From positions 8,370,001 through 8,434,000 of the forward strand of contig NZ_CP107853.1 in assembly GCF_036013525.1 (NCBI RefSeq): a DNA stretch of 64,000 nucleotides, given 5' to 3'. Below, one piece after another: positions 1 to 64,000 of this stretch. The notes beneath the pieces are model-generated. The model ran no database searches. It saw nothing but the letters and a program-made list of their open reading frames with translations, and was not told the DNA's origin. Origin of the DNA: Nonomuraea sp. NBC_00507. Its GTDB lineage: Bacteria > Actinomycetota > Actinomycetes > Streptosporangiales > Streptosporangiaceae. A program made the translations under genes and the position numbers. The first letter of the stretch is position 1, and each line of letters opens with the position of its first letter.

Positions 1-407
1 CCGTAGAAGAAGCAGCCCGCCAGGGAGTGGACCAGCACGCGGGTGTCGTCGTAGCGCGCCCCCAGGGCGTACAGGCAGTGGAAGGCGACCGGCAGCGTCA
101 GCAGGAACGCCAGCCGGCCCGACCAGCGGTGCAGGCCATAGACCCAGGGCAGGTCCAGCCGGATCCGGCCCCACATCACCAGGGAGGAGAAGAGCTGGAC
201 CCCGGCGAGGAGGAACGCCCCCGTGGTCAGCCAGGCCTTCATCGGGAGCGCGCCGGAGAAGCCCGCGACGCCGACGGCGAAGCCGGTGGGCTGGTGCAGC
301 GTGCCGTAACGGCCGAGGGCGACGGCGACGAGAGCGCCCACGCCGAGGGGCAGGAGCAGCAGGATGGCGCCCGGGCCGGACTGGCGGGTCACTTCGGTGT
401 CGTACAT
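1..407 (-). CDS. Multi-pass membrane protein with conserved-looking histidines, 3' end outside the window (possibly DUF6529)
   Basis: The start codon overlaps the stop of the upstream exported protein (TGATG), and the frame is still open at base 1, so only the first 136 residues are visible. There are about four hydrophobic segments (residues 13-33, 58-80, 97-117 and 123 onward). Histidines lie in or beside them at H93 (LHRWSG), H110 (AFHCLY) and H127 (VHSLAG). This resembles small cytochrome b561-like or DUF6529 membrane proteins, but heme binding is an inference. The one-base overlap implies co-translation with the exported protein. Confidence 0.6.
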   Translation of the reverse strand, partial: MYDTEVTRQSGPGAILLLLPLGVGALVAVALGRYGTLHQPTGFAVGVAGFSGALPMKAWLTTGAFLLAGVQLFSSLVMWGRIRLDLPWVYGLHRWSGRLAFLLTLPVAFHCLYALGARYDDTRVLVHSLAGCFFY

Positions 408-1111
408 CACAGCCCTCCCATGAATGCGTCCACGTCCTCAGGGGTGATGACAGCGCCCTTGATCACCGTGGCCTGCCCGGGCTCGGGGATCTCCGCGGTG
501 ACCAGTGCGCCGTCCAGGGTCACGGCGCCGACTCTGCTGCCGTCCGGCAGGTAGATCCATCCGGCCACCAGCTTCGCGCCCCGGACCAGCGCCGTCGCCC
601 GGTAGAGGCCCGACGGCTTGCGCACCGTCGGCGCGGTGAAGTCCCAGCGCTGATCGCCGATCGACAGTTCGCCGACGGCCGCGCCATCGGCGATCTCGGC
701 GCTCACGTCGGCGCCGCCGAAGCCCTCCAGGGTCAGGATGCCGCCGTCGGCCGTGCCCTGGAACCAGGCTTCGGTCCTGCCATCGCAGAAGTACGCGATC
801 GCCTTGGCACCGCGAACGGAGATCGCCAAGAGCCCGCGGCTGCCCCGGACCCGGGTCGCGTAGTCGGCGCGGACGACCCCGGTCGCGGGCGCGGCGCTCG
901 GGCTGCCGGTCGGGGTCTGGGCAGGTTCTTGCGGTCCGGCCGCCGGGTAGTCCTCGCCGGCGGTGCCGGTCGGCGTCGGGTTCTCCATGGACGCCGAGGT
1001 CATGGCGCCGGGCTGGGGTGGTGGGGGCGACTCGGCGAGGCTGAGCGACACCAGGGCGGCCGTGGTCGCCATGCCCGCCAGCAACGTGAGGATGGGGCCT
1101 GGCCTCGTCAT
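407..1111 (-). CDS. Exported protein of unknown function
   Basis: This 234-residue protein starts with a short basic stretch and a hydrophobic segment (about residues 8-26, ending SLSLAES), so it is probably a signal peptide or membrane anchor; no clear lipobox is seen. A Pro/Thr/Ser-rich linker (about 27-80) leads to a folded C-terminal domain of about 150 residues, with AYFCDGRTEAWFQG and alternating Gly-rich strands that suggest a beta-rich extracytoplasmic domain. I do not recognise the family. Its stop overlaps the start of a downstream membrane protein, suggesting a functional pair at the membrane. Confidence 0.7.
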   Translation of the reverse strand: MTRPGPILTLLAGMATTAALVSLSLAESPPPPQPGAMTSASMENPTPTGTAGEDYPAAGPQEPAQTPTGSPSAAPATGVVRADYATRVRGSRGLLAISVRGAKAIAYFCDGRTEAWFQGTADGGILTLEGFGGADVSAEIADGAAVGELSIGDQRWDFTAPTVRKPSGLYRATALVRGAKLVAGWIYLPDGSRVGAVTLDGALVTAEIPEPGQATVIKGAVITPEDVDAFMGGL

Positions 1112-1243
1112 GGTCTCCCGCCTTTGATCCGTTGGAGCCTCTCCCAGTGCGTACGCGGGAAACGCGCCGGCGGTTCACTGATCCGGACGCCTTCGTCACA
1201 GAGGGGATGTCACCGTTGTACGGCGATGGCCGGTGGCAGCATC

Positions 1244-1558
1244 ATGGACCTTATGATCGTTCGCACATGGCGGGGCTGGACGCGATCGAGCGACGCGAGG
1301 GCCTACGAGGCCTATCTGCTGCGCACCGGCTTCACCGGATACACCTCGACTCCGGGCAACCGGGGTGCCTACTTCACCACGCGCGACGCAGGCGACAGGA
1401 CCGAGTTCTTCCTGATCTCCCTGTGGGAGTCGTGGGACGCGATCAAGGCGTTCGCCGGGGACGATCCGGGCAGGGCGGTCTTCTACCCCGAGGACGACGC
1501 GTTCCTGGTCGACCGGGAACGGACCGTCGACCACTACGAGGTGTTCTCCGAAGCCTGA
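1244..1558 (+). CDS. Antibiotic-biosynthesis-monooxygenase-like (ABM) small protein
   Basis: This is about 104 residues. The pattern is a small dimeric alpha+beta barrel: an N-terminal strand (MIVRTWRGW), a helix with YEAYLLRTG, central strands (FFLISLWESWDAI) and a C-terminal segment ending HYEVFSEA. Such proteins range from small-quinone oxygenases to stress proteins, so the substrate is not predictable. ATG 1244 and ATG 1253 are both possible starts; neither has a strong ribosome-binding site. Most of the longer open frame upstream of 1244 is not coding-like. Confidence 0.65.
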   Translation: MDLMIVRTWRGWTRSSDARAYEAYLLRTGFTGYTSTPGNRGAYFTTRDAGDRTEFFLISLWESWDAIKAFAGDDPGRAVFYPEDDAFLVDRERTVDHYEVFSEA

Positions 1559-1581
1559 CGGGGCCCGGGGGCGCGGCCGGG

Positions 1582-2361
1582 TCAGCGGCCGACGATGCCG
1601 GCCGGGTTGGCCACCGCCGTCACCGTGCAGAAGCCGATTGGCCCGGTCGTGTCGTGCAGGGTGACCTGGCCGGTGGCGACGCCGGCCGCGTTCACGTGTC
1701 CCGTGGCCTCGATGCCGAGGACGTCGCTGTCCGGGAGGCGGGCGAGGGTCAGCGTGTAATCCGCGTTGATGAAACGCAGCCCGTCCGTTCCGGCGTTGCT
1801 CAGCGGGCTGGCGAAGTCGGCGGCCAGCGCCGCCCGGACGAACGGCGACACCGCTTCCTCGTCCACCAGCGGATACGTCTCCCGCATCCATGCCCGCCCC
1901 GGTCCCGGGGCGCCCCATTCGGTCAGCCGCCACAGGTCGAACGGCGGCCTCCACCCGGTCCACTCGGCCGGCGGCCCGTCCGGCGCGGGCTCGTCCCAGG
2001 CAGGCGTGACGAGGGTCTGCGGGCCGCCTGGCGGTTCGCTCTGCCGTAGCAGCACGGCGCTGGCCCGCCCGATCACGCCCTGTTCGGTGGAGATGACCGC
2101 GTCGGCGACCCGGATCCGGCGCCCGTCCCTGACCAGGGTGGTCTCCACGGTGACGGGCAGCATCGGGCTGTTGCGGAACAGGTCGACGGTCAGCCGGGCG
2201 AAGTGCAGGCCCGGCTCGCCGTGGGCCTCCTCGAGGGCGCGGGCGGCGAGCCCGCCGAGGAGGCGGCCGTGGAGCATGTCGGGGGACCAGGGGCCGCGCG
2301 CGTGCGGCGAGGGGATCAACTCCCCTTGCTTCCGGGTGAAGAACGCTGACGTCGACGACAC
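1582..2361 (-). CDS. Acyl-CoA thioesterase-like (double hotdog) protein
   Basis: This 259-residue protein fits the TesB/thioesterase-like family. There is a hotdog half with the central-helix motif WSPDMLHGRLLGGLAARALEE near the N-terminus and the strands HFARLTVDLFR and VETTLVRDGRRIRVADAVI. A second half has INADYTLTLARLP and VTLHDTTGPIGFCTVTAV. Such enzymes hydrolyse acyl-CoA thioesters; the chain specificity is unknown. The start is GTG 2361, just after a short palindrome and only 4 bases from the stop of a WYL-regulator relic. It may once have sat in an operon with that regulator. Confidence 0.75.
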   Translation of the reverse strand: MSSTSAFFTRKQGELIPSPHARGPWSPDMLHGRLLGGLAARALEEAHGEPGLHFARLTVDLFRNSPMLPVTVETTLVRDGRRIRVADAVISTEQGVIGRASAVLLRQSEPPGGPQTLVTPAWDEPAPDGPPAEWTGWRPPFDLWRLTEWGAPGPGRAWMRETYPLVDEEAVSPFVRAALAADFASPLSNAGTDGLRFINADYTLTLARLPDSDVLGIEATGHVNAAGVATGQVTLHDTTGPIGFCTVTAVANPAGIVGR

Positions 2362-2374
2362 AGAATCAGATTCT
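2362..2374. promoter_or_regulatory. Palindrome AGAATC-A-GATTCT upstream of the thioesterase start
   Basis: A perfect 6+1+6 inverted repeat lies directly before the GTG start at 2361. It overlaps the last codons of the WYL relic. It could be an operator or a remnant of one; no regulator is assigned. Confidence 0.35.
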
Positions 2375-2536
2375 AGAGGAGAGCAGGCGCTGCCCGAGGA
2401 TGTGCAGCCTTTCCTTTAGCTCGACCGGTTCGAGCACCTCGAAGTCGACGTCGAGGAAGGCCACGACCACTGACATGAGGTGGAGGTCGTCACCGCGGAG
2501 GGTGAGCACACAGGAGTGCTCGTCCACGGGCTCCAC
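2366..2536 (-). pseudogene. Relic: C-terminus of a YafY-type WYL transcriptional regulator
   Basis: Read leftward from 2536, 56 residues are open to TGA at 2366-2368. They match the C-terminal part of WYL/YafY regulators: VEPVDEHSCVLTLRGDDLHL, then MSVVVAFLDVDFEVLEPVEL. A TGA lies in frame immediately upstream of the first GTG, and the rest of the protein (HTH and most of the WYL domain) is missing. The homology stops where the epoxide-hydrolase relic begins on the other strand, so a deletion junction near 2537-2555 is inferred. Confidence 0.6.
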
Positions 2537-2881
2537 TCATCTCGGCCGCGGTCGGCGTTCGCCTCCTGGGGCCAGGACGTCGGCGGGCTGTCACCCGACG
2601 ACATCCTGACCAACGTGTCCCTCTACTGGTTCACCGGCACGGCGGGCTCGTCAGGCCGCCTCTACCGGGAGAGCGCGCCCGACTGGGCGCCGCCTGACGA
2701 GCCCGACAAGACGCCGACCGGCATCGCGGTCTTCCCCGGCGACAGCACTGTGAAGCGCTACGCCGAGCAGGTCCACAACGTGGTGCACTGGTCGGAGTTC
2801 GCCACCGGCGGCCACTATGCCGCGCTGCAGGCCCCCGCGCTGCTGGCGGACGACATCAGGGCATTCTTCGCCGCCCTCTAG
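2537..2881 (+). pseudogene. Relic: C-terminal third of an epoxide hydrolase
   Basis: From about 2555 the frame encodes some 108 residues matching the end of epoxide hydrolases: LSPDDILTNVSLYWFTGTAG, then GIAVFPGD and GGHYAALQAPALL with the catalytic His. The complete homologue at 46873-48003 aligns over the same region (VMLYWLTNTAGSAARSF, SISVFPKD). The N-terminal part, including the HGWP loop and the nucleophilic Asp, is absent, so no activity is expected. The TAG stop overlaps that of the convergent glyoxalase gene. Confidence 0.65.
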
Positions 2882-3231
2882 GCCTGCATGATGCAGAAGG
2901 GGTGGCCTTCGGGGTCGAGGAGGACGGTCCAGGAGTCGCCGCCCGGCTGGAAGCCGGGGACGGTGGCGCCCAGCGCGATCAGCTCCTTCTTGGCGGTCTC
3001 GACGTCGGGGACCTTGAACTCCAGGTGCACGTGCTTGCCCTCGTTGGGCCAGCCCGGGCCCTGGTAGCCGTCGATCCGCTGGAACCCGATCGAGACCGGG
3101 CCGCCTTCGAGACCGGCGAAGTCGGCGTCGCCGTCGGTGGCACGCCATCCGGTCGCCTTGGCGTAGAAGGCCGCCAGGGCCGTCGGGTCGGCGCAGTCGA
3201 TGACTATGGAGGTCAATGTCGTCGTGGTCAT
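2878..3231 (-). CDS. VOC/glyoxalase-fold protein
   Basis: This 117-residue protein has the two beta-alpha-beta-beta-beta modules of the vicinal oxygen chelate fold: SIVIDCADPTALAAFYAKATGW at the N-terminus and VHLEFKVPDVETAKKELIALG with TVLLDPEGHPFCIMQA at the C-terminus. Members include glyoxalases, dioxygenases and resistance proteins; the single short domain gives no substrate. ATG 3231 is chosen because it begins exactly at the first conserved strand (MTTTTLTS); upstream extensions in frame are not family-like. It is divergent from the AraC regulator, 88 bases apart, which may control it. Confidence 0.75.
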   Translation of the reverse strand: MTTTTLTSIVIDCADPTALAAFYAKATGWRATDGDADFAGLEGGPVSIGFQRIDGYQGPGWPNEGKHVHLEFKVPDVETAKKELIALGATVPGFQPGGDSWTVLLDPEGHPFCIMQA

Positions 3232-3319
3232 GAGGCCAGCGTGCCGGTGACGGGTCGGCCGAGTCTTGAACATCCTTGCGCGCCGGGATTTGTCGGAGGG
3301 GCGGCGTAGCGTTCGTCGC

Positions 3320-4195
3320 GTGCGTTCCTCCGTGCTTCTCGCTACCGGGCCCGGATTCACCCTCGACGCGGTGACCTGCGTCGAGGACCACCGAGGCTGG
3401 TCGGCCACGGAGGTGAACGACCGATATCGGGTGGTGCTGGTGCGCCGCGGCACGTTCCGGCGCAAGGCCGACGGCCGGAGCGTGGTCGCCGACCCGACCA
3501 TGGCCTACCTCGGGGTGCCGGGTGAGGAGGAGCACTTCGCCCATCCGGCGGGCGGCGACGTGTGCACCTCGCTGTCGCTGTCACCCCGCCTGTGGCGGGT
3601 GCTCGCCGGCGAGGGCGCCCGCACGGCACGCTCGACCATCTACGTGGACGCCCGCCTCGACCTCGCCCACCGCCGTGTGCTCGCGGCCGCGCGCAGCTGC
3701 GACACCGACTTCGCGGTGGCCGAGTCGCTGCTGCCGCTGATCGGCGCCGCCCTCGCGCAGGCTGCCGACCGCTCCCCGAAGGCCGCCATCCACCGCCCAT
3801 CTGCCACCGCCGACCGGCCAGGGGCCGTCGCCGGCCGTCCAGGGCATGCCACCACGCGCACGAGCGCCGCCATCGTCGGCGCCGCCCGTGAGGCCATCAC
3901 GGCCGGGCACCCGGCGGCGGGCGGGTTGCTGTCGCTGGCCGAGTTCCTGGAGGTGTCGCCTTACCAGCTCAGCCGGGCCTTCACCCGCGAGCTCGGCATC
4001 TCGCTGACCCACTACCGCAACCGGGTCCGCGTGGGGCGGGCGCTCGACCGGCTGGAAAACGGCGAGCCGGGCCTGGCCGTGCTCGCCGCCGACCTGGGGT
4101 TCGCCGACCAGGCGCACCTGACGCGCACGATCCGCCGCCATGTCGGCCACACCCCCACGGCCCTGCGCCGCCTGCTCGCGTCACGAAATCCGTGA
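3320..4195 (+). CDS. AraC-family transcriptional regulator
   Basis: This is about 291 residues from GTG 3320 (VRSSVLLATGPG). The N-terminal half looks like a cupin-type ligand domain (YRVVLVRRGTFRRKADGRSV, TMAYLGVPGEEEHFAHP). The C-terminal ~100 residues form the double HTH of the AraC family: LLSLAEFLEVSPYQLSRAFT, then GISLTHYRNRVRVGRALDRL and DLGFADQAHLTRTIRRHVGHTP. It is divergently oriented to the VOC protein and could control it. The ligand is unknown. A poorly conserved Pro/Ala/Arg-rich linker lies between the domains. Confidence 0.82.
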   Translation: MRSSVLLATGPGFTLDAVTCVEDHRGWSATEVNDRYRVVLVRRGTFRRKADGRSVVADPTMAYLGVPGEEEHFAHPAGGDVCTSLSLSPRLWRVLAGEGARTARSTIYVDARLDLAHRRVLAAARSCDTDFAVAESLLPLIGAALAQAADRSPKAAIHRPSATADRPGAVAGRPGHATTRTSAAIVGAAREAITAGHPAAGGLLSLAEFLEVSPYQLSRAFTRELGISLTHYRNRVRVGRALDRLENGEPGLAVLAADLGFADQAHLTRTIRRHVGHTPTALRRLLASRNP

Positions 4196-4236
4196 CCGGG
4201 TGGATTTCCGCCCGGCGCGGGCCGTAAGCTCCCCCA

Positions 4237-4668
4237 ATGCGCGATCTAGGTGAGGACCCCCAGCCTGCCCGGGGTGCGGTACGCGAGGTCCACGTGCTCA
4301 ACGGCCCCGCCACCCTGGCCTACTCCCCCGACCTCGACGGCCTGGCCGACCCCGGGGAGATCGTCTGGGCCTGGGTGCCGTACGAGGAGGACCCGTCCCG
4401 GGGCAAGGACCGGCCTCTGCTGGTCGTGGGCCGCACTGGGCGCAGGTTGCTGGGCATGATGTTGTCCAGCAAGGGCGACGACGGGCCCGAATGGCTGCCG
4501 CTCGGCGCGTGGGGGCGCGACGGCCGGGCGTCGTACGTACGGCTGGACCGGGTTTTCGTGCTGGACGAGGACGACATCCGGCGGGAGGGCGCGGTGCTGG
4601 ATGCCGACCGCTTCGCCCGGGTCGCGGCCCGGCTCATGAAGACGCACGGCTGGGGCGCCGGCCGGTAA
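4237..4668 (+). CDS. PemK/MazF-like (type II toxin fold) protein
   Basis: This 143-residue protein carries the PemK/MazF-type motif series: PGEIVWAWVPYEEDPSRGKD, then RPLLVVGR and a conserved strand LGMMLSSK. MazF proteins are sequence-specific endoribonucleases. Actinobacteria also carry many solitary members without a known antitoxin, and no antitoxin-like gene sits upstream here. The N-terminal 30 residues are extra compared with compact MazF toxins. A role as an RNase is inferred only from the fold. Confidence 0.6.
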   Translation: MRDLGEDPQPARGAVREVHVLNGPATLAYSPDLDGLADPGEIVWAWVPYEEDPSRGKDRPLLVVGRTGRRLLGMMLSSKGDDGPEWLPLGAWGRDGRASYVRLDRVFVLDEDDIRREGAVLDADRFARVAARLMKTHGWGAGR

Positions 4669-4740
4669 GGGGCGGCGGGACCGGCACGTCGGCACAGCCA
4701 CCTGCCGGTAACGGCCGACGGGACGGGCACGTCGGCAAGG

Positions 4741-5670
4741 TCACCGGCCGGGCCCGCCGCCGCTGAGGAGTTCGGCAGGCACGATGAGGGCCTGGGCGCG
4801 CCCGGCGGGGAAGGCCCAGACGTGCTTGCCGGCCGCGATCACCAGCGCGAGCGGCGCCTGCAGCCCGAGCCTGATCACGCGCAGCGCGGCGCCGGCGACA
4901 GGGGCCAGCGCGAACAGGTCACGTCCGCCTCCCGCCAGGACCCCGTTGGCGCAGACGAGGAACGGCACCGGCCCGTCCGGCGCGCCCACGAGCCGCCTCG
5001 GCTCGCCCGACCAGGCTGAGACGCGCAGCAGCCCGCCCCGCACGCTGATCCACAGGGAGCCGGCGCACACGGCCATGCCGCCGCGCTCGCGCCGCCCCAG
5101 GTCGATTTCCCTGGGACCGCCCCGCAGCAGGGTGTCCCGTGTCGAGGTCCACCACAGCCGCCCGCCCTCCACGGCGCACGCGTCCAGGCCGGGCAGTTCC
5201 ACCGGCTCCCCTAATCGGCCCGGTCCGGCCAGTCTGCGTGCCTGGCCGGCGGCGACGGCCCAGATCTCCCCGCCGCCGGCGAGCACCCGGCCGTCGAAGC
5301 GCGCGCTGGCCAAGGGCGCGCCGGCCGGATCCAGCCAGTACACCCGGTGGCCCGCGGTTCCGGCCAGGGTTCCCTGCAGCGTGCCCTCGGTCGCCGCCGT
5401 CCCCGCGAACGTCCTGGGCACCATCACCGTCTCCGGTAACGTTCCCGGCAAACCCGGCGTTCCGGCCACCGTCCCCGGCACCGCCGCCAGAGACAGGAGC
5501 TCCGGCGGGCGTGCCCTCTTGTGACCGCCGTTCTCCGGCCGGCGCAGCAGCGTGCCGGACGTCGTGTAGGCCCGTACTCCGTCGGTGCCCGCGCACCACA
5601 CGGTGGTTCCATCTGATGCGGCCGCCCGGATGGGGCGCGGCAGGTCGATCTTCGTGAGGGAGAGCTCCAT
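4741..5670 (-). CDS. Beta-propeller-like hypothetical protein with a Gly-Thr-rich insert
   Basis: This is 309 residues from ATG 5670 (MELSLTKIDLPRPIRAAASD). Repeated blade-like segments such as GTTVWCAGTDGVRAYTTSG, GEIWAVAAGQARRLA, GRLWWTSTRDTLLRGG and GSLWISVRGGLLRVSA suggest a WD40- or NHL-like propeller without a signal peptide. Between about residues 45 and 95 there is an irregular GT-rich stretch (GTVAGTPGLPGTLPETV, then FAGTAATEGTLQGTLAG) that interrupts the blade pattern and reads as low-complexity expansion. Function unknown. It is a single gene; about 220 bases without features separate it from the next gene. Confidence 0.6.
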   Translation of the reverse strand: MELSLTKIDLPRPIRAAASDGTTVWCAGTDGVRAYTTSGTLLRRPENGGHKRARPPELLSLAAVPGTVAGTPGLPGTLPETVMVPRTFAGTAATEGTLQGTLAGTAGHRVYWLDPAGAPLASARFDGRVLAGGGEIWAVAAGQARRLAGPGRLGEPVELPGLDACAVEGGRLWWTSTRDTLLRGGPREIDLGRRERGGMAVCAGSLWISVRGGLLRVSAWSGEPRRLVGAPDGPVPFLVCANGVLAGGGRDLFALAPVAGAALRVIRLGLQAPLALVIAAGKHVWAFPAGRAQALIVPAELLSGGGPGR

Positions 5671-5889
5671 GCGCTGATCCTTACCCGGGACCGCGGCCTC
5701 CCCCCAGCCCGCCGTGGCGCCGCACGGGGAGATGGCCCCGCCGTCAGGCCGGCCCACGAGACACGGGCGCAGGAGACACGGGCGCACGCAGGTGGGCGGA
5801 GCCCAGCGCCCCCTCCAGAGAACGCATGCGCGCGACAGGCGGTGGCCCGGTCATCGGCCCAGGTCACCCGGGCTGCGATCATTGGGCTC

Positions 5890-7131
5890 ATGCGTGTTGT
5901 GGTGATCGGAAGCGGCATCGTCGGAGCGGGCGCGGCCTACTACCTGAGCGGCCGGGGCGCGGACGTGACGGTGGTGGACGGCGGCTACCAGGGTGAGGCG
6001 ACGCAGGCGGGGGCGGGCATCGTGTGCCCGTGGGTGGACCATCCCGAGGACGACGACTGGTACCGGCTCACCCGCGAGGGCGCCCGTCACTACCCGGACC
6101 TGGTGGAGGGGCTGGGCGAGGACATCGGGTACGCCAAGGTCGGCGCGCTGCTGGTGGCGGAGGACCCGGCGGACCTGGAGCCGGTGCGCGCCCTGCTGCG
6201 CCGCCGCCGTCCGGAAGCGCCGGAGATGGGCGAGGTCACGGACGTGGCGGACCCGGCCGAGCTGTTCCCGCCGCTGTCGGACACCCTGAGCGCGCTGCTG
6301 GTGCCGGGTGCGGCCCGCGTGGACGGCTGTTCGGTACGCGACGCGCTGCTCAACGCCGCCGTCGCCAGGGGCGCCGAGGTGCGTACGGGCGCCGCGCGGC
6401 TCACCCCGGACGGCGAGGTGATCGTGCACGCTCTGGCCGGCCCGTCCCCGACCGAGCCGTGGCGCCCGGCCGCGCCGCCCCCGCCCGCGGAGCCGCAGGG
6501 TGAGGTGAGCGGCGAGACCACGTCCTGGCGGCAGGCCGCGCCGCTCGTCCCCTCCGCCTCACCGCCCGCCACCATGGGGTCGGCCCGCCGGTTCGCCGGC
6601 GGGGGCGTTCCGCTCGAGGCCGACATGGTGATCGTCGCGGCCGGGGCGTGGACGGGCGAGGTGTGCCGGCCGCTGGGCGTGGAGCTGCCGGTGTTCCCGA
6701 GGCGGGGGCAGATTCTGCACGTGACGCTGGAAGGGATCGACACGGCGTGGTGGCCGATCGTGTTGCCCAGCGCCGGCCCGTACCTGCTGGGGTTCGCCGA
6801 CTCGCGGGTGCTGATCGGCGCGACCGTGGAGGACGTGGGGTTCTCGCCGCGCGTGACGATGGGCGGCCTGAATGAGCTGATCGAGGCGGGGCTGCGGGTA
6901 GCTCCTGGGTTGTTCGGGGCGTCGGTGACGGAGACGCGGGTGGGCCTGCGCCCGGTGTACGCGCCGGGCCCGGCCCTGATCGGCCCGCTGACCGACCGCG
7001 TGGTGGTGGCGACCGGCCTGTCCGCGTACGGGCTGACGGCGGGCCCGTTCACCGGCAGGATCGCCGCCGCGCTGGCCCTCGGCGAGGAGCCGCCCATCGA
7101 CGTCACGCCCTACGCGCCGCCCCGCGTGTGA
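5890..7131 (+). CDS. FAD-dependent D-amino-acid dehydrogenase/oxidase-like (DadA family)
   Basis: This 413-residue protein begins with the dinucleotide-binding motif VVVIGSGIVGAGAAYYLS and ends with the DAO-family segment VVVATGLSAYGLTAGPFTGR. In between are VIVAAGAWTGEVCRPLGVE and FPRRGQILHV, as in DadA and glycine/sarcosine oxidase proteins, which oxidise amines such as D-amino acids or N-methyl glycine to imines. A Pro/Ala/Ser-rich stretch of about 45 residues (about 190-238) is inserted in the middle and is not typical. ATG 5890 has no clear ribosome-binding site and could be leaderless. Confidence 0.8.
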   Translation: MRVVVIGSGIVGAGAAYYLSGRGADVTVVDGGYQGEATQAGAGIVCPWVDHPEDDDWYRLTREGARHYPDLVEGLGEDIGYAKVGALLVAEDPADLEPVRALLRRRRPEAPEMGEVTDVADPAELFPPLSDTLSALLVPGAARVDGCSVRDALLNAAVARGAEVRTGAARLTPDGEVIVHALAGPSPTEPWRPAAPPPPAEPQGEVSGETTSWRQAAPLVPSASPPATMGSARRFAGGGVPLEADMVIVAAGAWTGEVCRPLGVELPVFPRRGQILHVTLEGIDTAWWPIVLPSAGPYLLGFADSRVLIGATVEDVGFSPRVTMGGLNELIEAGLRVAPGLFGASVTETRVGLRPVYAPGPALIGPLTDRVVVATGLSAYGLTAGPFTGRIAAALALGEEPPIDVTPYAPPRV

Positions 7132-7404
7132 GTAGTGGGCCGGGATGACCACGGTGGCGCCCAGCACCGCGGCTGCGGCCGCAGTCCGGCGGCTGTCCAT
7201 CGATACCGGACGCTCCCGGAACTCGCCCTTGACGCGGGCCGCTCCGGCGTTGAGTACAGCCGCGTCGATGCTCGGGACGCGGCGGGAGACCTCAGCCACA
7301 GCACGCATTGAGGCGTTGTCGCCGCTCACGTAGACGGTGGGCAGTCCCTGCCCGGACAGGACGAACCGCGCTGGACGAGAGGACCTGCAGATCAGCCAGT
7401 GCTT
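7122..7404 (-). pseudogene. Relic: C-terminal part of a metallo-beta-lactamase-fold hydrolase
   Basis: Just after the stop of the TetR gene, the leftward strand encodes FVLSGQGLPTVYVSGDNAS, then VPSIDAAVLNAGAARV and AAAAVLGATVVIPAHYSHAG. These are the last three strands and metal-ligand motifs of UlaG-like MBL-fold proteins (SGDN and P-x-H). The N-terminal half with the HxHxDH motif is missing, and there is no start codon or stop where expected, so it is a remnant. It overlaps the end of the DadA-like gene on the other strand. Confidence 0.55.
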
Positions 7405-8039
7405 CACCGCACCGGGATCGCCGGTGGTTCCTGAGCTCGGTCGGGGGCGGTGGCGCCGAGAAGGGCCAGGCAGTTCGTCCACAGAGCGTTGAGGCGTTGG
7501 GTGTTGTTGTAGAGCTTGGCGAAGAGAACTTGGCCTTCAAGCTGGGCGACGACGGATCGCGCGGCCTCGTGGGTGTCGGCGACCGTGACCTCGTCGCGCT
7601 CCCGGGCTTCGGTGATGACCTTGTCGACCATGTCGACCTGCGCCTCGAAGATCTGCTGCAGGCGTTCGCGGAGGGCTTCGGTCTGGTTGCTCATCTCCAG
7701 CGTCAGGTTCCCGAAAAGGCAGCCCGAGACGGTCCCGCAGCTTTGCTGGCCGGCGCGCTGGTCGGCTTCGGTGGCCTCGAACAGCTGCCGTAGCCGATGA
7801 AGGGGCGGGTCATCGTTCTGCAGTATCCGGTTCCAGTTGCTGCGCTGGCCTGCCCAGTGCTCGTCGATGACGGCCAGGGCGAGGTCCTCCTTGGAGGTGA
7901 AGAAGTAATAGAAACTGCCCTTCGGCACGCCTGCCGCCTTGCAGATCTCGGCCACGCCCAACGCGGAGTAGCCACGCAGCTCGATGAGTGTCTGCGCGGC
8001 GCTGAGGATCCTCTCCTTGGCATCACTCGTTCGTCCCAT
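7404..8039 (-). CDS. TetR-family repressor, divergent to a SnoaL-like gene
   Basis: This is 211 residues. An N-terminal HTH is clear: AKERILSAAQTLIELRGYSA, then VAEICKAAGVPKGSFYYFFTSKE. The C-terminal ligand domain includes CLFGNLTLEMSNQTEALRER, as in TetR_C repressors of the YcdC/AcuR-like group. It is transcribed away from the SnoaL-like and SDR genes. Two pairs of GACCGGTC half-sites, one in the divergent promoter and one before the SDR gene, are the natural operators, so all three genes form one small regulon. The effector is unknown. Confidence 0.85.
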   Translation of the reverse strand: MGRTSDAKERILSAAQTLIELRGYSALGVAEICKAAGVPKGSFYYFFTSKEDLALAVIDEHWAGQRSNWNRILQNDDPPLHRLRQLFEATEADQRAGQQSCGTVSGCLFGNLTLEMSNQTEALRERLQQIFEAQVDMVDKVITEARERDEVTVADTHEAARSVVAQLEGQVLFAKLYNNTQRLNALWTNCLALLGATAPDRAQEPPAIPVR

Positions 8040-8052
8040 GTTGCCAGTGTAT

Positions 8053-8082
8053 GACCGGTCCTCTACTTTTACTAGACCGGTC
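8053..8082. promoter_or_regulatory. TetR operator: paired GACCGGTC boxes in the divergent promoter
   Basis: The palindrome GACCGGTC occurs at 8053-8060 and again at 8075-8082 (22-bp spacing, two helical turns), with CTCTACTTTTACTA between. The same arrangement recurs at 8576-8606. The position between the TetR gene and the SnoaL-like gene suggests autoregulation and repression of both. Confidence 0.65.
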
Positions 8083-8128
8083 GACTATTAACATAATCCC
8101 GCGGCCACCCACCATGGAGGCAGACACC

Positions 8129-8494
8129 ATGACCGATCCAATGCGCGAGACCCTGAACCGCTGGAAGGCCGCTTTCGACGGCCACCAAGTGGACGCGATG
8201 GCCAACCTGTTCACCCCTGACGCCCTCTTCCAGGGCTTCGGGCCCAAGGTCGTCACCGGCCGCGACGCGGTACGCGCGTACTACGAGGCGGTTCCGGACG
8301 ACCGAACCGCCGAGGTCGCCGTCCTGAGCACTTACACCGTCGGCGACGAAGTGGCCGGTGGATTCGCGGATGTCACCTTCCGCGACCCGAAGGGCTGGGA
8401 AGCGGCGGTGCACCTGTCCCTGGTCCTTCGGCGCGATCCGGACACATGGCGGATCCGTCAGTACCACGTATCCCGGGTCATCCCGGAAGGCTGA
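8129..8494 (+). CDS. SnoaL-like/NTF2-fold protein
   Basis: This is 121 residues with the NTF2-like pattern: a long N-terminal helix (ETLNRWKAAFDGHQVDAMAN), then LFTPDALFQGFGP and GRDAVRAYYEAVP, then strands ending TWRIRQYHVSRVIPE. Such domains act as small isomerases, cyclases, hydratases or ligand-binding units. ATG 8129 is preferred over the in-frame ATG 8114 because GGAGG (8116-8120) is well placed for it. It lies between two copies of the same operator with the TetR gene behind it, and the SDR downstream is presumably a pathway partner. Confidence 0.75.
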   Translation: MTDPMRETLNRWKAAFDGHQVDAMANLFTPDALFQGFGPKVVTGRDAVRAYYEAVPDDRTAEVAVLSTYTVGDEVAGGFADVTFRDPKGWEAAVHLSLVLRRDPDTWRIRQYHVSRVIPEG

Positions 8495-8575
8495 GCCAGC
8501 CCTGCACCAAGGGCCTGACTACGGAACCGCCACCGTTCCCGAACGGCCGTGCGCCATCCCGCTTTGACGATTATC

Positions 8576-8606
8576 GACCGGTCGTCTACCTTATAGACGA
8601 CCGGTC
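8576..8606. promoter_or_regulatory. Second TetR operator: paired GACCGGTC boxes upstream of the SDR gene
   Basis: GACCGGTC at 8576-8583 and 8599-8606 (23-bp spacing) has the intervening sequence GTCTACCTTATAGAC. Each box extends to CGACCGGTCG. It matches the operator at 8053-8082, so the SDR probably has its own promoter under the same repressor. Confidence 0.65.
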
Positions 8607-8647
8607 GCCTAGTACGACAGCATCCTCGAACACCAAGGAAGGTCATC

Positions 8648-9361
8648 ATGAGCCACCACGGCCAGAAGGTCGCGGTCATCACCGGAGCGTCGCAGGGCAT
8701 AGGCGCCGGACTCGTCGCCGCCTACCGCAAGCTCGGCTACGGCGTCGTCGCGACCTCGCGTACGATCGCCCCCGCCGACGACGCCGACGTCGTGACCATC
8801 CAGGGCGACATCGCCAACCCCGCCACCGCCGAGCGCGTCATCGCCGCCGGCATCGAGCGCTTCGGCCGTATCGACACCCTGATCAACAACGCGGGACTCT
8901 TCATCGCCAAGCCCTTCACCGAGTACACCGCCGACGACTACGCCGCCGTGGCCGGTGTGAATCTGGCCGGGTTCTTCCGCATGACCCAGCTGGCCATACA
9001 GCACATGCTTGCTCAAGGCAGCGGCCACGTCGTCAACATCACCACCAGCCTGGTCGACAACCCCGACTCCAATGTCCCCTCGGTGCTGGCCTCGCTGACG
9101 AAGGGAGGACTGCAGTCCGCCACCAAGTCACTGGCCATCGAATACGCGACCCGCGGCGTCCGCGTCAACGCCGTCTCGCCGGGCACGATCAAGACCCCGA
9201 TGCACCCCCAGGAGACCCACCAGGCCCTCGCGGCCTTGCACCCGGTCCGGCGGTTGGGTGAAGTGAGCGACATCGTCGACGCGGTGATCTACCTCGAGAA
9301 GGCTCCGTTCGTCACCGGCGAGATCCTTCACGTCGACGGAGGCATGAGCGCCGGCCACTGA
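8648..9361 (+). CDS. Short-chain dehydrogenase/reductase (classical SDR)
   Basis: This 237-residue protein has the classical SDR features: the NAD(P)-binding TGASQGIGAGLVAAY motif at residues 15-30, NNAG near 80, a catalytic Ser in NITTSLVDN, and a C-terminal PGTIKTPM and VDGGMSAGH. The usual Y-x-x-x-K position is occupied by LASLTKGGLQSATKSLAIEY: the catalytic Tyr appears replaced by Leu/Ser while the Lys is kept, so catalysis may be altered. ATG 8648 follows AAGGAAGG. The gene belongs to the TetR regulon with the SnoaL-like gene. Confidence 0.8.
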   Translation: MSHHGQKVAVITGASQGIGAGLVAAYRKLGYGVVATSRTIAPADDADVVTIQGDIANPATAERVIAAGIERFGRIDTLINNAGLFIAKPFTEYTADDYAAVAGVNLAGFFRMTQLAIQHMLAQGSGHVVNITTSLVDNPDSNVPSVLASLTKGGLQSATKSLAIEYATRGVRVNAVSPGTIKTPMHPQETHQALAALHPVRRLGEVSDIVDAVIYLEKAPFVTGEILHVDGGMSAGH

Positions 9362-9373
9362 GGCGCGGAAGGC

Positions 9374-9401
9374 GCCCCGCGCCGGCGGCGGCCGGCGGGG
9401 C
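9374..9401. terminator. GC-rich hairpin after the SDR gene
   Basis: GCCCC-gc-GCCGGC (9374-9386) pairs with GCCGGC-GGGGC (9391-9401) around a 4-base loop. It starts 12 bases after the SDR stop. There is no U-tract, as is usual for actinomycete hairpin terminators. Confidence 0.5.
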
Positions 9402-9445
9402 GAGGGTCGTGTCGCTCAGCTTCGCGGTGAGGCACTCGACCCGCG

Positions 9446-9589
9446 ATGGAGAACGGGAACGACACGTTCAAGACGATCGGACAGGGCGCCGCCACGTCCG
9501 TGCCGGTCGCGACGTGGCCGCGGCTGGACGGCCTGGGCGGCCGGTACGTGGACGGCCGGGTTGGACCCGGGCAAGGGCCCCGAACGTAA
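9446..9589 (+). pseudogene. Relic: C-terminus of a second SDR
   Basis: Forty-seven residues are open from ATG 9446 to TAA 9587-9589. The stretch TFKTIGQGAATSVPVATWPR followed by LDGLGGRYVDG is the C-terminal signature of retinol-dehydrogenase-like SDRs (usually QGAATSVWAATSP and LDGxGGxYCED). The rest of the gene is missing. The intact SDR next door is of a different subfamily, so this is not a simple tandem copy. Confidence 0.5.
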
Positions 9590-9620
9590 CCTGAACGATA
9601 CTTTCAACCACTTCACAAGC

Positions 9621-9658
9621 ATGTAACCGATTACATACCCTCATGTAACCGATTACAT
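9621..9658. promoter_or_regulatory. Two identical LacI-type operators before rbsR
   Basis: ATGTAACCGATTACAT occurs at 9621-9636 and 9643-9658, 22 bp apart. It is a LacI/GalR-type palindrome with the central CG expected for this family (TGTAANCGNTTACA type). The pair sits directly before the ribosome-binding site and GTG start of the LacI-family gene, so autoregulation of the whole ribose operon is likely. Confidence 0.8.
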
Positions 9659-9667
9659 GGAGGTCAG

Positions 9668-10684
9668 GTGGCTCGCATCAAGGATGTCGCCGCGCAGGCG
9701 GGCGTCTCCGTCGCGACCGTGTCCCGGGTGCTCAACGACAACCCCTCGGTCACCGAGGAGACGCGCAACCGGGTCCACGACGCGATGGCCGCGCTGAACT
9801 ACCGGCCCAACGCCGTCGCCCGGTCCCTGCGCACCGAGGCCACCAGGACACTCGGGCTGATCATCGGCGACATCCTCAACCCGTTCTTCTCCGAGCTGGC
9901 GCGGGCCGTGGAGGACGAGGCCCGCGAGGCCGGCTACACCGTGATCATGGGCAACGCCGACGAGCGCCCCGACCAGCAGGACCACTACGTGCGCACCCTG
10001 ATGGAACAGCAGGTGGACGGGCTGCTGATCTGCCCGACCGCCGAGGTGACGCCCCTGGTGGAGGAGGTCAGCCGGGGGGAGCGGCCGCTGGTCTTCCTCG
10101 ACCGGACGCTCAGCGGCGTGGAGGTGCCGTCGGTGCGGGCCGACGGCAGCACCGCCATCGCCGAGCTGGTCGCCCACCTGCGCGGCCTCGGGCACCGGCG
10201 GATCGCGTTCGTCTCCGGGCCGAGCACCCTGTCCACCGGGCGCGAACGGACGGAGGCCTTCCTGCGGGCGGCGGCCGAGCACGGCCTGGAGGTCCCCGAG
10301 GAGTACGTGCGCGTCGGCGACTTCCGCGCCGGCAGCGGCAGGCGGATCACCGCCGAACTCCTCGACCTGGCCGAACCGCCGCAGGCGATCTTCCTGGGCG
10401 ACAACCTCATGACCCTCGGCGCGCTCGACGAGGTCCGCGAGCGCGGCCTGGACATCCCCGGCGACGTGGCGCTGGCCTCGTTCGACGACGTGCCGTGGTT
10501 CAACCACATCCATCCCCGCATCACCGCGATCAGCCAGCCCACCGCCGAGCTGGGCCGGCGCGCGGTCAGGTTGATCCTCGACGCTCTGCACGGCCGGGCC
10601 ACCGACTCGGTCGTGCTGCCCGCGACGCTCGTGGTCCGCGAGTCGTGCGGAGAGACAGGCCCAGGCAAGGAGGACGGCTCGTGA
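9668..10684 (+). CDS. rbsR: LacI-family repressor of the ribose operon
   Basis: This 338-residue protein has the LacI HTH and hinge: IKDVAAQAGVSVATVSRVLN, then YRPNAVARSLRTEATRTLGL. It is followed by a periplasmic-binding-protein-like domain (LIIGDILNPFFSELARAVED) that would bind a sugar. GTG 9668 follows GGAGGTCAGG. It is the first gene of a six-gene ribose operon and overlaps the next by 4 bases (GTGA). Two identical operators lie immediately upstream. Release of DNA by ribose or a derivative is inferred from context. Confidence 0.88.
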   Translation: MARIKDVAAQAGVSVATVSRVLNDNPSVTEETRNRVHDAMAALNYRPNAVARSLRTEATRTLGLIIGDILNPFFSELARAVEDEAREAGYTVIMGNADERPDQQDHYVRTLMEQQVDGLLICPTAEVTPLVEEVSRGERPLVFLDRTLSGVEVPSVRADGSTAIAELVAHLRGLGHRRIAFVSGPSTLSTGRERTEAFLRAAAEHGLEVPEEYVRVGDFRAGSGRRITAELLDLAEPPQAIFLGDNLMTLGALDEVRERGLDIPGDVALASFDDVPWFNHIHPRITAISQPTAELGRRAVRLILDALHGRATDSVVLPATLVVRESCGETGPGKEDGS

Positions 10685-12189
10685 GCCAGGCACGGGAGAT
10701 CCTGCGCGTGGAGGGACTCGGCAAGAGGTTCCCCGGCGTGGTGGCGCTCGACGGCGTCGACTTCGACCTGCGCGAGGGCGAGGTGCACGTCCTGCTCGGC
10801 GAGAACGGCGCCGGCAAGAGCACGCTCATCAAGATGTTGTCCGGCGCCTACCAGCCCGGGAGCGGCCGCATCCTCCTCGACGGCGAGCCGGTCGCCATCC
10901 GGACCGCCGCCGACGCCCAGCGGCTCGGCATCGCCACGATCTACCAGGAGTTCAACCTGGTCCCCCAGCTGACGGTGGGCGAGAACCTCGCCCTGGGCCG
11001 GCCGCCGCGCCGCTTCGGGTTCGTCGACACGCGGCGCATGCACGAGCAGGCCCGCGGCCTGCTCGACCGGGTGGGCATCGACGTCGACCCGCGCACCCGC
11101 GTCGCCGACCTGGGCATCGCGCAGATGCAGATGGTCGAGATCGCCAAGGCGCTCGCGCTGAACGCCCGCGTCCTCATCATGGACGAGCCCACCGCCGTGC
11201 TCACCACCAGTGAGGTGCAGCGCCTGTTCGGCCTGGTCGGGCAGCTGCGCGAGCGGGGCGTGGCCGTGGTGTTCATCACCCACCACCTGGAGGAGATCGC
11301 GCAGATCGGCGACCGGGTGACCGTGCTGCGCGACGGCCGCTCGGTGGCGCAGGTGCCCGCAGGCACGCCCGAGGAGGAGCTGATCCGGCTCATGGTGGGC
11401 CGGCCCATCGACCAGCAGTACCCGCGCGAGGTCGCCGCGGCCGGCGAGCCGCTGCTGCAGGTGCGCGACCTGAGCCGGGCCGGCGCGTTCTCCGGCGTGT
11501 CGTTCGAGGTGCGCGCCGGCGAGGTCGTCGGCCTGGCCGGGCTGGTCGGCGCGGGCCGCACCGAAGTGGTCCGAGCGGTGTTCGGCGCCGACGCCTACGA
11601 CTCGGGCGAGGTGCTGGTGCGCGGCCGGCGGCTGCCCGGCGGCGACGTGCGCGCCGCCATGGAGGCCGGGCTGGGTCTGGTCCCGGAGGATCGCAAGGGC
11701 CAGGGGCTCGTCCTGGGCGCCGACATCGCCGAGAACCTGGGCCTGGTCACCCTGCGCGGCGCCACCCGCGGCGGTTTCGTCGACCGGGCCGGGCAGCGCG
11801 AGGCCGCCGCGCGGGTGGCCGCCCAGCTCGGCGTGCGGATGAGCCACCTCGGCCAGGAGGTGCGCACCCTGTCGGGCGGGAACCAGCAGAAGATCGTGAT
11901 CGGCAAGTGGCTGCTCGCCGACGCCAACGTGCTCATTCTCGACGAGCCAACGCGCGGCATCGACGTCGGTGCCAAGGTCGAGATCTACCAGTTGATCAAT
12001 TCGCTCACCGCCTCCGGCCACGCGGTCCTCATGATCTCCAGTGATCTGCCCGAGATCCTCGGGATGAGCGACCGCGTCCTCGTCATGGCCAGAGGCAGGC
12101 TCGTCGGCGAGCTGGAGGCCGCCGAAGCGACCCAGGACTCCGTGATGGCGCTGGCCGTCACCGAGGTGGAGGATGCCCGTGTCCACTAA
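10681..12189 (+). CDS. rbsA: Ribose ABC transporter ATP-binding protein (two-domain)
   Basis: This is 502 residues from GTG 10681 and has two fused ABC domains. The first carries Walker A GENGAGKST (about residue 40) and Walker B VLIMDEPTAVLT. The second carries the degenerate A site (GLVGAGRTEVV) but an intact signature LSGGNQQK and LILDEPTRGIDVG, exactly as in RbsA/XylG/MglA. ATP hydrolysis drives sugar import with the RbsC permease. It is coupled to rbsR and rbsC by overlaps. The ribose assignment rests on the operon (ribokinase, pyranase). Confidence 0.92.
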   Translation: MSQAREILRVEGLGKRFPGVVALDGVDFDLREGEVHVLLGENGAGKSTLIKMLSGAYQPGSGRILLDGEPVAIRTAADAQRLGIATIYQEFNLVPQLTVGENLALGRPPRRFGFVDTRRMHEQARGLLDRVGIDVDPRTRVADLGIAQMQMVEIAKALALNARVLIMDEPTAVLTTSEVQRLFGLVGQLRERGVAVVFITHHLEEIAQIGDRVTVLRDGRSVAQVPAGTPEEELIRLMVGRPIDQQYPREVAAAGEPLLQVRDLSRAGAFSGVSFEVRAGEVVGLAGLVGAGRTEVVRAVFGADAYDSGEVLVRGRRLPGGDVRAAMEAGLGLVPEDRKGQGLVLGADIAENLGLVTLRGATRGGFVDRAGQREAAARVAAQLGVRMSHLGQEVRTLSGGNQQKIVIGKWLLADANVLILDEPTRGIDVGAKVEIYQLINSLTASGHAVLMISSDLPEILGMSDRVLVMARGRLVGELEAAEATQDSVMALAVTEVEDARVH

Positions 12190-13141
12190 CGTGCTGGCCG
12201 GACGGCCGGCGGCCAGGAGCCTGCTGGCCGAGAACGGCTCGCTCGCGGCGCTCGTCGTGCTCGTCGTGGCGCTGTCGTTGCTGTCCGGCGACTTTCTGAC
12301 CGTGACGAACCTGCTGAACGTGGGCGTCCAGGCGGCGGTCACCGCGATTCTCGCCTTCGGCTCCACCTTCGTCATCATCACCGGCGGGATCGACCTGTCC
12401 GTCGGCGCCGTCGCCGCCCTGTCGGCGATCGTGCTGGCCTGGACGGCCGCCGACACCGGCCTGCCCTGGCCGCTGGCCACGCTCGTCGCCCTCGCCGTCG
12501 GCGTCGGGTGCGGGCTGGTCAACGCCGCGCTCATCGCGTACGGCAAGCTGCCGCCGTTCATCGCCACGCTCGCCATGCTGGGCGTGGCGCGGGGTCTGGC
12601 CCTGGTGGTCTCCCAGGGCAGCCCCATCGAGATGCCGGAGGCGGTCTCCCACCTCGGCGACACCGTCGGCGGTTACCTGCCGGTCCCCGTGCTGGTGATG
12701 ACGCTCATGGGCGTGATCGCCGCCGTCGTGCTCAACCGCACCTACGCCGGCCGGGCGATGTACGCCATCGGCGGCAACGAAGAGGCCGCCCGGCTGTCCG
12801 GCATCGCCGTCAGCAGGCAGAAACTCGTCACCTACGCCCTGTCCGGCGCGTTCGCTGCGGTGGCCGGGATCGTCCTGGCCAGCCGGCTGGCCTCGGCCCA
12901 GCCGCAGGCCGCCTCAGGCTACGAGCTGGACGCGATCGCCGCCGTGGTCATCGGCGGGGCGAGCCTGTCGGGCGGCAAGGGCAGGGCGCTCGGCACGCTG
13001 GTCGGCGCGCTCATCCTGGCCGTGCTGCGCAACGGGCTGAACCTGCTGTCGGTCTCCGCCTTCTGGCAGCAGGTGGTCATCGGCGTGGTGATCGCCCTGG
13101 CCGTCCTGCTCGACACACTGCGCCGCCGAAGCGGCCGCTGA
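12173..13141 (+). CDS. rbsC: Ribose ABC transporter permease
   Basis: This is 322 residues with about 8-10 hydrophobic helices. It has the sugar-permease signature FVIITGGIDLSVGAVAALSA and YAIGGNEEAARLSGI of the BPD_transp_2 family, and the C-terminal LDAIAAVVIGGASLSGGKG. It starts at ATG 12173 within the end of rbsA, with GGAGG just upstream. It forms the membrane channel of the ribose importer with RbsA and RbsB. Confidence 0.92.
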   Translation: MPVSTNVLAGRPAARSLLAENGSLAALVVLVVALSLLSGDFLTVTNLLNVGVQAAVTAILAFGSTFVIITGGIDLSVGAVAALSAIVLAWTAADTGLPWPLATLVALAVGVGCGLVNAALIAYGKLPPFIATLAMLGVARGLALVVSQGSPIEMPEAVSHLGDTVGGYLPVPVLVMTLMGVIAAVVLNRTYAGRAMYAIGGNEEAARLSGIAVSRQKLVTYALSGAFAAVAGIVLASRLASAQPQAASGYELDAIAAVVIGGASLSGGKGRALGTLVGALILAVLRNGLNLLSVSAFWQQVVIGVVIALAVLLDTLRRRSGR

Positions 13142-13182
13142 CACCACCGCACAACCAGTAAGAACAAAGTGAGGTACCACCC

Positions 13183-14136
13183 ATGCGCATCCACGCCCTC
13201 ATCGCGGCGGGCGCCGCTCTGACCCTCGGCCTGACCGCCTGCGGCTCGTCCGGCACGTCCTCCTCCGGCTCGCCGGCAACCGCCTCCGGCGGCGACGTCA
13301 AGATCGGCATGTCGATCTCCACCCTGAACAACCCCTACTTCGTGCAGCTGCGCGAGGGCGCCGAGGCCGAGGCCAAGAAGCTGGGCGTCACGCTGACCGT
13401 CACCGACGCGCAGAACGACGCCTCCCAGCAGGTGAACCAGGTGCAGAACTTCACCAGCCAGAACATGAAGGCGATCATCATCAACCCGGTCGACTCCGAC
13501 GCCGCCGCGCCTGCGGTCAAGGTCGCGGAACGTTCCAGCATTCCCGTGCTCGCCGTGGACCGCGGCGTCAACGGGGCCACGGTCGCCCAGACCGTCGCCT
13601 CCGACAACGTGGCCGGCGGCAAGCTGGCCGCCGAGCAGCTCGCCAAGGAGATCGGCGAGAAGGGCGAGGTCGTCGTTCTCCAGGGCGTGCCCGGCACCTC
13701 GGCCTCGCGCGACCGCGGCCAGGGCTTCACCGAGGGCATCAAGGCGTTCCCGAACATCAAGGTCGTCGCCCAGCAGCCGGCCGACTTCGACCGCACCAAG
13801 GGCCTGGACGTCATGACGAACCTGCTGCAGTCGCACCCCGGCGTCACCGGCGTGTTCGCCGAGAACGACGAGATGGCGCTCGGCGCGATCAAGGCGCTCG
13901 GCGCCAAGGCCGGCAAGGAGGTCAAGGTCGTCGGCTTCGACGGCACCCCGGACGGGCTGAAGGCGATCGAGGCCGGCACCCTGGCGGCCAGCATCGCCCA
14001 GCAGCCGGCCCTGCTCGGCCAGCAGTCCGTGCAGAACGCGGTCAAGGCCGCGGGCGGCGAGAAGCTGGAGGCCACCCTCAACGTGCCGGTGAAGGTCGCC
14101 ACGAAGGACAACCTGTCCGAGTTCACCGGGGCATGA
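13183..14136 (+). CDS. rbsB: Ribose-binding lipoprotein
   Basis: This 317-residue protein has a lipoprotein signal with the lipobox LTAC (Cys20), followed by a Ser/Gly/Thr-rich spacer. The mature part is a type I periplasmic-binding-protein fold with motifs close to RbsB: IGMSISTLNNPYFVQLREGA, then AIIINPVDSDAAAPAV, VVLQGVPGTSASRDR and GVFAENDEMALGAIKALG. It binds the sugar outside the membrane and delivers it to RbsC. It lies 41 bases after rbsC and overlaps ribokinase by 4. Confidence 0.92.
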   Translation: MRIHALIAAGAALTLGLTACGSSGTSSSGSPATASGGDVKIGMSISTLNNPYFVQLREGAEAEAKKLGVTLTVTDAQNDASQQVNQVQNFTSQNMKAIIINPVDSDAAAPAVKVAERSSIPVLAVDRGVNGATVAQTVASDNVAGGKLAAEQLAKEIGEKGEVVVLQGVPGTSASRDRGQGFTEGIKAFPNIKVVAQQPADFDRTKGLDVMTNLLQSHPGVTGVFAENDEMALGAIKALGAKAGKEVKVVGFDGTPDGLKAIEAGTLAASIAQQPALLGQQSVQNAVKAAGGEKLEATLNVPVKVATKDNLSEFTGA

Positions 14137-15053
14137 GCACGGTGGGTGAACAGGACGAAGGCCGGCCCCGCCACCCGTTCGACGTCGTGGTGGTGGGGTC
14201 GGCCAACGCCGACCTGATCGTCCGGGTGGAACGGCATCCCGCGCCGGGCGAGACCGTGCTCGGCTCGGAGCTCGCCGTCCACCCCGGAGGCAAGGGCGCC
14301 AACCAGGCCGTGGCCGCCGCACGGCTCGGGGCACGGGTGGCGCTGCTCGGCCGGGTCGGCGCCGACGGGCACGGGCGGCTGCTGCGCGAGTCGCTGGAAC
14401 GTGACAGCGTCGACCTCGCTCACCTGCACGACACGCCCGCCGCCAGCGGCATCGCCATGATCGCCGTCGGGCCGCAGGGCGACAACAGCATCATCGTCGC
14501 CCCCGGCGCCAACGCCCGGCTCACCGAAGCCGACGTGCTGGACGCGGCGCCGCTGCTGCGGTCGGCTCCGGTCGTGTCCCTGCAGCTGGAGATCCCGCTG
14601 CCGGCGGTGCTCGCCGCGGCCCGGCTGGCCCGCCGCGCGGTGCTCAACCTGTCGCCGGCCGCTCCGGTGCCGGACGAACTGCTGGCGCTGTGCGATCCGC
14701 TGGTCGTCAACGAGCACGAGGCGGCCCTGCTGCTCGGCGTACCCGGCGAGCCGGACCGGCAGGCCAAGAGCCTGCTGGCACTCGGCCCCCGCTCGGTCGT
14801 CATCACCCTGGGCGCCGACGGGGCCGTGGTGGCCGAGGCCGGCGTCGTCCACGCGGTGCCCAGTCCCCGCGTGACGGCCGTGGACACGACCGGGGCCGGC
14901 GACGCGTTCACCGGGGCGCTGGCCTGGAGGCTGGCCGCGGGCGAGCCGCTCGCGGATGCCGCGGCGTTCGCCGCCAGGGTAGGCGCCGCGGCCGTACGCA
15001 GGCCGGGGGCGCAGGATTCGTACCCGACGATGACGGAGGTGGAGTACCTGTGA
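14133..15053 (+). CDS. rbsK: Ribokinase
   Basis: This is a 306-residue PfkB-family kinase. An N-terminal substrate motif is followed by HPGGKGANQAVAAARLGA (about residue 48), and the C-terminal signature VDTTGAGDAFTGALAW contains the catalytic Asp and the anion hole. It phosphorylates ribose at O-5 to ribose 5-phosphate after import. It starts inside the rbsB stop (ATGA) and overlaps rbsD by 4. A 15-residue charged N-terminal extension precedes the first strand (FDVVVVGSANADLIV). Confidence 0.92.
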   Translation: MSTVGEQDEGRPRHPFDVVVVGSANADLIVRVERHPAPGETVLGSELAVHPGGKGANQAVAAARLGARVALLGRVGADGHGRLLRESLERDSVDLAHLHDTPAASGIAMIAVGPQGDNSIIVAPGANARLTEADVLDAAPLLRSAPVVSLQLEIPLPAVLAAARLARRAVLNLSPAAPVPDELLALCDPLVVNEHEAALLLGVPGEPDRQAKSLLALGPRSVVITLGADGAVVAEAGVVHAVPSPRVTAVDTTGAGDAFTGALAWRLAAGEPLADAAAFAARVGAAAVRRPGAQDSYPTMTEVEYL

Positions 15054-15439
15054 AGCGCGGCGGCGTCATCAACGCGGCCCTGGCGGGAGCCCTGGCCCGG
15101 CTCGGGCACACCGACGAGCTGCTCATCTGCGACAGCGGCATGCCGCTGCCGGCCGGCGTGCCGGTGGTGGACCTGGCGTTCGTCGCGGGCATCCCGTCGT
15201 TCGGCGACGTGCTCGACGGCATCCTCGCCGAGATCGTCGTCGAGGGCGCCACGGCGGCCGAGGAGGTCCGCGGGGCCAACCCCGCCTGCGACGCGCTGCT
15301 CGGCGAGCGGCTGCCGGGGCTGGCGTACGTGCCGCACGAGCGGCTCAAGAAGCTCTCCGCCGCCGGCAAGCTGGTGGTGCGCACCGGTGAGGCGCGACCG
15401 TACGCCAACGTCATCCTGCGCTGCGGCGTCGCCTTCTGA
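15050..15439 (+). CDS. rbsD: D-ribose pyranase
   Basis: This is 129 residues from GTG 15050, overlapping the rbsK stop. RbsD/FucU mutarotase features are present: His20 in ARLGHTDELLICDSGMPLP, Asp28 in the same segment, and the C-terminal VVRTGEARPYANVILRCG. The enzyme converts beta-pyranose ribose to the furanose form used by ribokinase. It is the last gene of the operon; no strong hairpin follows it. Confidence 0.92.
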   Translation: MKRGGVINAALAGALARLGHTDELLICDSGMPLPAGVPVVDLAFVAGIPSFGDVLDGILAEIVVEGATAAEEVRGANPACDALLGERLPGLAYVPHERLKKLSAAGKLVVRTGEARPYANVILRCGVAF

Positions 15440-15555
15440 CCGGGCTCCGGTGCGCTTCGACGAATGCGCGCCTCCTCTTGGTTGTCCGGCACGAATACGC
15501 CGACCGCACCATGGCATACCGTCGCCGGTGAACGTCCAGGAGGAAAGGCGGCAAG

Positions 15556-16320
15556 TTGATCGCGGTCAGGGAGCTCCATGAGATCGCGGAGTTCGAACGG
15601 GTCCTTGACCTGTACGACGAGATCTGGCACTTCGGATCCGGCGACCCGCCCGTCACGCTGGAGCTGATGTGCGCGTTCGCGCACTCCGGCAATTACGTGG
15701 CGGGCGCCTTCGACGGTGACCGGCTCGTCGGCGGCTCGGTAGGCTTCTTCGCCGCGGGCGGCACGCTGCACTCCCACATCACCGGCACGACCGCACGACA
15801 AGGCGTCGGGCTGGAGCTGAAGCTGCACCAGCGGCGCTGGGCCCTGGAACGCGGCCTGGAGTGCATCACCTGGACCTACGACCCTCTCGTACGCCGCAAC
15901 GCCCACTTCAACCTGGCCAAACTCGGCGCCCGCCCCCAGGAGTACCTGCCCTGCTTCTACGGCGTCATGGACGACGCCATCAACCAGGGTGACGAGTCCG
16001 ACCGCCTGCTCGCCTCCTGGCCGCTCACCGCACCGCACGTCGAAGCTCTCGCACGTCGCGAGCCGTACGTCACAGCGGCGCCGGAGGACGCCGTCGTGGT
16101 GCTCGCGGACGAGGGCGGGCGGCCCGTCGTGGGGCGCGCAGACGGGGCGACGGTGCTGGTCGGCCTGCCCGCCGACATCGAGGCGTTGCGGCGGAGCGAT
16201 CCGGGCACGGCCAAGGCGTGGCGGCACGCCGTTCGCGACGTGCTCGGCGGCCTGATGGCCGAAGGCGGTCAGGTGACCGGGTTCTGCGAGAAGTCCTTCT
16301 ATGTAGTGGAGAGAGTGTGA
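15556..16320 (+). CDS. COG3375-type GNAT acyltransferase, partner of an N-succinylamino acid racemase
   Basis: This 254-residue protein belongs to the large GNAT branch adjacent to MenC-like enolases (predicted GNAT superfamily, COG3375). Features are VAGAFDGDRLVGGSVGFFAA, then LHSHITGTTARQGVGLELKL (acyl-CoA loop) and ITWTYDPLVRRNAHFNLAKL. In Geobacillus such proteins succinylate D-amino acids using succinyl-CoA ahead of N-succinylamino acid racemase, and I infer the same role here. TTG 15556 follows AGGAGGAAAG at a suitable distance. The 4-base overlap with the enolase gene supports a two-step pathway. Confidence 0.75.
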   Translation: MIAVRELHEIAEFERVLDLYDEIWHFGSGDPPVTLELMCAFAHSGNYVAGAFDGDRLVGGSVGFFAAGGTLHSHITGTTARQGVGLELKLHQRRWALERGLECITWTYDPLVRRNAHFNLAKLGARPQEYLPCFYGVMDDAINQGDESDRLLASWPLTAPHVEALARREPYVTAAPEDAVVVLADEGGRPVVGRADGATVLVGLPADIEALRRSDPGTAKAWRHAVRDVLGGLMAEGGQVTGFCEKSFYVVERV

Positions 16321-17417
16321 AGATCACCGGGGTTGAGCTGCGGCGGATCGCGATGCCGCTGGTGGCGCCGTTCCGCACCTCGTTCGGCACCGAGACCGCC
16401 CGCGACGTCCTGCTGGTCAGGGTCGTGACACCGGACGCCGAAGGATGGGCCGAGTGCGTGGCCATGTCCGAGCCGCTCTACTCCCCCGAATACGCCGACG
16501 GCGCCGCCGAAGTGATCCGCCGCTTCCTGCTACCCGCCCTACCCAAGAACCTGAACGTCCACGACGTCGGCCACGCCCTCGAACCGATCAAAGGCCACCG
16601 CATGGCCAAGGCCGCACTGGAAACCGCCGTACTGGACGCCCAGCTGCGCGCGGCGGGCGAGTCGTTCGCCCGCTTCCTCGGCGCGACCCACACCCGAGTG
16701 CCGTGCGGGGTATCGGTCGGCATCATGGACTCCATCCCGCACCTGCTCGACGCCGTCGCCGGCTACCTGGACGAGGGCTACCTCCGGATCAAACTGAAGA
16801 TCGAACCCGGCTGGGACCTCGAACCGGTCCAGGCCGTACGCGAACGGTTCGGCGACGACATCCTGCTCCAGGTCGACGCCAACGCCGCCTACACGCTCGC
16901 CGACGCCCCACGGCTGGCCCGCCTGGACGCGTTCGACCTGCTGCTGATCGAGCAGCCGCTGGCCAACGACGACCTCATCCAGCACGCCAAGCTGGCACAG
17001 CGTCTCAAGACGCCGATCTGCCTGGACGAGTCGATCGAGTCGGCCGAACACGCCGCCGCCGCGATCGCGCTGGGCTCCTGCTCCATCATCAACATCAAAC
17101 CCGGCCGCATCGGCGGCTACCTGGAAGCCCGGCGCATCCACGACCTCTGCCGAGCCAACGGAATCGCCGTGTGGTGCGGCGGCATGCTCGAAACCGGCCT
17201 CGGCCGAGCCGCCAACGTGGCACTGGCCGCACTCCCCGGCTTCACCCTCCCCGGCGACACCTCGGCATCGCGCCGCTACTACGCCACCGACATCACCGAA
17301 CCGTTCGAGCTCGCAGACGGGCACCTGGACGTACCCACCCGCCCCGGCATCGGCGTCGAGCCCATCCCGGACATACTCGACGCGGTGACCACCTCCACCG
17401 AGTGGATCACCCTCTGA
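16317..17417 (+). CDS. N-succinylamino acid racemase / o-succinylbenzoate synthase family (enolase superfamily)
   Basis: This is 366 residues from GTG 16317. All enolase-superfamily catalytic positions are present: the K-x-K motif in LRIKLKIEPG (Lys159 and Lys161), metal ligands Asp187 (VDAN), Glu212 (IEQPL) and Asp237 (LDESI), and the opposite Lys261 (NIKPGRIGG). This is the spacing of the Amycolatopsis N-acylamino acid racemase (K163/K263). Members also make o-succinylbenzoate, but no menaquinone genes are nearby, whereas a GNAT partner, peptide transporter and peptidases are. Racemisation of N-succinyl amino acids in D-amino acid use is therefore favoured. Its 3' end overlaps the convergent ABC gene by 11 bases. 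Confidence 0.85.
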   Translation: MKITGVELRRIAMPLVAPFRTSFGTETARDVLLVRVVTPDAEGWAECVAMSEPLYSPEYADGAAEVIRRFLLPALPKNLNVHDVGHALEPIKGHRMAKAALETAVLDAQLRAAGESFARFLGATHTRVPCGVSVGIMDSIPHLLDAVAGYLDEGYLRIKLKIEPGWDLEPVQAVRERFGDDILLQVDANAAYTLADAPRLARLDAFDLLLIEQPLANDDLIQHAKLAQRLKTPICLDESIESAEHAAAAIALGSCSIINIKPGRIGGYLEARRIHDLCRANGIAVWCGGMLETGLGRAANVALAALPGFTLPGDTSASRRYYATDITEPFELADGHLDVPTRPGIGVEPIPDILDAVTTSTEWITL

Positions 17418-18084
17418 GCCGTGGCACCGAGGCCAGCAGCGCGCGCGTGTAGTCGTGGGCCGGCTCGCCGACGACTCGCTCGGCGGGCCCGTGCTCGACG
17501 ATCCGGCCGCGGTGCATGACGGCGATGGTGTCGGCGACGTACCGGACGACAGCCAGGTTGTGCGAGATGAACACCATCGACAGCCCGAGTTCGTCGCGCA
17601 GCCCGCGGACCAGGTTGAGCACCGCGCCCTGGACCGACACGTCGAGCGAGCCGGTGATCTCGTCGGCGACCAGCAGGGCCGGGTCACCGCCCAGGGCGCG
17701 GGCGATCGCCACCCGCTGCCGCTGGCCGCCCGACAGCTCGCGCGGGTAGCGCCCGGCCAGCTCGGCAGGCAGGTGGACGAGGCCGAGCAACCGCGGCACC
17801 TCCGTGGCGCGGCGGCGCTTCGCGATGCCCTCCCCGACCGTCTCGCCGATCGTCATGCGCGGGTCGAGCGACGCGTACGGATCCTGGAAGACCATCTGGA
17901 CACGCGGGGCGCCCTCGATCGCGCCCGTATAGGGCACGAGCCCGCTCACGGCCCTGGCCAGTGACGACTTGCCCGATCCCGACTCGCCCACGAGGCCCAC
18001 GACGTGGCCGTCGGGGACCTCCAGGGTGACGTCGTCGACCGCGGTGAAGCCGCCGTAGCGTACGGTCAGACCTTCGATCCTCAC
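17407..18084 (-). CDS. Dipeptide/oligopeptide ABC transporter ATP-binding protein (DppF-like)
   Basis: This is 225 residues from GTG 18084. One ABC domain has Walker A GLVGESGSGKSSLA, signature LSGGQRQRVAIARALGGDP, Walker B LLVADEITGSLDVSVQ and the switch His in VFISHNLAVV. It is shorter than typical DppF because it lacks the C-terminal oligopeptide-transporter extension. It overlaps the permease/ATPase fusion by 4 bases (GTGA) and supplies the second ATPase half-site of that importer. Confidence 0.88.
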   Translation of the reverse strand: MRIEGLTVRYGGFTAVDDVTLEVPDGHVVGLVGESGSGKSSLARAVSGLVPYTGAIEGAPRVQMVFQDPYASLDPRMTIGETVGEGIAKRRRATEVPRLLGLVHLPAELAGRYPRELSGGQRQRVAIARALGGDPALLVADEITGSLDVSVQGAVLNLVRGLRDELGLSMVFISHNLAVVRYVADTIAVMHRGRIVEHGPAERVVGEPAHDYTRALLASVPRLRG

Positions 18085-19883
18085 GAGGTGACCTCCCAGC
18101 AGGCGACCCGCTGCCGCGGACCATGGACGACGAGTTCGGGATGTTCCGTCCGGCATTGTTCGGTGGCGAGCGAGCACCGGCCGGCGAACGCGCAGCCCGC
18201 GCCGACCTGTGCCGGGGCCGGCTGCGTGCCGGGGATGCCGGCCAGCGGGCGGCTCCGGTCGGTGTCGAGGTCCGGCAGGGACGCGACGAGCGCCTTGGTG
18301 TAGGGGTGCGCGGCACCGCCGGCGAGCCGGTCGGCGGGCAGTTCCTCGACCACCCGGCCCGCGTACATGACGACGACGCGGTCGCACAGCTCGCCGACGA
18401 CGGCGATGTCGTGGGAGATGAACAGCAGGGCCGCGCCCGTCTCCTCGACGACCTCGCGCAGCAGCCGCAGGATCTGCCGTTGCACGGTCACGTCGAGGGC
18501 GGTCGTGGGCTCGTCGGCGACGATCAGGCGTGGCGTGCCCATGAGGCCCATGGCGATGACCGCGCGCTGGCGCATGCCGCCGGACAGCTCGTGCGGATGC
18601 TGGGCGGCGTGCTTGGCGGGGTCGGGCAGGTGGACGTGGCCGAGCCGGTCGACGGCGCGGCGCCGCGCGGCCGCGCGGCTCGCGCCCTGGTGGACGACGG
18701 CCACCTCGGCGAGCTGGCCGCCGACTTTCAGCGCGGGGTTGAGCGAGGCCATCGGGTCCTGGAACACCATGGCGAGCGCGGTGCCCAGTTCCTTGCCGGA
18801 CAGGGTGGCGACGCCGGCGCCACCGAGGCGCAGCCGCCCATACGTCACCGTGCCGGGATAGGGAACCAGGCCGCCGATGGCGGCGGCGGTCAGGCTCTTC
18901 CCGCTGCCGGACTCGCCCACCAGACCGACGATCTCCCCCGGCGCCACGATCAGGGACAGCCCGCGTACAGGGGTCGAGCCGCCGGGGAAGGAGACTGTCA
19001 GGTCGCGGACCTCCAGGACGGCGTCCGGGTCCGGCTCCCCGGCGGGCTCCGGCGGCTCAGGGCGTACGGTCTCGCGCTGCCCGGCCGAGGAGCGGGCGGC
19101 GGCCCTGGCCAGGGTGTCGCCCAGCAGGTTGAAACCGATGCCGGCCAGCGCCACGGCTGCCGCGGGACCGAGCGCGACCACGGGGGTGACGTAGATCCGC
19201 GCGAACCCGTCGAACAGCAGGCGCCCCCAGTCGAAGTCCGGCGGCTGCACACCGAGACCGAGGAACGACATGCCGGCCAGGCCGAGCAGCGCGCCGCCGA
19301 GCGACTGGGCGAGGTTGAGGATGAGCGGTTCGGCGATGTTGGGCAGGATGTGCCGGGTGAGGATGCGGCGGCGAGGCACGCCCAGCATGCGGGCCGCGGC
19401 CACGTAGTCCGCGCCGGCGACCGAGGCGGCCAGAGTCTGGGTGAGCCGCGCGAAGCCGGGCGCGATGGCCACGCCTATGCCGAGCACCGCGCCACGCGCG
19501 CCGAGCCCGGTGACCGCCGCCGTGAACATGGCCAGCAGCAGGCCGGGAAAGGCCACCAGGGCGTTGACCGCGCCGGTGACCATCCGGGCGGCCCGCCGGG
19601 GCAGCACGGACGGGAGCGCGCCGAGCAGGATGCCGCCGGTGGCGCCGATGAGCGTGGCCGCCAGCGCCAGGGCCAGGGAGTAGCGGCCCGCCACCAGGAC
19701 CCGGGCCAGCAGGTCGCGGCCCAGGTTGTCGGTGCCGAGCGGGTGTTCGGCGGAGGCCCCCTGGAGGATGGCGCCGGCGTCGATGCGTTCTGCCGCCTCG
19801 CCCCAGATGATGGGCCCGGCCACGGCCAGCACCGCCATGAGCAGCACCAGCACGCCGCCGATCAGCGCCGTCTTGGCCCGCAT
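18081..19883 (-). CDS. Fused peptide ABC permease (DppC-like) and ATP-binding protein (DppD-like)
   Basis: This is 600 residues from ATG 19883. Residues 1 to about 275 form a DppC permease: a first TM helix, the HPLGTDNLGRDLLARVLVAG motif and the EAA loop DYVAAARMLGVPRRRILTRHILPN. After a Pro/Glu-rich linker (about 280-305) a complete ABC domain follows: Walker A GLVGESGSGKSLTA, signature LSGGMRQRAVIAM, Walker B LIVADEPTTALDVT, and the C-terminal Cys-rich OppD extension GAGCAFAGRCSLATEQC. The fusion ties one ATPase to one permease of the importer. Such fusions are known in actinobacteria. Confidence 0.9.
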   Translation of the reverse strand: MRAKTALIGGVLVLLMAVLAVAGPIIWGEAAERIDAGAILQGASAEHPLGTDNLGRDLLARVLVAGRYSLALALAATLIGATGGILLGALPSVLPRRAARMVTGAVNALVAFPGLLLAMFTAAVTGLGARGAVLGIGVAIAPGFARLTQTLAASVAGADYVAAARMLGVPRRRILTRHILPNIAEPLILNLAQSLGGALLGLAGMSFLGLGVQPPDFDWGRLLFDGFARIYVTPVVALGPAAAVALAGIGFNLLGDTLARAAARSSAGQRETVRPEPPEPAGEPDPDAVLEVRDLTVSFPGGSTPVRGLSLIVAPGEIVGLVGESGSGKSLTAAAIGGLVPYPGTVTYGRLRLGGAGVATLSGKELGTALAMVFQDPMASLNPALKVGGQLAEVAVVHQGASRAAARRRAVDRLGHVHLPDPAKHAAQHPHELSGGMRQRAVIAMGLMGTPRLIVADEPTTALDVTVQRQILRLLREVVEETGAALLFISHDIAVVGELCDRVVVMYAGRVVEELPADRLAGGAAHPYTKALVASLPDLDTDRSRPLAGIPGTQPAPAQVGAGCAFAGRCSLATEQCRTEHPELVVHGPRQRVACWEVTS

Positions 19884-20887
19884 CAGGCCGCGACCTCCTT
19901 GATCTCCGAGGTGGGATCGAGCGCGCCGAGCACCAGGTCCACGACGAGGTTCACGATCAGCACGATGGCGCCGTACACGAGGATCACGGCCTGCGCGACC
20001 GGGTAATCCTTCTGCGTGATCGCCTCGACGATCTTCAGGCCGAGTCCGGGCCAGGCGAAGACGTACTCGACCAGGACGCTGCCGGCGATCAGCGAGGTCA
20101 GCAGCAGGCCGCCCACGGTCAGGGTGGCCGTGAGCGTGTTGGGCAGCACGTGCCGCAGGTGGAGCCGGGCCGCGGGCAGCCGCTTGGCGCGGGCCAGCCG
20201 CACGTAGTCGGTGCCCAGCTCGCGCAGGGTCTCCACGCGGGTGATCCGGGCGATCATCGCGATCGGCCCGACCGACAGAGCCAGGACGGGCAGCACGTAC
20301 GTGAGCGGCCCGGCCTTGCCTGCGGGCGGGAACCAGCCGAGGCCGACGGCCAGCACGGCCACCAGCGCGATGGAGTACAGGAACTCGGGCACGGCCACGG
20401 CGGTGCCGGTGACCGTGCCGAAGGCCAGTTCGGTGCCGCGGTTGCGCCCGTTCTCCGTCCGTACCGCGGCCCACATGCCGAGCGGCACCGCCACGATCAG
20501 CGCCAGCGCGGTGGCCAGGAGGGCCAGGGCCAGGGTGTTCGGCAGGCGGGCCGCGATGACGTCGCCCACCGCCTCCCCTGTCAGGAAGGACGTGCCGAAG
20601 TCACCGGTCAGGACGTCGCCGACGTAGGTGATGAGCTGCTCCGGGAGGGGGCGGTCGAGGCCGAGCGCGGCTGTACGGGCCTCCACCAGCTCGATCGGGG
20701 CGGCCGGGCCGAGCGAGGCGCGCACCGGGTCGCCCGGGATGAGGTGGATCATCGCGAACGACGCCACCAGCAGCACCGCCAGCGACACGGCGAACCGCAT
20801 GATCCGGCGCGCGGCCGTACGCAGCGTCCTGCGCGCGGCCGTGGCCGTCCTGCTGCCCGGGCGCTCCGGGGTCCGGGGGTCGCTCAC
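19883..20887 (-). CDS. Peptide ABC transporter permease (DppB-like)
   Basis: This is 334 residues from GTG 20887, which overlaps the stop of the binding-protein gene by one base. About six TM helices, the DppB N-terminal motif MIHLIPGDPVRASLGP, and the EAA loop ELGTDYVRLARAKRLPAARL, followed by HVLPNTLTATLTV, identify it. A 25-residue Arg/Thr-rich cytoplasmic N-terminus precedes the first helix. It pairs with the DppC half of the next gene to form the channel. Confidence 0.9.
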   Translation of the reverse strand: MSDPRTPERPGSRTATAARRTLRTAARRIMRFAVSLAVLLVASFAMIHLIPGDPVRASLGPAAPIELVEARTAALGLDRPLPEQLITYVGDVLTGDFGTSFLTGEAVGDVIAARLPNTLALALLATALALIVAVPLGMWAAVRTENGRNRGTELAFGTVTGTAVAVPEFLYSIALVAVLAVGLGWFPPAGKAGPLTYVLPVLALSVGPIAMIARITRVETLRELGTDYVRLARAKRLPAARLHLRHVLPNTLTATLTVGGLLLTSLIAGSVLVEYVFAWPGLGLKIVEAITQKDYPVAQAVILVYGAIVLIVNLVVDLVLGALDPTSEIKEVAA

Positions 20888-22470
20888 TAGTCTCCTTGCG
20901 TGAGGCGGATCGAGGTGGGCACCAGGCTCCCGGCCATGGTGCGGAATGTGGCGCCCTTGCCGGCCAGCAGTGCCGTGGTGTCCACCACGGGCACCAGGTC
21001 GGCGGTTTCGAACAGGGCCGACTCCGACTCCAGCCACGTCGGGCAGGCTTCGGCGGCGGGGAGCTTGCTCGCCTTGGCGACGAGCTCCTCGTAGCGCTTG
21101 TTGGTCAGGTGGGCGAAGTTGGCGCCCTTGGGGGCGGACGGCCCCGACAGGAAGCCGACGAGCTGGCTGGGCAGCGTGACACCGATCGGCAGCCATACGA
21201 CGTCCCAGTCCTGGGTGGCGTTGAGCGACTCCGACAGCTTGGTGTCGATCACGCCGTTCAGCTTCACGTCGATGCCGAGCTTCTTCCACGCCTCGGCCAT
21301 GTATTCGGCGGCGGCCTGGTAGCCGGGGCCGCGGGTGGTGGCGTACATGTAGCGCAGGCTCAGCCGCTTGCCGTCCTTGGCCCTGAACCCGTCGGCGCCG
21401 AGCTTCCAGCCGGCCGCGTCGAGCCCGGCCGCGGCGGCCGCGGCGTCGAAGGCGGGCACGTGCCCGGCGACGGAGTCGCCCCGGCAGGGACGGGGCTCCA
21501 GGACCAGGCCGGTAGCGGGCTTGCCGGTGCCGCTGGAGGCGATGCCGGCCAGTTCCTGGAGGTTGATCGCCTGCGTCAGGGCCTTGCGGACCTCCGGGTC
21601 GCGGGCCGCCCTGTCGTCACCCTGGTGGTAGAAGAACTGGCCGGTGCTGGCCGTGAGCGACTGCTTGTTCACGCCAGGGGACGCCTCGACGCGGGACCGG
21701 TCGGGCCCGAGGAAGACGGCGCCGTTGAGAGAGCCGGCGACGAGGAGGTTGGCGGCGGTCTGCTCGTTCGGCACGACCTTCATCACCACCGTCTCCGGCA
21801 GGTCCTTGGCGGCGGCGCCGGCCGGCCCCCAGGCGTAGTCCCGGCGGACCTTGAACGTGTAGTGGTCGCCAGGGACCGCCTCGGTGAGCTGGTACGGCCC
21901 GCTGCCGGAGCTCGCCCGGGCGATCGAGGCACGGTCCTTCACCCCCTTGCCGCAGACGATGAACATCGACCGGGTGCTCTCCAGGATGAAGCTGAACGGC
22001 TCGGCCATGGACAGCGTCACCGTGCCGGCGGCGTCGTCGGCCTCCGCCTTCATGCCCGAGGGCACCAACACGCCGTAGATCGGCGACTTGGTGGCGGGGT
22101 CGGCGATGTGGTTGACGTTGTCGGCCACGTTCGAGGGGGTCACCGGGGAGCCGTCCGAGCAGGTGACGCCCTTCCGCAGGGTGAAGGTGACCGAGTCGGG
22201 CTTGACGTCCCATCTCTCGGCCAGCGCGGGGACGATCTTCCCCGACTCGTCTACGGAGACGAGCGTGTCGTAGGCGAGGGCCAGCACGTTGTTGGTGACC
22301 GACAGCACGCCCATGGCGGGGTCGAGGGCACCGGGGTCGGACGGGATCGCGAAGGTGAACGTGCCGCCCGTGGCCGGTTGACCCTGCTGCTCGGGACCGC
22401 TCGCCGTGCCTCCGCACGCGGCCGTGAGCAGAGCGAGCCCGGCGAGGGCCGCGACTGCGCGTTTTGTCAT
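20887..22470 (-). CDS. Peptide-binding lipoprotein (SBP family 5)
   Basis: This 527-residue protein has a lipoprotein signal peptide (lipobox TAAC, Cys19). The family-5 pattern follows: GTFTFAIPSDPGALDPAMGV, LAYDTLVSVDESGKIVPALA, ERWDVKPDSVTFTLRKGVTC, and RKALTQAINLQELAG near the middle. Family-5 proteins bind peptides, nickel or plant compounds; permease and ATPase genes of the Dpp type and nearby peptidases favour peptides. ATG 22470 is set by the signal peptide. It is the first gene of the transporter operon and probably has its own promoter in the 97-base gap after the PucR gene. Confidence 0.9.
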   Translation of the reverse strand: MTKRAVAALAGLALLTAACGGTASGPEQQGQPATGGTFTFAIPSDPGALDPAMGVLSVTNNVLALAYDTLVSVDESGKIVPALAERWDVKPDSVTFTLRKGVTCSDGSPVTPSNVADNVNHIADPATKSPIYGVLVPSGMKAEADDAAGTVTLSMAEPFSFILESTRSMFIVCGKGVKDRASIARASSGSGPYQLTEAVPGDHYTFKVRRDYAWGPAGAAAKDLPETVVMKVVPNEQTAANLLVAGSLNGAVFLGPDRSRVEASPGVNKQSLTASTGQFFYHQGDDRAARDPEVRKALTQAINLQELAGIASSGTGKPATGLVLEPRPCRGDSVAGHVPAFDAAAAAAGLDAAGWKLGADGFRAKDGKRLSLRYMYATTRGPGYQAAAEYMAEAWKKLGIDVKLNGVIDTKLSESLNATQDWDVVWLPIGVTLPSQLVGFLSGPSAPKGANFAHLTNKRYEELVAKASKLPAAEACPTWLESESALFETADLVPVVDTTALLAGKGATFRTMAGSLVPTSIRLTQGD

Positions 22471-22532
22471 GAGCACTCCAGACGAGCAAGGGGGGTGGCC
22501 ACAACCTTCCTGCCTGCGCAGATCCGGTTCTA

Positions 22533-22544
22533 TGTGCCTGCACA
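22533..22544. promoter_or_regulatory. Palindrome TGTGCCTGCACA upstream of the peptide transporter operon
   Basis: A near-perfect inverted repeat (TGTGC-CT-GCACA) lies about 65 bases before the binding-protein start, between it and the end of the PucR gene. It is a candidate binding site for the adjacent PucR-type regulator. A single copy is weak evidence. Confidence 0.35.
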
Positions 22545-22567
22545 CGAAAAAGGCGGGGCGGCTCGTG

Positions 22568-24187
22568 CTATCGACCGAAGATCCGCATCTGCAGCATCAC
22601 GGTGAGCCGGGCGTCGGGGTCGGACAGGTCGAGGCCGCTGATCTCGACCAGGCGCTTGAGCCGATAGCGGAAGGTGTTGGCGTGGACGTGCACCCGGGTG
22701 CTGGCCGCGTTGACGTCGCCGAACGCGTCGAGGTAGGCGCGCAGGGTGGCAGCCAGATCCGTGCCATGCTCGGCGTCGTGGTCCAGCAGCCGCTGGTAGG
22801 GGCCCGTGGGCGTCTGCTCCTCGGCCGCGGCCACGTCGGCCACCTGCAGCAGCAACGATTCGAAGTGCACGGCCGTGTAGCCGGCGACCTGACCGGTGGT
22901 GCCGCGGGCGCCCAGCACGCGCAGGGCCCGGTCGGCGTCCGCGCGTGACCTGGCCACCTGCGAGAGGTTGGCGGCCAGGCGGCCCACGCCGATGTTGGCG
23001 GCATGGCGGGGCCCGACCCTGGCGAGGAAGCTTTCCGCCACGCGTACGGCCCGCGCCTCCTCCTCGCCCGACGAGTGCAGCGGCAGCACGGCGTACGCGA
23101 CGGAGCCGACGAGCGCGGCGGCGGCCTTGGGATGGATGGCGGCGACGTGCAGCGCCAGCGCGTCGCAGAACCGCTGCCGGTCGCTCTCCCCGCGGGCGGG
23201 GTCGCCCGCGGGGCCCTCGGAGACGAGCTGGGCGGCCAGCACGCAGAGCCGGGCGGTGGCGATGCCGAGCCGCCCGGCCGCCTCGGGCGCGTCGGCGCCG
23301 CCGGCCAGCACGGTGGACAGCAGGTCTGCGCGCATGCGCCGCTGGGTGTCGGCGCCGGCGCGCTCGCGCAGGAGCTGCAGCGCGACGATCTTGGCCGCCT
23401 CGGCGAGCGCGCGCTGCCGCTGTTCGCTGAGCGGCTCCCTCACGGCCACCCAGATGGAGCCGAGGATCTCATCGCCGCTGCGCACGGCCACGGCGACCCG
23501 ATTGATCACGCTCTCGCCCTCGAGCTCCATGTAGATGGGCCCGCGGCTCTGGTAGAGCTGTTTGAAGAAGCCGCGCTCGTCGAGCATCCGCAGGTAGCGC
23601 TCGGGCACCTGGCGGCCGAGCACGGTCTCCACGCGGCCCGCGTCGGCCTCGTCCTGCCGGCCGGAGAAGGCGAGCACCCGCGACGACCTGTCCTCGATGG
23701 TGACGGGCGCGTCGAGCAACGCGCAGACCGCGTTGGCCAGCGAGAACAGGTCTCCCTGCGGTCCCTGCCCGGGCTCGGCCAGGTCGGCCTCGGCCAGCAG
23801 GGAGCGCAGCAGCGCCGCGACCTGCGCCCAGGAGGCGGCCCGGGTGAGGCCGAGCACGGCGACGCCGGTCTCCAGCACGGTGGTGCGGACCTGCTCGTCC
23901 ACGTCCACGGGCAGCTTCACGACGACGCCGGCGGCGGCGGGCGCGCGTTCGAGGAGTGAGCAGATCTCCGCGGCGCCCCGCACGCCGACCGCGAGCAGGA
24001 TTCCGCCCGGGGGGACGATCAGCTCGTCGAGCGGGTCGAAGATGTGCACGCCGGTGACCTCGGCGTCGAGATCCCCAGGTGAGGCCGCAACGTCGAGGAC
24101 GGTGGTGCCGAGGTCCTCCAGGATCCGTCCCAGGCTGGCTCGAGGGCGGTTCCGCACGCGATCACGATAGTCCACAAAAACCGACAT
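22568..24187 (-). CDS. PucR-family transcriptional regulator
   Basis: This is 539 residues. The N-terminal PucR-like domain has ILEDLGTTVLDVAASPGDLD and IFDPLDELIVPPGGILLAVG, a GAF-like middle contains ALLDAPVTIEDRSSRVLAFS, and a C-terminal HTH_30 includes LRAYLDAFGDVNAASTRVHV and HANTFRYRLKRLVEISGLDL. PucR-type proteins typically activate catabolic operons on binding a nitrogen-containing inducer. Its position between the hydrolase genes and the transporter operon marks it as the local regulator. Confidence 0.88.
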   Translation of the reverse strand: MSVFVDYRDRVRNRPRASLGRILEDLGTTVLDVAASPGDLDAEVTGVHIFDPLDELIVPPGGILLAVGVRGAAEICSLLERAPAAAGVVVKLPVDVDEQVRTTVLETGVAVLGLTRAASWAQVAALLRSLLAEADLAEPGQGPQGDLFSLANAVCALLDAPVTIEDRSSRVLAFSGRQDEADAGRVETVLGRQVPERYLRMLDERGFFKQLYQSRGPIYMELEGESVINRVAVAVRSGDEILGSIWVAVREPLSEQRQRALAEAAKIVALQLLRERAGADTQRRMRADLLSTVLAGGADAPEAAGRLGIATARLCVLAAQLVSEGPAGDPARGESDRQRFCDALALHVAAIHPKAAAALVGSVAYAVLPLHSSGEEEARAVRVAESFLARVGPRHAANIGVGRLAANLSQVARSRADADRALRVLGARGTTGQVAGYTAVHFESLLLQVADVAAAEEQTPTGPYQRLLDHDAEHGTDLAATLRAYLDAFGDVNAASTRVHVHANTFRYRLKRLVEISGLDLSDPDARLTVMLQMRIFGR

Positions 24188-24237
24188 CAGCGGAGTAAGT
24201 CGACATCGTGCTCATGAAATGGACCAGGTCGCGCAGG

Positions 24238-25794
24238 TCAGTCACGGGCCACCGCACGGCCATTGTGCAGGTAGGCCGCGCGCCCGTCCCGCATCACGAA
24301 CGTGACCACATCGTGCCGGCCGCCCTCGGCCTCGACGGCGATGAACGACTCGCCGTCGAGGTGCACGTATCGCGTGGTCGTGCGGGTGGCGCCCATGCTC
24401 TCCATGAAGGGGCCGGGGATGAGCGTGACGTCCAGGCCGTCTCCCGCCGCGGCGACCTCGTAGCCGAGCTGCGGGCCGGTGTAGCGGCCCGCGTACGAGG
24501 CGCCGTCCACCGGTTTCGGCGCCTGCGGCGGCAGGGGGTGCGCCGGCACCGTCAGGCCGGTCGCCTCCTCGATGACCGGCCGCGCCACGTCGGCCATGAG
24601 GCCGAAGAACGAGCCGCCGTTCCCGCTCATCGCGATGACGAAGCCCGAGCCCGGCACGATGCCCGACGTGCCCGAGCCCGGCACGATGCCCGACGTGCCC
24701 GAGCCCGGCACGATGCCCGACGTGCCCGAGCCCGGCACGATGCCCGACGTGCCCGAGCCCGGCACGATGCCCGACGTGCCCGAGCCCGGCACGATGCCCG
24801 ACGTGCCCGAGCCCGGCACGATGCCCGACGTGCCCGAGCCCGGCACGATGCCCGACGTGCCCGAGCCCGGCACGATGCCCGACGTGCCCGAGCCCGGCAC
24901 GATGCGCCAGAACGTGCTCTGCCCCGGCGTGCCGCCGTCATGGCCGAACGCTCCCCAGCCGAACAGCTCCACGCCGAGGCCCCACCGGTCGGCCAGCGCG
25001 CCGCCGACGCCGGGCACGTGGACCTGCGGCGTGAGCATCGCGGCCACCGACTCGTCAGCCAGCAGCCGGGCGCCGTTCGGCGCCAGGCCGCCTGCCGCCA
25101 GCGCCCGGCCGAACGCGACCAGCTCGCGCGGCGCCAGGCACAGGGTGGAGCCGGCCGGGGCGTTGGAGCGGGGCATCTGCCAGCGGGGGTAGACGGCGGC
25201 GTCCGGCCCGACGTGGCCCGCCGAGGCACGGAAGAGCACGGCCTCCTCGCCGAACAGCGCCGCGTGCGTGGCGCCCAGCGGGGTGAGCAGGCGCTCGCGG
25301 ATCGCCTGCTCCCAGGTGCCGCCGCGCAGCCTGGCCACCAGCGCGCCGAGCACGCAGTAGCCGGCGTTGCAGTAGGAGAACAGCTCGCCGGGTTCGTGCA
25401 CGTGCCCGGCGGTGCGCAGGTGGTCCAGGAACCTGTCCAGGCAGTCGTCGCCGCGCCCGGTGTCCTCGAACACGTCGCCGTCGAAGCCGGCGGTGTGCGT
25501 GAGCAACTGGCGGACGGTGACGCCGCCGAAGGCGAAGTCCGGCAGGTACTCCCCCACCGGCTTGTCGAGCTCGACCAGGCCGTCCTCGGCGAGCTGCATG
25601 ACCAGCGCCGCCGTCCACACCTTCGTGGTGGAGCCGACCTGGAACACGCTGTCCGTCGTGGTCTCCACGCCGGTGGCCGTGTTGACCACCCCGGTGGCGG
25701 CCTCATGCAGCTCGCCGTCGTGCCAGACCGCGACGGCCGCACCAGGCACGCCGTGCTCGCGCGCCGCCTCGGTGAGGCGATCCCGCAGATCCAT
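24238..25794 (-). CDS. Beta-lactamase-fold serine hydrolase (D-aminopeptidase/esterase type) with a 9-residue tandem repeat
   Basis: This is 518 residues from ATG 25794 (GAGGAG upstream). Serine beta-lactamase/DD-peptidase motifs are present: S-x-x-K at Ser55-Lys58 (GSTTKVW), S-Y-C-N at 140-143 and H-D-G-G near residue 285. No signal peptide is seen, so it is cytoplasmic. About residues 297-383 consist of IVPGSG repeated ten times with TSG between, inserted where the downstream paralogue has a single VVPGTG. A C-terminal lipocalin-like part (YVHLDGESFIAVEAEGG) follows. It may cleave D-amino-acid peptides or esters; the context supports the former. Confidence 0.85.
   Translation of the reverse strand: MDLRDRLTEAAREHGVPGAAVAVWHDGELHEAATGVVNTATGVETTTDSVFQVGSTTKVWTAALVMQLAEDGLVELDKPVGEYLPDFAFGGVTVRQLLTHTAGFDGDVFEDTGRGDDCLDRFLDHLRTAGHVHEPGELFSYCNAGYCVLGALVARLRGGTWEQAIRERLLTPLGATHAALFGEEAVLFRASAGHVGPDAAVYPRWQMPRSNAPAGSTLCLAPRELVAFGRALAAGGLAPNGARLLADESVAAMLTPQVHVPGVGGALADRWGLGVELFGWGAFGHDGGTPGQSTFWRIVPGSGTSGIVPGSGTSGIVPGSGTSGIVPGSGTSGIVPGSGTSGIVPGSGTSGIVPGSGTSGIVPGSGTSGIVPGSGTSGIVPGSGFVIAMSGNGGSFFGLMADVARPVIEEATGLTVPAHPLPPQAPKPVDGASYAGRYTGPQLGYEVAAAGDGLDVTLIPGPFMESMGATRTTTRYVHLDGESFIAVEAEGGRHDVVTFVMRDGRAAYLHNGRAVARD
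24644..24904. repeat. 27-bp minisatellite inside the serine hydrolase gene (9 full copies plus 18 bp)
   Basis: The unit CCCGAGCCCGGCACGATG + CCCGACGTG repeats without a single mismatch at 24644, 24671, 24698, 24725, 24752, 24779, 24806, 24833 and 24860, with a partial copy at 24887-24904. The period is a multiple of 3, so the frame is kept. Confidence 0.97.
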
Positions 25795-25804
25795 GTCGAT
25801 CTCC

Positions 25805-27106
25805 TCAGCTGACCTTGGGAGTGGCGCGGGCGCCCAGGTGCACGTACCGGGTGCCGTCGGCCAGCTCGAAGAACACCGCCGCCATCCAGTCGCGGGTGCC
25901 GGGTGCCTGGAACAGGAACAGGTTCTCATCGACCGGGACGAAATCGGACTCCTCGGGCGGGTGCAGGGCGGCCAGCTCGCCGGTCGCCTCGAAGCGCAGC
26001 CGGGCCTTGCCGTCGTCGAGCACGCTCACCGTGATCCGGGCGCCCGCCCGCTCGTAGACGCCCACGTACGGGGCCACGTCCACGTCCGCCGGTGTCTCGG
26101 GCAGGGTCGGCGTGGGCGGCATGGTGAGGCCGTCCAGTTCGGCGAACAGCTCGGTGGCGACGGCCCGGGTGAACGCACCGCTCTGGCCGCCGTTGGCGGT
26201 CACGCAGACGACGGTCCCGGTGCCGGGCACGACCCACAGCATGGCGTGCTGGCCGATGGTGTTGCCGCCGTGGGAGATGACCTTGTGGCCGCTCCACTCG
26301 TCGATGATCCAGCCGAGGCCCCACTGCTTGCCCAGCGTGTACGGGTTGGGGATGTCGACCTGCGGCTCCCACATCGCGCTCGGATCCTTCAGCAGGCCAC
26401 CTTCCAGATGGGCGCGCCCGAAGGCGACCACGTCGGCGGGTCGGGCGCAGATCAGCCCGGCCGGGCCCATCGACCGCATGAGGCCCCACACCGGGGCGGT
26501 CGTGCCGCCCTCGTGGCCCATCGCGGCGCGAAAGCGCAGCACGTCCTCAGGCAGCGTCCAGGTGTGGGTGAGGCCGAGCGGCTCGCAGATGCCCTCGCGC
26601 AGGACATCGTCCCAGCGTTTACTGGTCAGCCGCTCCAGCACCCGGCCGGCGATGACGAACCCGGAGTTGCAGTAGGACTGGGTGACGCCGAGCGGGTGGT
26701 TCTGCGCCAGGGTCGCACAGGCCGCCACGTACTTCTCCACGCAGTCGTCGCCGCGGCCCGTGTCGATGAACTGGTCGCCGTCGATGCCGCTGGTGTGGGA
26801 GAGCAGGTGCCTGATCGTCACCTTCTTGGTGGCCTCGGGGTCGGCCACCTTGAACTCGGGCAGCACCTCGATGACCGGCGTGTCCAGCGTCAGCCGGCCC
26901 TGCTCGACCTGCTGCATGATCAGGGTCGCGGTCCACACCTTGGTGACCGAGCCGATCTGGTAGAGCGCGTCGGTGGTCGCGTCGACGCCGGTGTCGGCGT
27001 TCAGTGTGCCGGCCGCGAACTCGTGCAGCTCGTCCTGGTGCCAGTACGCCAGCGCCGAGCCGGGAACCTCGTACTCGGCGATCAGCTCGGCGAGCCGCTG
27101 ACCCAT
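25805..27106 (-). CDS. Beta-lactamase-fold serine hydrolase, paralogue of the next gene
   Basis: This is 433 residues from ATG 27106 (GGAG 8 bases upstream; GTG 27118 is an alternative). It has S-x-x-K at Ser53-Lys56 (GSVTKVW), the QSYCNSGFVIAGRVLER tyrosine motif, and HGGNTIGQHAMLWVVPGTG. The N-terminal halves of the two hydrolases align throughout (for example DTGRGDDC in both), so they arose by tandem duplication. No signal peptide is seen. It overlaps the S9 peptidase by 25 bases and is 10 bases from the second hydrolase, so the three are probably co-transcribed for intracellular peptide breakdown. Confidence 0.85.
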   Translation of the reverse strand: MGQRLAELIAEYEVPGSALAYWHQDELHEFAAGTLNADTGVDATTDALYQIGSVTKVWTATLIMQQVEQGRLTLDTPVIEVLPEFKVADPEATKKVTIRHLLSHTSGIDGDQFIDTGRGDDCVEKYVAACATLAQNHPLGVTQSYCNSGFVIAGRVLERLTSKRWDDVLREGICEPLGLTHTWTLPEDVLRFRAAMGHEGGTTAPVWGLMRSMGPAGLICARPADVVAFGRAHLEGGLLKDPSAMWEPQVDIPNPYTLGKQWGLGWIIDEWSGHKVISHGGNTIGQHAMLWVVPGTGTVVCVTANGGQSGAFTRAVATELFAELDGLTMPPTPTLPETPADVDVAPYVGVYERAGARITVSVLDDGKARLRFEATGELAALHPPEESDFVPVDENLFLFQAPGTRDWMAAVFFELADGTRYVHLGARATPKVS

Positions 27107-29013
27107 TGCTCCAGCCACGCGATGATCCTTTCGTTGTAGTCGTACCTGTGCGAGGGACGCCCGCTCAGGATGAACAGATGGCTCGCGCCGGGATAGCGCA
27201 CCAGCTCGACGGGCACCCGGCGCTCGCGCAGGGCGGTGAACCACTGCTCGGCCTGGCCGACGGGGCAGCGGTCGTCGTCCTCGCCATGCAGGAGAAGCAT
27301 CGGGGCGGTGACGTCCGTGACGTGGGCGATGGGCGACTGGGCGACCAGGTCACCGGGGTACTCGTGCACCTTCATCAGGTGGCCGAGGTCGGACGTGCCG
27401 CTCAGGCTCGTCAGGTCGCTCACGCAGCCGCCGGGGATCGCGGCCTTGAACCTGCCGGTCGTGGCCGACAGCCAGCAGCTCATGTAGCCGCCGTAGCTGT
27501 AGCCGGTGACGGCCAGCCGCTCGGGGTCGGCGACGCCGTCGGCGATCAGGACGTCGATGGGGGCAAGGAGGTCCTGGGCGTCGGCCAGCCCCCAGGCGCC
27601 GATGGAGGCGGTGTAGAAGTCCTCGCCGTACCCGTCGCTGGCGCGCGGGTTGACGGTGAGGACGGTCCAGCCGCGGGCGGCGAGGAGCTGGTGGTAGAGG
27701 TGGATGCCGTCGAAGACGGGCGACCAGGCGTTGTGCGGGCCTCCGTGCACGTCGAGCAGCAGCGGGCCGGGAGCCTGCGCGGTCTCGTCGCGCAGGACGA
27801 AACCCTCGACCTGGGTGCCGTCAGGGGCGGTGAAGGTGCGGCGGTGCGCGGTGAACAGTTCGATGTCGTCGAGGGCGTAGTCGGTGAGCCGGGATATATC
27901 CGGCGCTGACGCACCAGATATATCCGACATATCGCCTGACGTTACCTTTTTCAGGCCTGGCGCCATCAGGTAGACGTCTCCCGCGCTGTGCGGCGTCGCC
28001 GCCACGTACGCGACCACCCCCGCCGCCGTGCTGATCCCCGAGACGTTGACCTCACCGGGCACCAACCGCTCGCCCAGGGCCCCGTCGGGGGCACGGTAGA
28101 GGTGCGTCGAGCCGCCGTCGCGCGCGCAGAACAGCAGGTCCTCGCCGAGCAGCGCCGGGGTGCCGCCTGGATAGCCCGGGGCGCCGGTCATGACGTTCCG
28201 GTCGAGGCCCGTCTCCACCTCGGTCCACCCGCCGGGGCGGAGCGTGAACAGCCGGACGTGCCCGACCACGGTGCCCTTCAGTCCCGCGGCGACCAGCCGG
28301 TCGCCGCACCACCACACGCCGCCGCAGATGAGGCCGGGATCCGTCAGCCGCTCCGGCACGCCGCCCTTGGACGCGTCGACGGCGTACGCGGCCCCGCCCG
28401 GCTCGAGGTCACGGCCCGCGTCCATGGCGGCGGCGAACGCCAGGCGCAGGCCGTCGGGCGACCACGACGGCTCACCCGCGTGGAAGTCGCCCTGGGTGAC
28501 CTGGACGGTTTCGCCGCTGGCCACATCCGTGACGAACAGGTGCATGGTCATGCCGCGCAGCAGCCCGGCGCCGTCGGCCTTGTGGTCGAGCCGCCCGGTA
28601 ACGACGGGGGCGTTCGGGTCGGGCATCCCGCCGTCCTCGCCCGTTCCGACAGGTGCGGCGAAGGCGATGCGCGAGCCGTCCGGAGACCACACCGGCGCGC
28701 CGGCGCCGAGCTTCGCCGAGGTCACGGGGTCGGGCTCGCCGCCGTCCATCGGCAGCAGGTGGATCTGTGGCCGGTCGTCCACCGGTCGCAGGAACGCCAG
28801 CGTCCGGCCGTCCGGCGACCACCGCGCGGCGCTGCCTGCCGCCAGGCGCCGGGGCTCGACGCCAGGAGCGGCCAGCCAGATCTCGGTGCGGTTCTCGTCG
28901 GAGTCTCGGACGGCGGTCGTCAGGGTGTACGCCACCGCTCTCCCGTCGGGACGCATCTGGGGATCGGAAGGGACGGCGAGGCGGTAGAGGTCGTCGAGCG
29001 CGAGATGCGGCAT
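27082..29013 (-). CDS. S9-family prolyl oligopeptidase-like peptidase
   Basis: This 643-residue protein has an N-terminal beta-propeller with WSPDGRTLAFLRP-type blades (WSPDG occurs four times) and a C-terminal alpha/beta-hydrolase domain. The domain has the oxyanion segment LLLDVHGGPHNAWSP, nucleophile Ser near 506 in TGYSYGGYMSCWL, Asp near 581 in HGEDDDRCPVGQAEQW and His near 610 in YPGASHLF. No signal peptide is seen, so it acts on imported oligopeptides. A short segment near residue 365 (GDMSDISGASAPDISR) uses two ATA codons and holds two GATATATC palindromes, unlike the rest of the gene. It is the first gene of the leftward locus. Confidence 0.9.
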   Translation of the reverse strand: MPHLALDDLYRLAVPSDPQMRPDGRAVAYTLTTAVRDSDENRTEIWLAAPGVEPRRLAAGSAARWSPDGRTLAFLRPVDDRPQIHLLPMDGGEPDPVTSAKLGAGAPVWSPDGSRIAFAAPVGTGEDGGMPDPNAPVVTGRLDHKADGAGLLRGMTMHLFVTDVASGETVQVTQGDFHAGEPSWSPDGLRLAFAAAMDAGRDLEPGGAAYAVDASKGGVPERLTDPGLICGGVWWCGDRLVAAGLKGTVVGHVRLFTLRPGGWTEVETGLDRNVMTGAPGYPGGTPALLGEDLLFCARDGGSTHLYRAPDGALGERLVPGEVNVSGISTAAGVVAYVAATPHSAGDVYLMAPGLKKVTSGDMSDISGASAPDISRLTDYALDDIELFTAHRRTFTAPDGTQVEGFVLRDETAQAPGPLLLDVHGGPHNAWSPVFDGIHLYHQLLAARGWTVLTVNPRASDGYGEDFYTASIGAWGLADAQDLLAPIDVLIADGVADPERLAVTGYSYGGYMSCWLSATTGRFKAAIPGGCVSDLTSLSGTSDLGHLMKVHEYPGDLVAQSPIAHVTDVTAPMLLLHGEDDDRCPVGQAEQWFTALRERRVPVELVRYPGASHLFILSGRPSHRYDYNERIIAWLEQWVSGSPS

Positions 29014-29250
29014 GCACGAACGGTAAGCCTCCGTCGTCCCGGCATCTTCGGCGCTCCGGACGAAGGACGCCGCCCGTCTTGTGCGGGAGCCCAACGCCCA
29101 GCCCGGCGGAGCCGGCCCTCGGGCGACGTCGAGACGCTCAGCACCGTTGCGGTCCTGCCCCATGGGCTCGCGTCACCCCGGTGACCATATGTGATGAGCG
29201 GTTACGTAGAGTCGTATTCCTCCCCACCGTACACTCGTGGGGAGGACGCG

Positions 29251-29967
29251 TTGCCGCTGCTTGCGTTGCTCGTGCTGGCGCTGCTCGCCGCCGCCTGCGC
29301 CGCCGAGCCGCCCGCACCCGTTCCCGTCACTCCTTCCGCTCCCGCCGCTCGCGCCGTTCCTTCCGCCGCGCCGTCCAGCGCTCAGGCACGACCCGCCCCT
29401 TCCGCCGTGCCCGAGCCGGTCCCGCTGAAGGTCCCGCACGCGGCCTCCGGCAGGTACGCGGTCGTGCGCGGAGCCGCGCCGGCGCCGCCGGGTCGCGGGC
29501 CGGTGATCCGGTATCTGGTCGAGGTGGAGCGTGGCCTGCCGGTCGACGCCCGCGCGTTCGCCGCCCAGGTGCATCGCATACTCAACGACGCCCGCGGGTG
29601 GGCCAGGTTCCAGCGTGTCGATCGCGGCCCGGTGCGGGTGCGGGTCGCCCTGTCCAGCCCGAGTCTCACCGTCCGCCAGTGCCTGCCGCTGCGCACCGGC
29701 GGCGAGTTGTCCTGCTGGAACGGCACCCGCTCGATCATCAACGCGCTGCGCTGGGCGAAAGGCGTGCCGCAGTACGGGCGCGACCTGACCGCGTACCGGG
29801 CCTACCTGATCAACCACGAGGTCGGCCACGCCCTCGGGCACCACCACGAGTCCTGCCCGGGTCCCGGCAGGCTCGCCCCGGTCATGGTCCAGCAATCGAA
29901 GTCGCTGGGCCGCTGCCTGCCGAACCCGTGGCCGCACCCCGACCGCAAACGGCGCGACGGCGCTTAG
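29251..29967 (+). CDS. DUF3152 putative exported metallopeptidase-like protein
   Basis: This is about 238 residues from TTG 29251, chosen for GGGGAGG upstream and the immediately following signal peptide (LPLLALLVLALLAAACAAE; possible but weak lipobox). After a Pro/Ala/Ser-rich linker comes a DUF3152 domain: VEVERGLPVDARAFAAQVHR, then RIL and WARFQRV. The zinc-type motif NHEVGHALGHHHESCPGPG is followed by APVMVQQSKSLGRCLPNPWP. The HExGHxLGHxH motif suggests a metallopeptidase, but activity for this family is not established to my knowledge. Its stop overlaps the convergent TetR gene. Confidence 0.8.
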   Translation: MPLLALLVLALLAAACAAEPPAPVPVTPSAPAARAVPSAAPSSAQARPAPSAVPEPVPLKVPHAASGRYAVVRGAAPAPPGRGPVIRYLVEVERGLPVDARAFAAQVHRILNDARGWARFQRVDRGPVRVRVALSSPSLTVRQCLPLRTGGELSCWNGTRSIINALRWAKGVPQYGRDLTAYRAYLINHEVGHALGHHHESCPGPGRLAPVMVQQSKSLGRCLPNPWPHPDRKRRDGA

Positions 29968-30560
29968 AGGCCCTGGCCGGTGCCGACGCCCCGGAGCAGC
30001 GTGTCCACCACGCGGGTGGCGAGGGCGTCGGGGCCGGCGTCGCGGCTCTGGGCCGCCTCGTGGATCAGCGCGTAGTAGACCCGCCTGGCCCAGCCGGGAT
30101 CCACCTCGGCCCGCAGCACGCCGGCCGCCTGCGCCCTCCTGAAGAGGCGATCGCAGAGTTCCTCCACGTCCGCGTGCACCCTGGCCACCTCGGGGTCGTC
30201 CGACAGCGCCCGGCTCATCGCGAACCCCCAGGTGCTCTTGACCCGCAGCACGCTGACCGTGACCTGGTAGAGCGCGACCAGCGGCGGCGTGTCCTCCGGG
30301 TGCGCGGACGCGACGGCCTCGGCGAACTGCCGGGTGGCCCATCCCGCCATCGCGTGCACCAGCGCCTCCCGCGAGGCGAAGCGCCGGTGCACGGTCGTGC
30401 GCGCCACCCCCGCGGCCTCGGCGATCTGCTCCATGCTGGCCGCCGGGTTCTTGCTGAGCACGCGCTCGGCCGCCTCCAGGATGGTCCGCACCGTCCGCGC
30501 CGCATCCGACCGCACCGCCCGCGTCGTCTCACTCACCCCCACAGGGTACGACACTGTCAC
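29964..30560 (-). CDS. TetR-family regulator, divergent to an SDR
   Basis: This 198-residue protein carries a TetR HTH: TILEAAERVLSKNPAASMEQ, then IAEAAGVARTTVHRRFASRE. The C-terminal ligand domain is variable (FAMSRALSDDPEVARVHADV). GTG 30560 has GAAG about 10 bases upstream; shorter GTG starts are possible. The intergenic region to the SDR carries two CATCA/TGATG inverted repeats that are likely operators. It probably represses the SDR and itself. Confidence 0.82.
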   Translation of the reverse strand: MTVSYPVGVSETTRAVRSDAARTVRTILEAAERVLSKNPAASMEQIAEAAGVARTTVHRRFASREALVHAMAGWATRQFAEAVASAHPEDTPPLVALYQVTVSVLRVKSTWGFAMSRALSDDPEVARVHADVEELCDRLFRRAQAAGVLRAEVDPGWARRVYYALIHEAAQSRDAGPDALATRVVDTLLRGVGTGQGL

Positions 30561-30577
30561 GACTACTTCGTTAGTTG

Positions 30578-30623
30578 CATCATTGATGTTGCAAGTCGTA
30601 TGGTTTAGGCATCACAACTGATG
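30578..30623. promoter_or_regulatory. Divergent operator region with two CATCA-N-TGATG palindromes
   Basis: CATCA-T-TGATG lies at 30578-30588 and CATCA-CAAC-TGATG at 30610-30623. Both sit in the 82-base gap between the TetR and SDR starts, embedded in GTTGCA-type AT-rich sequence. Likely binding sites of the adjacent TetR protein. Confidence 0.5.
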
Positions 30624-30642
30624 CATCTCATGAAGGAGAACC

Positions 30643-31431
30643 ATGGACCTGCGACTCACCGGCAAGACGGCCGTGGTGACCGGCGCGAGCAGAGGGCTGG
30701 GCCTGGCGATCGTCCAGGCGCTGACCGGCGAGGGCATGCGCGTGGTGGCCGCCGCCCGGACGATCTCGCCCGCGCTGAAGGAGACCGGCGCGGTCGCCGT
30801 GGCGGCCGACCTGTCCACCGCGCACGGCCCCGCCGAGGTGATCGACCGCGCCCTGGCCGAGCTGGGCGCGATCGACCTGCTGGTCAACAACGTGGGCGGC
30901 GGCGACGGAGGCGAGGGCCAGACCGGCGGGTTCCTCGGCTTCGCCGACGAGCAGTGGCGGCAGACCTACGACCTGAACTTTTTCAGCGCCGTCCGCGCCA
31001 CCAGAGCCGCCCTGCCGAGCCTCATCGGCCGCCGCGGCACTGTGATCAACATCTCCTCGATCGGCGCCCGTCTGCCGCACAACGGCCCGCTGCCGTACAC
31101 GACCGCCAAGGCGGCGCTGACCGCGTTCGGCAAAGCGCTGTCGGAAGAGTTCGGCCCCCAGGGCGTGCGGGTCAACACGATCTCACCCGGCATCACCCGC
31201 ACCTCGATATGGGAGTCCCCCGACGGGTACGGCGCCGCGGTGGCCGCCGCGCACGGCGTCGACCACGAGCCCTTCCTGGCGGCGCTGCCGTCCGTCAGCG
31301 GGATGACGACGGGCCGCCTCATCGAGCCGGAGGAGGTCGCCGCGCTCGTGACGTGGCTCGCCTCGCCGCACGCCGGGAGCATCAACGGCGCCGACTACGT
31401 CATCGACGGCGGGACGATCAAAACAGTGTGA
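30643..31431 (+). CDS. Short-chain dehydrogenase/reductase
   Basis: This is 262 residues: TGASRGLGLAIVQALTGEG for cofactor binding, NNVGGG instead of NNAG, and the catalytic Ser/Tyr/Lys set in INISSIGARLPHNGPLPYTTAKAAL. A C-terminal PGITRTSIWESP and GADYVIDGGT follow. An intact triad predicts an active NAD(P)-dependent oxidoreductase; the substrate is unknown. ATG 30643 follows AAGGAGAACC. It is controlled in all likelihood by the divergent TetR protein. Confidence 0.88.
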   Translation: MDLRLTGKTAVVTGASRGLGLAIVQALTGEGMRVVAAARTISPALKETGAVAVAADLSTAHGPAEVIDRALAELGAIDLLVNNVGGGDGGEGQTGGFLGFADEQWRQTYDLNFFSAVRATRAALPSLIGRRGTVINISSIGARLPHNGPLPYTTAKAALTAFGKALSEEFGPQGVRVNTISPGITRTSIWESPDGYGAAVAAAHGVDHEPFLAALPSVSGMTTGRLIEPEEVAALVTWLASPHAGSINGADYVIDGGTIKTV

Positions 31432-31438
31432 CCTATCG

Positions 31439-31448
31439 CGATATATCG
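31439..31448. promoter_or_regulatory. Palindrome CGATATATCG upstream of the MBL-fold gene
   Basis: This perfect 10-bp AT-rich palindrome sits within the longer imperfect repeat CTATCGCGATATATCGTAG. It lies 8 bases after the SDR stop and 74 bases before the next start. It resembles PadR-type operator cores, but no PadR gene is present in the window. Confidence 0.4.
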
Positions 31449-31521
31449 TAGGGGCGGGAACACCGGGGGGTCCTGGCCCGGTTGAGCGAAGTGAAGAGAC
31501 TTGCGAAGGGGAGAGTGAGCG

Positions 31522-32652
31522 ATGGCGGATAAGCGGCGGGGCTCGACGGCACGGCGGATTCTGGCGGGCGGCGCGGCCCTCGTGGCGGCCGGCTGGGCGC
31601 TGCGGGACGTGCCGGCCGAGCTGGGCGTGCGGCCGCTGAGCTCGAGCCCGGACCGGGTGGCGCGGATGCGGCAGTCGGCGCAGTTCAGGGACGGCACGTT
31701 CTTCAACCCGATGCCCGAGCCGACGCATCTGATGACCACCCCGCCCGTGAACCTGTTCGCCCAGATGGCCAAGAACAAGGAGCAGCGCCGCCCCGCGGGT
31801 CCCGTTCCACTGCGGGTCCCCGCGCCGGGGCCGCCCCCCGCCGACGGCGTGCGCGTCGTCTGGTACGGCCACGCCTCCACGCTGGTGGAGATCGAGGGCA
31901 AGCGGGTGCTGTTCGACCCGGTGTGGAGCAAGCGTCCCTCCCCCTCGCAGCTGATCGGCCCGAAGCGGCACCACCCGGTGCCGGTCGCGATCGGCGAGTT
32001 GCCGCCGATCGACGCCATCGCGATCTCGCACGACCACTACGACCACCTGGACCTGGCGACCGTGCGCTCACTGACCAGGACACAGAAGGCGCCGTTCCTG
32101 GTGCCGCTGGGCATCGGCGCGCACCTGGAGCGGTGGGGCGTGCCCGCCTACCGGATCATCGAGCTCGACTGGGAGGAGGAGGCCCAGGTGGCGGGGCTGC
32201 GCTTCGTCGCCACGGCGGCCCGCCACTTCTCAGGGCGGGCGTTGACCCGCAACGACACGTTGTGGGGGTCCTGGGTGGTCGCCGGGGCGAGCAAGCGGGT
32301 GTTCTACGCGGGCGACTCCGGATACTTCGAGGGTTACCGGGGCATCGGGTCGGCGCACGGGCCGTTCGACCTGACGCTGATGCCGATCGGCGCCTACAGC
32401 CCCGCCTGGCCGGACATCCACATGAACCCGGAAGAGGCGGTCAACGCCCAGCTCGACCTTGGGGGCGAGCTGTTGCTGCCGGTGCACTGGGCGACGTTCA
32501 CGCTGGCCCTGCATCCGTGGGCGGAGCCGGTCGATCGGCTGTGGCGGGAGGCCAAGGCACGCGACGTCAAGATCGTCGTTCCGCGGCCGGGCGAGGCCGT
32601 CGACACCACCGCGGCGCCGGCGGTGGACGGCTGGTGGGAGACGCTGAGCTGA
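31522..32652 (+). CDS. NAPE-PLD-like metallo-beta-lactamase-fold hydrolase
   Basis: This 376-residue protein has an N-terminal hydrophobic anchor (ILAGGAALVAAGWAL). The MBL motifs follow in order: VWYGHASTLVEIEGKRVLFD, AIAISHDHYDHLDL (H-x-H-x-D-H), ARHFSGRAL, VFYAGDSGYFEG and a late LLPVHWATFTLAL. The central NPMPEPTH region and overall order match N-acyl-phosphatidylethanolamine phospholipase D-like proteins (UlaG group). The substrate may be a phospholipid or cyclic lactone. ATG 31522 lies 6 bases after GAGAGTGAGCG. Confidence 0.85.
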   Translation: MADKRRGSTARRILAGGAALVAAGWALRDVPAELGVRPLSSSPDRVARMRQSAQFRDGTFFNPMPEPTHLMTTPPVNLFAQMAKNKEQRRPAGPVPLRVPAPGPPPADGVRVVWYGHASTLVEIEGKRVLFDPVWSKRPSPSQLIGPKRHHPVPVAIGELPPIDAIAISHDHYDHLDLATVRSLTRTQKAPFLVPLGIGAHLERWGVPAYRIIELDWEEEAQVAGLRFVATAARHFSGRALTRNDTLWGSWVVAGASKRVFYAGDSGYFEGYRGIGSAHGPFDLTLMPIGAYSPAWPDIHMNPEEAVNAQLDLGGELLLPVHWATFTLALHPWAEPVDRLWREAKARDVKIVVPRPGEAVDTTAAPAVDGWWETLS

Positions 32653-32680
32653 GCGGGCGGCCCTCGCCGGGGCCGCCCGC
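32653..32680. terminator. Strong GC hairpin between convergent genes
   Basis: GCGGGCGGCCC (32653-32663) and GGGCCGCCCGC (32670-32680) form an 11-bp perfect stem with a 6-base loop. It starts directly after the MBL-gene stop and 14 bases from the helicase stop on the other strand. It is probably a bidirectional terminator. Confidence 0.85.
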
Positions 32681-32693
32681 TTGATCGGGGGCG

Positions 32694-35600
32694 TCAGCCG
32701 GGCCTGTCCAGCTCCCCGTCCGGCGCCCGCGAACGGCCGTCCAGCTCCCCGCCTGGCGCCCGCGAACGGCCGTCCAGCTCCGCGGCGGGCGCTCGCGTGC
32801 GCCGCTCCAGCTCGCGCCGGGGCTCCGGCGGCCGGTGGTCCGGCTCCGCGGCCGCGTGGGGCGGCGGCGCCGGCTCCGGCGCTCGCTCGGGTTCAGGCTC
32901 GGGTTCGGGTTCGTACGCCGCGACCGCCTCCTGATATGCCTTGCGCAGCTTGTCCGCCTCGGCCTGCGGGTTGTGGAACCAGTTCGTGGACCACAGGCGG
33001 TGGAAGTTCCAGCCGAGCCGCTCCAGGTGCTCCTTGCGCAGCCGGTCGCGGTCGCGCACGCTGCGCGAGTCGCGGTAGGAGGCGCCGTCGGCCTCGATCG
33101 CCAGGACCATGCGGTCGGGGTCCCTCGGGTGGGTGGCGGCGAAGTCGACACGGAAGCCGCCGACGCCGTACTGCGGGACGACGGTGATGCCATGCCTGGC
33201 CAGCCGGTCGCGCACATCGGCCTCGAACGGATTGAGTGCCGTGCCGCCCGAGGCGTCGGCGGGGGTGCCGCCGGAGCCCGCGTACTCCAGGTAGTCGGCC
33301 AGCAGGCGGGCTCCCGCCTTGGTGACGCGGGCGGGGTCCACGTCGTGGCTGGAGAACGAGCTGACCAGGGTGAGCCGGTGCTTGGCGCGGGTGGCGGCCA
33401 CGTTCAGCCGGCGCTCGCCGCCGTCCCGCAGCAGCGGGCCCCACTGGTAGCGCATGCGGCCGTCGCGGTGCTTGCCGTACCCGATGGTGAGGATGATCGC
33501 GTCGCGTTCGTCCCCCTGGACGCGTTCGAGGTTCTTGACGAAGAACGGCTCCGGCGCGTCCTCGGCGAAGAACTCCTCCAGCTCGGGATGCTCGGCCAGC
33601 GCCTCCCGCAGCGCCTGGTCGACGCGTTCGGCGTGGCGCATGCCGAGCGCGATCACGCCGAGCGACTCGCCCGGGCGGGCGCGGGCGTGGTCCAGCACCA
33701 GCTCCACGACCTTGTCCACCTCGGCCGGCACCGACGCCTCCTGACCGGGCCCGGTGGTCGGGGCCGCCGGCTGGGCGACGACCACGTGCCGCAGGCAGTC
33801 ACCGCGCGACACGCCGGGGAACGTGGTCAGCGCGCCGCCATAGATGCGGGCGTTCGAGAACGCCACCAGCCGCTCGTCCCTGCTGCGGTAGTGCCAGGTC
33901 AGCGGCCATGTCGGCAACAGCGGGCGGAGCGCGTCGAGCACCGACTCGAACCCGGCGCCGAACGACACCATGCTCTCCTCGTCCTCGGCGTCATCGGCCC
34001 CGTCACCCACCTGCCGGAAGAAGTTCGTCGGCGGGAGCTGCCGGTCGTCGCCGGCGACCACGATCTGGTGCGCCCGCATGACGGACGGGACCGCGTCGGC
34101 GGGCACGATCTGGCTGGCCTCGTCGAAGATCACCACGTCGAACAGCCTGGTCGCGGGGAGCACCTGGCTGACGATCAGCGGGGACATGGCCCAGCAGGGC
34201 TTGAGCGCGAACAGCACATCGCCCGTCTGGTCGAGCAGGCGGCGCAGCGGCAGCTGGCCCCGGCGCAGGGCCGCCTGCTTGCGGATCACCCTGGCCTGGA
34301 GCGGGTGCCGGTCCTCGGCGTCGCGCAGCCGGACCGCCCACGCCCGGCGGACCCGTGCCCGGTTGGCTGCCAGGTGCCGGATGTCGCGCTCACGGAAGTC
34401 GCCGGCGATCTCGTCGAGCGCGTCTCCCCTCTCCGCGGCGTACCGCGGGTCGCTGACCCTGACGTGGTCGAGGATGGAGGAGTACCAGGCGTGGTCGAAC
34501 GCGGCCGCCGCCAGGTCCGCCGTCGCCTGCTTGCGTGCCAGGTCGTCGAGGAGCTGACCGAGGCCCAGGGCGTCGAACCGCACGCCCAGGTCGTACAGTC
34601 TGGGGAGTTTCCACGCGGTGTCGCGGTCGGCGCAGAGCGCGGCGAGGACCTCGCCGGGGTCGTCGGGGACGCGTACGTAGGCGCGCAGGGAGGCCAGCTG
34701 TGCCTCGCACTCGGCCTGCAGCCGCAGCAGCCCGCCGAGATCGGACGGCGGCCACGGCGGCCTGCCGGACGGGGAGGTGCCGTCGAGGCCGGCGCGCCAG
34801 GCGTCCGGCGCGGGTGGCGGGAGGCGGCGGGCGTCCCACTCGGCGAGCTGCTCGGCCGCCTCCGCCAGCGCCGCGTGCAGCTCGGCGCGCTCCGGCTTGC
34901 CGGCGCCCAGCCACAGGGCACGCGCCCGCTTGCGCAGCGCGTGACGCTCCCGCAGCCCTAGGGGACCATCGCCGGCAGTGCCGTCGCCCGCGGCGGCGGC
35001 CAGGCGGGACGGGTCGGACTCGAAGACGCGGGGCGACAGGCGCCGCATCGTCTGCGCCACCCCGGCGAAGAGCTGCAGCACCGCCACCCGTTCCCGATGC
35101 CCCTCCGGCGCGCGAAGGCCTGCCTCGGCGCACGCCTGGTCCACCCGGTACGCCAGCAGCGGCAGCAGGTGCGAATGCAGCCGCGACGCGAGATCGGCGG
35201 CCTGCCGGGCCTGCTCGGCGGTCCGCAGCGACGCCCCGTACCAGGGCGTGCTGCCGGGACGCAGGGTGAACCCGCCCAGGTGGGCGAAGTCGCGCAGCTC
35301 GTCCCTGATCCGGTCGGCCGCCTCACGGTCGATGCGCTCGGGTGGGAAGAGCCGCACCGGCGTACGTGCCTCGGCCGGCACGCCGAGCAGCGCCGACTGG
35401 ATCTGGAACGCCGACACACCCCACGGCGGGCGCGGCTCGTGCAGCCCCGCCACGTGCCGCGACAGCCGGCGCTGCCGGTCGATGAGCCGCCGGTCCAGCT
35501 CCTGCTCGGGCCTTTCGGTCACGGTCTGGGCGAGGTCGAGCGTGTCGCCCAGGTCCCGGGCGATGCGCAGCCGGTCACGCGTGCCCTCGTGGATGTCGAG

Positions 35601-36581
35601 CACCAGGTCCCCCAGGTCGGCGCCCTTGAGGCGGGACAGCACGGCGTCGATCGCGGCCCGCTTCTCGGCCACGAACAGCACCTTGCGCCCTTTGGCGACC
35701 AACGCCGCGATCAGGTTCGCGATGGTCTGGCTCTTGCCGGTGCCCGGCGGCCCGTGGATCACGAGACTGCGGCCGGACAGCACGGCGTCGATGGCGCTGC
35801 GCTGGGAGGAGTCGGCGTCGAGCACCGAGTAGTCGTCCTCCGGCGAGTCCAGCGCCAGCACCTCCCCCCTGTCGCCCGACAGCAGCTCCTGCGCCTCGGG
35901 GTCGCCGGCGATGGCGGCCACCACGTCGCTGTCGGCCAGCAGCTCGCCCGCCGCCTGCATGTCCCTGACCATGGGCAGTTTGGAGTAGGTGAACGTGCCG
36001 ATGACCCGCCGGTCCTGGATGTCGAATCCCGGCACCTCGGCGGCGGCCGCGACGGCGCGCAGCTGGTCGTGGTCGCCGGTGGCGCGCTCGGCGTCGGCGC
36101 CGTACACGGTGGCGAGCTTGTGCAGCAGCACCGGGTTGACCTCGTCCTCGTCGTCGAGCGCGAGGTGGAAATCGTCGTGCCTGGCCCGGGTGGGGGTGAT
36201 GGTGAGGCCGCGCAGCAGCACGGGCGCGGCGGGCTCGAGGAACAGCTCGTCCCACCTGGCCATGCCGGTGGCCAGGTACGCGGCCCGCAGGCCGCGCTCC
36301 TCGAGCAGCTCGCGGGACTTGCGGTGGATGGCCTGCACGCGTCTGATCGCGTCGGCCCTGGCATCGGCGTCGCTGAACAGGCGGGTGAGCCTGATCGAGC
36401 CGGTGCGGAGGAAGCGTTCGAGGTTCGCGGGGTCGGCCGCGGCCAGGTCGAGGGTGCCTGCCCGGCGGTCCTTGTAGTAGAGCAGCGTGTTGCGCCCGCC
36501 CAGGTCGGTGAGCGCCGATATCCAGTTCGCCTGGGCCGCGGCGATCAGCTCGGCCCGGCGGTTGTCCGATGGCTCTGCCAT
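32694..36581 (-). CDS. DUF4011-SF1 helicase-Vsr-like nuclease fusion (Hhe-like anti-phage candidate)
   Basis: This 1295-residue protein starts at ATG 36581. The N-terminal DUF4011-type region includes WISALTDLGGRNTLLYYKDR. A superfamily-1 helicase core follows: Walker A HGPPGTGKSQTIANLI (about 275), DEAS box FDVVIFDEASQIVPAD (about 820), GDDRQLPPTNFF (about 843) and motif VI NVAATRAKHRLTL. At about 1115-1230 there is a Vsr/MTES_1575-type nuclease (NPFEADVRDRLARHGI, IEADGASYRDSRSVRDRDRL, WNFHRLWSTNWF). The tail (from about 1245) is Pro/Glu-rich with repeated GRSRAPxGELD units. This architecture is the one reported for Hhe defence proteins; a role in DNA defence or repair is inferred. Confidence 0.85.
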   Translation of the reverse strand: MAEPSDNRRAELIAAAQANWISALTDLGGRNTLLYYKDRRAGTLDLAAADPANLERFLRTGSIRLTRLFSDADARADAIRRVQAIHRKSRELLEERGLRAAYLATGMARWDELFLEPAAPVLLRGLTITPTRARHDDFHLALDDEDEVNPVLLHKLATVYGADAERATGDHDQLRAVAAAAEVPGFDIQDRRVIGTFTYSKLPMVRDMQAAGELLADSDVVAAIAGDPEAQELLSGDRGEVLALDSPEDDYSVLDADSSQRSAIDAVLSGRSLVIHGPPGTGKSQTIANLIAALVAKGRKVLFVAEKRAAIDAVLSRLKGADLGDLVLDIHEGTRDRLRIARDLGDTLDLAQTVTERPEQELDRRLIDRQRRLSRHVAGLHEPRPPWGVSAFQIQSALLGVPAEARTPVRLFPPERIDREAADRIRDELRDFAHLGGFTLRPGSTPWYGASLRTAEQARQAADLASRLHSHLLPLLAYRVDQACAEAGLRAPEGHRERVAVLQLFAGVAQTMRRLSPRVFESDPSRLAAAAGDGTAGDGPLGLRERHALRKRARALWLGAGKPERAELHAALAEAAEQLAEWDARRLPPPAPDAWRAGLDGTSPSGRPPWPPSDLGGLLRLQAECEAQLASLRAYVRVPDDPGEVLAALCADRDTAWKLPRLYDLGVRFDALGLGQLLDDLARKQATADLAAAAFDHAWYSSILDHVRVSDPRYAAERGDALDEIAGDFRERDIRHLAANRARVRRAWAVRLRDAEDRHPLQARVIRKQAALRRGQLPLRRLLDQTGDVLFALKPCWAMSPLIVSQVLPATRLFDVVIFDEASQIVPADAVPSVMRAHQIVVAGDDRQLPPTNFFRQVGDGADDAEDEESMVSFGAGFESVLDALRPLLPTWPLTWHYRSRDERLVAFSNARIYGGALTTFPGVSRGDCLRHVVVAQPAAPTTGPGQEASVPAEVDKVVELVLDHARARPGESLGVIALGMRHAERVDQALREALAEHPELEEFFAEDAPEPFFVKNLERVQGDERDAIILTIGYGKHRDGRMRYQWGPLLRDGGERRLNVAATRAKHRLTLVSSFSSHDVDPARVTKAGARLLADYLEYAGSGGTPADASGGTALNPFEADVRDRLARHGITVVPQYGVGGFRVDFAATHPRDPDRMVLAIEADGASYRDSRSVRDRDRLRKEHLERLGWNFHRLWSTNWFHNPQAEADKLRKAYQEAVAAYEPEPEPEPERAPEPAPPPHAAAEPDHRPPEPRRELERRTRAPAAELDGRSRAPGGELDGRSRAPDGELDRPG

Positions 36582-36637
36582 GAACGCTACTTCTGCCCTG
36601 ACGCGGCCTTTGCAGTCGCTTGACCGCGCGGTGCGGG

Positions 36638-37591
36638 TCACGTCAGTCGCTGCGCCTTGCTCAGCAGCCGCTGCGCCACTACCACCAGTGCCAGGAACAC
36701 CCCGCTCACGACCTGCTGGAACGCCGACGTCAGGCTCCCGACCTGATTGATCAGACTCTGGATGACGCCGAGCAGCAGCACCCCGGCCACGGTGCCGGTG
36801 ATCCCGCCCGCTCCCCCGGTCAGCAGGGTGCCACCGATCACCACGGCGGCGATGGCGTCCAGTTCGAGGCCGATGCCGAGGATGGTCACGCCGGACGACA
36901 GTCGGGCCGCGTTCAGCGCTCCGGCGAGGCCGGCCAGCAGGCCCGACATGACGTACACCCAGACCTTGGTCCGGGCCACCGGCACGCCCATCAGCGCGGC
37001 CGCCTGCTCGTTCCCGCCGATGGCGTAGACGTTCTGGCCGAAGCCGGTGCGCTGCAGCAGCACCATCGCCGCCAGCGCCAGAGCGGCGGTGATGTAGACC
37101 GGATAGGACAGGCCGAGCACCTCGCCCTGGCCCACGGCGGCGAAGGCGGGGTCTTTCACGAGGTACGTGGTGGCGCCCTCGTCGGAGATCGCCAGCATCA
37201 GCCCGCGCACGCCGAGCAGCCCGGCCAGGGTGACGATGAATGGCGCCATCCCCGTCCTGGCGATCACCAGCCCCTGGAGCAGGCCGACCATCCCGCACAC
37301 CGCCAGCGGCAGCAGCAGCGCCACCGGCAGGCCGTACGGGGAGCCGTAGGCGGCCAGCACCCCGCCCAGTACGAACAGCGATCCCACCGACAGGTCGATG
37401 CCGCCGCTGATGATGACGAACGTCATCCCGATCGCGATGATCGCCAGGAACGACGACGACACCACGACGCTGGCCGCGTTTCCCGGCGTGGCGAACGAGT
37501 CGAAGGTGAGGCTGCCCCCGACCACCAGCAGCCCCAGCACCATGAGGGCGCCGTGCTGCTGGAGCACCCGGCTGGCCTGTTCTCGGTTCAT
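36638..37591 (-). CDS. Sugar ABC transporter permease, second subunit (YjfF/RbsC-like)
   Basis: This is 317 residues from ATG 37591, which overlaps the previous stop (ATGA). Hydrophobic throughout, it has FVIISGGIDLSVGSLFVLGG, the YAIGGNEQAAALMGVPVART motif and LDAIAAVVIGGTLLTGGAGG of BPD_transp_2 permeases. With the neighbouring permease it would form a heterodimeric channel, as YtfT and YjfF do for galactofuranose. It is the last gene of the transporter operon; the helicase gene follows after 56 bases. Confidence 0.88.
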   Translation of the reverse strand: MNREQASRVLQQHGALMVLGLLVVGGSLTFDSFATPGNAASVVVSSSFLAIIAIGMTFVIISGGIDLSVGSLFVLGGVLAAYGSPYGLPVALLLPLAVCGMVGLLQGLVIARTGMAPFIVTLAGLLGVRGLMLAISDEGATTYLVKDPAFAAVGQGEVLGLSYPVYITAALALAAMVLLQRTGFGQNVYAIGGNEQAAALMGVPVARTKVWVYVMSGLLAGLAGALNAARLSSGVTILGIGLELDAIAAVVIGGTLLTGGAGGITGTVAGVLLLGVIQSLINQVGSLTSAFQQVVSGVFLALVVVAQRLLSKAQRLT

Positions 37592-38619
37592 CGGCGCTCC
37601 CTGGTGGCGTAGACGGCGGCCAGGATGATGGCCGCCTGGACCATCTGGGTCCACGACTGGGGCAGGTTGTGCTTGATCAGCGTGGCCGACAGCAACTGCA
37701 TGAGCAGCGCGCCCATGACCGTGCTGAGCACCCGGATCCGGCCGCCGGTCAGCGGCGTGCCGCCGACCACGACCGCGGTGATGGCCGACAGCTCGATGAA
37801 CAGGCCGAGCGACGTGGGGTCGCTGGCCTGCAGCCGGGCCGTGGCCAGCACCCCGGCCAGCGCCGCCAGCAGGCCCGAGATCACGTAGACGGTCAAGAGC
37901 ACGCGCTTGACCGGCAGGCCGGACAACTCGCTGGCCGGCCGGTTTCCGCCGATCGCGACCACCTGCCGCCCGAACGTGGTGCGCCGCACCACGAACAACA
38001 CGATCAGGGTCAGCGTCGCCGCGATCAGCACGATCACCGGGATCCCGGCCACCGAGCTGCTGCCGAGTGCGATCAGGTCGGGGTTGCGGAACTCGACGAG
38101 CTGCGGCACCAGCACGTTGGCCAGCCCGCGCACGCCGACGAGCAGCGCGAGGGTGGCCACGATCGGCTGCACCCCGACGTACGCCACCAGCGCTCCGCCC
38201 GCCGCTCCGACCGCCGCCCCGCCGATCACGGCCACGAGCACGGCCGGCAGCCAGCCGTACCCCAGGTACATCACGACCAGCGCGGCGGCGAGCGCCATCA
38301 CCGAGCCGACCGACAGGTCGATGCCCTGGGTGCCGATCACCAGCGCCATGCCGAGCGAGACGATCACGATGGGGGTGACCTGGACGAGCTGGGTGCGGAA
38401 GTTCGCGGCATCCAGGAAGTGCGGGGTGAACAGCACGTTGAACAGCAGCAGCGCCAGCACGGCCGCGTACACGCCGTAGTCCTGCACCCAGGCGAGCACG
38501 CGCGGCTTGAGCACCGCGACGCGGGCCCGCGCAGCGCCCGTGCCCGCACCCGGCCCGGCTCCCGTCAGCTCAGCCATCGGACCGCCCCGCTCGGCCATCG
38601 GACTGCTCCGCTCGGCCAT
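37588..38619 (-). CDS. Sugar ABC transporter permease, first subunit (YtfT-like)
   Basis: This is 329-343 residues depending on the start. The permease motifs MALVIGTQGIDLSVGSVMAL, VAIGGNRPASELSGLPVKRV and ELSAITAVVVGGTPLTGGRI place it in the YtfT/RbsC family. Three in-frame ATGs (38619, 38598, 38577) each sit in a copy of a 21-bp repeat that also carries a GGAG/GGGG ribosome-binding site. Initiation may therefore be multiple; the first is annotated. The start region overlaps the end of the ATPase gene. Confidence 0.85.
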   Translation of the reverse strand: MAERSSPMAERGGPMAELTGAGPGAGTGAARARVAVLKPRVLAWVQDYGVYAAVLALLLFNVLFTPHFLDAANFRTQLVQVTPIVIVSLGMALVIGTQGIDLSVGSVMALAAALVVMYLGYGWLPAVLVAVIGGAAVGAAGGALVAYVGVQPIVATLALLVGVRGLANVLVPQLVEFRNPDLIALGSSSVAGIPVIVLIAATLTLIVLFVVRRTTFGRQVVAIGGNRPASELSGLPVKRVLLTVYVISGLLAALAGVLATARLQASDPTSLGLFIELSAITAVVVGGTPLTGGRIRVLSTVMGALLMQLLSATLIKHNLPQSWTQMVQAAIILAAVYATRERR

Positions 38620-40198
38620 CGGACTGCTCCGCGATCGTTGCCATGATCCTCTCCTCGGTCACCTCGTCGCCCGACAGCTCCCCCGCGACCGCGCCTTCGC
38701 GCAGCACGAGGATCCTGTCGGCGCCCTCGACGAGCTCCTCCAGGTCGGAGGAGATCAGCAGCACGCCCAGGCCCTCCTCCGCCAGCTCGTCGATCAGCGC
38801 CTGCACCTCGGCCTTGGCTCCGACGTCGATGCCGCGGGTGGGCTCGTCCAGCAGCAGCACCTTGGGCCGTACGGCCAGCCAGCGGGCCAGCAGCACCTTC
38901 TGCTGGTTGCCGCCGGACAGTTCGGACACCAGCTGGTGCGGCGAGGCGGCCTTGATCCTCAGCCGCCGCATGAAGATCCCGACCACCCGGTCGATCTTCG
39001 CCTCGGACACAACACCTGCGGTGCCGAGTGACGGGAGGGCGGCCAGGGCGATGTTCTCCCTCACGGAGAGCGTCGGGATGATGCCCTCGGCCTTGCGGTC
39101 CTCCGGCAGCAGGCTGACCCCCGCCCTGATGGCCGCCGCCGTGGAGCCGGTGCGCAGCGGCGCCTCCGCCACGTGCACCTGCCCTCCGTCCAACGGCAAC
39201 GCGCCGACGATGGCCTTCGCCGTCTCGGTACGGCCCGCCCCGAGGAGCCCGCCCAGGCCGACCACCTCGCCGGGCCTGATGTCGATGTCCACGCCGCGGA
39301 GGACATGACGACGGGTCAGCCCACGCGCCCGGACGATGGGCGCCTGCCCGTTCCCGTGCCCGCCCGCCGCGGTGCTCCCGGCGGGGCGGTGGCGGGAGAA
39401 GCGGGTGAGGCCTTCGGTGCGGACCTCGTTGAGGTCCCGGCCCAGCATGAGCGAGATGAGCCGGAGTCGTTCCAGGTCGGCGAGCGGCCCCGTGTGGGCG
39501 AGGCGGCCATCGCGCAACACGGTCACCCGATCGCACACCTGGTATAACTCGTCCAGCCGGTGGCTGACGTACAGGACGGCGATCCCGGTGTCCCGTAGCC
39601 GCCTGATCACCCCGAACAGCGTCTCGACCTCGCGCGGCTCGAGCGACGACGTGGGCTCGTCCATGATGACCACCCGGGCGTCCACGGAGACCGCCCTGGC
39701 CAGGGCGACCATCTGCTGGGCGCCCACGCCGAGCGTCCGCAGCGGCCGCCGGACGTCGGCCGAGACGCCATAGCTCGCCAGCACGCGGGAAGCCTCGCCG
39801 TACAGGGCGGCCGTGTGGATCACGCCGAAGCGGCCGCGGGGCTCGCGGCCGAGCAGCAGGTTGCGGGCCACGCTCATCATGGGGACGAGGTTGACCTCCT
39901 GGTAGATGGTGGAGATGCCGGCGCGCTGCGCGTCCATGGGGGTGGCGAAGGCGGCGGGGCCGCCCTGGTGGCGCAGTTCGCCGCCATCCGGCCGGTACAC
40001 GCCGGTGAAGACCTTGATCAGCGTGGATTTGCCGGCGCCGTTCTCCCCCACGAGGGCGTGCACCTCGCCTGGGCGCAGGGCGAGGGACACGCCGTCGAGG
40101 GCGAGCACGCCGGGGAATCGTTTAGTGATCCCCCGGGCCTCGAGCACGGGTTCCGCATCGGCCGAGTCTGTCCAGTCAGCCAAGTCAGTACGCCTCAC
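38570..40198 (-). CDS. Sugar ABC transporter ATP-binding protein (YtfR-like, two-domain)
   Basis: This is 542 residues from GTG 40198 (AAGGA 8 bases upstream); GTG 40234 is an alternative. The first ABC domain has GENGAGKSTLIKVFTG and VVIMDEPTSSLEPRE. The second has GLGGLLGAGRTETAKAI, signature LSGGNQQKVLLARW and LLLDEPTRGIDVGAK. A Ser/Gly/Pro linker lies between the two. The C-terminus ends with EQSDGRA-EQSDGRA-GRSDG, a direct repeat produced by the 21-bp DNA repeat that also provides the permease start codons. It drives import of the sugar bound by the YtfQ-like protein. Confidence 0.88.
   Translation of the reverse strand: MRRTDLADWTDSADAEPVLEARGITKRFPGVLALDGVSLALRPGEVHALVGENGAGKSTLIKVFTGVYRPDGGELRHQGGPAAFATPMDAQRAGISTIYQEVNLVPMMSVARNLLLGREPRGRFGVIHTAALYGEASRVLASYGVSADVRRPLRTLGVGAQQMVALARAVSVDARVVIMDEPTSSLEPREVETLFGVIRRLRDTGIAVLYVSHRLDELYQVCDRVTVLRDGRLAHTGPLADLERLRLISLMLGRDLNEVRTEGLTRFSRHRPAGSTAAGGHGNGQAPIVRARGLTRRHVLRGVDIDIRPGEVVGLGGLLGAGRTETAKAIVGALPLDGGQVHVAEAPLRTGSTAAAIRAGVSLLPEDRKAEGIIPTLSVRENIALAALPSLGTAGVVSEAKIDRVVGIFMRRLRIKAASPHQLVSELSGGNQQKVLLARWLAVRPKVLLLDEPTRGIDVGAKAEVQALIDELAEEGLGVLLISSDLEELVEGADRILVLREGAVAGELSGDEVTEERIMATIAEQSDGRAEQSDGRAGRSDG
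38572..38633. repeat. Three tandem ~21-bp repeats carrying RBS and ATG of the permease
   Basis: On the minus strand the unit GAGCGGAGCAGTCCGATGGCC occurs twice exactly (ATG 38619 and 38598) and once with changes (GAGCGGGGCGGTCCGATGGC, ATG 38577). Each unit contains a Shine-Dalgarno-like GGAG or GGGG and an ATG in the same frame. In the overlapping ATPase frame it encodes EQSDGRA. Confidence 0.85.
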
Positions 40199-41252
40199 CG
40201 AGCGAGTCCTTGGCGTTGCTCGTGTCGTAGTCACGGTCGGAGATGATCACCTTGTCCGGGATGGCCTGCCCGTCCAGGAACTTCTGCGCGGTCTCGAAGG
40301 CGAGCGGCCCGAAGCGGGGGTTGGACTCGATGACCGCGTGCAGCCAGCCGTCGGCGATGCCCTGCACGGCGCTGCGGGTGCCGTCCACAGACACGATCTT
40401 GATGTCTCCGGGCTCCTTGCCCGCGCCCTTCAGCGCGGTGACGGCGCCCAGCGCCATCTCATCGTTCTCGGCGTAGATGCCGTTGATGTCGGGGTTGGAC
40501 TGGATGAGCTGTTCGGTGACCTGCTGCCCCTTCTCGCGGGCGAACTCGCCGGTCTGCTCGAACGAGATCGTGATGCCGGGCGCCTTCTCCTTGACGCGGT
40601 CCTTGAAGCCGTTCGTGCGCTCGGTGGTGACGTTGTTGCCGGGCGCGCCGAGCAGGATGGCGACCTTGCCCTTGCCGCCGACTGCCTCGATCATCCGGTC
40701 GGCGGCGCGCTTGCCCTGCTCGTAGAAGTCCGAGCCGATGAACGTCAGGTAGTCGTCGCACGGCCTGGCGTTGATCTTCCGGTCCACGGTGATGATCGGG
40801 ATCTTCTTGGCCGCGGCCTGCTGGAGGACCGGCTCCCAGCCGTCGGAGTTGAGCGGGGCGATGATCAGCAGCCGCGCGCCCTGGGCGATGAGCTGCTGGA
40901 CGTCGGTGATCTGCTTGGAGAACTGCGACTGCGCGTTGGTGACCTTGAGGTTGGCGATGCCGAGCCTGGCCGCCTCGTCCTTGATGGACTTGGTCTCCGC
41001 GATGCGGAAGGGGTTGGCCTCCTTCTCGGACTGGGAGAAGCCGACGGTGGCGGTCTTCAGGTCGAACGTCGTGCCACCGGACTTCTGCAACGTGCAGGTC
41101 GGCCCGGCGCCGCCCGCGGGGGTCTGCACGACCTGCTGCCCGGCGGTGCTCGCGGCGGCGGGCGCGCTCTGCGGCTCCTCGGCCTTGGCGCAGGCGGCGG
41201 TGGTGAGGAGCACGGCCAGCGCCAAACCGGCTGTCCGGATCTGGGGGGTCAT
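40185..41252 (-). CDS. Sugar-binding lipoprotein (YtfQ-like)
   Basis: This 355-residue protein has a lipoprotein signal (lipobox TAAC, Cys21). The mature part carries the YtfQ hallmark FSQSEKEANPFRIAETKSIK, then LIIAPLNSDGWEPVLQQAA, IITVDRKINARPCDDYLTFI and GIYAENDEMALGAVTALKG. YtfQ-type proteins bind galactofuranose or related hexoses. The upstream secreted GH2 enzyme suggests the sugar is released from an oligo- or polysaccharide outside the cell. It is the first transporter gene of the leftward operon, 60 bases after the glycosidase. Confidence 0.88.
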   Translation of the reverse strand: MTPQIRTAGLALAVLLTTAACAKAEEPQSAPAAASTAGQQVVQTPAGGAGPTCTLQKSGGTTFDLKTATVGFSQSEKEANPFRIAETKSIKDEAARLGIANLKVTNAQSQFSKQITDVQQLIAQGARLLIIAPLNSDGWEPVLQQAAAKKIPIITVDRKINARPCDDYLTFIGSDFYEQGKRAADRMIEAVGGKGKVAILLGAPGNNVTTERTNGFKDRVKEKAPGITISFEQTGEFAREKGQQVTEQLIQSNPDINGIYAENDEMALGAVTALKGAGKEPGDIKIVSVDGTRSAVQGIADGWLHAVIESNPRFGPLAFETAQKFLDGQAIPDKVIISDRDYDTSNAKDSLGEAY

Positions 41253-41312
41253 GGCGGTTCCTTTCCTACCAGGTGCCGCGCCCGGGCCACAGGGGCCCGG
41301 GCGGGTGGAAGG

Positions 41313-43838
41313 TCAGCTGCAGGTGGGGTTGATCGCGCCGGTGAGCGCCTTGTGCGCGTCGTGGACACGCTGCACGTCGGGCTTGACGATCGCCCTGTCG
41401 TACGTCATCAGGCCGTTGATCTCGGTCTCGACGTCGGTCGTCTGGGTGTAGATGGCCGCGCTGAGCTGCTCGCAGGCGTGCAGCCGCTCGAGTTCCTTGA
41501 TCATGTTGACGTAGCGGGTGGTGAGGGCCTCCGGGTTCGGCTCGACCGCGTAGCCCCAGCCGCCGCCGGACCAGGTGTGGCCGACCAGGGGCAGGGCCAG
41601 GCCGCCGTACTCGCCGATCACGTTGGCGCGGGTGCCGGTGGGCTTGCCCGGGTTACCGGGTCCGGGATAGATGTGGAAGTCCTTGACGTCGCCGTTGCCG
41701 CCGTCCACGGCGCCGCAGCAGTTGACGCCGCTCATGTTGTTCACCAGGCGCGAGGGGTCCCAGCTCTTGACGAGGTCGGCGATGCGCGCCTGGTCGTACT
41801 GGCCCCAGCCCTCGTTGAACGGCACCCACATGACGATCGACGGGCTGCTGCGGTGCTGGTCGATCATCTCGCGCAGCTCCGCCTCGAACTGCGGCCGGTC
41901 GGTGGTGCGGAAGGCCGACGGCATGTCCTGCCAGACGAGCAGGCCGAGCTTGTCGGCGTGGTGGTACCAGCGGTCGGACTCGACCTTGACGTGCTTGCGC
42001 ACGGCGTTGAAGCCGAGCGCCTTGGTCTGCTCCAGGTCGTAGCGCAGCGCCTCGTCGGTCGGGGCGGTGTAGATGCCGTCCGGCCAGAAGCCCTGGTCGA
42101 GCGGGCCGATCTGGAAGACCGGCTTGCCGTTGAGCAGCATCCGATTGCCCGCGACGGAGATGGAGCGCATCCCGACGTACGACTCGACCCGGTCCAGCCC
42201 GCGCTGGACGGTCAGGTCATAGAGGAACGGGTTGTCGGGGGACCACAGCTTCGGGTTGGGCACGGGAAGCCTGAGCTCCTTGCCCACCTGGCCGCTGACG
42301 ATGCCCACCACGCGGTTGCCGTCCTTGGCGACGACGGTGGCGCGGCCCGGCGAGCCATGGACGGTCACGTACACGGCCTGGCCCCGCAGGTCGGGCACGG
42401 TGTCTACGCGGTCGATCCGCTCCCTGGGCACCGGCTCCATCCAGACCGGCTGCCAGATGCCGGACACGGCGGTGTACCAGATGCCGCTCGGGTCGAGCCG
42501 CTGCTTGCCGATGGGCTGCGCGCCGGTGTCGGTGGGGTCGGCGACGCCGACGATGAGCTCCTGCTTGCCGGTGGGCTTGAGCGCGTCCGTCACGTCCACC
42601 GTGATCCGGTCGTAGCCGCCCTTGTGGGCGCCGACCTGCTTGCCGTTGACGTAGATCACGCTCTCCCAGTCCACGGCGTCCAGGTGCAGCAGCAGCCGCT
42701 GGGCGCGCCAGGTGACCGGCACGTCGAACGTCCTGCGGTACCACATGCGCTCCTCGTGCCGGCCGATGCCGGACAGCTGCGACTCCACCGGGTACGGCAC
42801 GACGATGCGCTCGGGCAGGTCCCTGCCGATCGGCGCGGCCTCGCCGCTCTTGGCCGGGGCGAACTGCCAGGTGCCGTTGAGGCTGCGCCAGCGGTCCCTG
42901 ACGAGCTGCGGCCTGGGGTACTCCGGCAGCGGATCGGCCGGGTTCACGTCGTCGGCCCACTGGGTGCGCAGCACGTACGTGGAGGCGTTGACCACGTACG
43001 CGTGCCGGTAGGCGGCCAGGGGCGTGCCGTCGGTGTGGGTGATGCCGCCACTGCCGTCGTAGGAGGCGCGGACGGTGGCGCCGGCCTTGGCTGGAACCGG
43101 ATATTTCAGCTTGAGTTCAACGGTTTCCGGATTCTTCAGTGTGGCGGCAGTGACCGGCCACGAGGTCCCGCCGACCGTGATGCCGAGCTTTCCGGCCGCC
43201 CCCGCGGGCACCTCCTTCAGAGGCTTGGCGAACGTCAGCGTCACCACGTCGCCGGCCGCGCCGAGCCGGGCGCCGGACGGCCCTTCGGGCTCGAAGCCGG
43301 CGGGCAGCGTGAACGCCTCCGTGGGCACGATCGCCTTCGGCTGGCTCGGGCTCTGCCAGCGCAGCCGCAGGTGGGCGCCGCCGAAGTGCTCGAAGTATTC
43401 GACCTTGACGTCGTACGTGCGGCCGGCCTCCAGGGCGATCGGAGTGCCGACCTGCTCGCGGTCCCAGTCGTCCACCCAGTGGTCGATGATCGGCTTGCCG
43501 TCGATCCAGAGGCGGAAGCCGTTGTCGCCGATCATGGAGAACGTGTAGGTCTCGGAGTACTTCACCTGGATCTGCCCCGTCCACCGGACGGTGACGTCGT
43601 CTTCCCTGCCGGCCAGCAGCCGGAAGACAGGGTTGAGGTCGGCCAGCTCCAGGTTGGGGTCGACGACGCTCGCCTTCAGCTCGGCGAAATCGAACTTTCC
43701 CGCCCCGGAGGCGAGGTAGTAGTCGCCGCGCAGCCCGTTCCGCTCGGCGGCGGCGGCATCGGATGCGGACGCGGGAGACGGCGCCTGCCATAACACGGAC
43801 AACAACACGGCCAGCAACAACGCGAGGCGCTTACGCAC
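41313..43838 (-). CDS. Secreted PA14-containing glycoside hydrolase family 2 enzyme
   Basis: This is 841 residues with a signal peptide (1-26, ending PASAS). A PA14-like domain (about 35-155) contains TVRWTGQIQVKYSETYTFSM and LRLRWQSPSQPKAI. GH2 parts follow: a jelly-roll domain (MWYRRTFDVPVTWRAQRLLL, WESVIYVNGKQVGAHKGGYD), an Ig-like middle and a TIM barrel. The acid/base Glu lies near 674 (VPFNEGWGQYD) and the nucleophile Glu near 742 (NVIGEYGG). Such enzymes are beta-galactosidases, glucuronidases or mannosidases. With the YtfQ-like transporter, galactoside hydrolysis is the first guess. The nearby DeoR gene is divergent. Confidence 0.88.
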   Translation of the reverse strand: MRKRLALLLAVLLSVLWQAPSPASASDAAAAERNGLRGDYYLASGAGKFDFAELKASVVDPNLELADLNPVFRLLAGREDDVTVRWTGQIQVKYSETYTFSMIGDNGFRLWIDGKPIIDHWVDDWDREQVGTPIALEAGRTYDVKVEYFEHFGGAHLRLRWQSPSQPKAIVPTEAFTLPAGFEPEGPSGARLGAAGDVVTLTFAKPLKEVPAGAAGKLGITVGGTSWPVTAATLKNPETVELKLKYPVPAKAGATVRASYDGSGGITHTDGTPLAAYRHAYVVNASTYVLRTQWADDVNPADPLPEYPRPQLVRDRWRSLNGTWQFAPAKSGEAAPIGRDLPERIVVPYPVESQLSGIGRHEERMWYRRTFDVPVTWRAQRLLLHLDAVDWESVIYVNGKQVGAHKGGYDRITVDVTDALKPTGKQELIVGVADPTDTGAQPIGKQRLDPSGIWYTAVSGIWQPVWMEPVPRERIDRVDTVPDLRGQAVYVTVHGSPGRATVVAKDGNRVVGIVSGQVGKELRLPVPNPKLWSPDNPFLYDLTVQRGLDRVESYVGMRSISVAGNRMLLNGKPVFQIGPLDQGFWPDGIYTAPTDEALRYDLEQTKALGFNAVRKHVKVESDRWYHHADKLGLLVWQDMPSAFRTTDRPQFEAELREMIDQHRSSPSIVMWVPFNEGWGQYDQARIADLVKSWDPSRLVNNMSGVNCCGAVDGGNGDVKDFHIYPGPGNPGKPTGTRANVIGEYGGLALPLVGHTWSGGGWGYAVEPNPEALTTRYVNMIKELERLHACEQLSAAIYTQTTDVETEINGLMTYDRAIVKPDVQRVHDAHKALTGAINPTCS

Positions 43839-43868
43839 GGGGGGTCCTTTCGTAACGCGGCCGATCAG

Positions 43869-43963
43869 GTTCGGTCAGCCTTCGACCCTGACTTGCTCCC
43901 AAATAAGCACTGCTGGACCGACCCGGTCAAGATTCCCGATCAAATTCGTTCTCGTTCGGTCAG
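43869..43963. promoter_or_regulatory. Divergent promoter region with a repeated GTTCGGTCAG box
   Basis: GTTCGGTCAG occurs at 43869-43878 and 43954-43963, in the same orientation, on either side of the GH2/DeoR intergenic region. Spaced direct repeats are typical for DeoR-family operators. They are the best candidates for DeoR binding here. Confidence 0.45.
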
Positions 43964-43990
43964 AGCTGAACCCACTTCGGCCGATCGACT

Positions 43991-44800
43991 ATGATCCGGG
44001 ACGTGAGCGACACGCAGAGCGACGGACGCAGGCCCGTGTTCGCCGCGGAACGCCGGCAGCGCATCCTCGAGCTGGTGCGTGCCAACGGCGCCGTGTCGCT
44101 GCGCGAGCTGGCCCAGGCCGTCCACTCCTCCGAGGTCACCGTCCGCCGCGACCTGCGCGCGCTGGAGTCGGAAGGCCTGCTCAACCGCCACCATGGCGGC
44201 GCCACGCTGCCCGGCGAGCTGTCGCGCGAGGCCGGTTACGCGCACAAGGTCTCGATGGAGTCGGCGGAGAAGGCCGCCATCGCCGACCTGGCCGCCGCGC
44301 TCGTCGAGGACGGCGACGCGATCGTGATCGGCCCCGGCACCACCACGCAGGAGTTCGCCCGCCGCCTGACCAGGCACTCCGAGCTGGCCGTGGTGACCAA
44401 CTCGCTGCTGGTCGCCCAGATGCTCGCGGCCTCACGGGTCGAGGTGATGCTGACCGGCGGCACGCTGCGCGGCTCGATCCTGGCCCTGGTCGGCAGCGCC
44501 GCCGAGCACTCCCTGGCCGGACTGCGGGTGCGCCGGGCGTTCATCTCGGGCAACGGCCTGACCGCCGAGCGGGGGCTTTCGACACCGAACATGCAGGTCG
44601 CGGGCGTGGACCGGGCGCTGGCCGCCGCGGCCGAGGAGGTCGTGGTGCTGGCCGACCACACCAAGGTCGGCGTGGACACGATGGTGCAGACGGTCCCGCC
44701 CGACCGGATCGACCACCTGGTCACCGACGACGCCGCGCCCCGCGACGTGCTCGACGAGCTGAGCGGCCGGGGCGTGCGCCTGCACGTCGCCCAGTTCTGA
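43991..44800 (+). CDS. DeoR-family transcriptional regulator
   Basis: This is 269 residues (ATG 43991, or GTG 44003). The DeoR HTH is AERRQRILELVRANGAVSLR, then AVHSSEVTVRRDLRALESEG with HHGGATL. The sensor domain has the isomerase-like motifs AIVIGPGTTTQEFARRL, LAVVTNSLLVAQML, VEVMLTGGTLRG and VVVLADHTKVG, which bind sugar phosphates. It is divergent from the GH2 operon and followed by a transporter ATPase, so it is the probable local repressor of both. Confidence 0.88.
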   Translation: MIRDVSDTQSDGRRPVFAAERRQRILELVRANGAVSLRELAQAVHSSEVTVRRDLRALESEGLLNRHHGGATLPGELSREAGYAHKVSMESAEKAAIADLAAALVEDGDAIVIGPGTTTQEFARRLTRHSELAVVTNSLLVAQMLAASRVEVMLTGGTLRGSILALVGSAAEHSLAGLRVRRAFISGNGLTAERGLSTPNMQVAGVDRALAAAAEEVVVLADHTKVGVDTMVQTVPPDRIDHLVTDDAAPRDVLDELSGRGVRLHVAQF

Positions 44801-44865
44801 TCGAATGTGACAATCCCGTTACTGGATTGTTTCCTTCCTCGACCACGATCGAGGCGGAGGCAACC

Positions 44866-46425
44866 GTGCTACAGGTGGCAGGCGTTCTCAAGACCTTCGC
44901 GGGCGTCGTCGCCCTGGACCACGTCACCCTGTCCGTACGCCCCGGCGAGGTGCACGCGCTGGTCGGCGGCAACGGGGCGGGCAAGTCGACCCTGGTGAAG
45001 GTGCTCTCGGGCGTCCACCAGCCGGACGCCGGCGAGCTGCGCCTCCTCGGGGAGCCGGTCAGGTTCGCCGGGCCGGCCGACGCCAAGCGGGCCGGGATCG
45101 CCACGATCCACCAGGAGACGAACCTCGTCCCCACCATGAGCGTGGCCCGCAACCTGCTGCTCGGCAGGGAGCCCAGGGGACGGCTCGGGCTGATCGGCAC
45201 GACGGCCCTGCACGCCCGCGCCGAAGAGCTGCTGGCCGCGTACGGGCTGCGGGTGGACGTGCGCCGCCCGCTCGCCTCGCTGGGCGAGGGCGCGCGCCAG
45301 CTCGTGGCGCTGGCCAGGGCCGCCTCCGCGGACGCCCGCCTGGTCGTCATGGACGAGCCCACGTCGGCGCTGGAGCACGCCGAGCTGGAGACGCTGTTCG
45401 GGGCCGTGCGGCGGCTGCGCGAGGAGGGCCGCTCGGTCGTCTACGTCACCCACCGGCTGGAGGAGCTCTACGGGATCTGCGACCGGGTCACCGTGCTGCG
45501 CGAGGGCCGGGTCGTGCACACGGGGCCGCTGGCCGGGCTGGACCGGCTGCGGCTGGTCTCGCTCATGCTGGGCCGGCCGTTCCACCCCGTCGCGCCCGCG
45601 CCGCGGGCTGGCGAGCCCGGCGAGCCGGCCGACCTGCCCGTCCTGGAGGCCAAGGGCCTCACCCGCCATCACGTGCTCGACGGCGTGTCCCTGGCCATGC
45701 GCGCGGGCGAGGTGGTCGGCCTCGGCGGGCTGCTCGGGGCCGGACGCAGCGAGACGGCCCGCGCGATCGCGGGCGCCCTGCCGGTGGACGCCGGGCAGGT
45801 GACGGTGGCGGGCACGGCGGGGGGCACCGTGGGAGGCACGGTGGGGGGCGCGGCTGCCCGCACGTGGCCGATCGGACGGGGCGGGGCGGCCCGCAAGTGG
45901 TCGGTCAGGCGCGCCGTGCGGGCCGGCGTCGGCCTGGTGCCGGAGAACAGGAAGACCGAGGGCATCGTGCCCACCCTGTCGGTACGCGACAACATCGCGC
46001 TGGCCGCGCTCCCCCGGCTCTCGCGGGCGGGCATCGTGTCGGATGCGCGGGTGGACGGCATCGTGGCCACGTTCATGAGGCGGCTGGGCATCCAGGCCGT
46101 CTCGCCCCGGCAGCCGGCCGGCGAGCTGTCGGGCGGCAACCAGCAGAAGGTGCTGCTGGCCCGCTGGCTGGCCATGCATCCCAAGGTGCTCCTGCTCGAC
46201 GAGCCGACCAGGGGCGTCGACGTGGCGACCAAGCTGGGCATGCAGGCGCTGCTGGACGAGCTGGCCGTGGACGGGCTGGCCATCCTGCTGATCTCGTCGG
46301 ACGTGGCCGAGCTGGTGGACAACTGCGACAGCGTGGTGGTGCTGCGGGACGGCGCGATCACCGAGCAGCTGACCGGCCCCGAGGTCACCGAGGACCGCCT
46401 GCTGGCCGCCCTGGCCAAGGACTGA
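44866..46425 (+). CDS. Orphan sugar ABC transporter ATP-binding protein, paralogue of the YtfR-like protein
   Basis: This is 519 residues from GTG 44866 (GGCGGAGG upstream). Two ABC domains are present: GGNGAGKSTLVKVLSG (Gly replaces the usual Glu of GENGAGKS), VVMDEPTSALEHAE, LGGLLGAGRSETARAI, LSGGNQQKVLLARWLAMHP and LLLDEPTRGVDVATK. It aligns end to end with the ATPase at 38570-40198 (LGREPRGR, LMLGR, GIVPTLSVRDNIALAALP). The second domain holds an extra low-complexity run (GGTVGGTVGGAAARTWPIGR). No permease or binding protein follows, so it may serve the neighbouring transporter. Confidence 0.85.
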   Translation: MLQVAGVLKTFAGVVALDHVTLSVRPGEVHALVGGNGAGKSTLVKVLSGVHQPDAGELRLLGEPVRFAGPADAKRAGIATIHQETNLVPTMSVARNLLLGREPRGRLGLIGTTALHARAEELLAAYGLRVDVRRPLASLGEGARQLVALARAASADARLVVMDEPTSALEHAELETLFGAVRRLREEGRSVVYVTHRLEELYGICDRVTVLREGRVVHTGPLAGLDRLRLVSLMLGRPFHPVAPAPRAGEPGEPADLPVLEAKGLTRHHVLDGVSLAMRAGEVVGLGGLLGAGRSETARAIAGALPVDAGQVTVAGTAGGTVGGTVGGAAARTWPIGRGGAARKWSVRRAVRAGVGLVPENRKTEGIVPTLSVRDNIALAALPRLSRAGIVSDARVDGIVATFMRRLGIQAVSPRQPAGELSGGNQQKVLLARWLAMHPKVLLLDEPTRGVDVATKLGMQALLDELAVDGLAILLISSDVAELVDNCDSVVVLRDGAITEQLTGPEVTEDRLLAALAKD

Positions 46426-46539
46426 CGCGGGCGCCGCAACACTCCTCGGCGCGCTCTACGCCGCCCAGGGCGTCAGCCCTGATCACGCCGGCGGCGCAGC
46501 GACCAGGACCGGCCGCGACCGTTCCGGCTGCCCGCCGCG

Positions 46540-46814
46540 GGCATGCCGGCGCCGCTCGGCTTCGTCCTGGCCGGCATGCTCATCGTCTGGGCCGGGTGGA
46601 CGACGGTGTGGCACCTGTTTGCCGCCGTGGCCGTCGGGCCGTGGTGTTCGCGATCTCGCAGGCCCTTCTCCCGGCCGCGGACCGGCCGTGGCTGGACCGG
46701 CGCTGGTCGGTGTGGATGTGGCCGTCTTCGCGCCGGCGATCTACGCCTACGCGCTGAGCCGGCCGCTGCCGGGGGCGGATCGTGCGGCACTACGTAGAGG
46801 AAGCCGATGCGTGA
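46540..46814 (+). pseudogene. Relic: C-terminus of an APC-family amino acid permease with frameshifts
   Basis: The pieces lie in order in different frames: GFVLAGMLIVWAGWTTVWHL, then VVFAISQALLPAADRPWLD and WSVWMWP, then VAVFAPAIYAYALSRPLPG, then RIVRHYVEEADA with TGA at 46812-46814. Together they match the last TM helices and tail of APC amino acid permeases. At least three frame changes are needed, so it is a decayed gene. Only the C-terminal ~90 residues remain. Confidence 0.55.
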
Positions 46815-46838
46815 CGCGGCGACCCTGTTGCGCACTTC

Positions 46839-46857
46839 TACCGTATGGTGTACGGTA
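46839..46857. promoter_or_regulatory. Operator-like palindrome before the epoxide hydrolase
   Basis: TACCGTA-TGGTG-TACGGTA, a perfect 7-bp inverted repeat with a 5-bp spacer, lies 16 bases upstream of ATG 46873. It resembles TetR-family operators and is followed by another GTAC-rich stretch (GTACAGCGTACGAC). No regulator gene lies next to it. Confidence 0.6.
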
Positions 46858-46872
46858 CAGCGTACGACAACG

Positions 46873-48003
46873 ATGGGAGACACGTTGACCCTGAGTGACA
46901 TCCGGCCCTTCCGCCTGGAGACCGATCCGGCCGAGCTGGCGGACCTGCGTGCCCGGCTCGAGCGGGTGCGCTGGCCGGACGAGGTGCCCGGACTCGGCTG
47001 GAGCTACGGCGTTCCCCTCGCCCACCTCCAGGGCCTGGTCGAGCACTGGCGCACCGGCTACGACTGGCCCGCGGCACAGTCCGAGCTCAACGCGCACGAC
47101 CAGTTCGTCACCGAGATCGACGGGCAGCGCATCCACTTCCTCCACGTGCGCTGCGCCGACCCCGGCGCCCTGCCCCTGCTGATCACCCACGGCTGGCCCA
47201 GCTCCCCGGTGGAATACCTCGACGTGATCGAGCCGCTCAGCCGCCACTTCCACCTGGTCATCCCGTCCCTGCCGGGCTACGGCCTGTCCGGCCCCACCCG
47301 GGAGACGGGATGGGGCTCCAGCCGGATCGCCCGCGCCTGGCTGCAGCTCATGACCCTGCTGGGATACGAGCGCTTCGGGGTGCAGGGCGGCGACTGGGGC
47401 ACGTGGATCTCACGCGAGGTCGGCGTGCTGGCCCCCGAGCGGGTCGCCGGCATGCACGGCAACGGCATCATCTGCTTCCCCATCGGCGCCCCCGGCGAGC
47501 TCGACGGCCTGACCGAGGTGGAGCAGGAGCGGATGGCCTTCCGCGAGCGCTACCTGACCGGCCAATACGGCTACAAGCTCATCCAGTCCACCCGGCCGCA
47601 GACGTTCGCGTACGGTATGGCCGACTCCCCCGTCGCGCTGCTGGCCTGGTTCGCCAGCGTCTACCACGAGTGGAGCGACGCCGAGATCGACACCGACCGG
47701 CTGCTCACCACGGTCATGCTCTACTGGCTGACCAACACCGCGGGCTCGGCGGCCCGCTCCTTCGTCGAGACGCCCGACACCGACCAGGACACCAGCGTCG
47801 CATGGGAGCTCAAACCCGCGACGGTGCCGACGTCGATCTCGGTGTTCCCCAAGGACATCCTGCGGCCGATCCGGCGCTTCGCCGAGCGGGACAACAACAT
47901 CGTCGGCTGGGTGGAGCACGAGCGCGGCGGCACGTTCGCCGCGATGGAGCAGCCGGAGACGTTCGTGGCCGACGTCCGGGAGTTCTTCACGGCTCTGGGT
48001 TAG
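46873..48003 (+). CDS. Epoxide hydrolase family alpha/beta-hydrolase lacking the usual catalytic His
   Basis: This is 376 residues from ATG 46873 (or TTG 46885). The N-terminal epoxide-hydrolase domain (IRPFRLETDPAELADLRARL, GLGWSYGVPLAHLQGLVEHW) is present, as are the oxyanion motif HGWP (106-109), PSLPGYGLSG and the nucleophile Asp174 in GGDWG. The position that normally reads GGHFAA is RGGTFAAMEQP, so the general-base His is Thr354. The relic at 2537-2881 keeps GGHYAA. Activity is therefore doubtful or differently catalysed. The TAG stop is part of the 14-bp repeat that bounds the downstream island. Confidence 0.82.
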   Translation: MGDTLTLSDIRPFRLETDPAELADLRARLERVRWPDEVPGLGWSYGVPLAHLQGLVEHWRTGYDWPAAQSELNAHDQFVTEIDGQRIHFLHVRCADPGALPLLITHGWPSSPVEYLDVIEPLSRHFHLVIPSLPGYGLSGPTRETGWGSSRIARAWLQLMTLLGYERFGVQGGDWGTWISREVGVLAPERVAGMHGNGIICFPIGAPGELDGLTEVEQERMAFRERYLTGQYGYKLIQSTRPQTFAYGMADSPVALLAWFASVYHEWSDAEIDTDRLLTTVMLYWLTNTAGSAARSFVETPDTDQDTSVAWELKPATVPTSISVFPKDILRPIRRFAERDNNIVGWVEHERGGTFAAMEQPETFVADVREFFTALG

Positions 48004-48014
48004 TACACCGAGAT
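48001..48014. repeat. Left attachment-like repeat of the genomic island
   Basis: TAGTACACCGAGAT, identical to 55131-55144. The TAG is the stop codon of the epoxide hydrolase. See the island entry. Confidence 0.8.
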
Positions 48015-48350
48015 TTGATATCGCTGCTACGCCGAGCTGCACATGTAGCGTCAGAGTGCTTCTGAGCTGCTGTCGCGCGTTTCACGGGTTGTCGACGTTC
48101 CTCGGCGTTTCACATCCTCGTGTGCCCTCCTTGTGCCCTGGAAGGGAGAGGTGTACTTGTGATCGATCGCCGATCTCCGAGCAACTGACCTTGCTGGGCC
48201 ATACTCTCCCTGATACGACGATCGCGAGTGCCGCTGGCCAGGTGCCATGAGGGGAATCGTCCCAGCTTGTCATGGCTTGGATGAGCATCGCCACTCCAAG
48301 AGTTATAGACTTCTACCTCTTGTATCACTGTGTGACCACAAAGCGTCCCT
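48004..48350. other. Left end of the island, non-coding
   Basis: No convincing gene is seen here. It holds the left repeat and a GTGCCCT-CCTT-GTGCCCTG motif at 48122-48140 that recurs inside the right end. A short open frame with LLGHTLPDTTIASAAG vaguely recalls an integrase box but cannot be supported. Confidence 0.5.
48122..48140 (+). repeat. GTGCCCT-N4-GTGCCCTG motif, left copy
   Basis: The same pattern in the same orientation occurs at 55055-55073. Doubled 7-bp boxes near both ends of an integrated element are what recombinase arm-binding sites look like. Function is inferred only from position. Confidence 0.5.
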
Positions 48351-48752
48351 ATGGGCGCTACGCTGCCTGGCGTGCAGGATGAGCTGCGGATCGTAGTGCC
48401 AGGATGCTCGGACCACCCCGAGCAGACACAAAAGGCGCTTGCGGACATATTGGCTAAATACGGGGCAAGCCTCCTTGAGGAAGCTGATCGCGTCGCAACA
48501 CCGTTACATACCGGGCCCGGCAAGGTGATGATCACATCAGCCATGATCACCGACATGGACCTCTGGATGCGGAAGGGCTATGTTCGTCCGCGAAAGAGCA
48601 GCAAAGAGAAGGCCATTGCGGGGGTTGGGTTGTTGGCTGTATACCTGGGTGGACTTTTTACTAATAATATTACTGTAGCGTGGGGCGCAGTTGGCTTTGC
48701 CGTCTGCGCCTTGCTGTTTTTCTGGACTCACTTTTGGGGGTCCGAATCATGA
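48351..48752 (+). CDS. Small membrane protein, first gene of a putative two-gene module
   Basis: This 133-residue protein has a soluble N-terminal domain (about 1-80: DELRIVVPGCSDHPEQTQKA, then LADILAKYGASLLEEADRV) and two adjacent hydrophobic helices at about 88-104 and 107-127. It has no signal peptide. I do not recognise the family. GTG 48372 is an alternative start. Its last codon overlaps the next start (ATGA), so the two proteins are made together. The partner is also a two-TM membrane protein with a HEPN-like tail. A role as sensor, anchor or antitoxin for that partner is possible but not shown. Confidence 0.6.
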   Translation: MGATLPGVQDELRIVVPGCSDHPEQTQKALADILAKYGASLLEEADRVATPLHTGPGKVMITSAMITDMDLWMRKGYVRPRKSSKEKAIAGVGLLAVYLGGLFTNNITVAWGAVGFAVCALLFFWTHFWGSES

Positions 48753-49483
48753 ATAACAAGAATGAGCGCAACACTCCCTCGCCGAGTCTCAGCCCTGAGG
48801 CTAGGCATGTACTTGAAAGCTCTTTGAGTGAGCTTCGGAGAGATATCATCGCGCTAGCGACCAAGGAACACTTTGCTCGTCTTGCCACTGATCCAGAGAT
48901 CAGCGCTCCCGAGATTACCAATGCGCTTAGAGCGCTAAATCTCGTCGTTGATCCGCTGTTCGAGAAGCGCAATTTCAAGAGCCGAAGGATCAAATGGTTT
49001 GGTTTGGCGGCCACGGTTGCCATAGTCTCCATTCTCGTACTTGGCCAGCTACTCCGTCTCGGACTAGAGTCCGCATCAGCTCTCGCAGCCCTCATTGGTG
49101 TTGCCGGTCTAGTAATTAGCATTCATGGCCTATGGGCGACTCGGAAAGAACTGCAAAAGGCCGAAAAAGCTACCGAGCTCTCCCTGAATGCGTACCGCGA
49201 GGCCGAGTTTATTCACACTTGGGTAGAGCTAGAAGCAGCTCTGCGCAGCTTGGCCGAGAAAGAGGGTGGGGGCGAAACAAAAAGACTTTCTCCTTCTTGG
49301 GTACTGCGCAATTATATGCAGGTAAACCTCTCAGAAGCAGAGGCAGGTGAGCTTATGGACATCCTGCAGGCGCGAAACGAAATTGTCCATTCGACAACCC
49401 GTCCACTTCCCGGCAGAAATCTCGATATGCTAACCCGACGGCTAAAATATTATGTGGAAAAGGCGGAAAGTCTGCTTACTTAG
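48749..49483 (+). CDS. Membrane protein with HEPN-like R-x4-H motif
   Basis: This is 244 residues from ATG 48749 (GGGGGTCC upstream). There is an N-terminal helical part (HVLESSLSELRRDIIALATK), two TM helices (about 83-103 and 108-130) and a C-terminal helical domain. The C-terminal domain starts with a charged helix (RKELQKAEKATELSLNAYRE) and contains Arg209-x4-His214 in LQARNEIVHSTTRP. R-x4-H at the start of a helix is the catalytic motif of HEPN RNases found in toxins and anti-phage effectors. Assignment to HEPN rests on the motif and helical context only. It is co-translated with the small membrane protein. Confidence 0.6.
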   Translation: MNNKNERNTPSPSLSPEARHVLESSLSELRRDIIALATKEHFARLATDPEISAPEITNALRALNLVVDPLFEKRNFKSRRIKWFGLAATVAIVSILVLGQLLRLGLESASALAALIGVAGLVISIHGLWATRKELQKAEKATELSLNAYREAEFIHTWVELEAALRSLAEKEGGGETKRLSPSWVLRNYMQVNLSEAEAGELMDILQARNEIVHSTTRPLPGRNLDMLTRRLKYYVEKAESLLT

Positions 49484-49800
49484 TTCTGGTGAGCTCGTCG
49501 CGCATTGGCGGACAACGGTGCGGTCCCTTCGGTGTAAACTCGTGACGTGGAGGTCGTTAGGTGTCGCTGCGGTGGTCAGGCTGCCGATGCAGATCGCGCA
49601 TAGGCGCCGCTGGTCGATGAGGTTGCTGCACTTAGGTGCTGCACAGGGCGGCGCCGCGAGTGAGATCCGGATCTAGCGACGTGCGTGCAGGCGCCGGCGG
49701 AGCGAGTTGGTGGGCTTCGACCGGCGCTTTGCCGTCTCTCCGATCTTTCGGTAGGCGTAACGTCGGCCTTGTAGGCCGGGGAGTGGGAAGGCTGTGCGGC
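49484..49800. other. Non-coding stretch with a repeated 120-bp segment
   Basis: No gene is supported. Positions 49524-49644 are a diverged copy of 51027-51146, sharing CCCTTCGGT, AACTCGTG, GGTCAGG and GGTTGCTGCACTT-x-G-x-TGCTGCA in the same order and spacing. The remainder shows nothing recognisable. Confidence 0.5.
49524..49644 (+). repeat. Diverged 120-bp non-coding repeat, copy A
   Basis: It aligns over its full length with 51027-51146, with about the same length and conserved blocks at both ends (TCCCTTCGGT start, GGTTGCTGCACTT near the end). The two copies flank the TIR-like gene and the short frame at 49801. Confidence 0.5.
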
Positions 49801-49941
49801 ATGAGCGACGTGGAGCAGATTGCCGCGTTGCTGAGGGAGCGGAATGGTGTCGACGAGAAGATCGCAGCGGCTATCCAGCGCCCCATGAACGCGGGCCATC
49901 TGGGCGAGTGGATCGCGGCGCAAGTCTTTGGAATCGACTGA
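49801..49941 (+). pseudogene. Short frame, N-terminal remnant of a larger protein
   Basis: Forty-six residues: MSDVEQIAALLRERNGVDEK, then IAAAIQRPMNAGHLGEWIAA and QVFGID. The pattern RERNxxDxxIAxxxxRPMxxGHLGEWIAA matches, from memory, the first part of a family of about 150-200-residue actinobacterial proteins of unknown function. Here a TGA follows QVFGID and no clear continuation is seen, so it looks truncated or frameshifted. It may still be expressed as a small protein. Confidence 0.45.
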
Positions 49942-50017
49942 CAGCAAGCGGAGCGGTTGGGCTTATACCGCGGCGGCTATGGAACGGATTACCCGTCTCG
50001 AAATACCAAGGACGATT

Positions 50018-50803
50018 TTAGCTAAACTCTCTTTTTAGAGTAGCCAGTACGTCTCCAAATATTTCACGAATGCTATTTTGGTATCGCAGTTGTTGAATGC
50101 CGTCCATATTAGAAAAGACCTCACAGCCTTCTTGTATGACGGCTAGTGCGCGATGGAATCCGAGCTTACCCTGGAAGAGCCCCGCTTCATGCACTACATT
50201 CTGCCGAGCTCGCCAGTTACCGTCGGCGGTTTCATCTTCTCGCGCCATTACGAGCAGAGCGAATGCAGCCTCGCTGAGCATCTCTTGAAGGATGTCGCGA
50301 ATAGTATGACCGCCGCGCGCTCCAGTTTCGTAAGCGATGACGCGATAGCCATGGTGATCCTCTAGGTGATCCTTGAGATCGCGCCACGCACTATCCCGTC
50401 CATGCCCAATGAAGATCGAGGGCGGTTCTGGAGTTGGCCTAGTCTCGGCTATTCTGCATTTCTCTAAGGCCTGTTCGAATACGTCAAAAACCCTCTCGAT
50501 CTCCCCACGCGTAGGGGCCGATATGTCAACTCTTGCTCCGCTCTGTTCCCATGTGACGTTCAGATGGGCAACCTGGCCTTCGTTTTTCCTGTAGAAATCG
50601 ACTTTGAAGTAATATAGACTTCCGTCTTTGCGGCAGTCTGCAGCGAATTCGTTGAAGTCGTCGAAGTTCCAAGACTCCTGGCCATTATATGTCCTGAGCG
50701 TGCCGTATCGAGAAATTCTTTCATCAACCAAAAGCCTATCAAACGCCTCTTGGATAACCTCCGGCGTAAACTTAACACTTCCGTACCCTTTGCTCTTTTC
50801 CAT
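50018..50803 (-). CDS. TIR-like predicted nucleotide-binding protein (PF10137 type)
   Basis: This is 261 residues from ATG 50803 (GGGAGAG upstream). The N-terminal ~120 residues are an unassigned alpha/beta domain. The C-terminal domain (about 128-260) has the TIR-like set: IFIGHGRDSAWRDLKDHLED, then VIAYETGARGGHTIRDILQE and FALLVMAREDETADG. RQNVVHEAGLFQGKLGFHRA contains the Glu (about 206) equivalent to the NADase Glu. It ends with the conserved IREIFGDVLATLKREF. Related domains are effectors of CBASS/Pycsar-type immunity that deplete NAD. No cyclase gene is adjacent, so a stand-alone role or another trigger is inferred. Confidence 0.75.
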   Translation of the reverse strand: MEKSKGYGSVKFTPEVIQEAFDRLLVDERISRYGTLRTYNGQESWNFDDFNEFAADCRKDGSLYYFKVDFYRKNEGQVAHLNVTWEQSGARVDISAPTRGEIERVFDVFEQALEKCRIAETRPTPEPPSIFIGHGRDSAWRDLKDHLEDHHGYRVIAYETGARGGHTIRDILQEMLSEAAFALLVMAREDETADGNWRARQNVVHEAGLFQGKLGFHRALAVIQEGCEVFSNMDGIQQLRYQNSIREIFGDVLATLKREFS

Positions 50804-51325
50804 TAATACTCTCCCTGTGGAGTAGTTTTGGCGACTAGATTGAGCTTCTCGTACATATCTTAACCGGATCACCAAGGAGACACTCTCCGGAGGAAACGGA
50901 GGTCCTGCTAGCCAGCACGGGCAGCGTGCGACCGAGCGCAGGGTTGTGTGGCGGTGCAGCGTACCCGTCCTTGACGTCCTTCTTGGAGATGCGGCAGGTC
51001 ATAGCACCTCAGTAGACGGATACTGATCCCTTCGGTTCGAACTCGTGGCACGAGGGTCGGTGAAGGTCGTTAGAGAGGTCAGGACCGCTCGGGAGATCAG
51101 TGACGGCCGATGGTGGTCAAGTAGGTTGCTGCACTTTGCTGCTGCATCTCACCGGCATGATCTCTTGGCAAGATCGACGTCCTGCGTAGTATCCATGGAC
51201 TAATCCCCTTTCGGGTGGTTTTGGCTATATTGCCTCCTTTCTCTCGGTTTGCGGTTATTGTGCCGATCTGTCGGAGTCTAAAATTTCGGTAGCCAAAGAC
51301 GAAGATTGCGCGAGATAGTAGCAGC
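50804..51325. other. Non-coding stretch between divergent island genes
   Basis: About 520 bases without a supported gene. It contains promoter regions for both flanking genes and copy B of the 120-bp repeat (51027-51146). No tRNA or clear terminator was found. Confidence 0.5.
51027..51146 (+). repeat. Diverged 120-bp non-coding repeat, copy B
   Basis: Counterpart of 49524-49644. The most conserved part is TAGGTTGCTGCACTTTGCTGCTGCA at its right end, itself an internal repeat of TTGCTGCA/TGCTGCA. Confidence 0.5.
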
Positions 51326-52294
51326 ATGACTGATACACCATCATCGCTGGAACCCCAAGGATCAACCACAGGAACAGAATCACTGATTAATGCGGCTGAA
51401 GAACTTGTAGACAGAGCCATCGCTTTCATGGAGCCATATACAGAAATCACTTGGAAGGCTGGGGTTGAGAATCCAAAAAAGCTTGCTGCCGCCTTTTGTG
51501 TCAAGCGACAGATCGATGGCATTCGGGCTGCAATTACTCTCGCGCGGGCAGGGCTTGGACATATGAGTGCGTCATTTATACGTCCTGCATGTGAAGACTT
51601 GTTCTGGCTGTCATATCTCGACAAGCTTGATGCGCAGGTAGCGAAGCGGCTGTTGGGCGCCATGACAGCCCTGGATGCCTCTCGCAGCGTCATTGCACAG
51701 CAACAGTATAGCGGCAAGAAGACGATGACTAGGTTGGGTTTCCCCGCCAAGTTTGTTAAATATAGTTACGCGAACAAACTGCAGAGTGAGGCGGTCTTAA
51801 AGGAACTAAGTGGGACCCTTGGTTGGCCAAACACGGATGAAGGAGTACTGCCTCCTACTGCGTGGGTGGCTGCCCAAACTGGAAATAGCAAGTTGTACGA
51901 CTTTCTATATTCGGCCACGTCGCGCGTGGTCCACTTCTCAATGGGAGAGGTGGCACGACGGGGGTGGAGTATCCCTGAAGACGGCGATCCTCAGAACTCG
52001 ATAATTGACTTTAATTCCCCTAATCACCTAAATTACCGAACCGACTTTGCTTTGTATTGGTGCTGTCACCTGTTCGCACTTACATGGCCGACGGCACTTT
52101 CGTGCCTCGAAGCCGACCTAGAAGGTGCGGACGAAGGAGTGCTAGACGTGTATACAGAGGCTCTTAAGAGGTTGGCTAGCCACGGCAAGGTTCCAGTAAC
52201 CTTGCCGTCGGAGTTTAACTTGCGCACTACAGCGAGAGCCGGTGTAAATTCTAGTAACGCAAAGCGGGCAAACTCAAGAGGGAGTAGAGGCTGA
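51326..52294 (+). CDS. Unrecognised island protein, mostly helical
   Basis: This is 322 residues from ATG 51326. The predicted fold is largely alpha-helical: INAAEELVDRAIAFMEPYTE, RQIDGIRAAITLARAGLGHM, then SASFIRPACEDLFWLSYLDK. A segment SATSRVVHFSMGEVARRGWS resembles the Arg/His stretch of DUF5677-like proteins but does not have R-x4-H spacing. The codon use is AT-richer than the flanks. The last 40 residues are basic and probably disordered. No operon partner is evident: the upstream gene is divergent and the downstream gene convergent. Confidence 0.6.
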   Translation: MTDTPSSLEPQGSTTGTESLINAAEELVDRAIAFMEPYTEITWKAGVENPKKLAAAFCVKRQIDGIRAAITLARAGLGHMSASFIRPACEDLFWLSYLDKLDAQVAKRLLGAMTALDASRSVIAQQQYSGKKTMTRLGFPAKFVKYSYANKLQSEAVLKELSGTLGWPNTDEGVLPPTAWVAAQTGNSKLYDFLYSATSRVVHFSMGEVARRGWSIPEDGDPQNSIIDFNSPNHLNYRTDFALYWCCHLFALTWPTALSCLEADLEGADEGVLDVYTEALKRLASHGKVPVTLPSEFNLRTTARAGVNSSNAKRANSRGSRG

Positions 52295-52479
52295 AGCGAA
52301 CGTTTCCTGGATTGCACCGTCCAGACTTCAGCTTGGCTTTCACGGGTGACAATTCTGGTCATCTCCTCGTCGAGCAGGCGTAGCTTCCTTTCGCCTCCAG
52401 GATTTTGAAGATCGAGTCATGTTGAGGTGTGTGGGGCTGATGGTGGCGGCTGCGGTGTAGCGCTGGGTGATAACCGCAG

Positions 52480-54105
52480 TTAGGCGGCCAGGTGGGCGTC
52501 GCGAGCGAGGGCGCCGATGGCGGCTTGGTAGGCGCGTGAGGCGGAGCGTAGGCGGCTGTCGGCCGGTGGATCGGGATCGGTGATCTGGGTGAGGCCGGGG
52601 ATCAGGAATCGCTGGGCCAGGTGGGTGATGAAGAGTGCGTGCGCGATCCCGGTGGGGGTGACCTGGTAGGTGCGGCTGTGCGGGATGCGGGTGATGATGC
52701 CGTGGGCGCGGAGTCTGCGTAGGTCGTAGCTGATCTGGCCGCTGGTCATGGCCTCCGGGGCGAGCCCGAGTAGGGGCGCGAGGTGGTGGCGCAGGAGGCG
52801 GTTGGTGAAGCCTGCGGGCAGCAGGGCCAGAGTGCAGCAGACGTTGAGCAGGGCGCGGACGCGGGGATCGGTGAAGCGTAGTCCGGGGATGCGGGTTCCG
52901 GTGTCGGTGATGACCGGATCGATGATCGCGGCCAGCGCGGCGGCTCCGTCGGCGGGATCGTGGCTGATGCATTCGACGTCGAGCAGACGCCGGTTGGCGG
53001 TGAAGCCGACCTGCTGAAGTGCGGGCAGGTTAGTCAGCTCTTTGCCGATGCCGAAATCGCGGGTCTGGTTGATGGTGGTCTCGGTCCGTAATGCACGTCC
53101 TTCCTTGAGGTACTGCTTGACCTGGGTCTTCTTGTAATACAGATAAAGGTAGGGGTCGACGCCCTCGGTGATGATCTGGGTGCGGAAGCTGCCCGGGGTG
53201 GCGCCCTTGCCGTGGTGGCGGCGGATCTGGCGGTCGAAGACGATGCTCACCTTGTCGGGACGGCCGATGTCAATGTTGTCGCGGATGAGCTGGTCGAAGA
53301 AGATCCGGGCAGAGCGCGGGCGGTCCATCACCTGGGTGGTGGACAGCTCGATCTGCTGGATGGAGGCCTGCCAGCGGTAGTCGGCCGCCTCGTCCTCGGC
53401 GGTGAAGGGGTGGGGCAGGCGGGCCAGCCACTTGCCGAGGAAGCGGTAGATCGCCTCCTGGCTCAGGCCGTCACAGATCCTCTGGATCGCCTGCGGCTCC
53501 TCGGCCGCGACGATGGCGTTGTCGGCCGCGGTGAAGCCGATCCCGGCGCGCTCGCACTGGCGCTTGGCGTACTCGTGACCGTTGAGGTAGACCTGCCCGT
53601 TGAACGGGAAGTAGCCGCAGAACTTGACGTAGAACGGGCCGAAGTCACGATCGAAGCCGTAGAAGTACCAGTGGTTGACCAGCGCGGGCTCCTTGGCCAG
53701 CCACGGATAGGACTTACCGGTGCCCGCGTCGCGGCGCTGCCGGGTCCGCCAAATGCGGGTCTTTTCCTGGGCCCGCCCGACGAACAGGATCCGTTCGCCG
53801 CCGTTGTGTCCGGCCAGGTATTGCTTGGCGATGTCGTCTTTGCGCTGCTTTTTGGTGAAGTGGACCAGGTCCAGATCGCGGGCGGCGAGCCAGTGGTGAA
53901 TGTCGGCGGCGAAGTGCTCGGTCATCGGGTGCATCAGCGTCGAGGAGACGAAGCGGTCGCCGCGGTGGTGGCAGAAGAAGCCATGGATGCCCGAGCCGTA
54001 CTGCAGTCGAGGCTGCCGGAAGGACAGCAGCATCCGGTCCACGCACCGGATCTCGAAGAGAGCGTGATCGGACAACACCTCGGCAGCGGTACGCGGTAGC
54101 GTCAT
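52480..54105 (-). CDS. Large protein of unknown function, C-terminal winged-helix-like region
   Basis: This is 541 residues from ATG 54105 (GGAGCC upstream). Distinct conserved-looking blocks are LSDHALFEIRCVDRMLLSFR, LVHFTKKQRKDDIAKQYLAG, ILFVGRAQEKTRIWRTRQRR, FDRDFGPFYVKFCGYFPFNG and LRTETTINQTRDFGIGKELT. The last ~120 residues look like a winged helix (SGQISYDLRRLRAHGIITRI, then RTYQVTPTGIAHAL), so nucleic-acid binding is plausible. From memory, similar proteins occur in many bacteria without an assigned function. GC is higher than for the left island genes, suggesting a separate origin. Confidence 0.6.
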   Translation of the reverse strand: MTLPRTAAEVLSDHALFEIRCVDRMLLSFRQPRLQYGSGIHGFFCHHRGDRFVSSTLMHPMTEHFAADIHHWLAARDLDLVHFTKKQRKDDIAKQYLAGHNGGERILFVGRAQEKTRIWRTRQRRDAGTGKSYPWLAKEPALVNHWYFYGFDRDFGPFYVKFCGYFPFNGQVYLNGHEYAKRQCERAGIGFTAADNAIVAAEEPQAIQRICDGLSQEAIYRFLGKWLARLPHPFTAEDEAADYRWQASIQQIELSTTQVMDRPRSARIFFDQLIRDNIDIGRPDKVSIVFDRQIRRHHGKGATPGSFRTQIITEGVDPYLYLYYKKTQVKQYLKEGRALRTETTINQTRDFGIGKELTNLPALQQVGFTANRRLLDVECISHDPADGAAALAAIIDPVITDTGTRIPGLRFTDPRVRALLNVCCTLALLPAGFTNRLLRHHLAPLLGLAPEAMTSGQISYDLRRLRAHGIITRIPHSRTYQVTPTGIAHALFITHLAQRFLIPGLTQITDPDPPADSRLRSASRAYQAAIGALARDAHLAA

Positions 54106-54398
54106 CACAGGCTCCGGCTGGAGGCTCGGCCGGCAACGGCCACCCGATCGCTGCGAGCGGTGAATGAACGGACACATTGTGTACCGTCTTAGCCGCCAGC
54201 CGGGGTCATTCCGCGGATCCGTAACTCGTTCTCCATCTACGGACCTCAGCCCGCACCGGGCATGTCTCGTCGGGTTGGGGCGAAGCCCCGGTGGGCATTA
54301 AGCCCGACGAGGTGACCATCCGCGGCAGCCGCCACACCGAGCCGCCCGTACCCGTCTGTCACACGTAGCGGATCGTCTGCCGCAAACCCGGCTTAACA
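54106..54398. other. Non-coding stretch
   Basis: No supported gene. It holds the upstream region of the 541-residue protein on the minus strand and a block of GC-rich sequence with many stops in all frames. Confidence 0.4.
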
Positions 54399-54695
54399 GT
54401 GGACGAGCAAATCAACCAAATTCTTGATCGCTTGTACGCCCACGCTGATCGGATCGGTGAGCTGGCCACCGAGCTCGACCAGATCGACGGGAGCCCCGGC
54501 TCTAGCGTCCTACAGGTCGTACGGGTCTTCGAGCACCCCGACGGCGAGGACGCGGACCTCACCAGCCCAGCCGAAGGCCTGCAGATACTACCTGGGCAAC
54601 ACCAGCTCCTCGGCTGGCACCTCGACGCCAGGGCATTGGACTTCCTCCGACGCGCTCACGCGGAGCTAGATATCGACGGGTATGCCTACGGATAG
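54399..54695 (+). CDS. Small hypothetical protein
   Basis: Ninety-eight residues from GTG 54399: an N-terminal helix (MDEQINQILDRLYAHADRIG, then ELATELDQID), then a short alpha/beta part ending HLDARALDFLRRAHAELDID. It is unrecognised. The upstream ribosome-binding site is weak. It lies between the 541-residue protein (divergent) and the integrase remnant. Confidence 0.45.
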   Translation: MDEQINQILDRLYAHADRIGELATELDQIDGSPGSSVLQVVRVFEHPDGEDADLTSPAEGLQILPGQHQLLGWHLDARALDFLRRAHAELDIDGYAYG

Positions 54696-54851
54696 TGAGG
54701 CCTCAAGCGCAACGCGCTGGTGTGCTCATACGAGCACAAGACCACCAACCCATAGGACCAACAGCTACGCGCCCGCAAGGTCGACATTGCTCTCTAGGCC
54801 AACCCGTCAGCCATCAGCCAGGGGTCTGTCCAGCTGACGGCTCTGTCGCAA

Positions 54852-55073
54852 GTGTTCTTACACTCCCTCAGCCGGGACGGTTTGTTCAAACATCAGGTGG
54901 GGCTAGGCAGGTTCAGCCTCAAAGCTGGCGTATCCATCAAGGCCCTGGCCGAGTTCCTAGGACACGCCGATCCTGGGTTCACTCTCCGGACGTACACGCA
55001 TCTCATGTCATCGAGCGAAGATCGTATGCGTGAGGCGATCGAGAAGGCGTGGAGTGCCCTAGAAGTGCCCTGA
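54852..55073 (+). pseudogene. Relic: C-terminus of a tyrosine recombinase (phage-type integrase)
   Basis: From about 54910 the frame reads SLKAGVSIKALAEFLGHADP, then GFTLRTYTHLMSSSEDRM. This covers box II with the second active-site His/Gly and the nucleophilic Tyr (RTYTH). The N-terminal part and box I (Arg, HxxR) are absent; the preceding 25 residues are unrelated. The enzyme cannot be active. Its position 58 bases before the right repeat is that expected of an element's integrase. Confidence 0.8.
55055..55073 (+). repeat. GTGCCCT-N4-GTGCCCTG motif, right copy
   Basis: Same pattern and orientation as 48122-48140. It overlaps the last codons of the integrase relic. Confidence 0.5.
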
Positions 55074-55129
55074 TCAGTGGATGGCATCGGGTAGGAGGGT
55101 GATGACCAGGAACAACAGTCCTCTCCCTC

Positions 55130-56122
55130 CTAGTACACCGAGATGTGCGGGTGGTCGTAGTGGTTGGCGGTGGTGCCGCCGCGGTCCGTCATCGTGCGCC
55201 AGGCCCCGGTGCGGACGTGCCAGATGCGCTGCCGGTAGATGACGTACATGATGCCGAGGCGCTTGGCGTTCTTGATCGCCCAGTTGGCGATCTCGTCGCC
55301 GCGCTTGAGCTCCTCCGCCGACGGCAACGCGCCGCCCCGGCTCAGCATGAAGTCGCACGCCCGGCCCAGCGGGTGCTCGCCGCCGTCCTGGATGGCCCGG
55401 TAGCAGCCGATCCCGTACGGCACCTCGAACCGTTCCTGGATGAGCTGCCTGACCAGGGCCATCCGCGGCGTGATGTGATCGGGCCCCTGCGGCAACTGCG
55501 GCACGAACGTGCCGTCGGGCCGCAGGCCCGGTGCCTTGTACAGCTGGTCGATCTTGTCCCGGATGCGCTCGATCTGCCGCTCGGCCTTCTTCTTGCGCTT
55601 CTCCAGCTCGCCGACGGTGCGCTCGAGATCGCCGGCACGGGCGGCCGCCTCGTCCTGCGCCTGCTGCCGGTCGTCCCTGACCTTGGCGAAGCCGCGGAGC
55701 CTGGCGTCCTGGAGTGCGACGAGGTGCTGGACGAGCGCCATCCTGCCGAGGAGCCCGGACGGGTCCTGCGGGCCGGTCAGCAGGGCGACCTGGCTGGGCT
55801 CGGTGCCGGTGTACTGGGCGATGGCCATCGCCCTGAGCTCGGTGGAGTTCTGGTCGTAGACCTCCTGGGCGGCGGCCAGCTTCTCATGTGCTGATTTTTC
55901 GGCTTTTTCGGCCTTCTGGTGGGCGATGCGGCTGTTGTAGTAGTCGGTGATGAGCTTGTCCGACTCCTTCTGGAGCGCGGCGAGTTCGTTCTTGAGCTGC
56001 TTCACCGTGGGCTTGGGCTCGGCCCGCGCCGCGGCCGGCGCCGCCGCCAGGAGGGCGGCGGTGAGGACGGCGACCACCCCGCGCCGAGCACCCGACCGGA
56101 AGGTGGGGGACGCAACCGCCAC
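55130..56122 (-). CDS. Secreted coiled-coil protein with a peptidoglycan-hydrolase-like C-terminal domain (ARB_07466-like)
   Basis: This is 330 residues from GTG 56122 (AAGGAGAA upstream). A signal peptide (AVLTAALLAAAPAAARAEP) is followed by two coiled coils (KQLKNELAALQKESDKLITD and LERTVGELEKRKKKAERQIE). The C-terminal domain contains GCYRAIQDGGEHPLGRACDF, IANWAIKNAKRLGIMYVIYR and TTANHYDHPHISVY. It resembles the domain seen in mycobacterial and Streptomyces coiled-coil cell-wall proteins. The His/Asp set could bind metal as in LAS peptidases, but this is an inference. Its last 4 codons form the right end repeat of the island. Confidence 0.8.
   Translation of the reverse strand: MAVASPTFRSGARRGVVAVLTAALLAAAPAAARAEPKPTVKQLKNELAALQKESDKLITDYYNSRIAHQKAEKAEKSAHEKLAAAQEVYDQNSTELRAMAIAQYTGTEPSQVALLTGPQDPSGLLGRMALVQHLVALQDARLRGFAKVRDDRQQAQDEAAARAGDLERTVGELEKRKKKAERQIERIRDKIDQLYKAPGLRPDGTFVPQLPQGPDHITPRMALVRQLIQERFEVPYGIGCYRAIQDGGEHPLGRACDFMLSRGGALPSAEELKRGDEIANWAIKNAKRLGIMYVIYRQRIWHVRTGAWRTMTDRGGTTANHYDHPHISVY
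55131..55144. repeat. Right attachment-like repeat of the genomic island
   Basis: TAGTACACCGAGAT, identical to 48001-48014. It is the 3' end of the secreted coiled-coil protein gene, which it keeps intact. Confidence 0.8.
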
Positions 56123-56234
56123 GCTTCTCCTTATTGAGAGCCGCAGGGCAGGTTCCGGTCAGGAGGTAATCAGGTCCGGCGTCGCCCTCTATCCGACGCT
56201 CGATAGTAGGGGATCGGATGCGGCGGCGTGCAAC

Positions 56235-57851
<1,617 letters not shown>

Positions 57852-57968
57852 GTGGGACCTCCTAGACCCCCGATAAGATCCTTATGTCAGGAAGCTAACC
57901 TGAGGTCACGCGCCGTGTCGACCCCTTTCGGCAGAGTGATCGCCCCTATGCCGCAATTGGTATCTTTA

Positions 57969-57984
57969 CTACTACATATAGTAG
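57969..57984. promoter_or_regulatory. AT-rich palindrome CTACTA-CATA-TAGTAG upstream of the kinase
   Basis: A perfect 6-bp inverted repeat with a 4-bp spacer lies in the 142-base gap before the kinase start and just past the end of the monooxygenase gene. It is AT-rich and has no GC stem, so an operator is more likely than a terminator. Confidence 0.4.
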
Positions 57985-57993
57985 GCGGCGCCG

Positions 57994-59058
57994 TCAGGCG
58001 GCAGGGCGGGCCGGGTGTGCGGTCAGGTACGCGCGGACGTTGCGGGCGGCCTCGCGGCCCGCGCGGTTGGCGCCGATGGTGCTGGCGGACGGCCCATAGC
58101 CGACGAGCTGGAGCGCGGGTTCCCTGACGACCTGCGTGCCGTCCATCATGATGCCGCCGCCCGGCTCCCTGAGGCGCAGGGGTGCGAGGTGGTCGAGCGC
58201 GGAGCGGAAGCCGGTGGCCCAGATGATCGTGTCGGCCCGCCAGTGCCGTCCGTCCGCCCAGGCGACGCCGTCCGCGGCGATGCGCTGGAACATGGGCAAG
58301 CGTTCCAGCGCGCCTTTGTCCAGCGCCTCGCGGACGACGGGCGTGTAGCCGAGCCCGGTGACGCTGACGACGCTTCCCGGCGGGAGCCCGGCGCGTACCC
58401 GTTCCTCGACCATGGCGACGGCGGCCCGCCTGGCGTCCTCGCTGAACTCCTCCTCACGCAGGACGGCCGGGCGCCGGGTCACCCACGTCGTCGCGGCGGC
58501 GATGCCGGCGATCTCCGACAACACGTGCATGGCGGAATGGCCCCCGCCGACCACGACCACCCGCCGCCCCGCGAACTCCTCCGGCCCTCGATAATCCGCG
58601 TAGTGCAGCTGCCGCCCCGCGAACGAGGACGCACCCGGGTAGTAGGGCCAGTACGGCCGGGTCCACGTGCCGGTCGCGTTCACCACCGCCCGGGCCGCCC
58701 ATTCTCCGGCGCCGGTCCCGATCAGGAGCCGGCCGCCCGGGCCGCGCCGGACGGCGCTCACCTTGACCGGCCGCACGACCTCCAGCCCCACCGTGCGCTC
58801 GTAGTCGCCGAAGTACGCCGGGACCACGTCGGCGACGGGCACCGCGCCGTCCTCGTCGTGGGGCCGGCGTACGCCCGGCAGGTCGAAGACGCCGTGCACC
58901 TTGTCCATGGTCAGCGACGGCGACCGGTGCCGCCACGCCCCTCCCGGCCCCGGCTCGGCGTCGAGCACGACCGGCTCGAACCCGAACCGCCCCAGGAAGT
59001 ACGCGCTGGACAGGCCCGCCTGCCCTGCGCCGATCACCACGACGTCGCTGTTCTCCAC
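57994..59058 (-). CDS. Flavin-dependent monooxygenase-like (FMO/CzcO family) protein
   Basis: This is about 354 residues from GTG 59058 (TTG 59070 is possible). An FAD motif lies at the N-terminus (DVVVIGAGQAGLSSAYFLGR) with GGAWRHR. A second dinucleotide motif lies near 185 (VVVVGGGHSAMHVLSEI), and the C-terminal ATGFRSALDHLAPL strand is present. The FxGxxxH-type segment is ASSFAGRQLHYADYRG. Members oxygenate amines or ketones with NADPH, or act as efflux-linked reductases; the substrate is unknown. Open reading frame upstream of 59058 (about 50 residues, Arg/Ala-rich) does not look like the family. Confidence 0.82.
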   Translation of the reverse strand: MENSDVVVIGAGQAGLSSAYFLGRFGFEPVVLDAEPGPGGAWRHRSPSLTMDKVHGVFDLPGVRRPHDEDGAVPVADVVPAYFGDYERTVGLEVVRPVKVSAVRRGPGGRLLIGTGAGEWAARAVVNATGTWTRPYWPYYPGASSFAGRQLHYADYRGPEEFAGRRVVVVGGGHSAMHVLSEIAGIAAATTWVTRRPAVLREEEFSEDARRAAVAMVEERVRAGLPPGSVVSVTGLGYTPVVREALDKGALERLPMFQRIAADGVAWADGRHWRADTIIWATGFRSALDHLAPLRLREPGGGIMMDGTQVVREPALQLVGYGPSASTIGANRAGREAARNVRAYLTAHPARPAA

Positions 59059-59308
59059 GATCAGGTGCAACCGCCGCCAACCCCGGGGTCTTCCCACGGC
59101 CCAGATCGATGCGCCGGCGGCCCGCCCGCGGGTGCCGCGCGGCCGGTGACCGAACTCGGCCCGCGCCACGATGTCGTCCGCCGTCATCTCCCGGGCGGAC
59201 AGCGCCGGCAACGTCCGGGTGATCGGCCGCGCCGGGGCAGCCGGCCTCGCCCACGGCCGGCGGCCGCCGGAGCCGATGCCGTCCGCGTCCAGCCGGCGTC
59301 CGTTGTCG

Positions 59309-60121
59309 TCAGTCGATCAGCGCGGCCGTGAACGTCGCCTCGTGCCGCGCGATGTGCTCGATGTCGGTGCGGTAGAGGCGGTCGTCGCCCCTGGCGATGT
59401 GGCTCGCGAACGCCTCGTGGCCCGCGGCGGCCTGCTCGTGCATGTGGCGCACGAGGTGGTCGAGGCGGGCCCGGGCTGTCGCGGCCAGCTCGCCGCGGGC
59501 GGCGTCGTCCAGGCCGTAAGCGTCGGCGAACAGCCGAAGTCTGCGCGCCTGCTCCGGCGCCGGGTACGTGCTCAGATGGCGCGGGTCGGTCAGGGGCACG
59601 AACCGGTAGGCGGCGTACGCGACGTCCCAGACGCGCGGCCCCGGGTGGGCTGTGTCGAAGTCGATGAACGCGACCGGCCGGCCGTCACGGAACACGCAGT
59701 TGTACGGGGCGACGTCGCCGTGACAGATGACCTCCGCCGGGGCGACCGCCGGCCAATACCAGGCCACATCCTGATTTTTCGGGAAATCCAGGGTCGCGTC
59801 GTGGAGTTCCCGCAGCAGCCTGCCGACGCCCTCCAGCACCTCGTCCGACAGCACCCACTCCGGCAGGGGGTAGCCGGGCACGTCGCCGGGCACGAAGTCC
59901 AGGACCTCCCGGCCCTCGCCGTCGATCCCGTGGCAGCCGGGCGCGCCCGCGAACCCGCGGGCCGCGAGGTGATCGAGCACGGCATGCACGCCCGCCGTCC
60001 ACGGCCCCACCGGCCGCCGCACCGTGTCCCCGACCCGCACGACATGGTTGACACCCCCGCCGGCCAGCACCTCCACGTCCGCCTCCGCTGTCCGCCGTCC
60101 CCCGGCGGGTGTCACGTGCAC
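59309..60121 (-). CDS. APH-family phosphotransferase
   Basis: This is 270 residues from GTG 60121. The aminoglycoside phosphotransferase/choline kinase fold is shown by the nucleotide-loop region EVLAGGGVNHVVRVGDTVRR, GREVLDFVPGDVPG, and the catalytic Brenner motif VICHGDVAPYNCVF with metal Asp in VAFIDFDTAHPG. Substrates range from antibiotics to amino alcohols, so resistance should not be assumed. It is a single gene, with 119 bases to the next. Confidence 0.85.
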   Translation of the reverse strand: MHVTPAGGRRTAEADVEVLAGGGVNHVVRVGDTVRRPVGPWTAGVHAVLDHLAARGFAGAPGCHGIDGEGREVLDFVPGDVPGYPLPEWVLSDEVLEGVGRLLRELHDATLDFPKNQDVAWYWPAVAPAEVICHGDVAPYNCVFRDGRPVAFIDFDTAHPGPRVWDVAYAAYRFVPLTDPRHLSTYPAPEQARRLRLFADAYGLDDAARGELAATARARLDHLVRHMHEQAAAGHEAFASHIARGDDRLYRTDIEHIARHEATFTAALID

Positions 60122-60240
60122 GCTGCGGCTCCTCCTGTTCGCCCTGACGTTCGGGTGATCGTCGCCCGGCCGTCAGTGTGCCACGCGGCGCCGGGACATC
60201 GCTCCCGAATAACCGGCCGCCTGCCGCACGCGGGTGAGCC

Positions 60241-61071
60241 TCAGCGGCGGGCGCCGAAGGCGACGGCCGTGGTGGAGGCGATGACCGACACCAGCACGAC
60301 GATGACCAGGACGGTGCCGAGCGGGCCCGTGCGGCGCGGCGGCGGCATGACCGGCCTGACCCGGACCTGGGACGTGGCCGTAGGGGTGGGCGTGGGCGTG
60401 GGCGTCGGGGGCGTCGGGGAGGGGGACGGCACACGGACGGCCGTCATCCGCCGGGGCTCGGGACGGGGCGCCGCGCGCGGCCGGCGCCGGGGGCACTCCC
60501 CGACCTGCACCCGCTCGCCGCACACCGCGCCCGCGTAGATCGTCATCCCCGGCACCTTCACCTTGGGGACCGGCCGCCGGGTCCCCGGTCGCCGCCCGGC
60601 GATGGACACCCCGGGGACGGGTGACCGCCACACCTTCACGCCCGGCACGGACCCGTCCATGGAGACCTTCCGGGGAGGCACCGGCGGTCGTACGGACACC
60701 TCGGGGATCGCCACGGACACGTCACGGATGGCCACGGACACCTCGGGCATGCCGGTCGGCGGCCGCTCCCGGTCCGCGGCGGCGGGACCGGCCGCGCCGA
60801 TCGCCACCAGCCCGACGGCGAGCAGCAGCGGCGTCCGCCCGCCCCGCCCGCCCCCGGTGCGCGACGCACGCCACCACCGGACACCCACAGGCCGCGACAC
60901 GCGCCATCGCCAGGCACCCACAGGCCTGGACGCGCGCCACCGCCAGGCACCCGCGCGCCGCCGCCGGACGCCCGCGTAACGGGACCCGCCCCACCGCACG
61001 CCCCCGTAACGGGACCCGCTCCACCGCACGCCCGACGAGCGGGAGGCGCGCCGTCTGCCCGCCACCCTCAC
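60241..61071 (-). CDS. Membrane-anchored low-complexity protein with Trp/Arg repeats
   Basis: This is 276 residues from GTG 61071, overlapping the previous stop (GTGA). The N-terminal ~75 residues are imperfect repeats: GVRWSGSRYG / GVRWGGSRYA, then AWRWRASRPVG / AWRWRVSRPVG / VRWWRASRTGG. A hydrophobic signal or TM segment follows (TPLLLAVGLVAIGAAGPAAA), then Val/Pro-rich motifs, a Thr-Pro run and a final TM helix (LGTVLVIVVLVSVIASTTAV). It is unrecognised. It may belong with the DUF4239 membrane protein upstream. Confidence 0.6.
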   Translation of the reverse strand: MRVAGRRRASRSSGVRWSGSRYGGVRWGGSRYAGVRRRRAGAWRWRASRPVGAWRWRVSRPVGVRWWRASRTGGGRGGRTPLLLAVGLVAIGAAGPAAADRERPPTGMPEVSVAIRDVSVAIPEVSVRPPVPPRKVSMDGSVPGVKVWRSPVPGVSIAGRRPGTRRPVPKVKVPGMTIYAGAVCGERVQVGECPRRRPRAAPRPEPRRMTAVRVPSPSPTPPTPTPTPTPTATSQVRVRPVMPPPRRTGPLGTVLVIVVLVSVIASTTAVAFGARR

Positions 61072-61835
61072 ACCCCTTCGCCGACGCGCGCGAACTCCTG
61101 CAACGCTCCCTGGAACGCCTCGGGCCCGACGGCCAGCGGCCCGTCGAAGGCCCGGGAGATGTCCCACGTCAGGTAGGTGCCGAAGCCCAGCAACGCCGCC
61201 ATCGCCACCAGCGGCAGGATCGTCAGCCCCTGCGGCCGGGCCCCGGCCAGGAACGGGAATACGATGACGACCACGCCGGTGAGGATCGTCAGGAACAGCA
61301 GCCCGTCGGGCGGGGCCGCGGCGGCGTCGGCGCTGCGCTGGGCACGGGCCATGGAGATCGCGCCGATGTGCTGAAGGAGATTTCCCCTGGCCTCCTCCTC
61401 GTCCTCACCGCTCACCTCGAGGTCGCTGACGCGGCCGCGCAGCTCGTCCATCCTGGCGGCGCCGACCGGGTCCATCCGGCCCTGGGCCATGAGCGGCCAC
61501 TCGTCCCTGACCACGAAGATGACGTATTCGCGCAGCGCGGTGCGCACCTGCCGGGCCGCGTCGTCCGGCAGGCCGGCAGCCGTCCAGTAGGCGTCGATCG
61601 CGGCCTGGCTCTCGGTATGGGTGTTCTGCCGGGCGGTGTCGGCCTTCGTCCACGGCACGATGATCGCGATGGCGAACACCAGCAGGAACATGGCCGACAA
61701 CATCGCCCCCGCGTGGCCGGCGGAAGGACCGCCGGGATCGCGGTCCTCGCCGCCACGTCTGAACAGCCTGAACACCAGCGCGGTGAGCATCACCACGCCT
61801 ACCGCCGCCAGGATCGAGAGCGTGTACGCCACCAT
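61068..61835 (-). CDS. DUF4239 (bestrophin-like) membrane protein
   Basis: This is 255 residues from ATG 61835 (GGGAGA upstream). The DUF4239 pattern is two N-terminal TM helices (LSILAAVGVVMLTALVFRLF, then MLSAMFLLVFAIAIIVPWTK), a central soluble part (AYWTAAGLPDDAARQVRTAL, REYVIFVVRDEW) and two C-terminal TM helices. Some members resemble bestrophin channels; function is unknown. It is co-translated with the repeat protein downstream. Confidence 0.78.
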   Translation of the reverse strand: MVAYTLSILAAVGVVMLTALVFRLFRRGGEDRDPGGPSAGHAGAMLSAMFLLVFAIAIIVPWTKADTARQNTHTESQAAIDAYWTAAGLPDDAARQVRTALREYVIFVVRDEWPLMAQGRMDPVGAARMDELRGRVSDLEVSGEDEEEARGNLLQHIGAISMARAQRSADAAAAPPDGLLFLTILTGVVVIVFPFLAGARPQGLTILPLVAMAALLGFGTYLTWDISRAFDGPLAVGPEAFQGALQEFARVGEGV

Positions 61836-62054
61836 GAAATCTCCCGAACACACATCGGATACGCAGTGTCACATTACTATCACACTGTGCAATGTTGGCG
61901 TCAGGCCCGGAAGGGTAAAGCTCCGGCAACGCGCCCATGCGTGCACCCTCAGGACCGAGGGCAGGACGGTTTGGACGGATTGGCGGCCATTCCCCGGCCG
62001 CTCTGACCATTCGTCCAGCGACGCTGTGATGAACCGGAAATCTCTGCACCATGA

Positions 62055-62399
62055 ATGCCCGTGAATCTCAACGGCCGCAAATTCGTGATGGTGAGCTCGA
62101 CGGCGAGCGTGGTGGACCCGGACAGTCCCACGGAGTTCCTGTACTGGGAGGCCGACGGGGTGGTGTGGGGCAGCTACACCGGCGACACCGTGACCCACGG
62201 GCGCTTCGTCGGAACCCGCGACGGCGAGCAGGTGTCGATCGCCTACGTGCACGCGCTGAAGGCCGGCGGGACGGCGGGCGGCAGGAGCAGCAGCCGCGTC
62301 GAGGCCGGGGACGACGGGCTGTTGCGCCTGGTGGAGGAGTTCACGTTCGAGGGTGACGACACACCGCACGTCAGCGTCTGTGCGGAGATCCCGGACTGA
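62055..62399 (+). CDS. Conserved small protein (often annotated N-acetylglutamate synthase-like)
   Basis: This is 114 residues from ATG 62055 (GTG 62061 is also possible). A compact beta-rich protein: NLNGRKFVMVSSTASVVDPD, then SPTEFLYWEADGVVWGSYTG and DTVTHGRFVGTRDGEQVSIA. It ends with LLRLVEEFTFEG. Homologues are common as single-domain proteins; to my knowledge the catalytic annotation is unsupported. Its stop lies 30 bases before the first usable start of the epimerase, where a deletion seems to have occurred. Confidence 0.65.
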   Translation: MPVNLNGRKFVMVSSTASVVDPDSPTEFLYWEADGVVWGSYTGDTVTHGRFVGTRDGEQVSIAYVHALKAGGTAGGRSSSRVEAGDDGLLRLVEEFTFEGDDTPHVSVCAEIPD

Positions 62400-62428
62400 A
62401 CGCGCTGACCGCCGCAGGCCATGACGTC

Positions 62429-63304
62429 GTGGTGCTCACCCGGCATCCGGTACGCGGCCGTGACGTCCGCTGGGACGGCGAGACCCTGGGTCCATGGGCA
62501 GAGGAGATCGACGGCAGCGACGTCGTGGTCAATCTGGCCGGACGCAGCGTCAACTGCCGCTACACCGCCGCCAATCTGCGGGCCATGATGGATTCGCGGG
62601 TGCGTTCCACCCGTGTCGTGGGTGAGGCGATCGCCGCCGCCGTGCGGCCTCCCCGGGTCTGGCTGCAGATGAGCACGGCCACGGTCTATTCCCACCGTTT
62701 CGACGCGCCCAACGACGAGGCGACCGGTGAGCTCGGCGGGGCCGAATCCGGCGTTCCGGGCTACTGGGCCTACAGCGTCGAGATCGCACAGGCGTGGGAG
62801 CGGGCACAGGAACAAGCGGAAACTCCGCACACCCGCAAGGTCAGCATGCGCGCGGCCATGGTGATGAGTCCCGAGCGCGGTGGCGTCTTCGACGTGTTGC
62901 TGCGGCTGGTGCGGCTGGGCCTCGGCGGCCCGGTCGCGGGTGGCGCGCAGTACGTGTCATGGATCCACGACGGTGATTTCGTCCGCGCCGTCGAGTTCCT
63001 GGCCGGCCGCGACGACCTCACCGGGCCGGTGAACCTCGCCGCTCCCGTTCCCTTGCCGCAGCGCACGTTCATGCGCGTGCTGCGCGCCGCGTGGGGTGTT
63101 CCGGTGGGCCTGCCCGCAACGCGATGGATGGCCGAGCTCGGCGCGTTCGCGCTGCGCTCGGATACCGAACTCCTGCTGAAAAGTCGCCGGGTCGTCCCCG
63201 GCCGCCTGCTCGAAGCCGGCTTCGCCTTCGACTATGCGCAGTGGCCGGAGGCCGCCGCCGACCTCGTGCGGCGCGTGCGCGGCGGGCCCGGCTCCACCGG
63301 CTGA
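62429..63304 (+). CDS. TIGR01777-like epimerase missing its N-terminal nucleotide-binding motif
   Basis: This is 291 residues from GTG 62429. The SDR-type epimerase (SulA/YfcH-like) pattern is present from VVNLAGRSVNCRYTAANLRA through LQMSTATVYSHRFDAPNDEA, GVFDVLLRLVRLGLGGPVAG, SWIHDGDFVRAVEFL and a C-terminal AFDYAQWPEAAADLV. The first ~15 residues with GGTGxIG are absent. Upstream in frame one can still read NALTAAGHDVVV, but no start codon or Gly loop remains. NAD(P) binding is probably lost, so the gene may be a recent pseudogene. Confidence 0.65.
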   Translation: MVLTRHPVRGRDVRWDGETLGPWAEEIDGSDVVVNLAGRSVNCRYTAANLRAMMDSRVRSTRVVGEAIAAAVRPPRVWLQMSTATVYSHRFDAPNDEATGELGGAESGVPGYWAYSVEIAQAWERAQEQAETPHTRKVSMRAAMVMSPERGGVFDVLLRLVRLGLGGPVAGGAQYVSWIHDGDFVRAVEFLAGRDDLTGPVNLAAPVPLPQRTFMRVLRAAWGVPVGLPATRWMAELGAFALRSDTELLLKSRRVVPGRLLEAGFAFDYAQWPEAAADLVRRVRGGPGSTG

Positions 63305-63333
63305 GCATCCGGCTCCTGCCGCACGCGAAGACC

Positions 63334-63972
63334 CTAGTCGTCCTTCTTGAGCGCGGCCCGGCCCTCGGCGGCGCCGACGAAGCGCATCTTGCCGAGCGGC
63401 ACGTCGCCCTGCGTCTCCTGCGCCGGGCGCGGGCTCCGGCGCGCCTGCCGGCCGTCGCTGGGCAGCACATACGGCCGCTTGAGCACCTCGTCCAGGATGA
63501 AGACCGTCTCGGTCGCCTTGACCGCCGGGATGTTGGCCAGCCGGTCGGTCACCATGGTGTGCACCGCCGCCACGTCCGCCACCCGTACCTGGATCATCGC
63601 GTCGTGCTGGCCGGTGGTGATCGCGCAGTACTCCACCTCCGGCATCCTGGCGAGCTCGGCCCTGAACTGCTTCCACATCTGCTGCCGCACGGTCACGAAG
63701 ATCAGTGCGGTGATGCCGAGCCCGGCCCGCACGTGGTCGATCTCGGCGGTGAACCCCTTGATCGCGCCGTCCGCGCGCAACGCCTCGAAGCGGGTGTAGG
63801 CGCTCGCGCGGGAGATGCCCACCCGCTCGGCCAGCGCGGCGACCGAGATCCTGCCGTTCTCGCGCAGGACTTCGAGCATCTTCATGTGGACGTCGTCCAA
63901 TTCGAGCCCGATGCCGATCCGTCCAGACGGACCACCACCGCTGCCAGCATTTCTGGATATTTCACTCATCAT
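63334..63972 (-). CDS. Lrp/AsnC-family transcriptional regulator
   Basis: This is 212 residues. The HTH is LDDVHMKMLEVLRENGRISV, then AALAERVGISRASAYTRFEA. The ligand/RAM domain is IFVTVRQQMWKQFRAELARM, then VEYCAITTGQHDAMIQVRVA and FILDEVLKRP. An ~18-residue Gly/Ser-rich N-terminus and a ~45-residue charged C-terminal tail are extra to the compact family. Such proteins typically respond to amino acids. The target is not visible, as its upstream region lies at the window edge. Confidence 0.85.
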   Translation of the reverse strand: MMSEISRNAGSGGGPSGRIGIGLELDDVHMKMLEVLRENGRISVAALAERVGISRASAYTRFEALRADGAIKGFTAEIDHVRAGLGITALIFVTVRQQMWKQFRAELARMPEVEYCAITTGQHDAMIQVRVADVAAVHTMVTDRLANIPAVKATETVFILDEVLKRPYVLPSDGRQARRSPRPAQETQGDVPLGKMRFVGAAEGRAALKKDD

Positions 63973-64000
63973 TACCTCGTCGATCTCATATACGTCTTGC

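Follow-up and report, generated by a model that had tools for sequence, protein, structure and literature searches.

AICEs are the subject of two surveys (PMC3218068 and PMC9513070, cited here from the portions accessible). Short direct repeats flank an element of this class, which sits at a specific attB and carries, between its att repeats, an integrase, an excisionase, a replication initiator and TraB. An attB in a protein-coding gene is less common but known: the accessible part of one survey counts 14 such cases among 51 elements and 36 in tRNA genes (PMC9513070). The same portion defines a DAICE as having traB, with int and/or rep missing, and describes a DAICE together with a traB-less remnant at a tRNA-Arg accretion site. 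A CIME lies between attL and attR sites belonging to an ICE family, is without functional recombination or transfer genes, arises from an ICE by deletion and is mobilised in trans or through accretion with a relative. In Streptomyces, extracts of two reports describe the cis-mobilizable elements TR1, beside TR2 (PMC8369830), and XSAM1, beside pSAM2 (PMC4891641), which are att-flanked cargo dependent on another element, as the island described here would be.

The island (Table 1) lies in a stretch of 64,000 nucleotides from Nonomuraea sp. NBC_00507, called the window. The block 48001–55144 can be read, with a probability of about 0.85, as a site-specifically integrated AICE relative whose attB is the 3′ end of a coiled-coil gene, and which is CIME-like, inert alone and excisable only when Int and Xis of the type found in a related genome (G075) are supplied or when an AICE adjoins it.

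Table 1. Features of the island and its flanks, in window coordinates.
Feature	Position	Strand	Basis
Epoxide hydrolase gene, left neighbour, stop codon inside attL	46807..48003	+	Pfam EHN 2.4e-34
attL core, 14-bp direct repeat	48001..48014		Exact repeat search and empty site
Left arm, GTGCCCT pair at 48122 and 48133	48015..48141		91/127 identical to G075 AICE
o1, 133 aa, hydrophobic stretches by eye	48351..48752	+	ORF, without family match
o2, 244 aa, hydrophobic stretches and RNEIVH (Rx4H) motif by eye, orphan	48749..49483	+	ORF
Repeat A, read as relic att (core and arm) of a second, tRNA-targeting element family	49525..49644	+	DNA comparisons
TIR-domain protein, CAP12/Pycsar-effector type	50018..50803	-	Pfam PF10137 4.4e-26
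Repeat B, same family and orientation as A	51027..51147	+	DNA comparisons
DUF5677 protein, 322 aa	51326..52294	+	Pfam PF18928 1e-8
Nested ~1.9-kb repeated unit, ends approximate, end motif TCGTCGGGTTGGGGCGAAGCCCC at 54267	52379..54290	-	Comparison of copies
o5, 541 aa, very large unnamed family	52480..54105	-	Family searches and domain prediction
DUF4279 gene fragment adjoining nested unit	54399..54695	+	Pfam PF14106 2.1e-7
Tyrosine integrase C-terminal stub	54918..55073	+	Pfam and G075 comparison
Right end common with G075 AICE, GTGCCCT pair at 55054 and 55065	54922..55144		98.2% over 223 bp
attR core, 14-bp direct repeat	55131..55144		Exact repeat search
Secreted coiled-coil protein gene, 3′ end is the attachment site	55130..56122	-	ORF, paralogue and relatives' loci

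An earlier note on this DNA had described an exact 14-bp repeat at both ends of the island, the left copy supplying the stop codon of the hydrolase and the right copy the final codons of the coiled-coil gene. All of this was found: TAGTACACCGAGAT forms both cores, the TAG at 48001–48003 ends the hydrolase, and the right copy codes for ISVY, with which the coiled-coil protein ends. The 14-mer is not frequent, a check that the note had proposed, as the whole 12.9-Mb genome has two exact copies (both island ends) and five copies with one mismatch; one of the five, TAGTAGACCGAGAT, forms the 3′ terminus of a gene paralogous to the coiled-coil gene (53% identity). In a shuffle control allowing up to two mismatches, 1 of 100 shuffles gave at least two matches to the 14-mer. 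The note had also predicted intact convergent genes with overlapping stops before integration. This arrangement is seen in a genome of the same genus (G017, locus L009), where the site is uninterrupted, the TAA of the coiled-coil gene overlaps the TAG of the hydrolase, and the joined flanks of the window align over 1,991 bp at 92.9% identity with one gap. Among 29 relatives' loci read (L009–L037, up to 1.5 kb beside the coiled-coil gene, less at contig ends), the hydrolase adjoins that gene in this one alone; the one empty site with the hydrolase is in a different species from the window strain. Relatives carrying the interior without the repeat, which would have spoken against integration, were not seen in searches that used the ends and individual genes. 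A different integrase (49% over 203 aa) lies beside a coiled-coil gene end with an identical 14-mer in another genome (G060), so this attB has been reused. With the empty site in one relative and a different, complete element between copies of the 14-mer in another, the earlier note's reading, integration where the two convergent genes end, is supported. Comparison shows that a tyrosine integrase crossed over inside the 14-bp core, leaving the hydrolase stop in the left copy and the last coiled-coil codons in the right copy.

The complete element is in G075, which is marked as the same species and has the 14-mer twice, 18.7 kb apart. Between these copies lies a pSAM2-type AICE of 18.7 kb with an intact Int (Phage_integrase 6.3e-26), an HTH_17 Xis-like protein, RepSA (4.3e-160), an FtsK/SpoIIIE TraB and a DUF2637 SpdB-like protein, i.e., the full AICE set. 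The island shares with it the attB, the integrase C-terminus, the right end and the spacing of the putative arm sites, but is without Int core, Xis, RepSA, TraB and SpdB; with cores and right end as in this AICE, the island is flanked as a CIME would be. In both elements, GTGCCCT pairs stand at +121/+132 and -77/-66 from the cores, and the G075 element has a third GTGCCCT at +354. Their position and conservation suggest that these are arm sites of the integrase. Ten of 18 other integrase loci fetched (L047–L064) were inspected for GTGCCC: three (L048, L050, L053) have pairs with an 11-bp spacing where the integrase gene ends. Against an arm-site role, the other seven lack them, including L055, the G060 locus at the same attB, and elsewhere in the window, GTGCCC pairs within 15 bp occur once on the plus strand and twice on the minus strand.

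Perhaps the block arose from a G075-like AICE by simple deletion in place, with the cargo gained later. The identical attB, the identical arm-site spacing and a right arm with 191 of 193 positions identical (99%) would fit such a derivation; however, the left arm has just 91 of 127 (72%; 74% over the left 141 bp), despite joined chromosomal flanks that are 98.8% identical between window and G075, and the longest DNA match between the elements, ends aside, is 123 bp at 70%. A simple deletion is therefore rather unlikely. Because the two arms differ so much in their identity to G075, two relatives, e.g., in tandem, probably gave rise to the block by recombination or deletion between them; as judged from sequence, such a hybrid origin is more likely than simple internal deletion of the G075 element.

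The tyrosine-integrase C-terminus that the earlier note had placed inside the right end is real, though only a stub, of which ~51 residues align at 96% to the intact homologue. In a tblastn search of the island with the Int, Xis, RepSA, TraB and SpdB proteins of G075, the stub was significant and the next match had an E-value of 0.23; Xis, RepSA, TraB, SpdB and the Int core had no significant match. The island therefore does not carry the AICE gene set and, judged against the G075 proteins only, has no functional recombination or transfer genes. A DAICE as defined in the accessible text needs traB, and no TraB match was found in the island, which places it closer to the traB-less remnant described there; that DAICE and remnant resemble the island in being a decayed AICE at a reused site (PMC9513070). 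The element thus has no more than an integrase stub, without recognisable xis, rep or tra but with both att cores and the putative arm-site pairs kept, and this makes it CIME-like. Its lack of an integrase beyond the stub and its relation to AICEs, which the earlier note had not named, go beyond that note. Excision would be expected only if a G075-type AICE gave Int and Xis or integrated beside the block. As far as the extracts on TR1 and XSAM1 go (PMC8369830, PMC4891641), the island differs from them in having no complete tandem element, the helper-type element being in another strain at the same locus.

It is improbable that a different integrase encoded by the host still moves the element. 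Cores and arm pairs are present, and the host has other tyrosine recombinases, the G075 integrase matching 16 places with the stub and split pieces included; but no close helper integrase was found in this search, the best match by E-value beside the stub being 32% identical (E 4e-17) and the best short piece 46% over 54 residues, presumably too far off for a shared site specificity.

The interior is a mosaic of an orphan pair (o1–o2), a TIR gene, a DUF5677 gene and the nested ~1.9-kb unit. Its left half is AT-rich, as the earlier note had it, with a GC content of 0.54 (48015–52379) vs 0.72 in the window outside the island. The start of o2 overlaps the stop of o1; o1 has no match in Pfam, PADLOC, NCBIfam or PHROGs, and among 7193 candidates the only relative of o2 at E ≤ 0.001 is o2 itself. 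The TIR gene, which probably starts at an internal ATG, sits between repeats A and B, and its product matches PADLOC PDC-S35 (1.6e-16) and Cap12 in the PDB (9lmq, 4.6e-5). Judging by this homology and by the att-like relics, the cargo resembles accessory defence genes, partly delivered by other elements.

A remnant of a prophage or phage satellite is very improbable. A tyrosine integrase stub adjoins the att site, the TIR protein matches phrog_16442 of PHROGs (2.2e-31) and o2 has a sub-threshold match to an actinobacterial holin family (0.0018; 18.7 bits vs a cut-off of 28.4), but the complete relative at the same site has RepSA, TraB and SpdB-type genes, and the island proteins scanned (part of the ORFs) matched no phage structural family. 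A chance repeat or an insertion-sequence event in place of site-specific integration is extremely improbable: 14 bp is short by itself and the window has 30 exact 14-mer direct repeats spaced 5–10 kb (counted without a control), but the reading is contradicted by the empty site in G017, the complete AICE at the repeat in G075 and the integrase stub at the end of the island.

The decayed AICE relative is thus part of a natural experiment, in which one attB is seen empty, with a complete AICE and with a decayed relative, in one genus. This suggests how defence-like cargo may stay in the chromosome once an AICE loses its engine, and matched att sites are available for tests of mobilisation in trans in a rare actinomycete.

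Repeats A and B both match model R1, by construction. They were not taken for mere promoters, since a tRNA 3′ fragment (T-loop pattern) directly adjoins 5 of the 15 copies in alignment A1. Against this, the fragment is missing beside A, beside B and beside both copies of the G075 element; no whole tRNA was detected by ARAGORN among 13 repeat loci, and the pattern recurs in only 4 of 28 further loci, many of these weak matches (L109–L137 minus L132, which is the same place as L082). A known RNA as the nature of A and B was rejected, as there is no Rfam match at E ≤ 1 in 46500–56500. Repeat B is 69.9% identical over 123 bp to a copy in G075 and is absent from the matches listed in one DNA search.

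Whereas the element as a whole is of a known kind, the nested unit is its most novel part. Domain prediction suggests for o5 a TBP-like domain, perhaps Rep_trans-like, and a winged helix; possibly, the protein is a Rep_trans-like nickase. The window protein has no Pfam match at E ≤ 0.1, none in NCBIfam, PADLOC or PHROGs, and no PDB match at E ≤ 1 (a profile search of the PDB gave one, at E 1.2); against viral models, its domain model has one match at E ≤ 0.001, to an uncharacterised protein. Rep_trans (PF02486) is not among the 11 Pfam families matched by any of 52 o5 members at E ≤ 1, a search in which HMMER filters drop most weak matches. In the o5 alignment, D23 (93/93), E253 (91/93), Y332 (93/93), K334 (92/93) and E342 (93/93) are conserved, but so are many other positions, 39 columns being invariant. 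In the accessible portions of two papers (PMC6499999, PMC13107129), Rep_trans and Rep-Arvir proteins have a TBP-like fold, which is predicted for o5 too, and a Tyr, a Lys and three acidic residues, for which o5 has candidate counterparts in matching sequence order; the DNA-binding winged helix of Rep-Arvir is described there as MarR-like (PMC13107129), and one is also predicted for o5. In contrast, the motif III acidic residue of RelSt3 is at Tyr+5, whereas in 90 of 93 o5 sequences an E stands at Tyr+3, and the o5 unit looks like a dispersed repeat rather than the replicon or ICE relaxase of those sources.

None of the libraries searched gives the abundant o5 family a name, and its members may represent a new transposase class. 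A tentative reading, more doubtful than not, is that the nested unit belongs to an unrecognised, very abundant transposon family with a Rep_trans/TBP-fold single-strand nickase and winged helix, has an end with a short GC hairpin, would move by rolling-circle or single-strand transposition outside HUH and DDE, and was inserted into the DUF4279 gene of a stranded AICE relative. Literature searches on new insertion-sequence families found nothing, and titles and abstract openings among the matches listed describe no Rep_trans-type insertion sequence. Starting from two Rhodococcus plasmid copies, no empty site of the unit was recognised among the best 15 of 45 and of 27 records, judged by match rows alone. 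A scan of the genome contigs with o5 gave three loci. The host genome has one full copy of the unit and three small pieces, and the unit is therefore not multicopy here.

The earlier note read this island as integrated at the junction of two convergent genes, an epoxide hydrolase gene and a coiled-coil gene, and that interpretation stands. The exact 14-mer TAGTACACCGAGAT is present at both ends (attL and attR cores, see table), and there is no third exact copy in the whole 12.9-Mb genome, so that the 14-mer is not, as would have spoken against integration, frequent elsewhere. One-base variants occur at five places in this genome, one of which is the 3′ end of a coiled-coil paralogue (L072, G000:C1:8546750-8547696; 53% identical to the coiled-coil gene) and is a possible secondary attachment site. 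The left half of the interior is AT-rich, as had been noted, and the island as a whole has a lower GC content than the DNA around it: GC is 0.54 (48015-52379), then 0.657 (52380-54290) and 0.612 (54291-55130), versus 0.72 for the remainder of the window. An ARAGORN scan of the window gave no tRNA.

Coordinates of features at the island
Feature	Position	Strand	Remark
Epoxide hydrolase gene	46807-48003	+	left neighbour
attL core	48001-48014		exact 14-mer
o1	48351-48752	+
o2	48749-49483	+	Rx4H motif
Repeat A	49525-49644
TIR gene	50018-50803	-
Repeat B	51027-51147
Nested unit	52379-54290	-	encodes o5 protein
DUF5677 gene			E 1e-8
DUF4279 fragment			E 2.1e-7
Coiled-coil gene	55130-56122	-	right neighbour
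attR core	55131-55144		exact 14-mer

The coiled-coil protein was searched for in 59 genomes, the window's own included, and matched in 52. The neighbourhoods of the 29 best relatives (L009-L037) were read up to 1.5 kb beside the coiled-coil gene, and in one, from G017 of the same genus, the hydrolase gene directly adjoins it. The junction there is GTTAGTACACCGAGATGTG, in which the two stop codons overlap as the earlier note expected of an uninterrupted site; the joined window flanks align with this locus at 92.9% over 1,991 bp with one gap opening.

Of 54 genus members searched, the window genome included, 14 contain the degenerate site TAGTASACSGARAT. Two neighbouring exact copies are seen only in the window genome and in G075, which is marked as same-species; the G075 copies are separated by 18.7 kb and frame a pSAM2-type actinomycete integrative and conjugative element (AICE) encoding a 403-aa integrase, an HTH_17 protein, RepSA (E 4.3e-160), an FtsK/SpoIIIE protein and a DUF2637 protein. 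In G060, of the same genus, the integrase beside this 14-mer at the coiled-coil gene end is a different one, with 49% identity over 203 aa (L067, 1-1136), the contig stopping inside the element. Thus, the site has been used by more than one element; an integrase of this kind was absent from L009-L037 within the fetched stretch. Reuse of a site holding a remnant has been described for AICEs (PMC9513070).

The island and the G075 element have in common the right 223 bp (98.2%; by finer count, right arm 191/193) and the left 141 bp (74%; left arm 91/127), while chromosomal identity is 97.7% for the hydrolase gene, 99.2% for the coiled-coil gene and 98.8% for the joined flanks. Both elements carry GTGCCCT pairs, 11 bp apart, at +121/+132 from the left core and -77/-66 from the right core, which are putative arm-type integrase sites; a third left copy, at +354, is in G075 only. 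The rest of the window contains one GTGCCC pair within 15 bp on the + strand and two on the - strand. Ten of 18 fetched loci of other integrases were inspected: in three the 3′ end of the integrase gene shows such a pair, and in seven, including that of G060, it does not. The tyrosine-integrase C-terminus just inside the right end is real, though reduced to a stub some 51 residues long. For Xis, RepSA, TraB and SpdB of G075, no significant match turned up in the island (best E 0.23), and the host genome has no close second integrase: by E-value, the next one shares 32% identity with that of G075, and the best short fragment reaches 46% over 54 residues.

Judged by sequence, the island is a decayed, stranded AICE-related element with both ends preserved. 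It fits a cis-mobilizable element (CIME), with mobilisation putative and deletion one possible origin; CIMEs appear in print for Streptomyces (PMC8369830 and PMC4891641). Because the arms are unequally conserved, we favour an origin as a hybrid of two relatives over plain deletion; such a hybrid could form in tandem arrays.

Within the cargo, the o1 and o2 reading frames have a four-base overlap. At E ≤ 0.001, o2 found only itself among 7193 candidates, sub-threshold family matches aside; its Rx4H motif is reminiscent of HEPN RNases. Beside attL of the G075 AICE (L065/L066), further open frames include those for a 186-aa protein, restriction endonuclease-like by eye, and for a 402-aa protein bearing an Rx4H motif. 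For the TIR protein, the matches are CAP12/Pycsar TIR (4.4e-26), PADLOC PDC-S35 (1.6e-16) and the Cap12 structure 9lmq (4.6e-5).

The TIR gene is flanked by the direct repeats A and B (about 120 bp), two copies of which are also inside the G075 element. A DNA search with A found the repeat in 7 of 54 genus genomes, some of the matches being shorter than 40 bp. With a profile made from 15 copies (including A and B), 24 of 150 family genomes, own included, gave matches, many of them weak. Of the 15 copies aligned, five directly border the 3′ portion of a tRNA gene; this is not so for A, B or either copy in G075. A and B may each represent a core with its arm from a further integrase family, one that targets tRNA genes; read as such att-like sites, they imply that the cargo probably accumulated through at least two site-specific integrations.

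The nested unit, of about 1.9 kb, encodes a protein from a huge family without a Pfam name, predicted to have a TBP-like domain, perhaps Rep_trans-like, plus a winged helix. It has a GC-rich palindromic motif at its 5′ side and merits separate study. Another short repeat family, GGTCATCTCCTCGTCG(A/G)GCAGGC, is common to both elements (window 52343-52384; G075 element 4684-4823 and 6349-6484).
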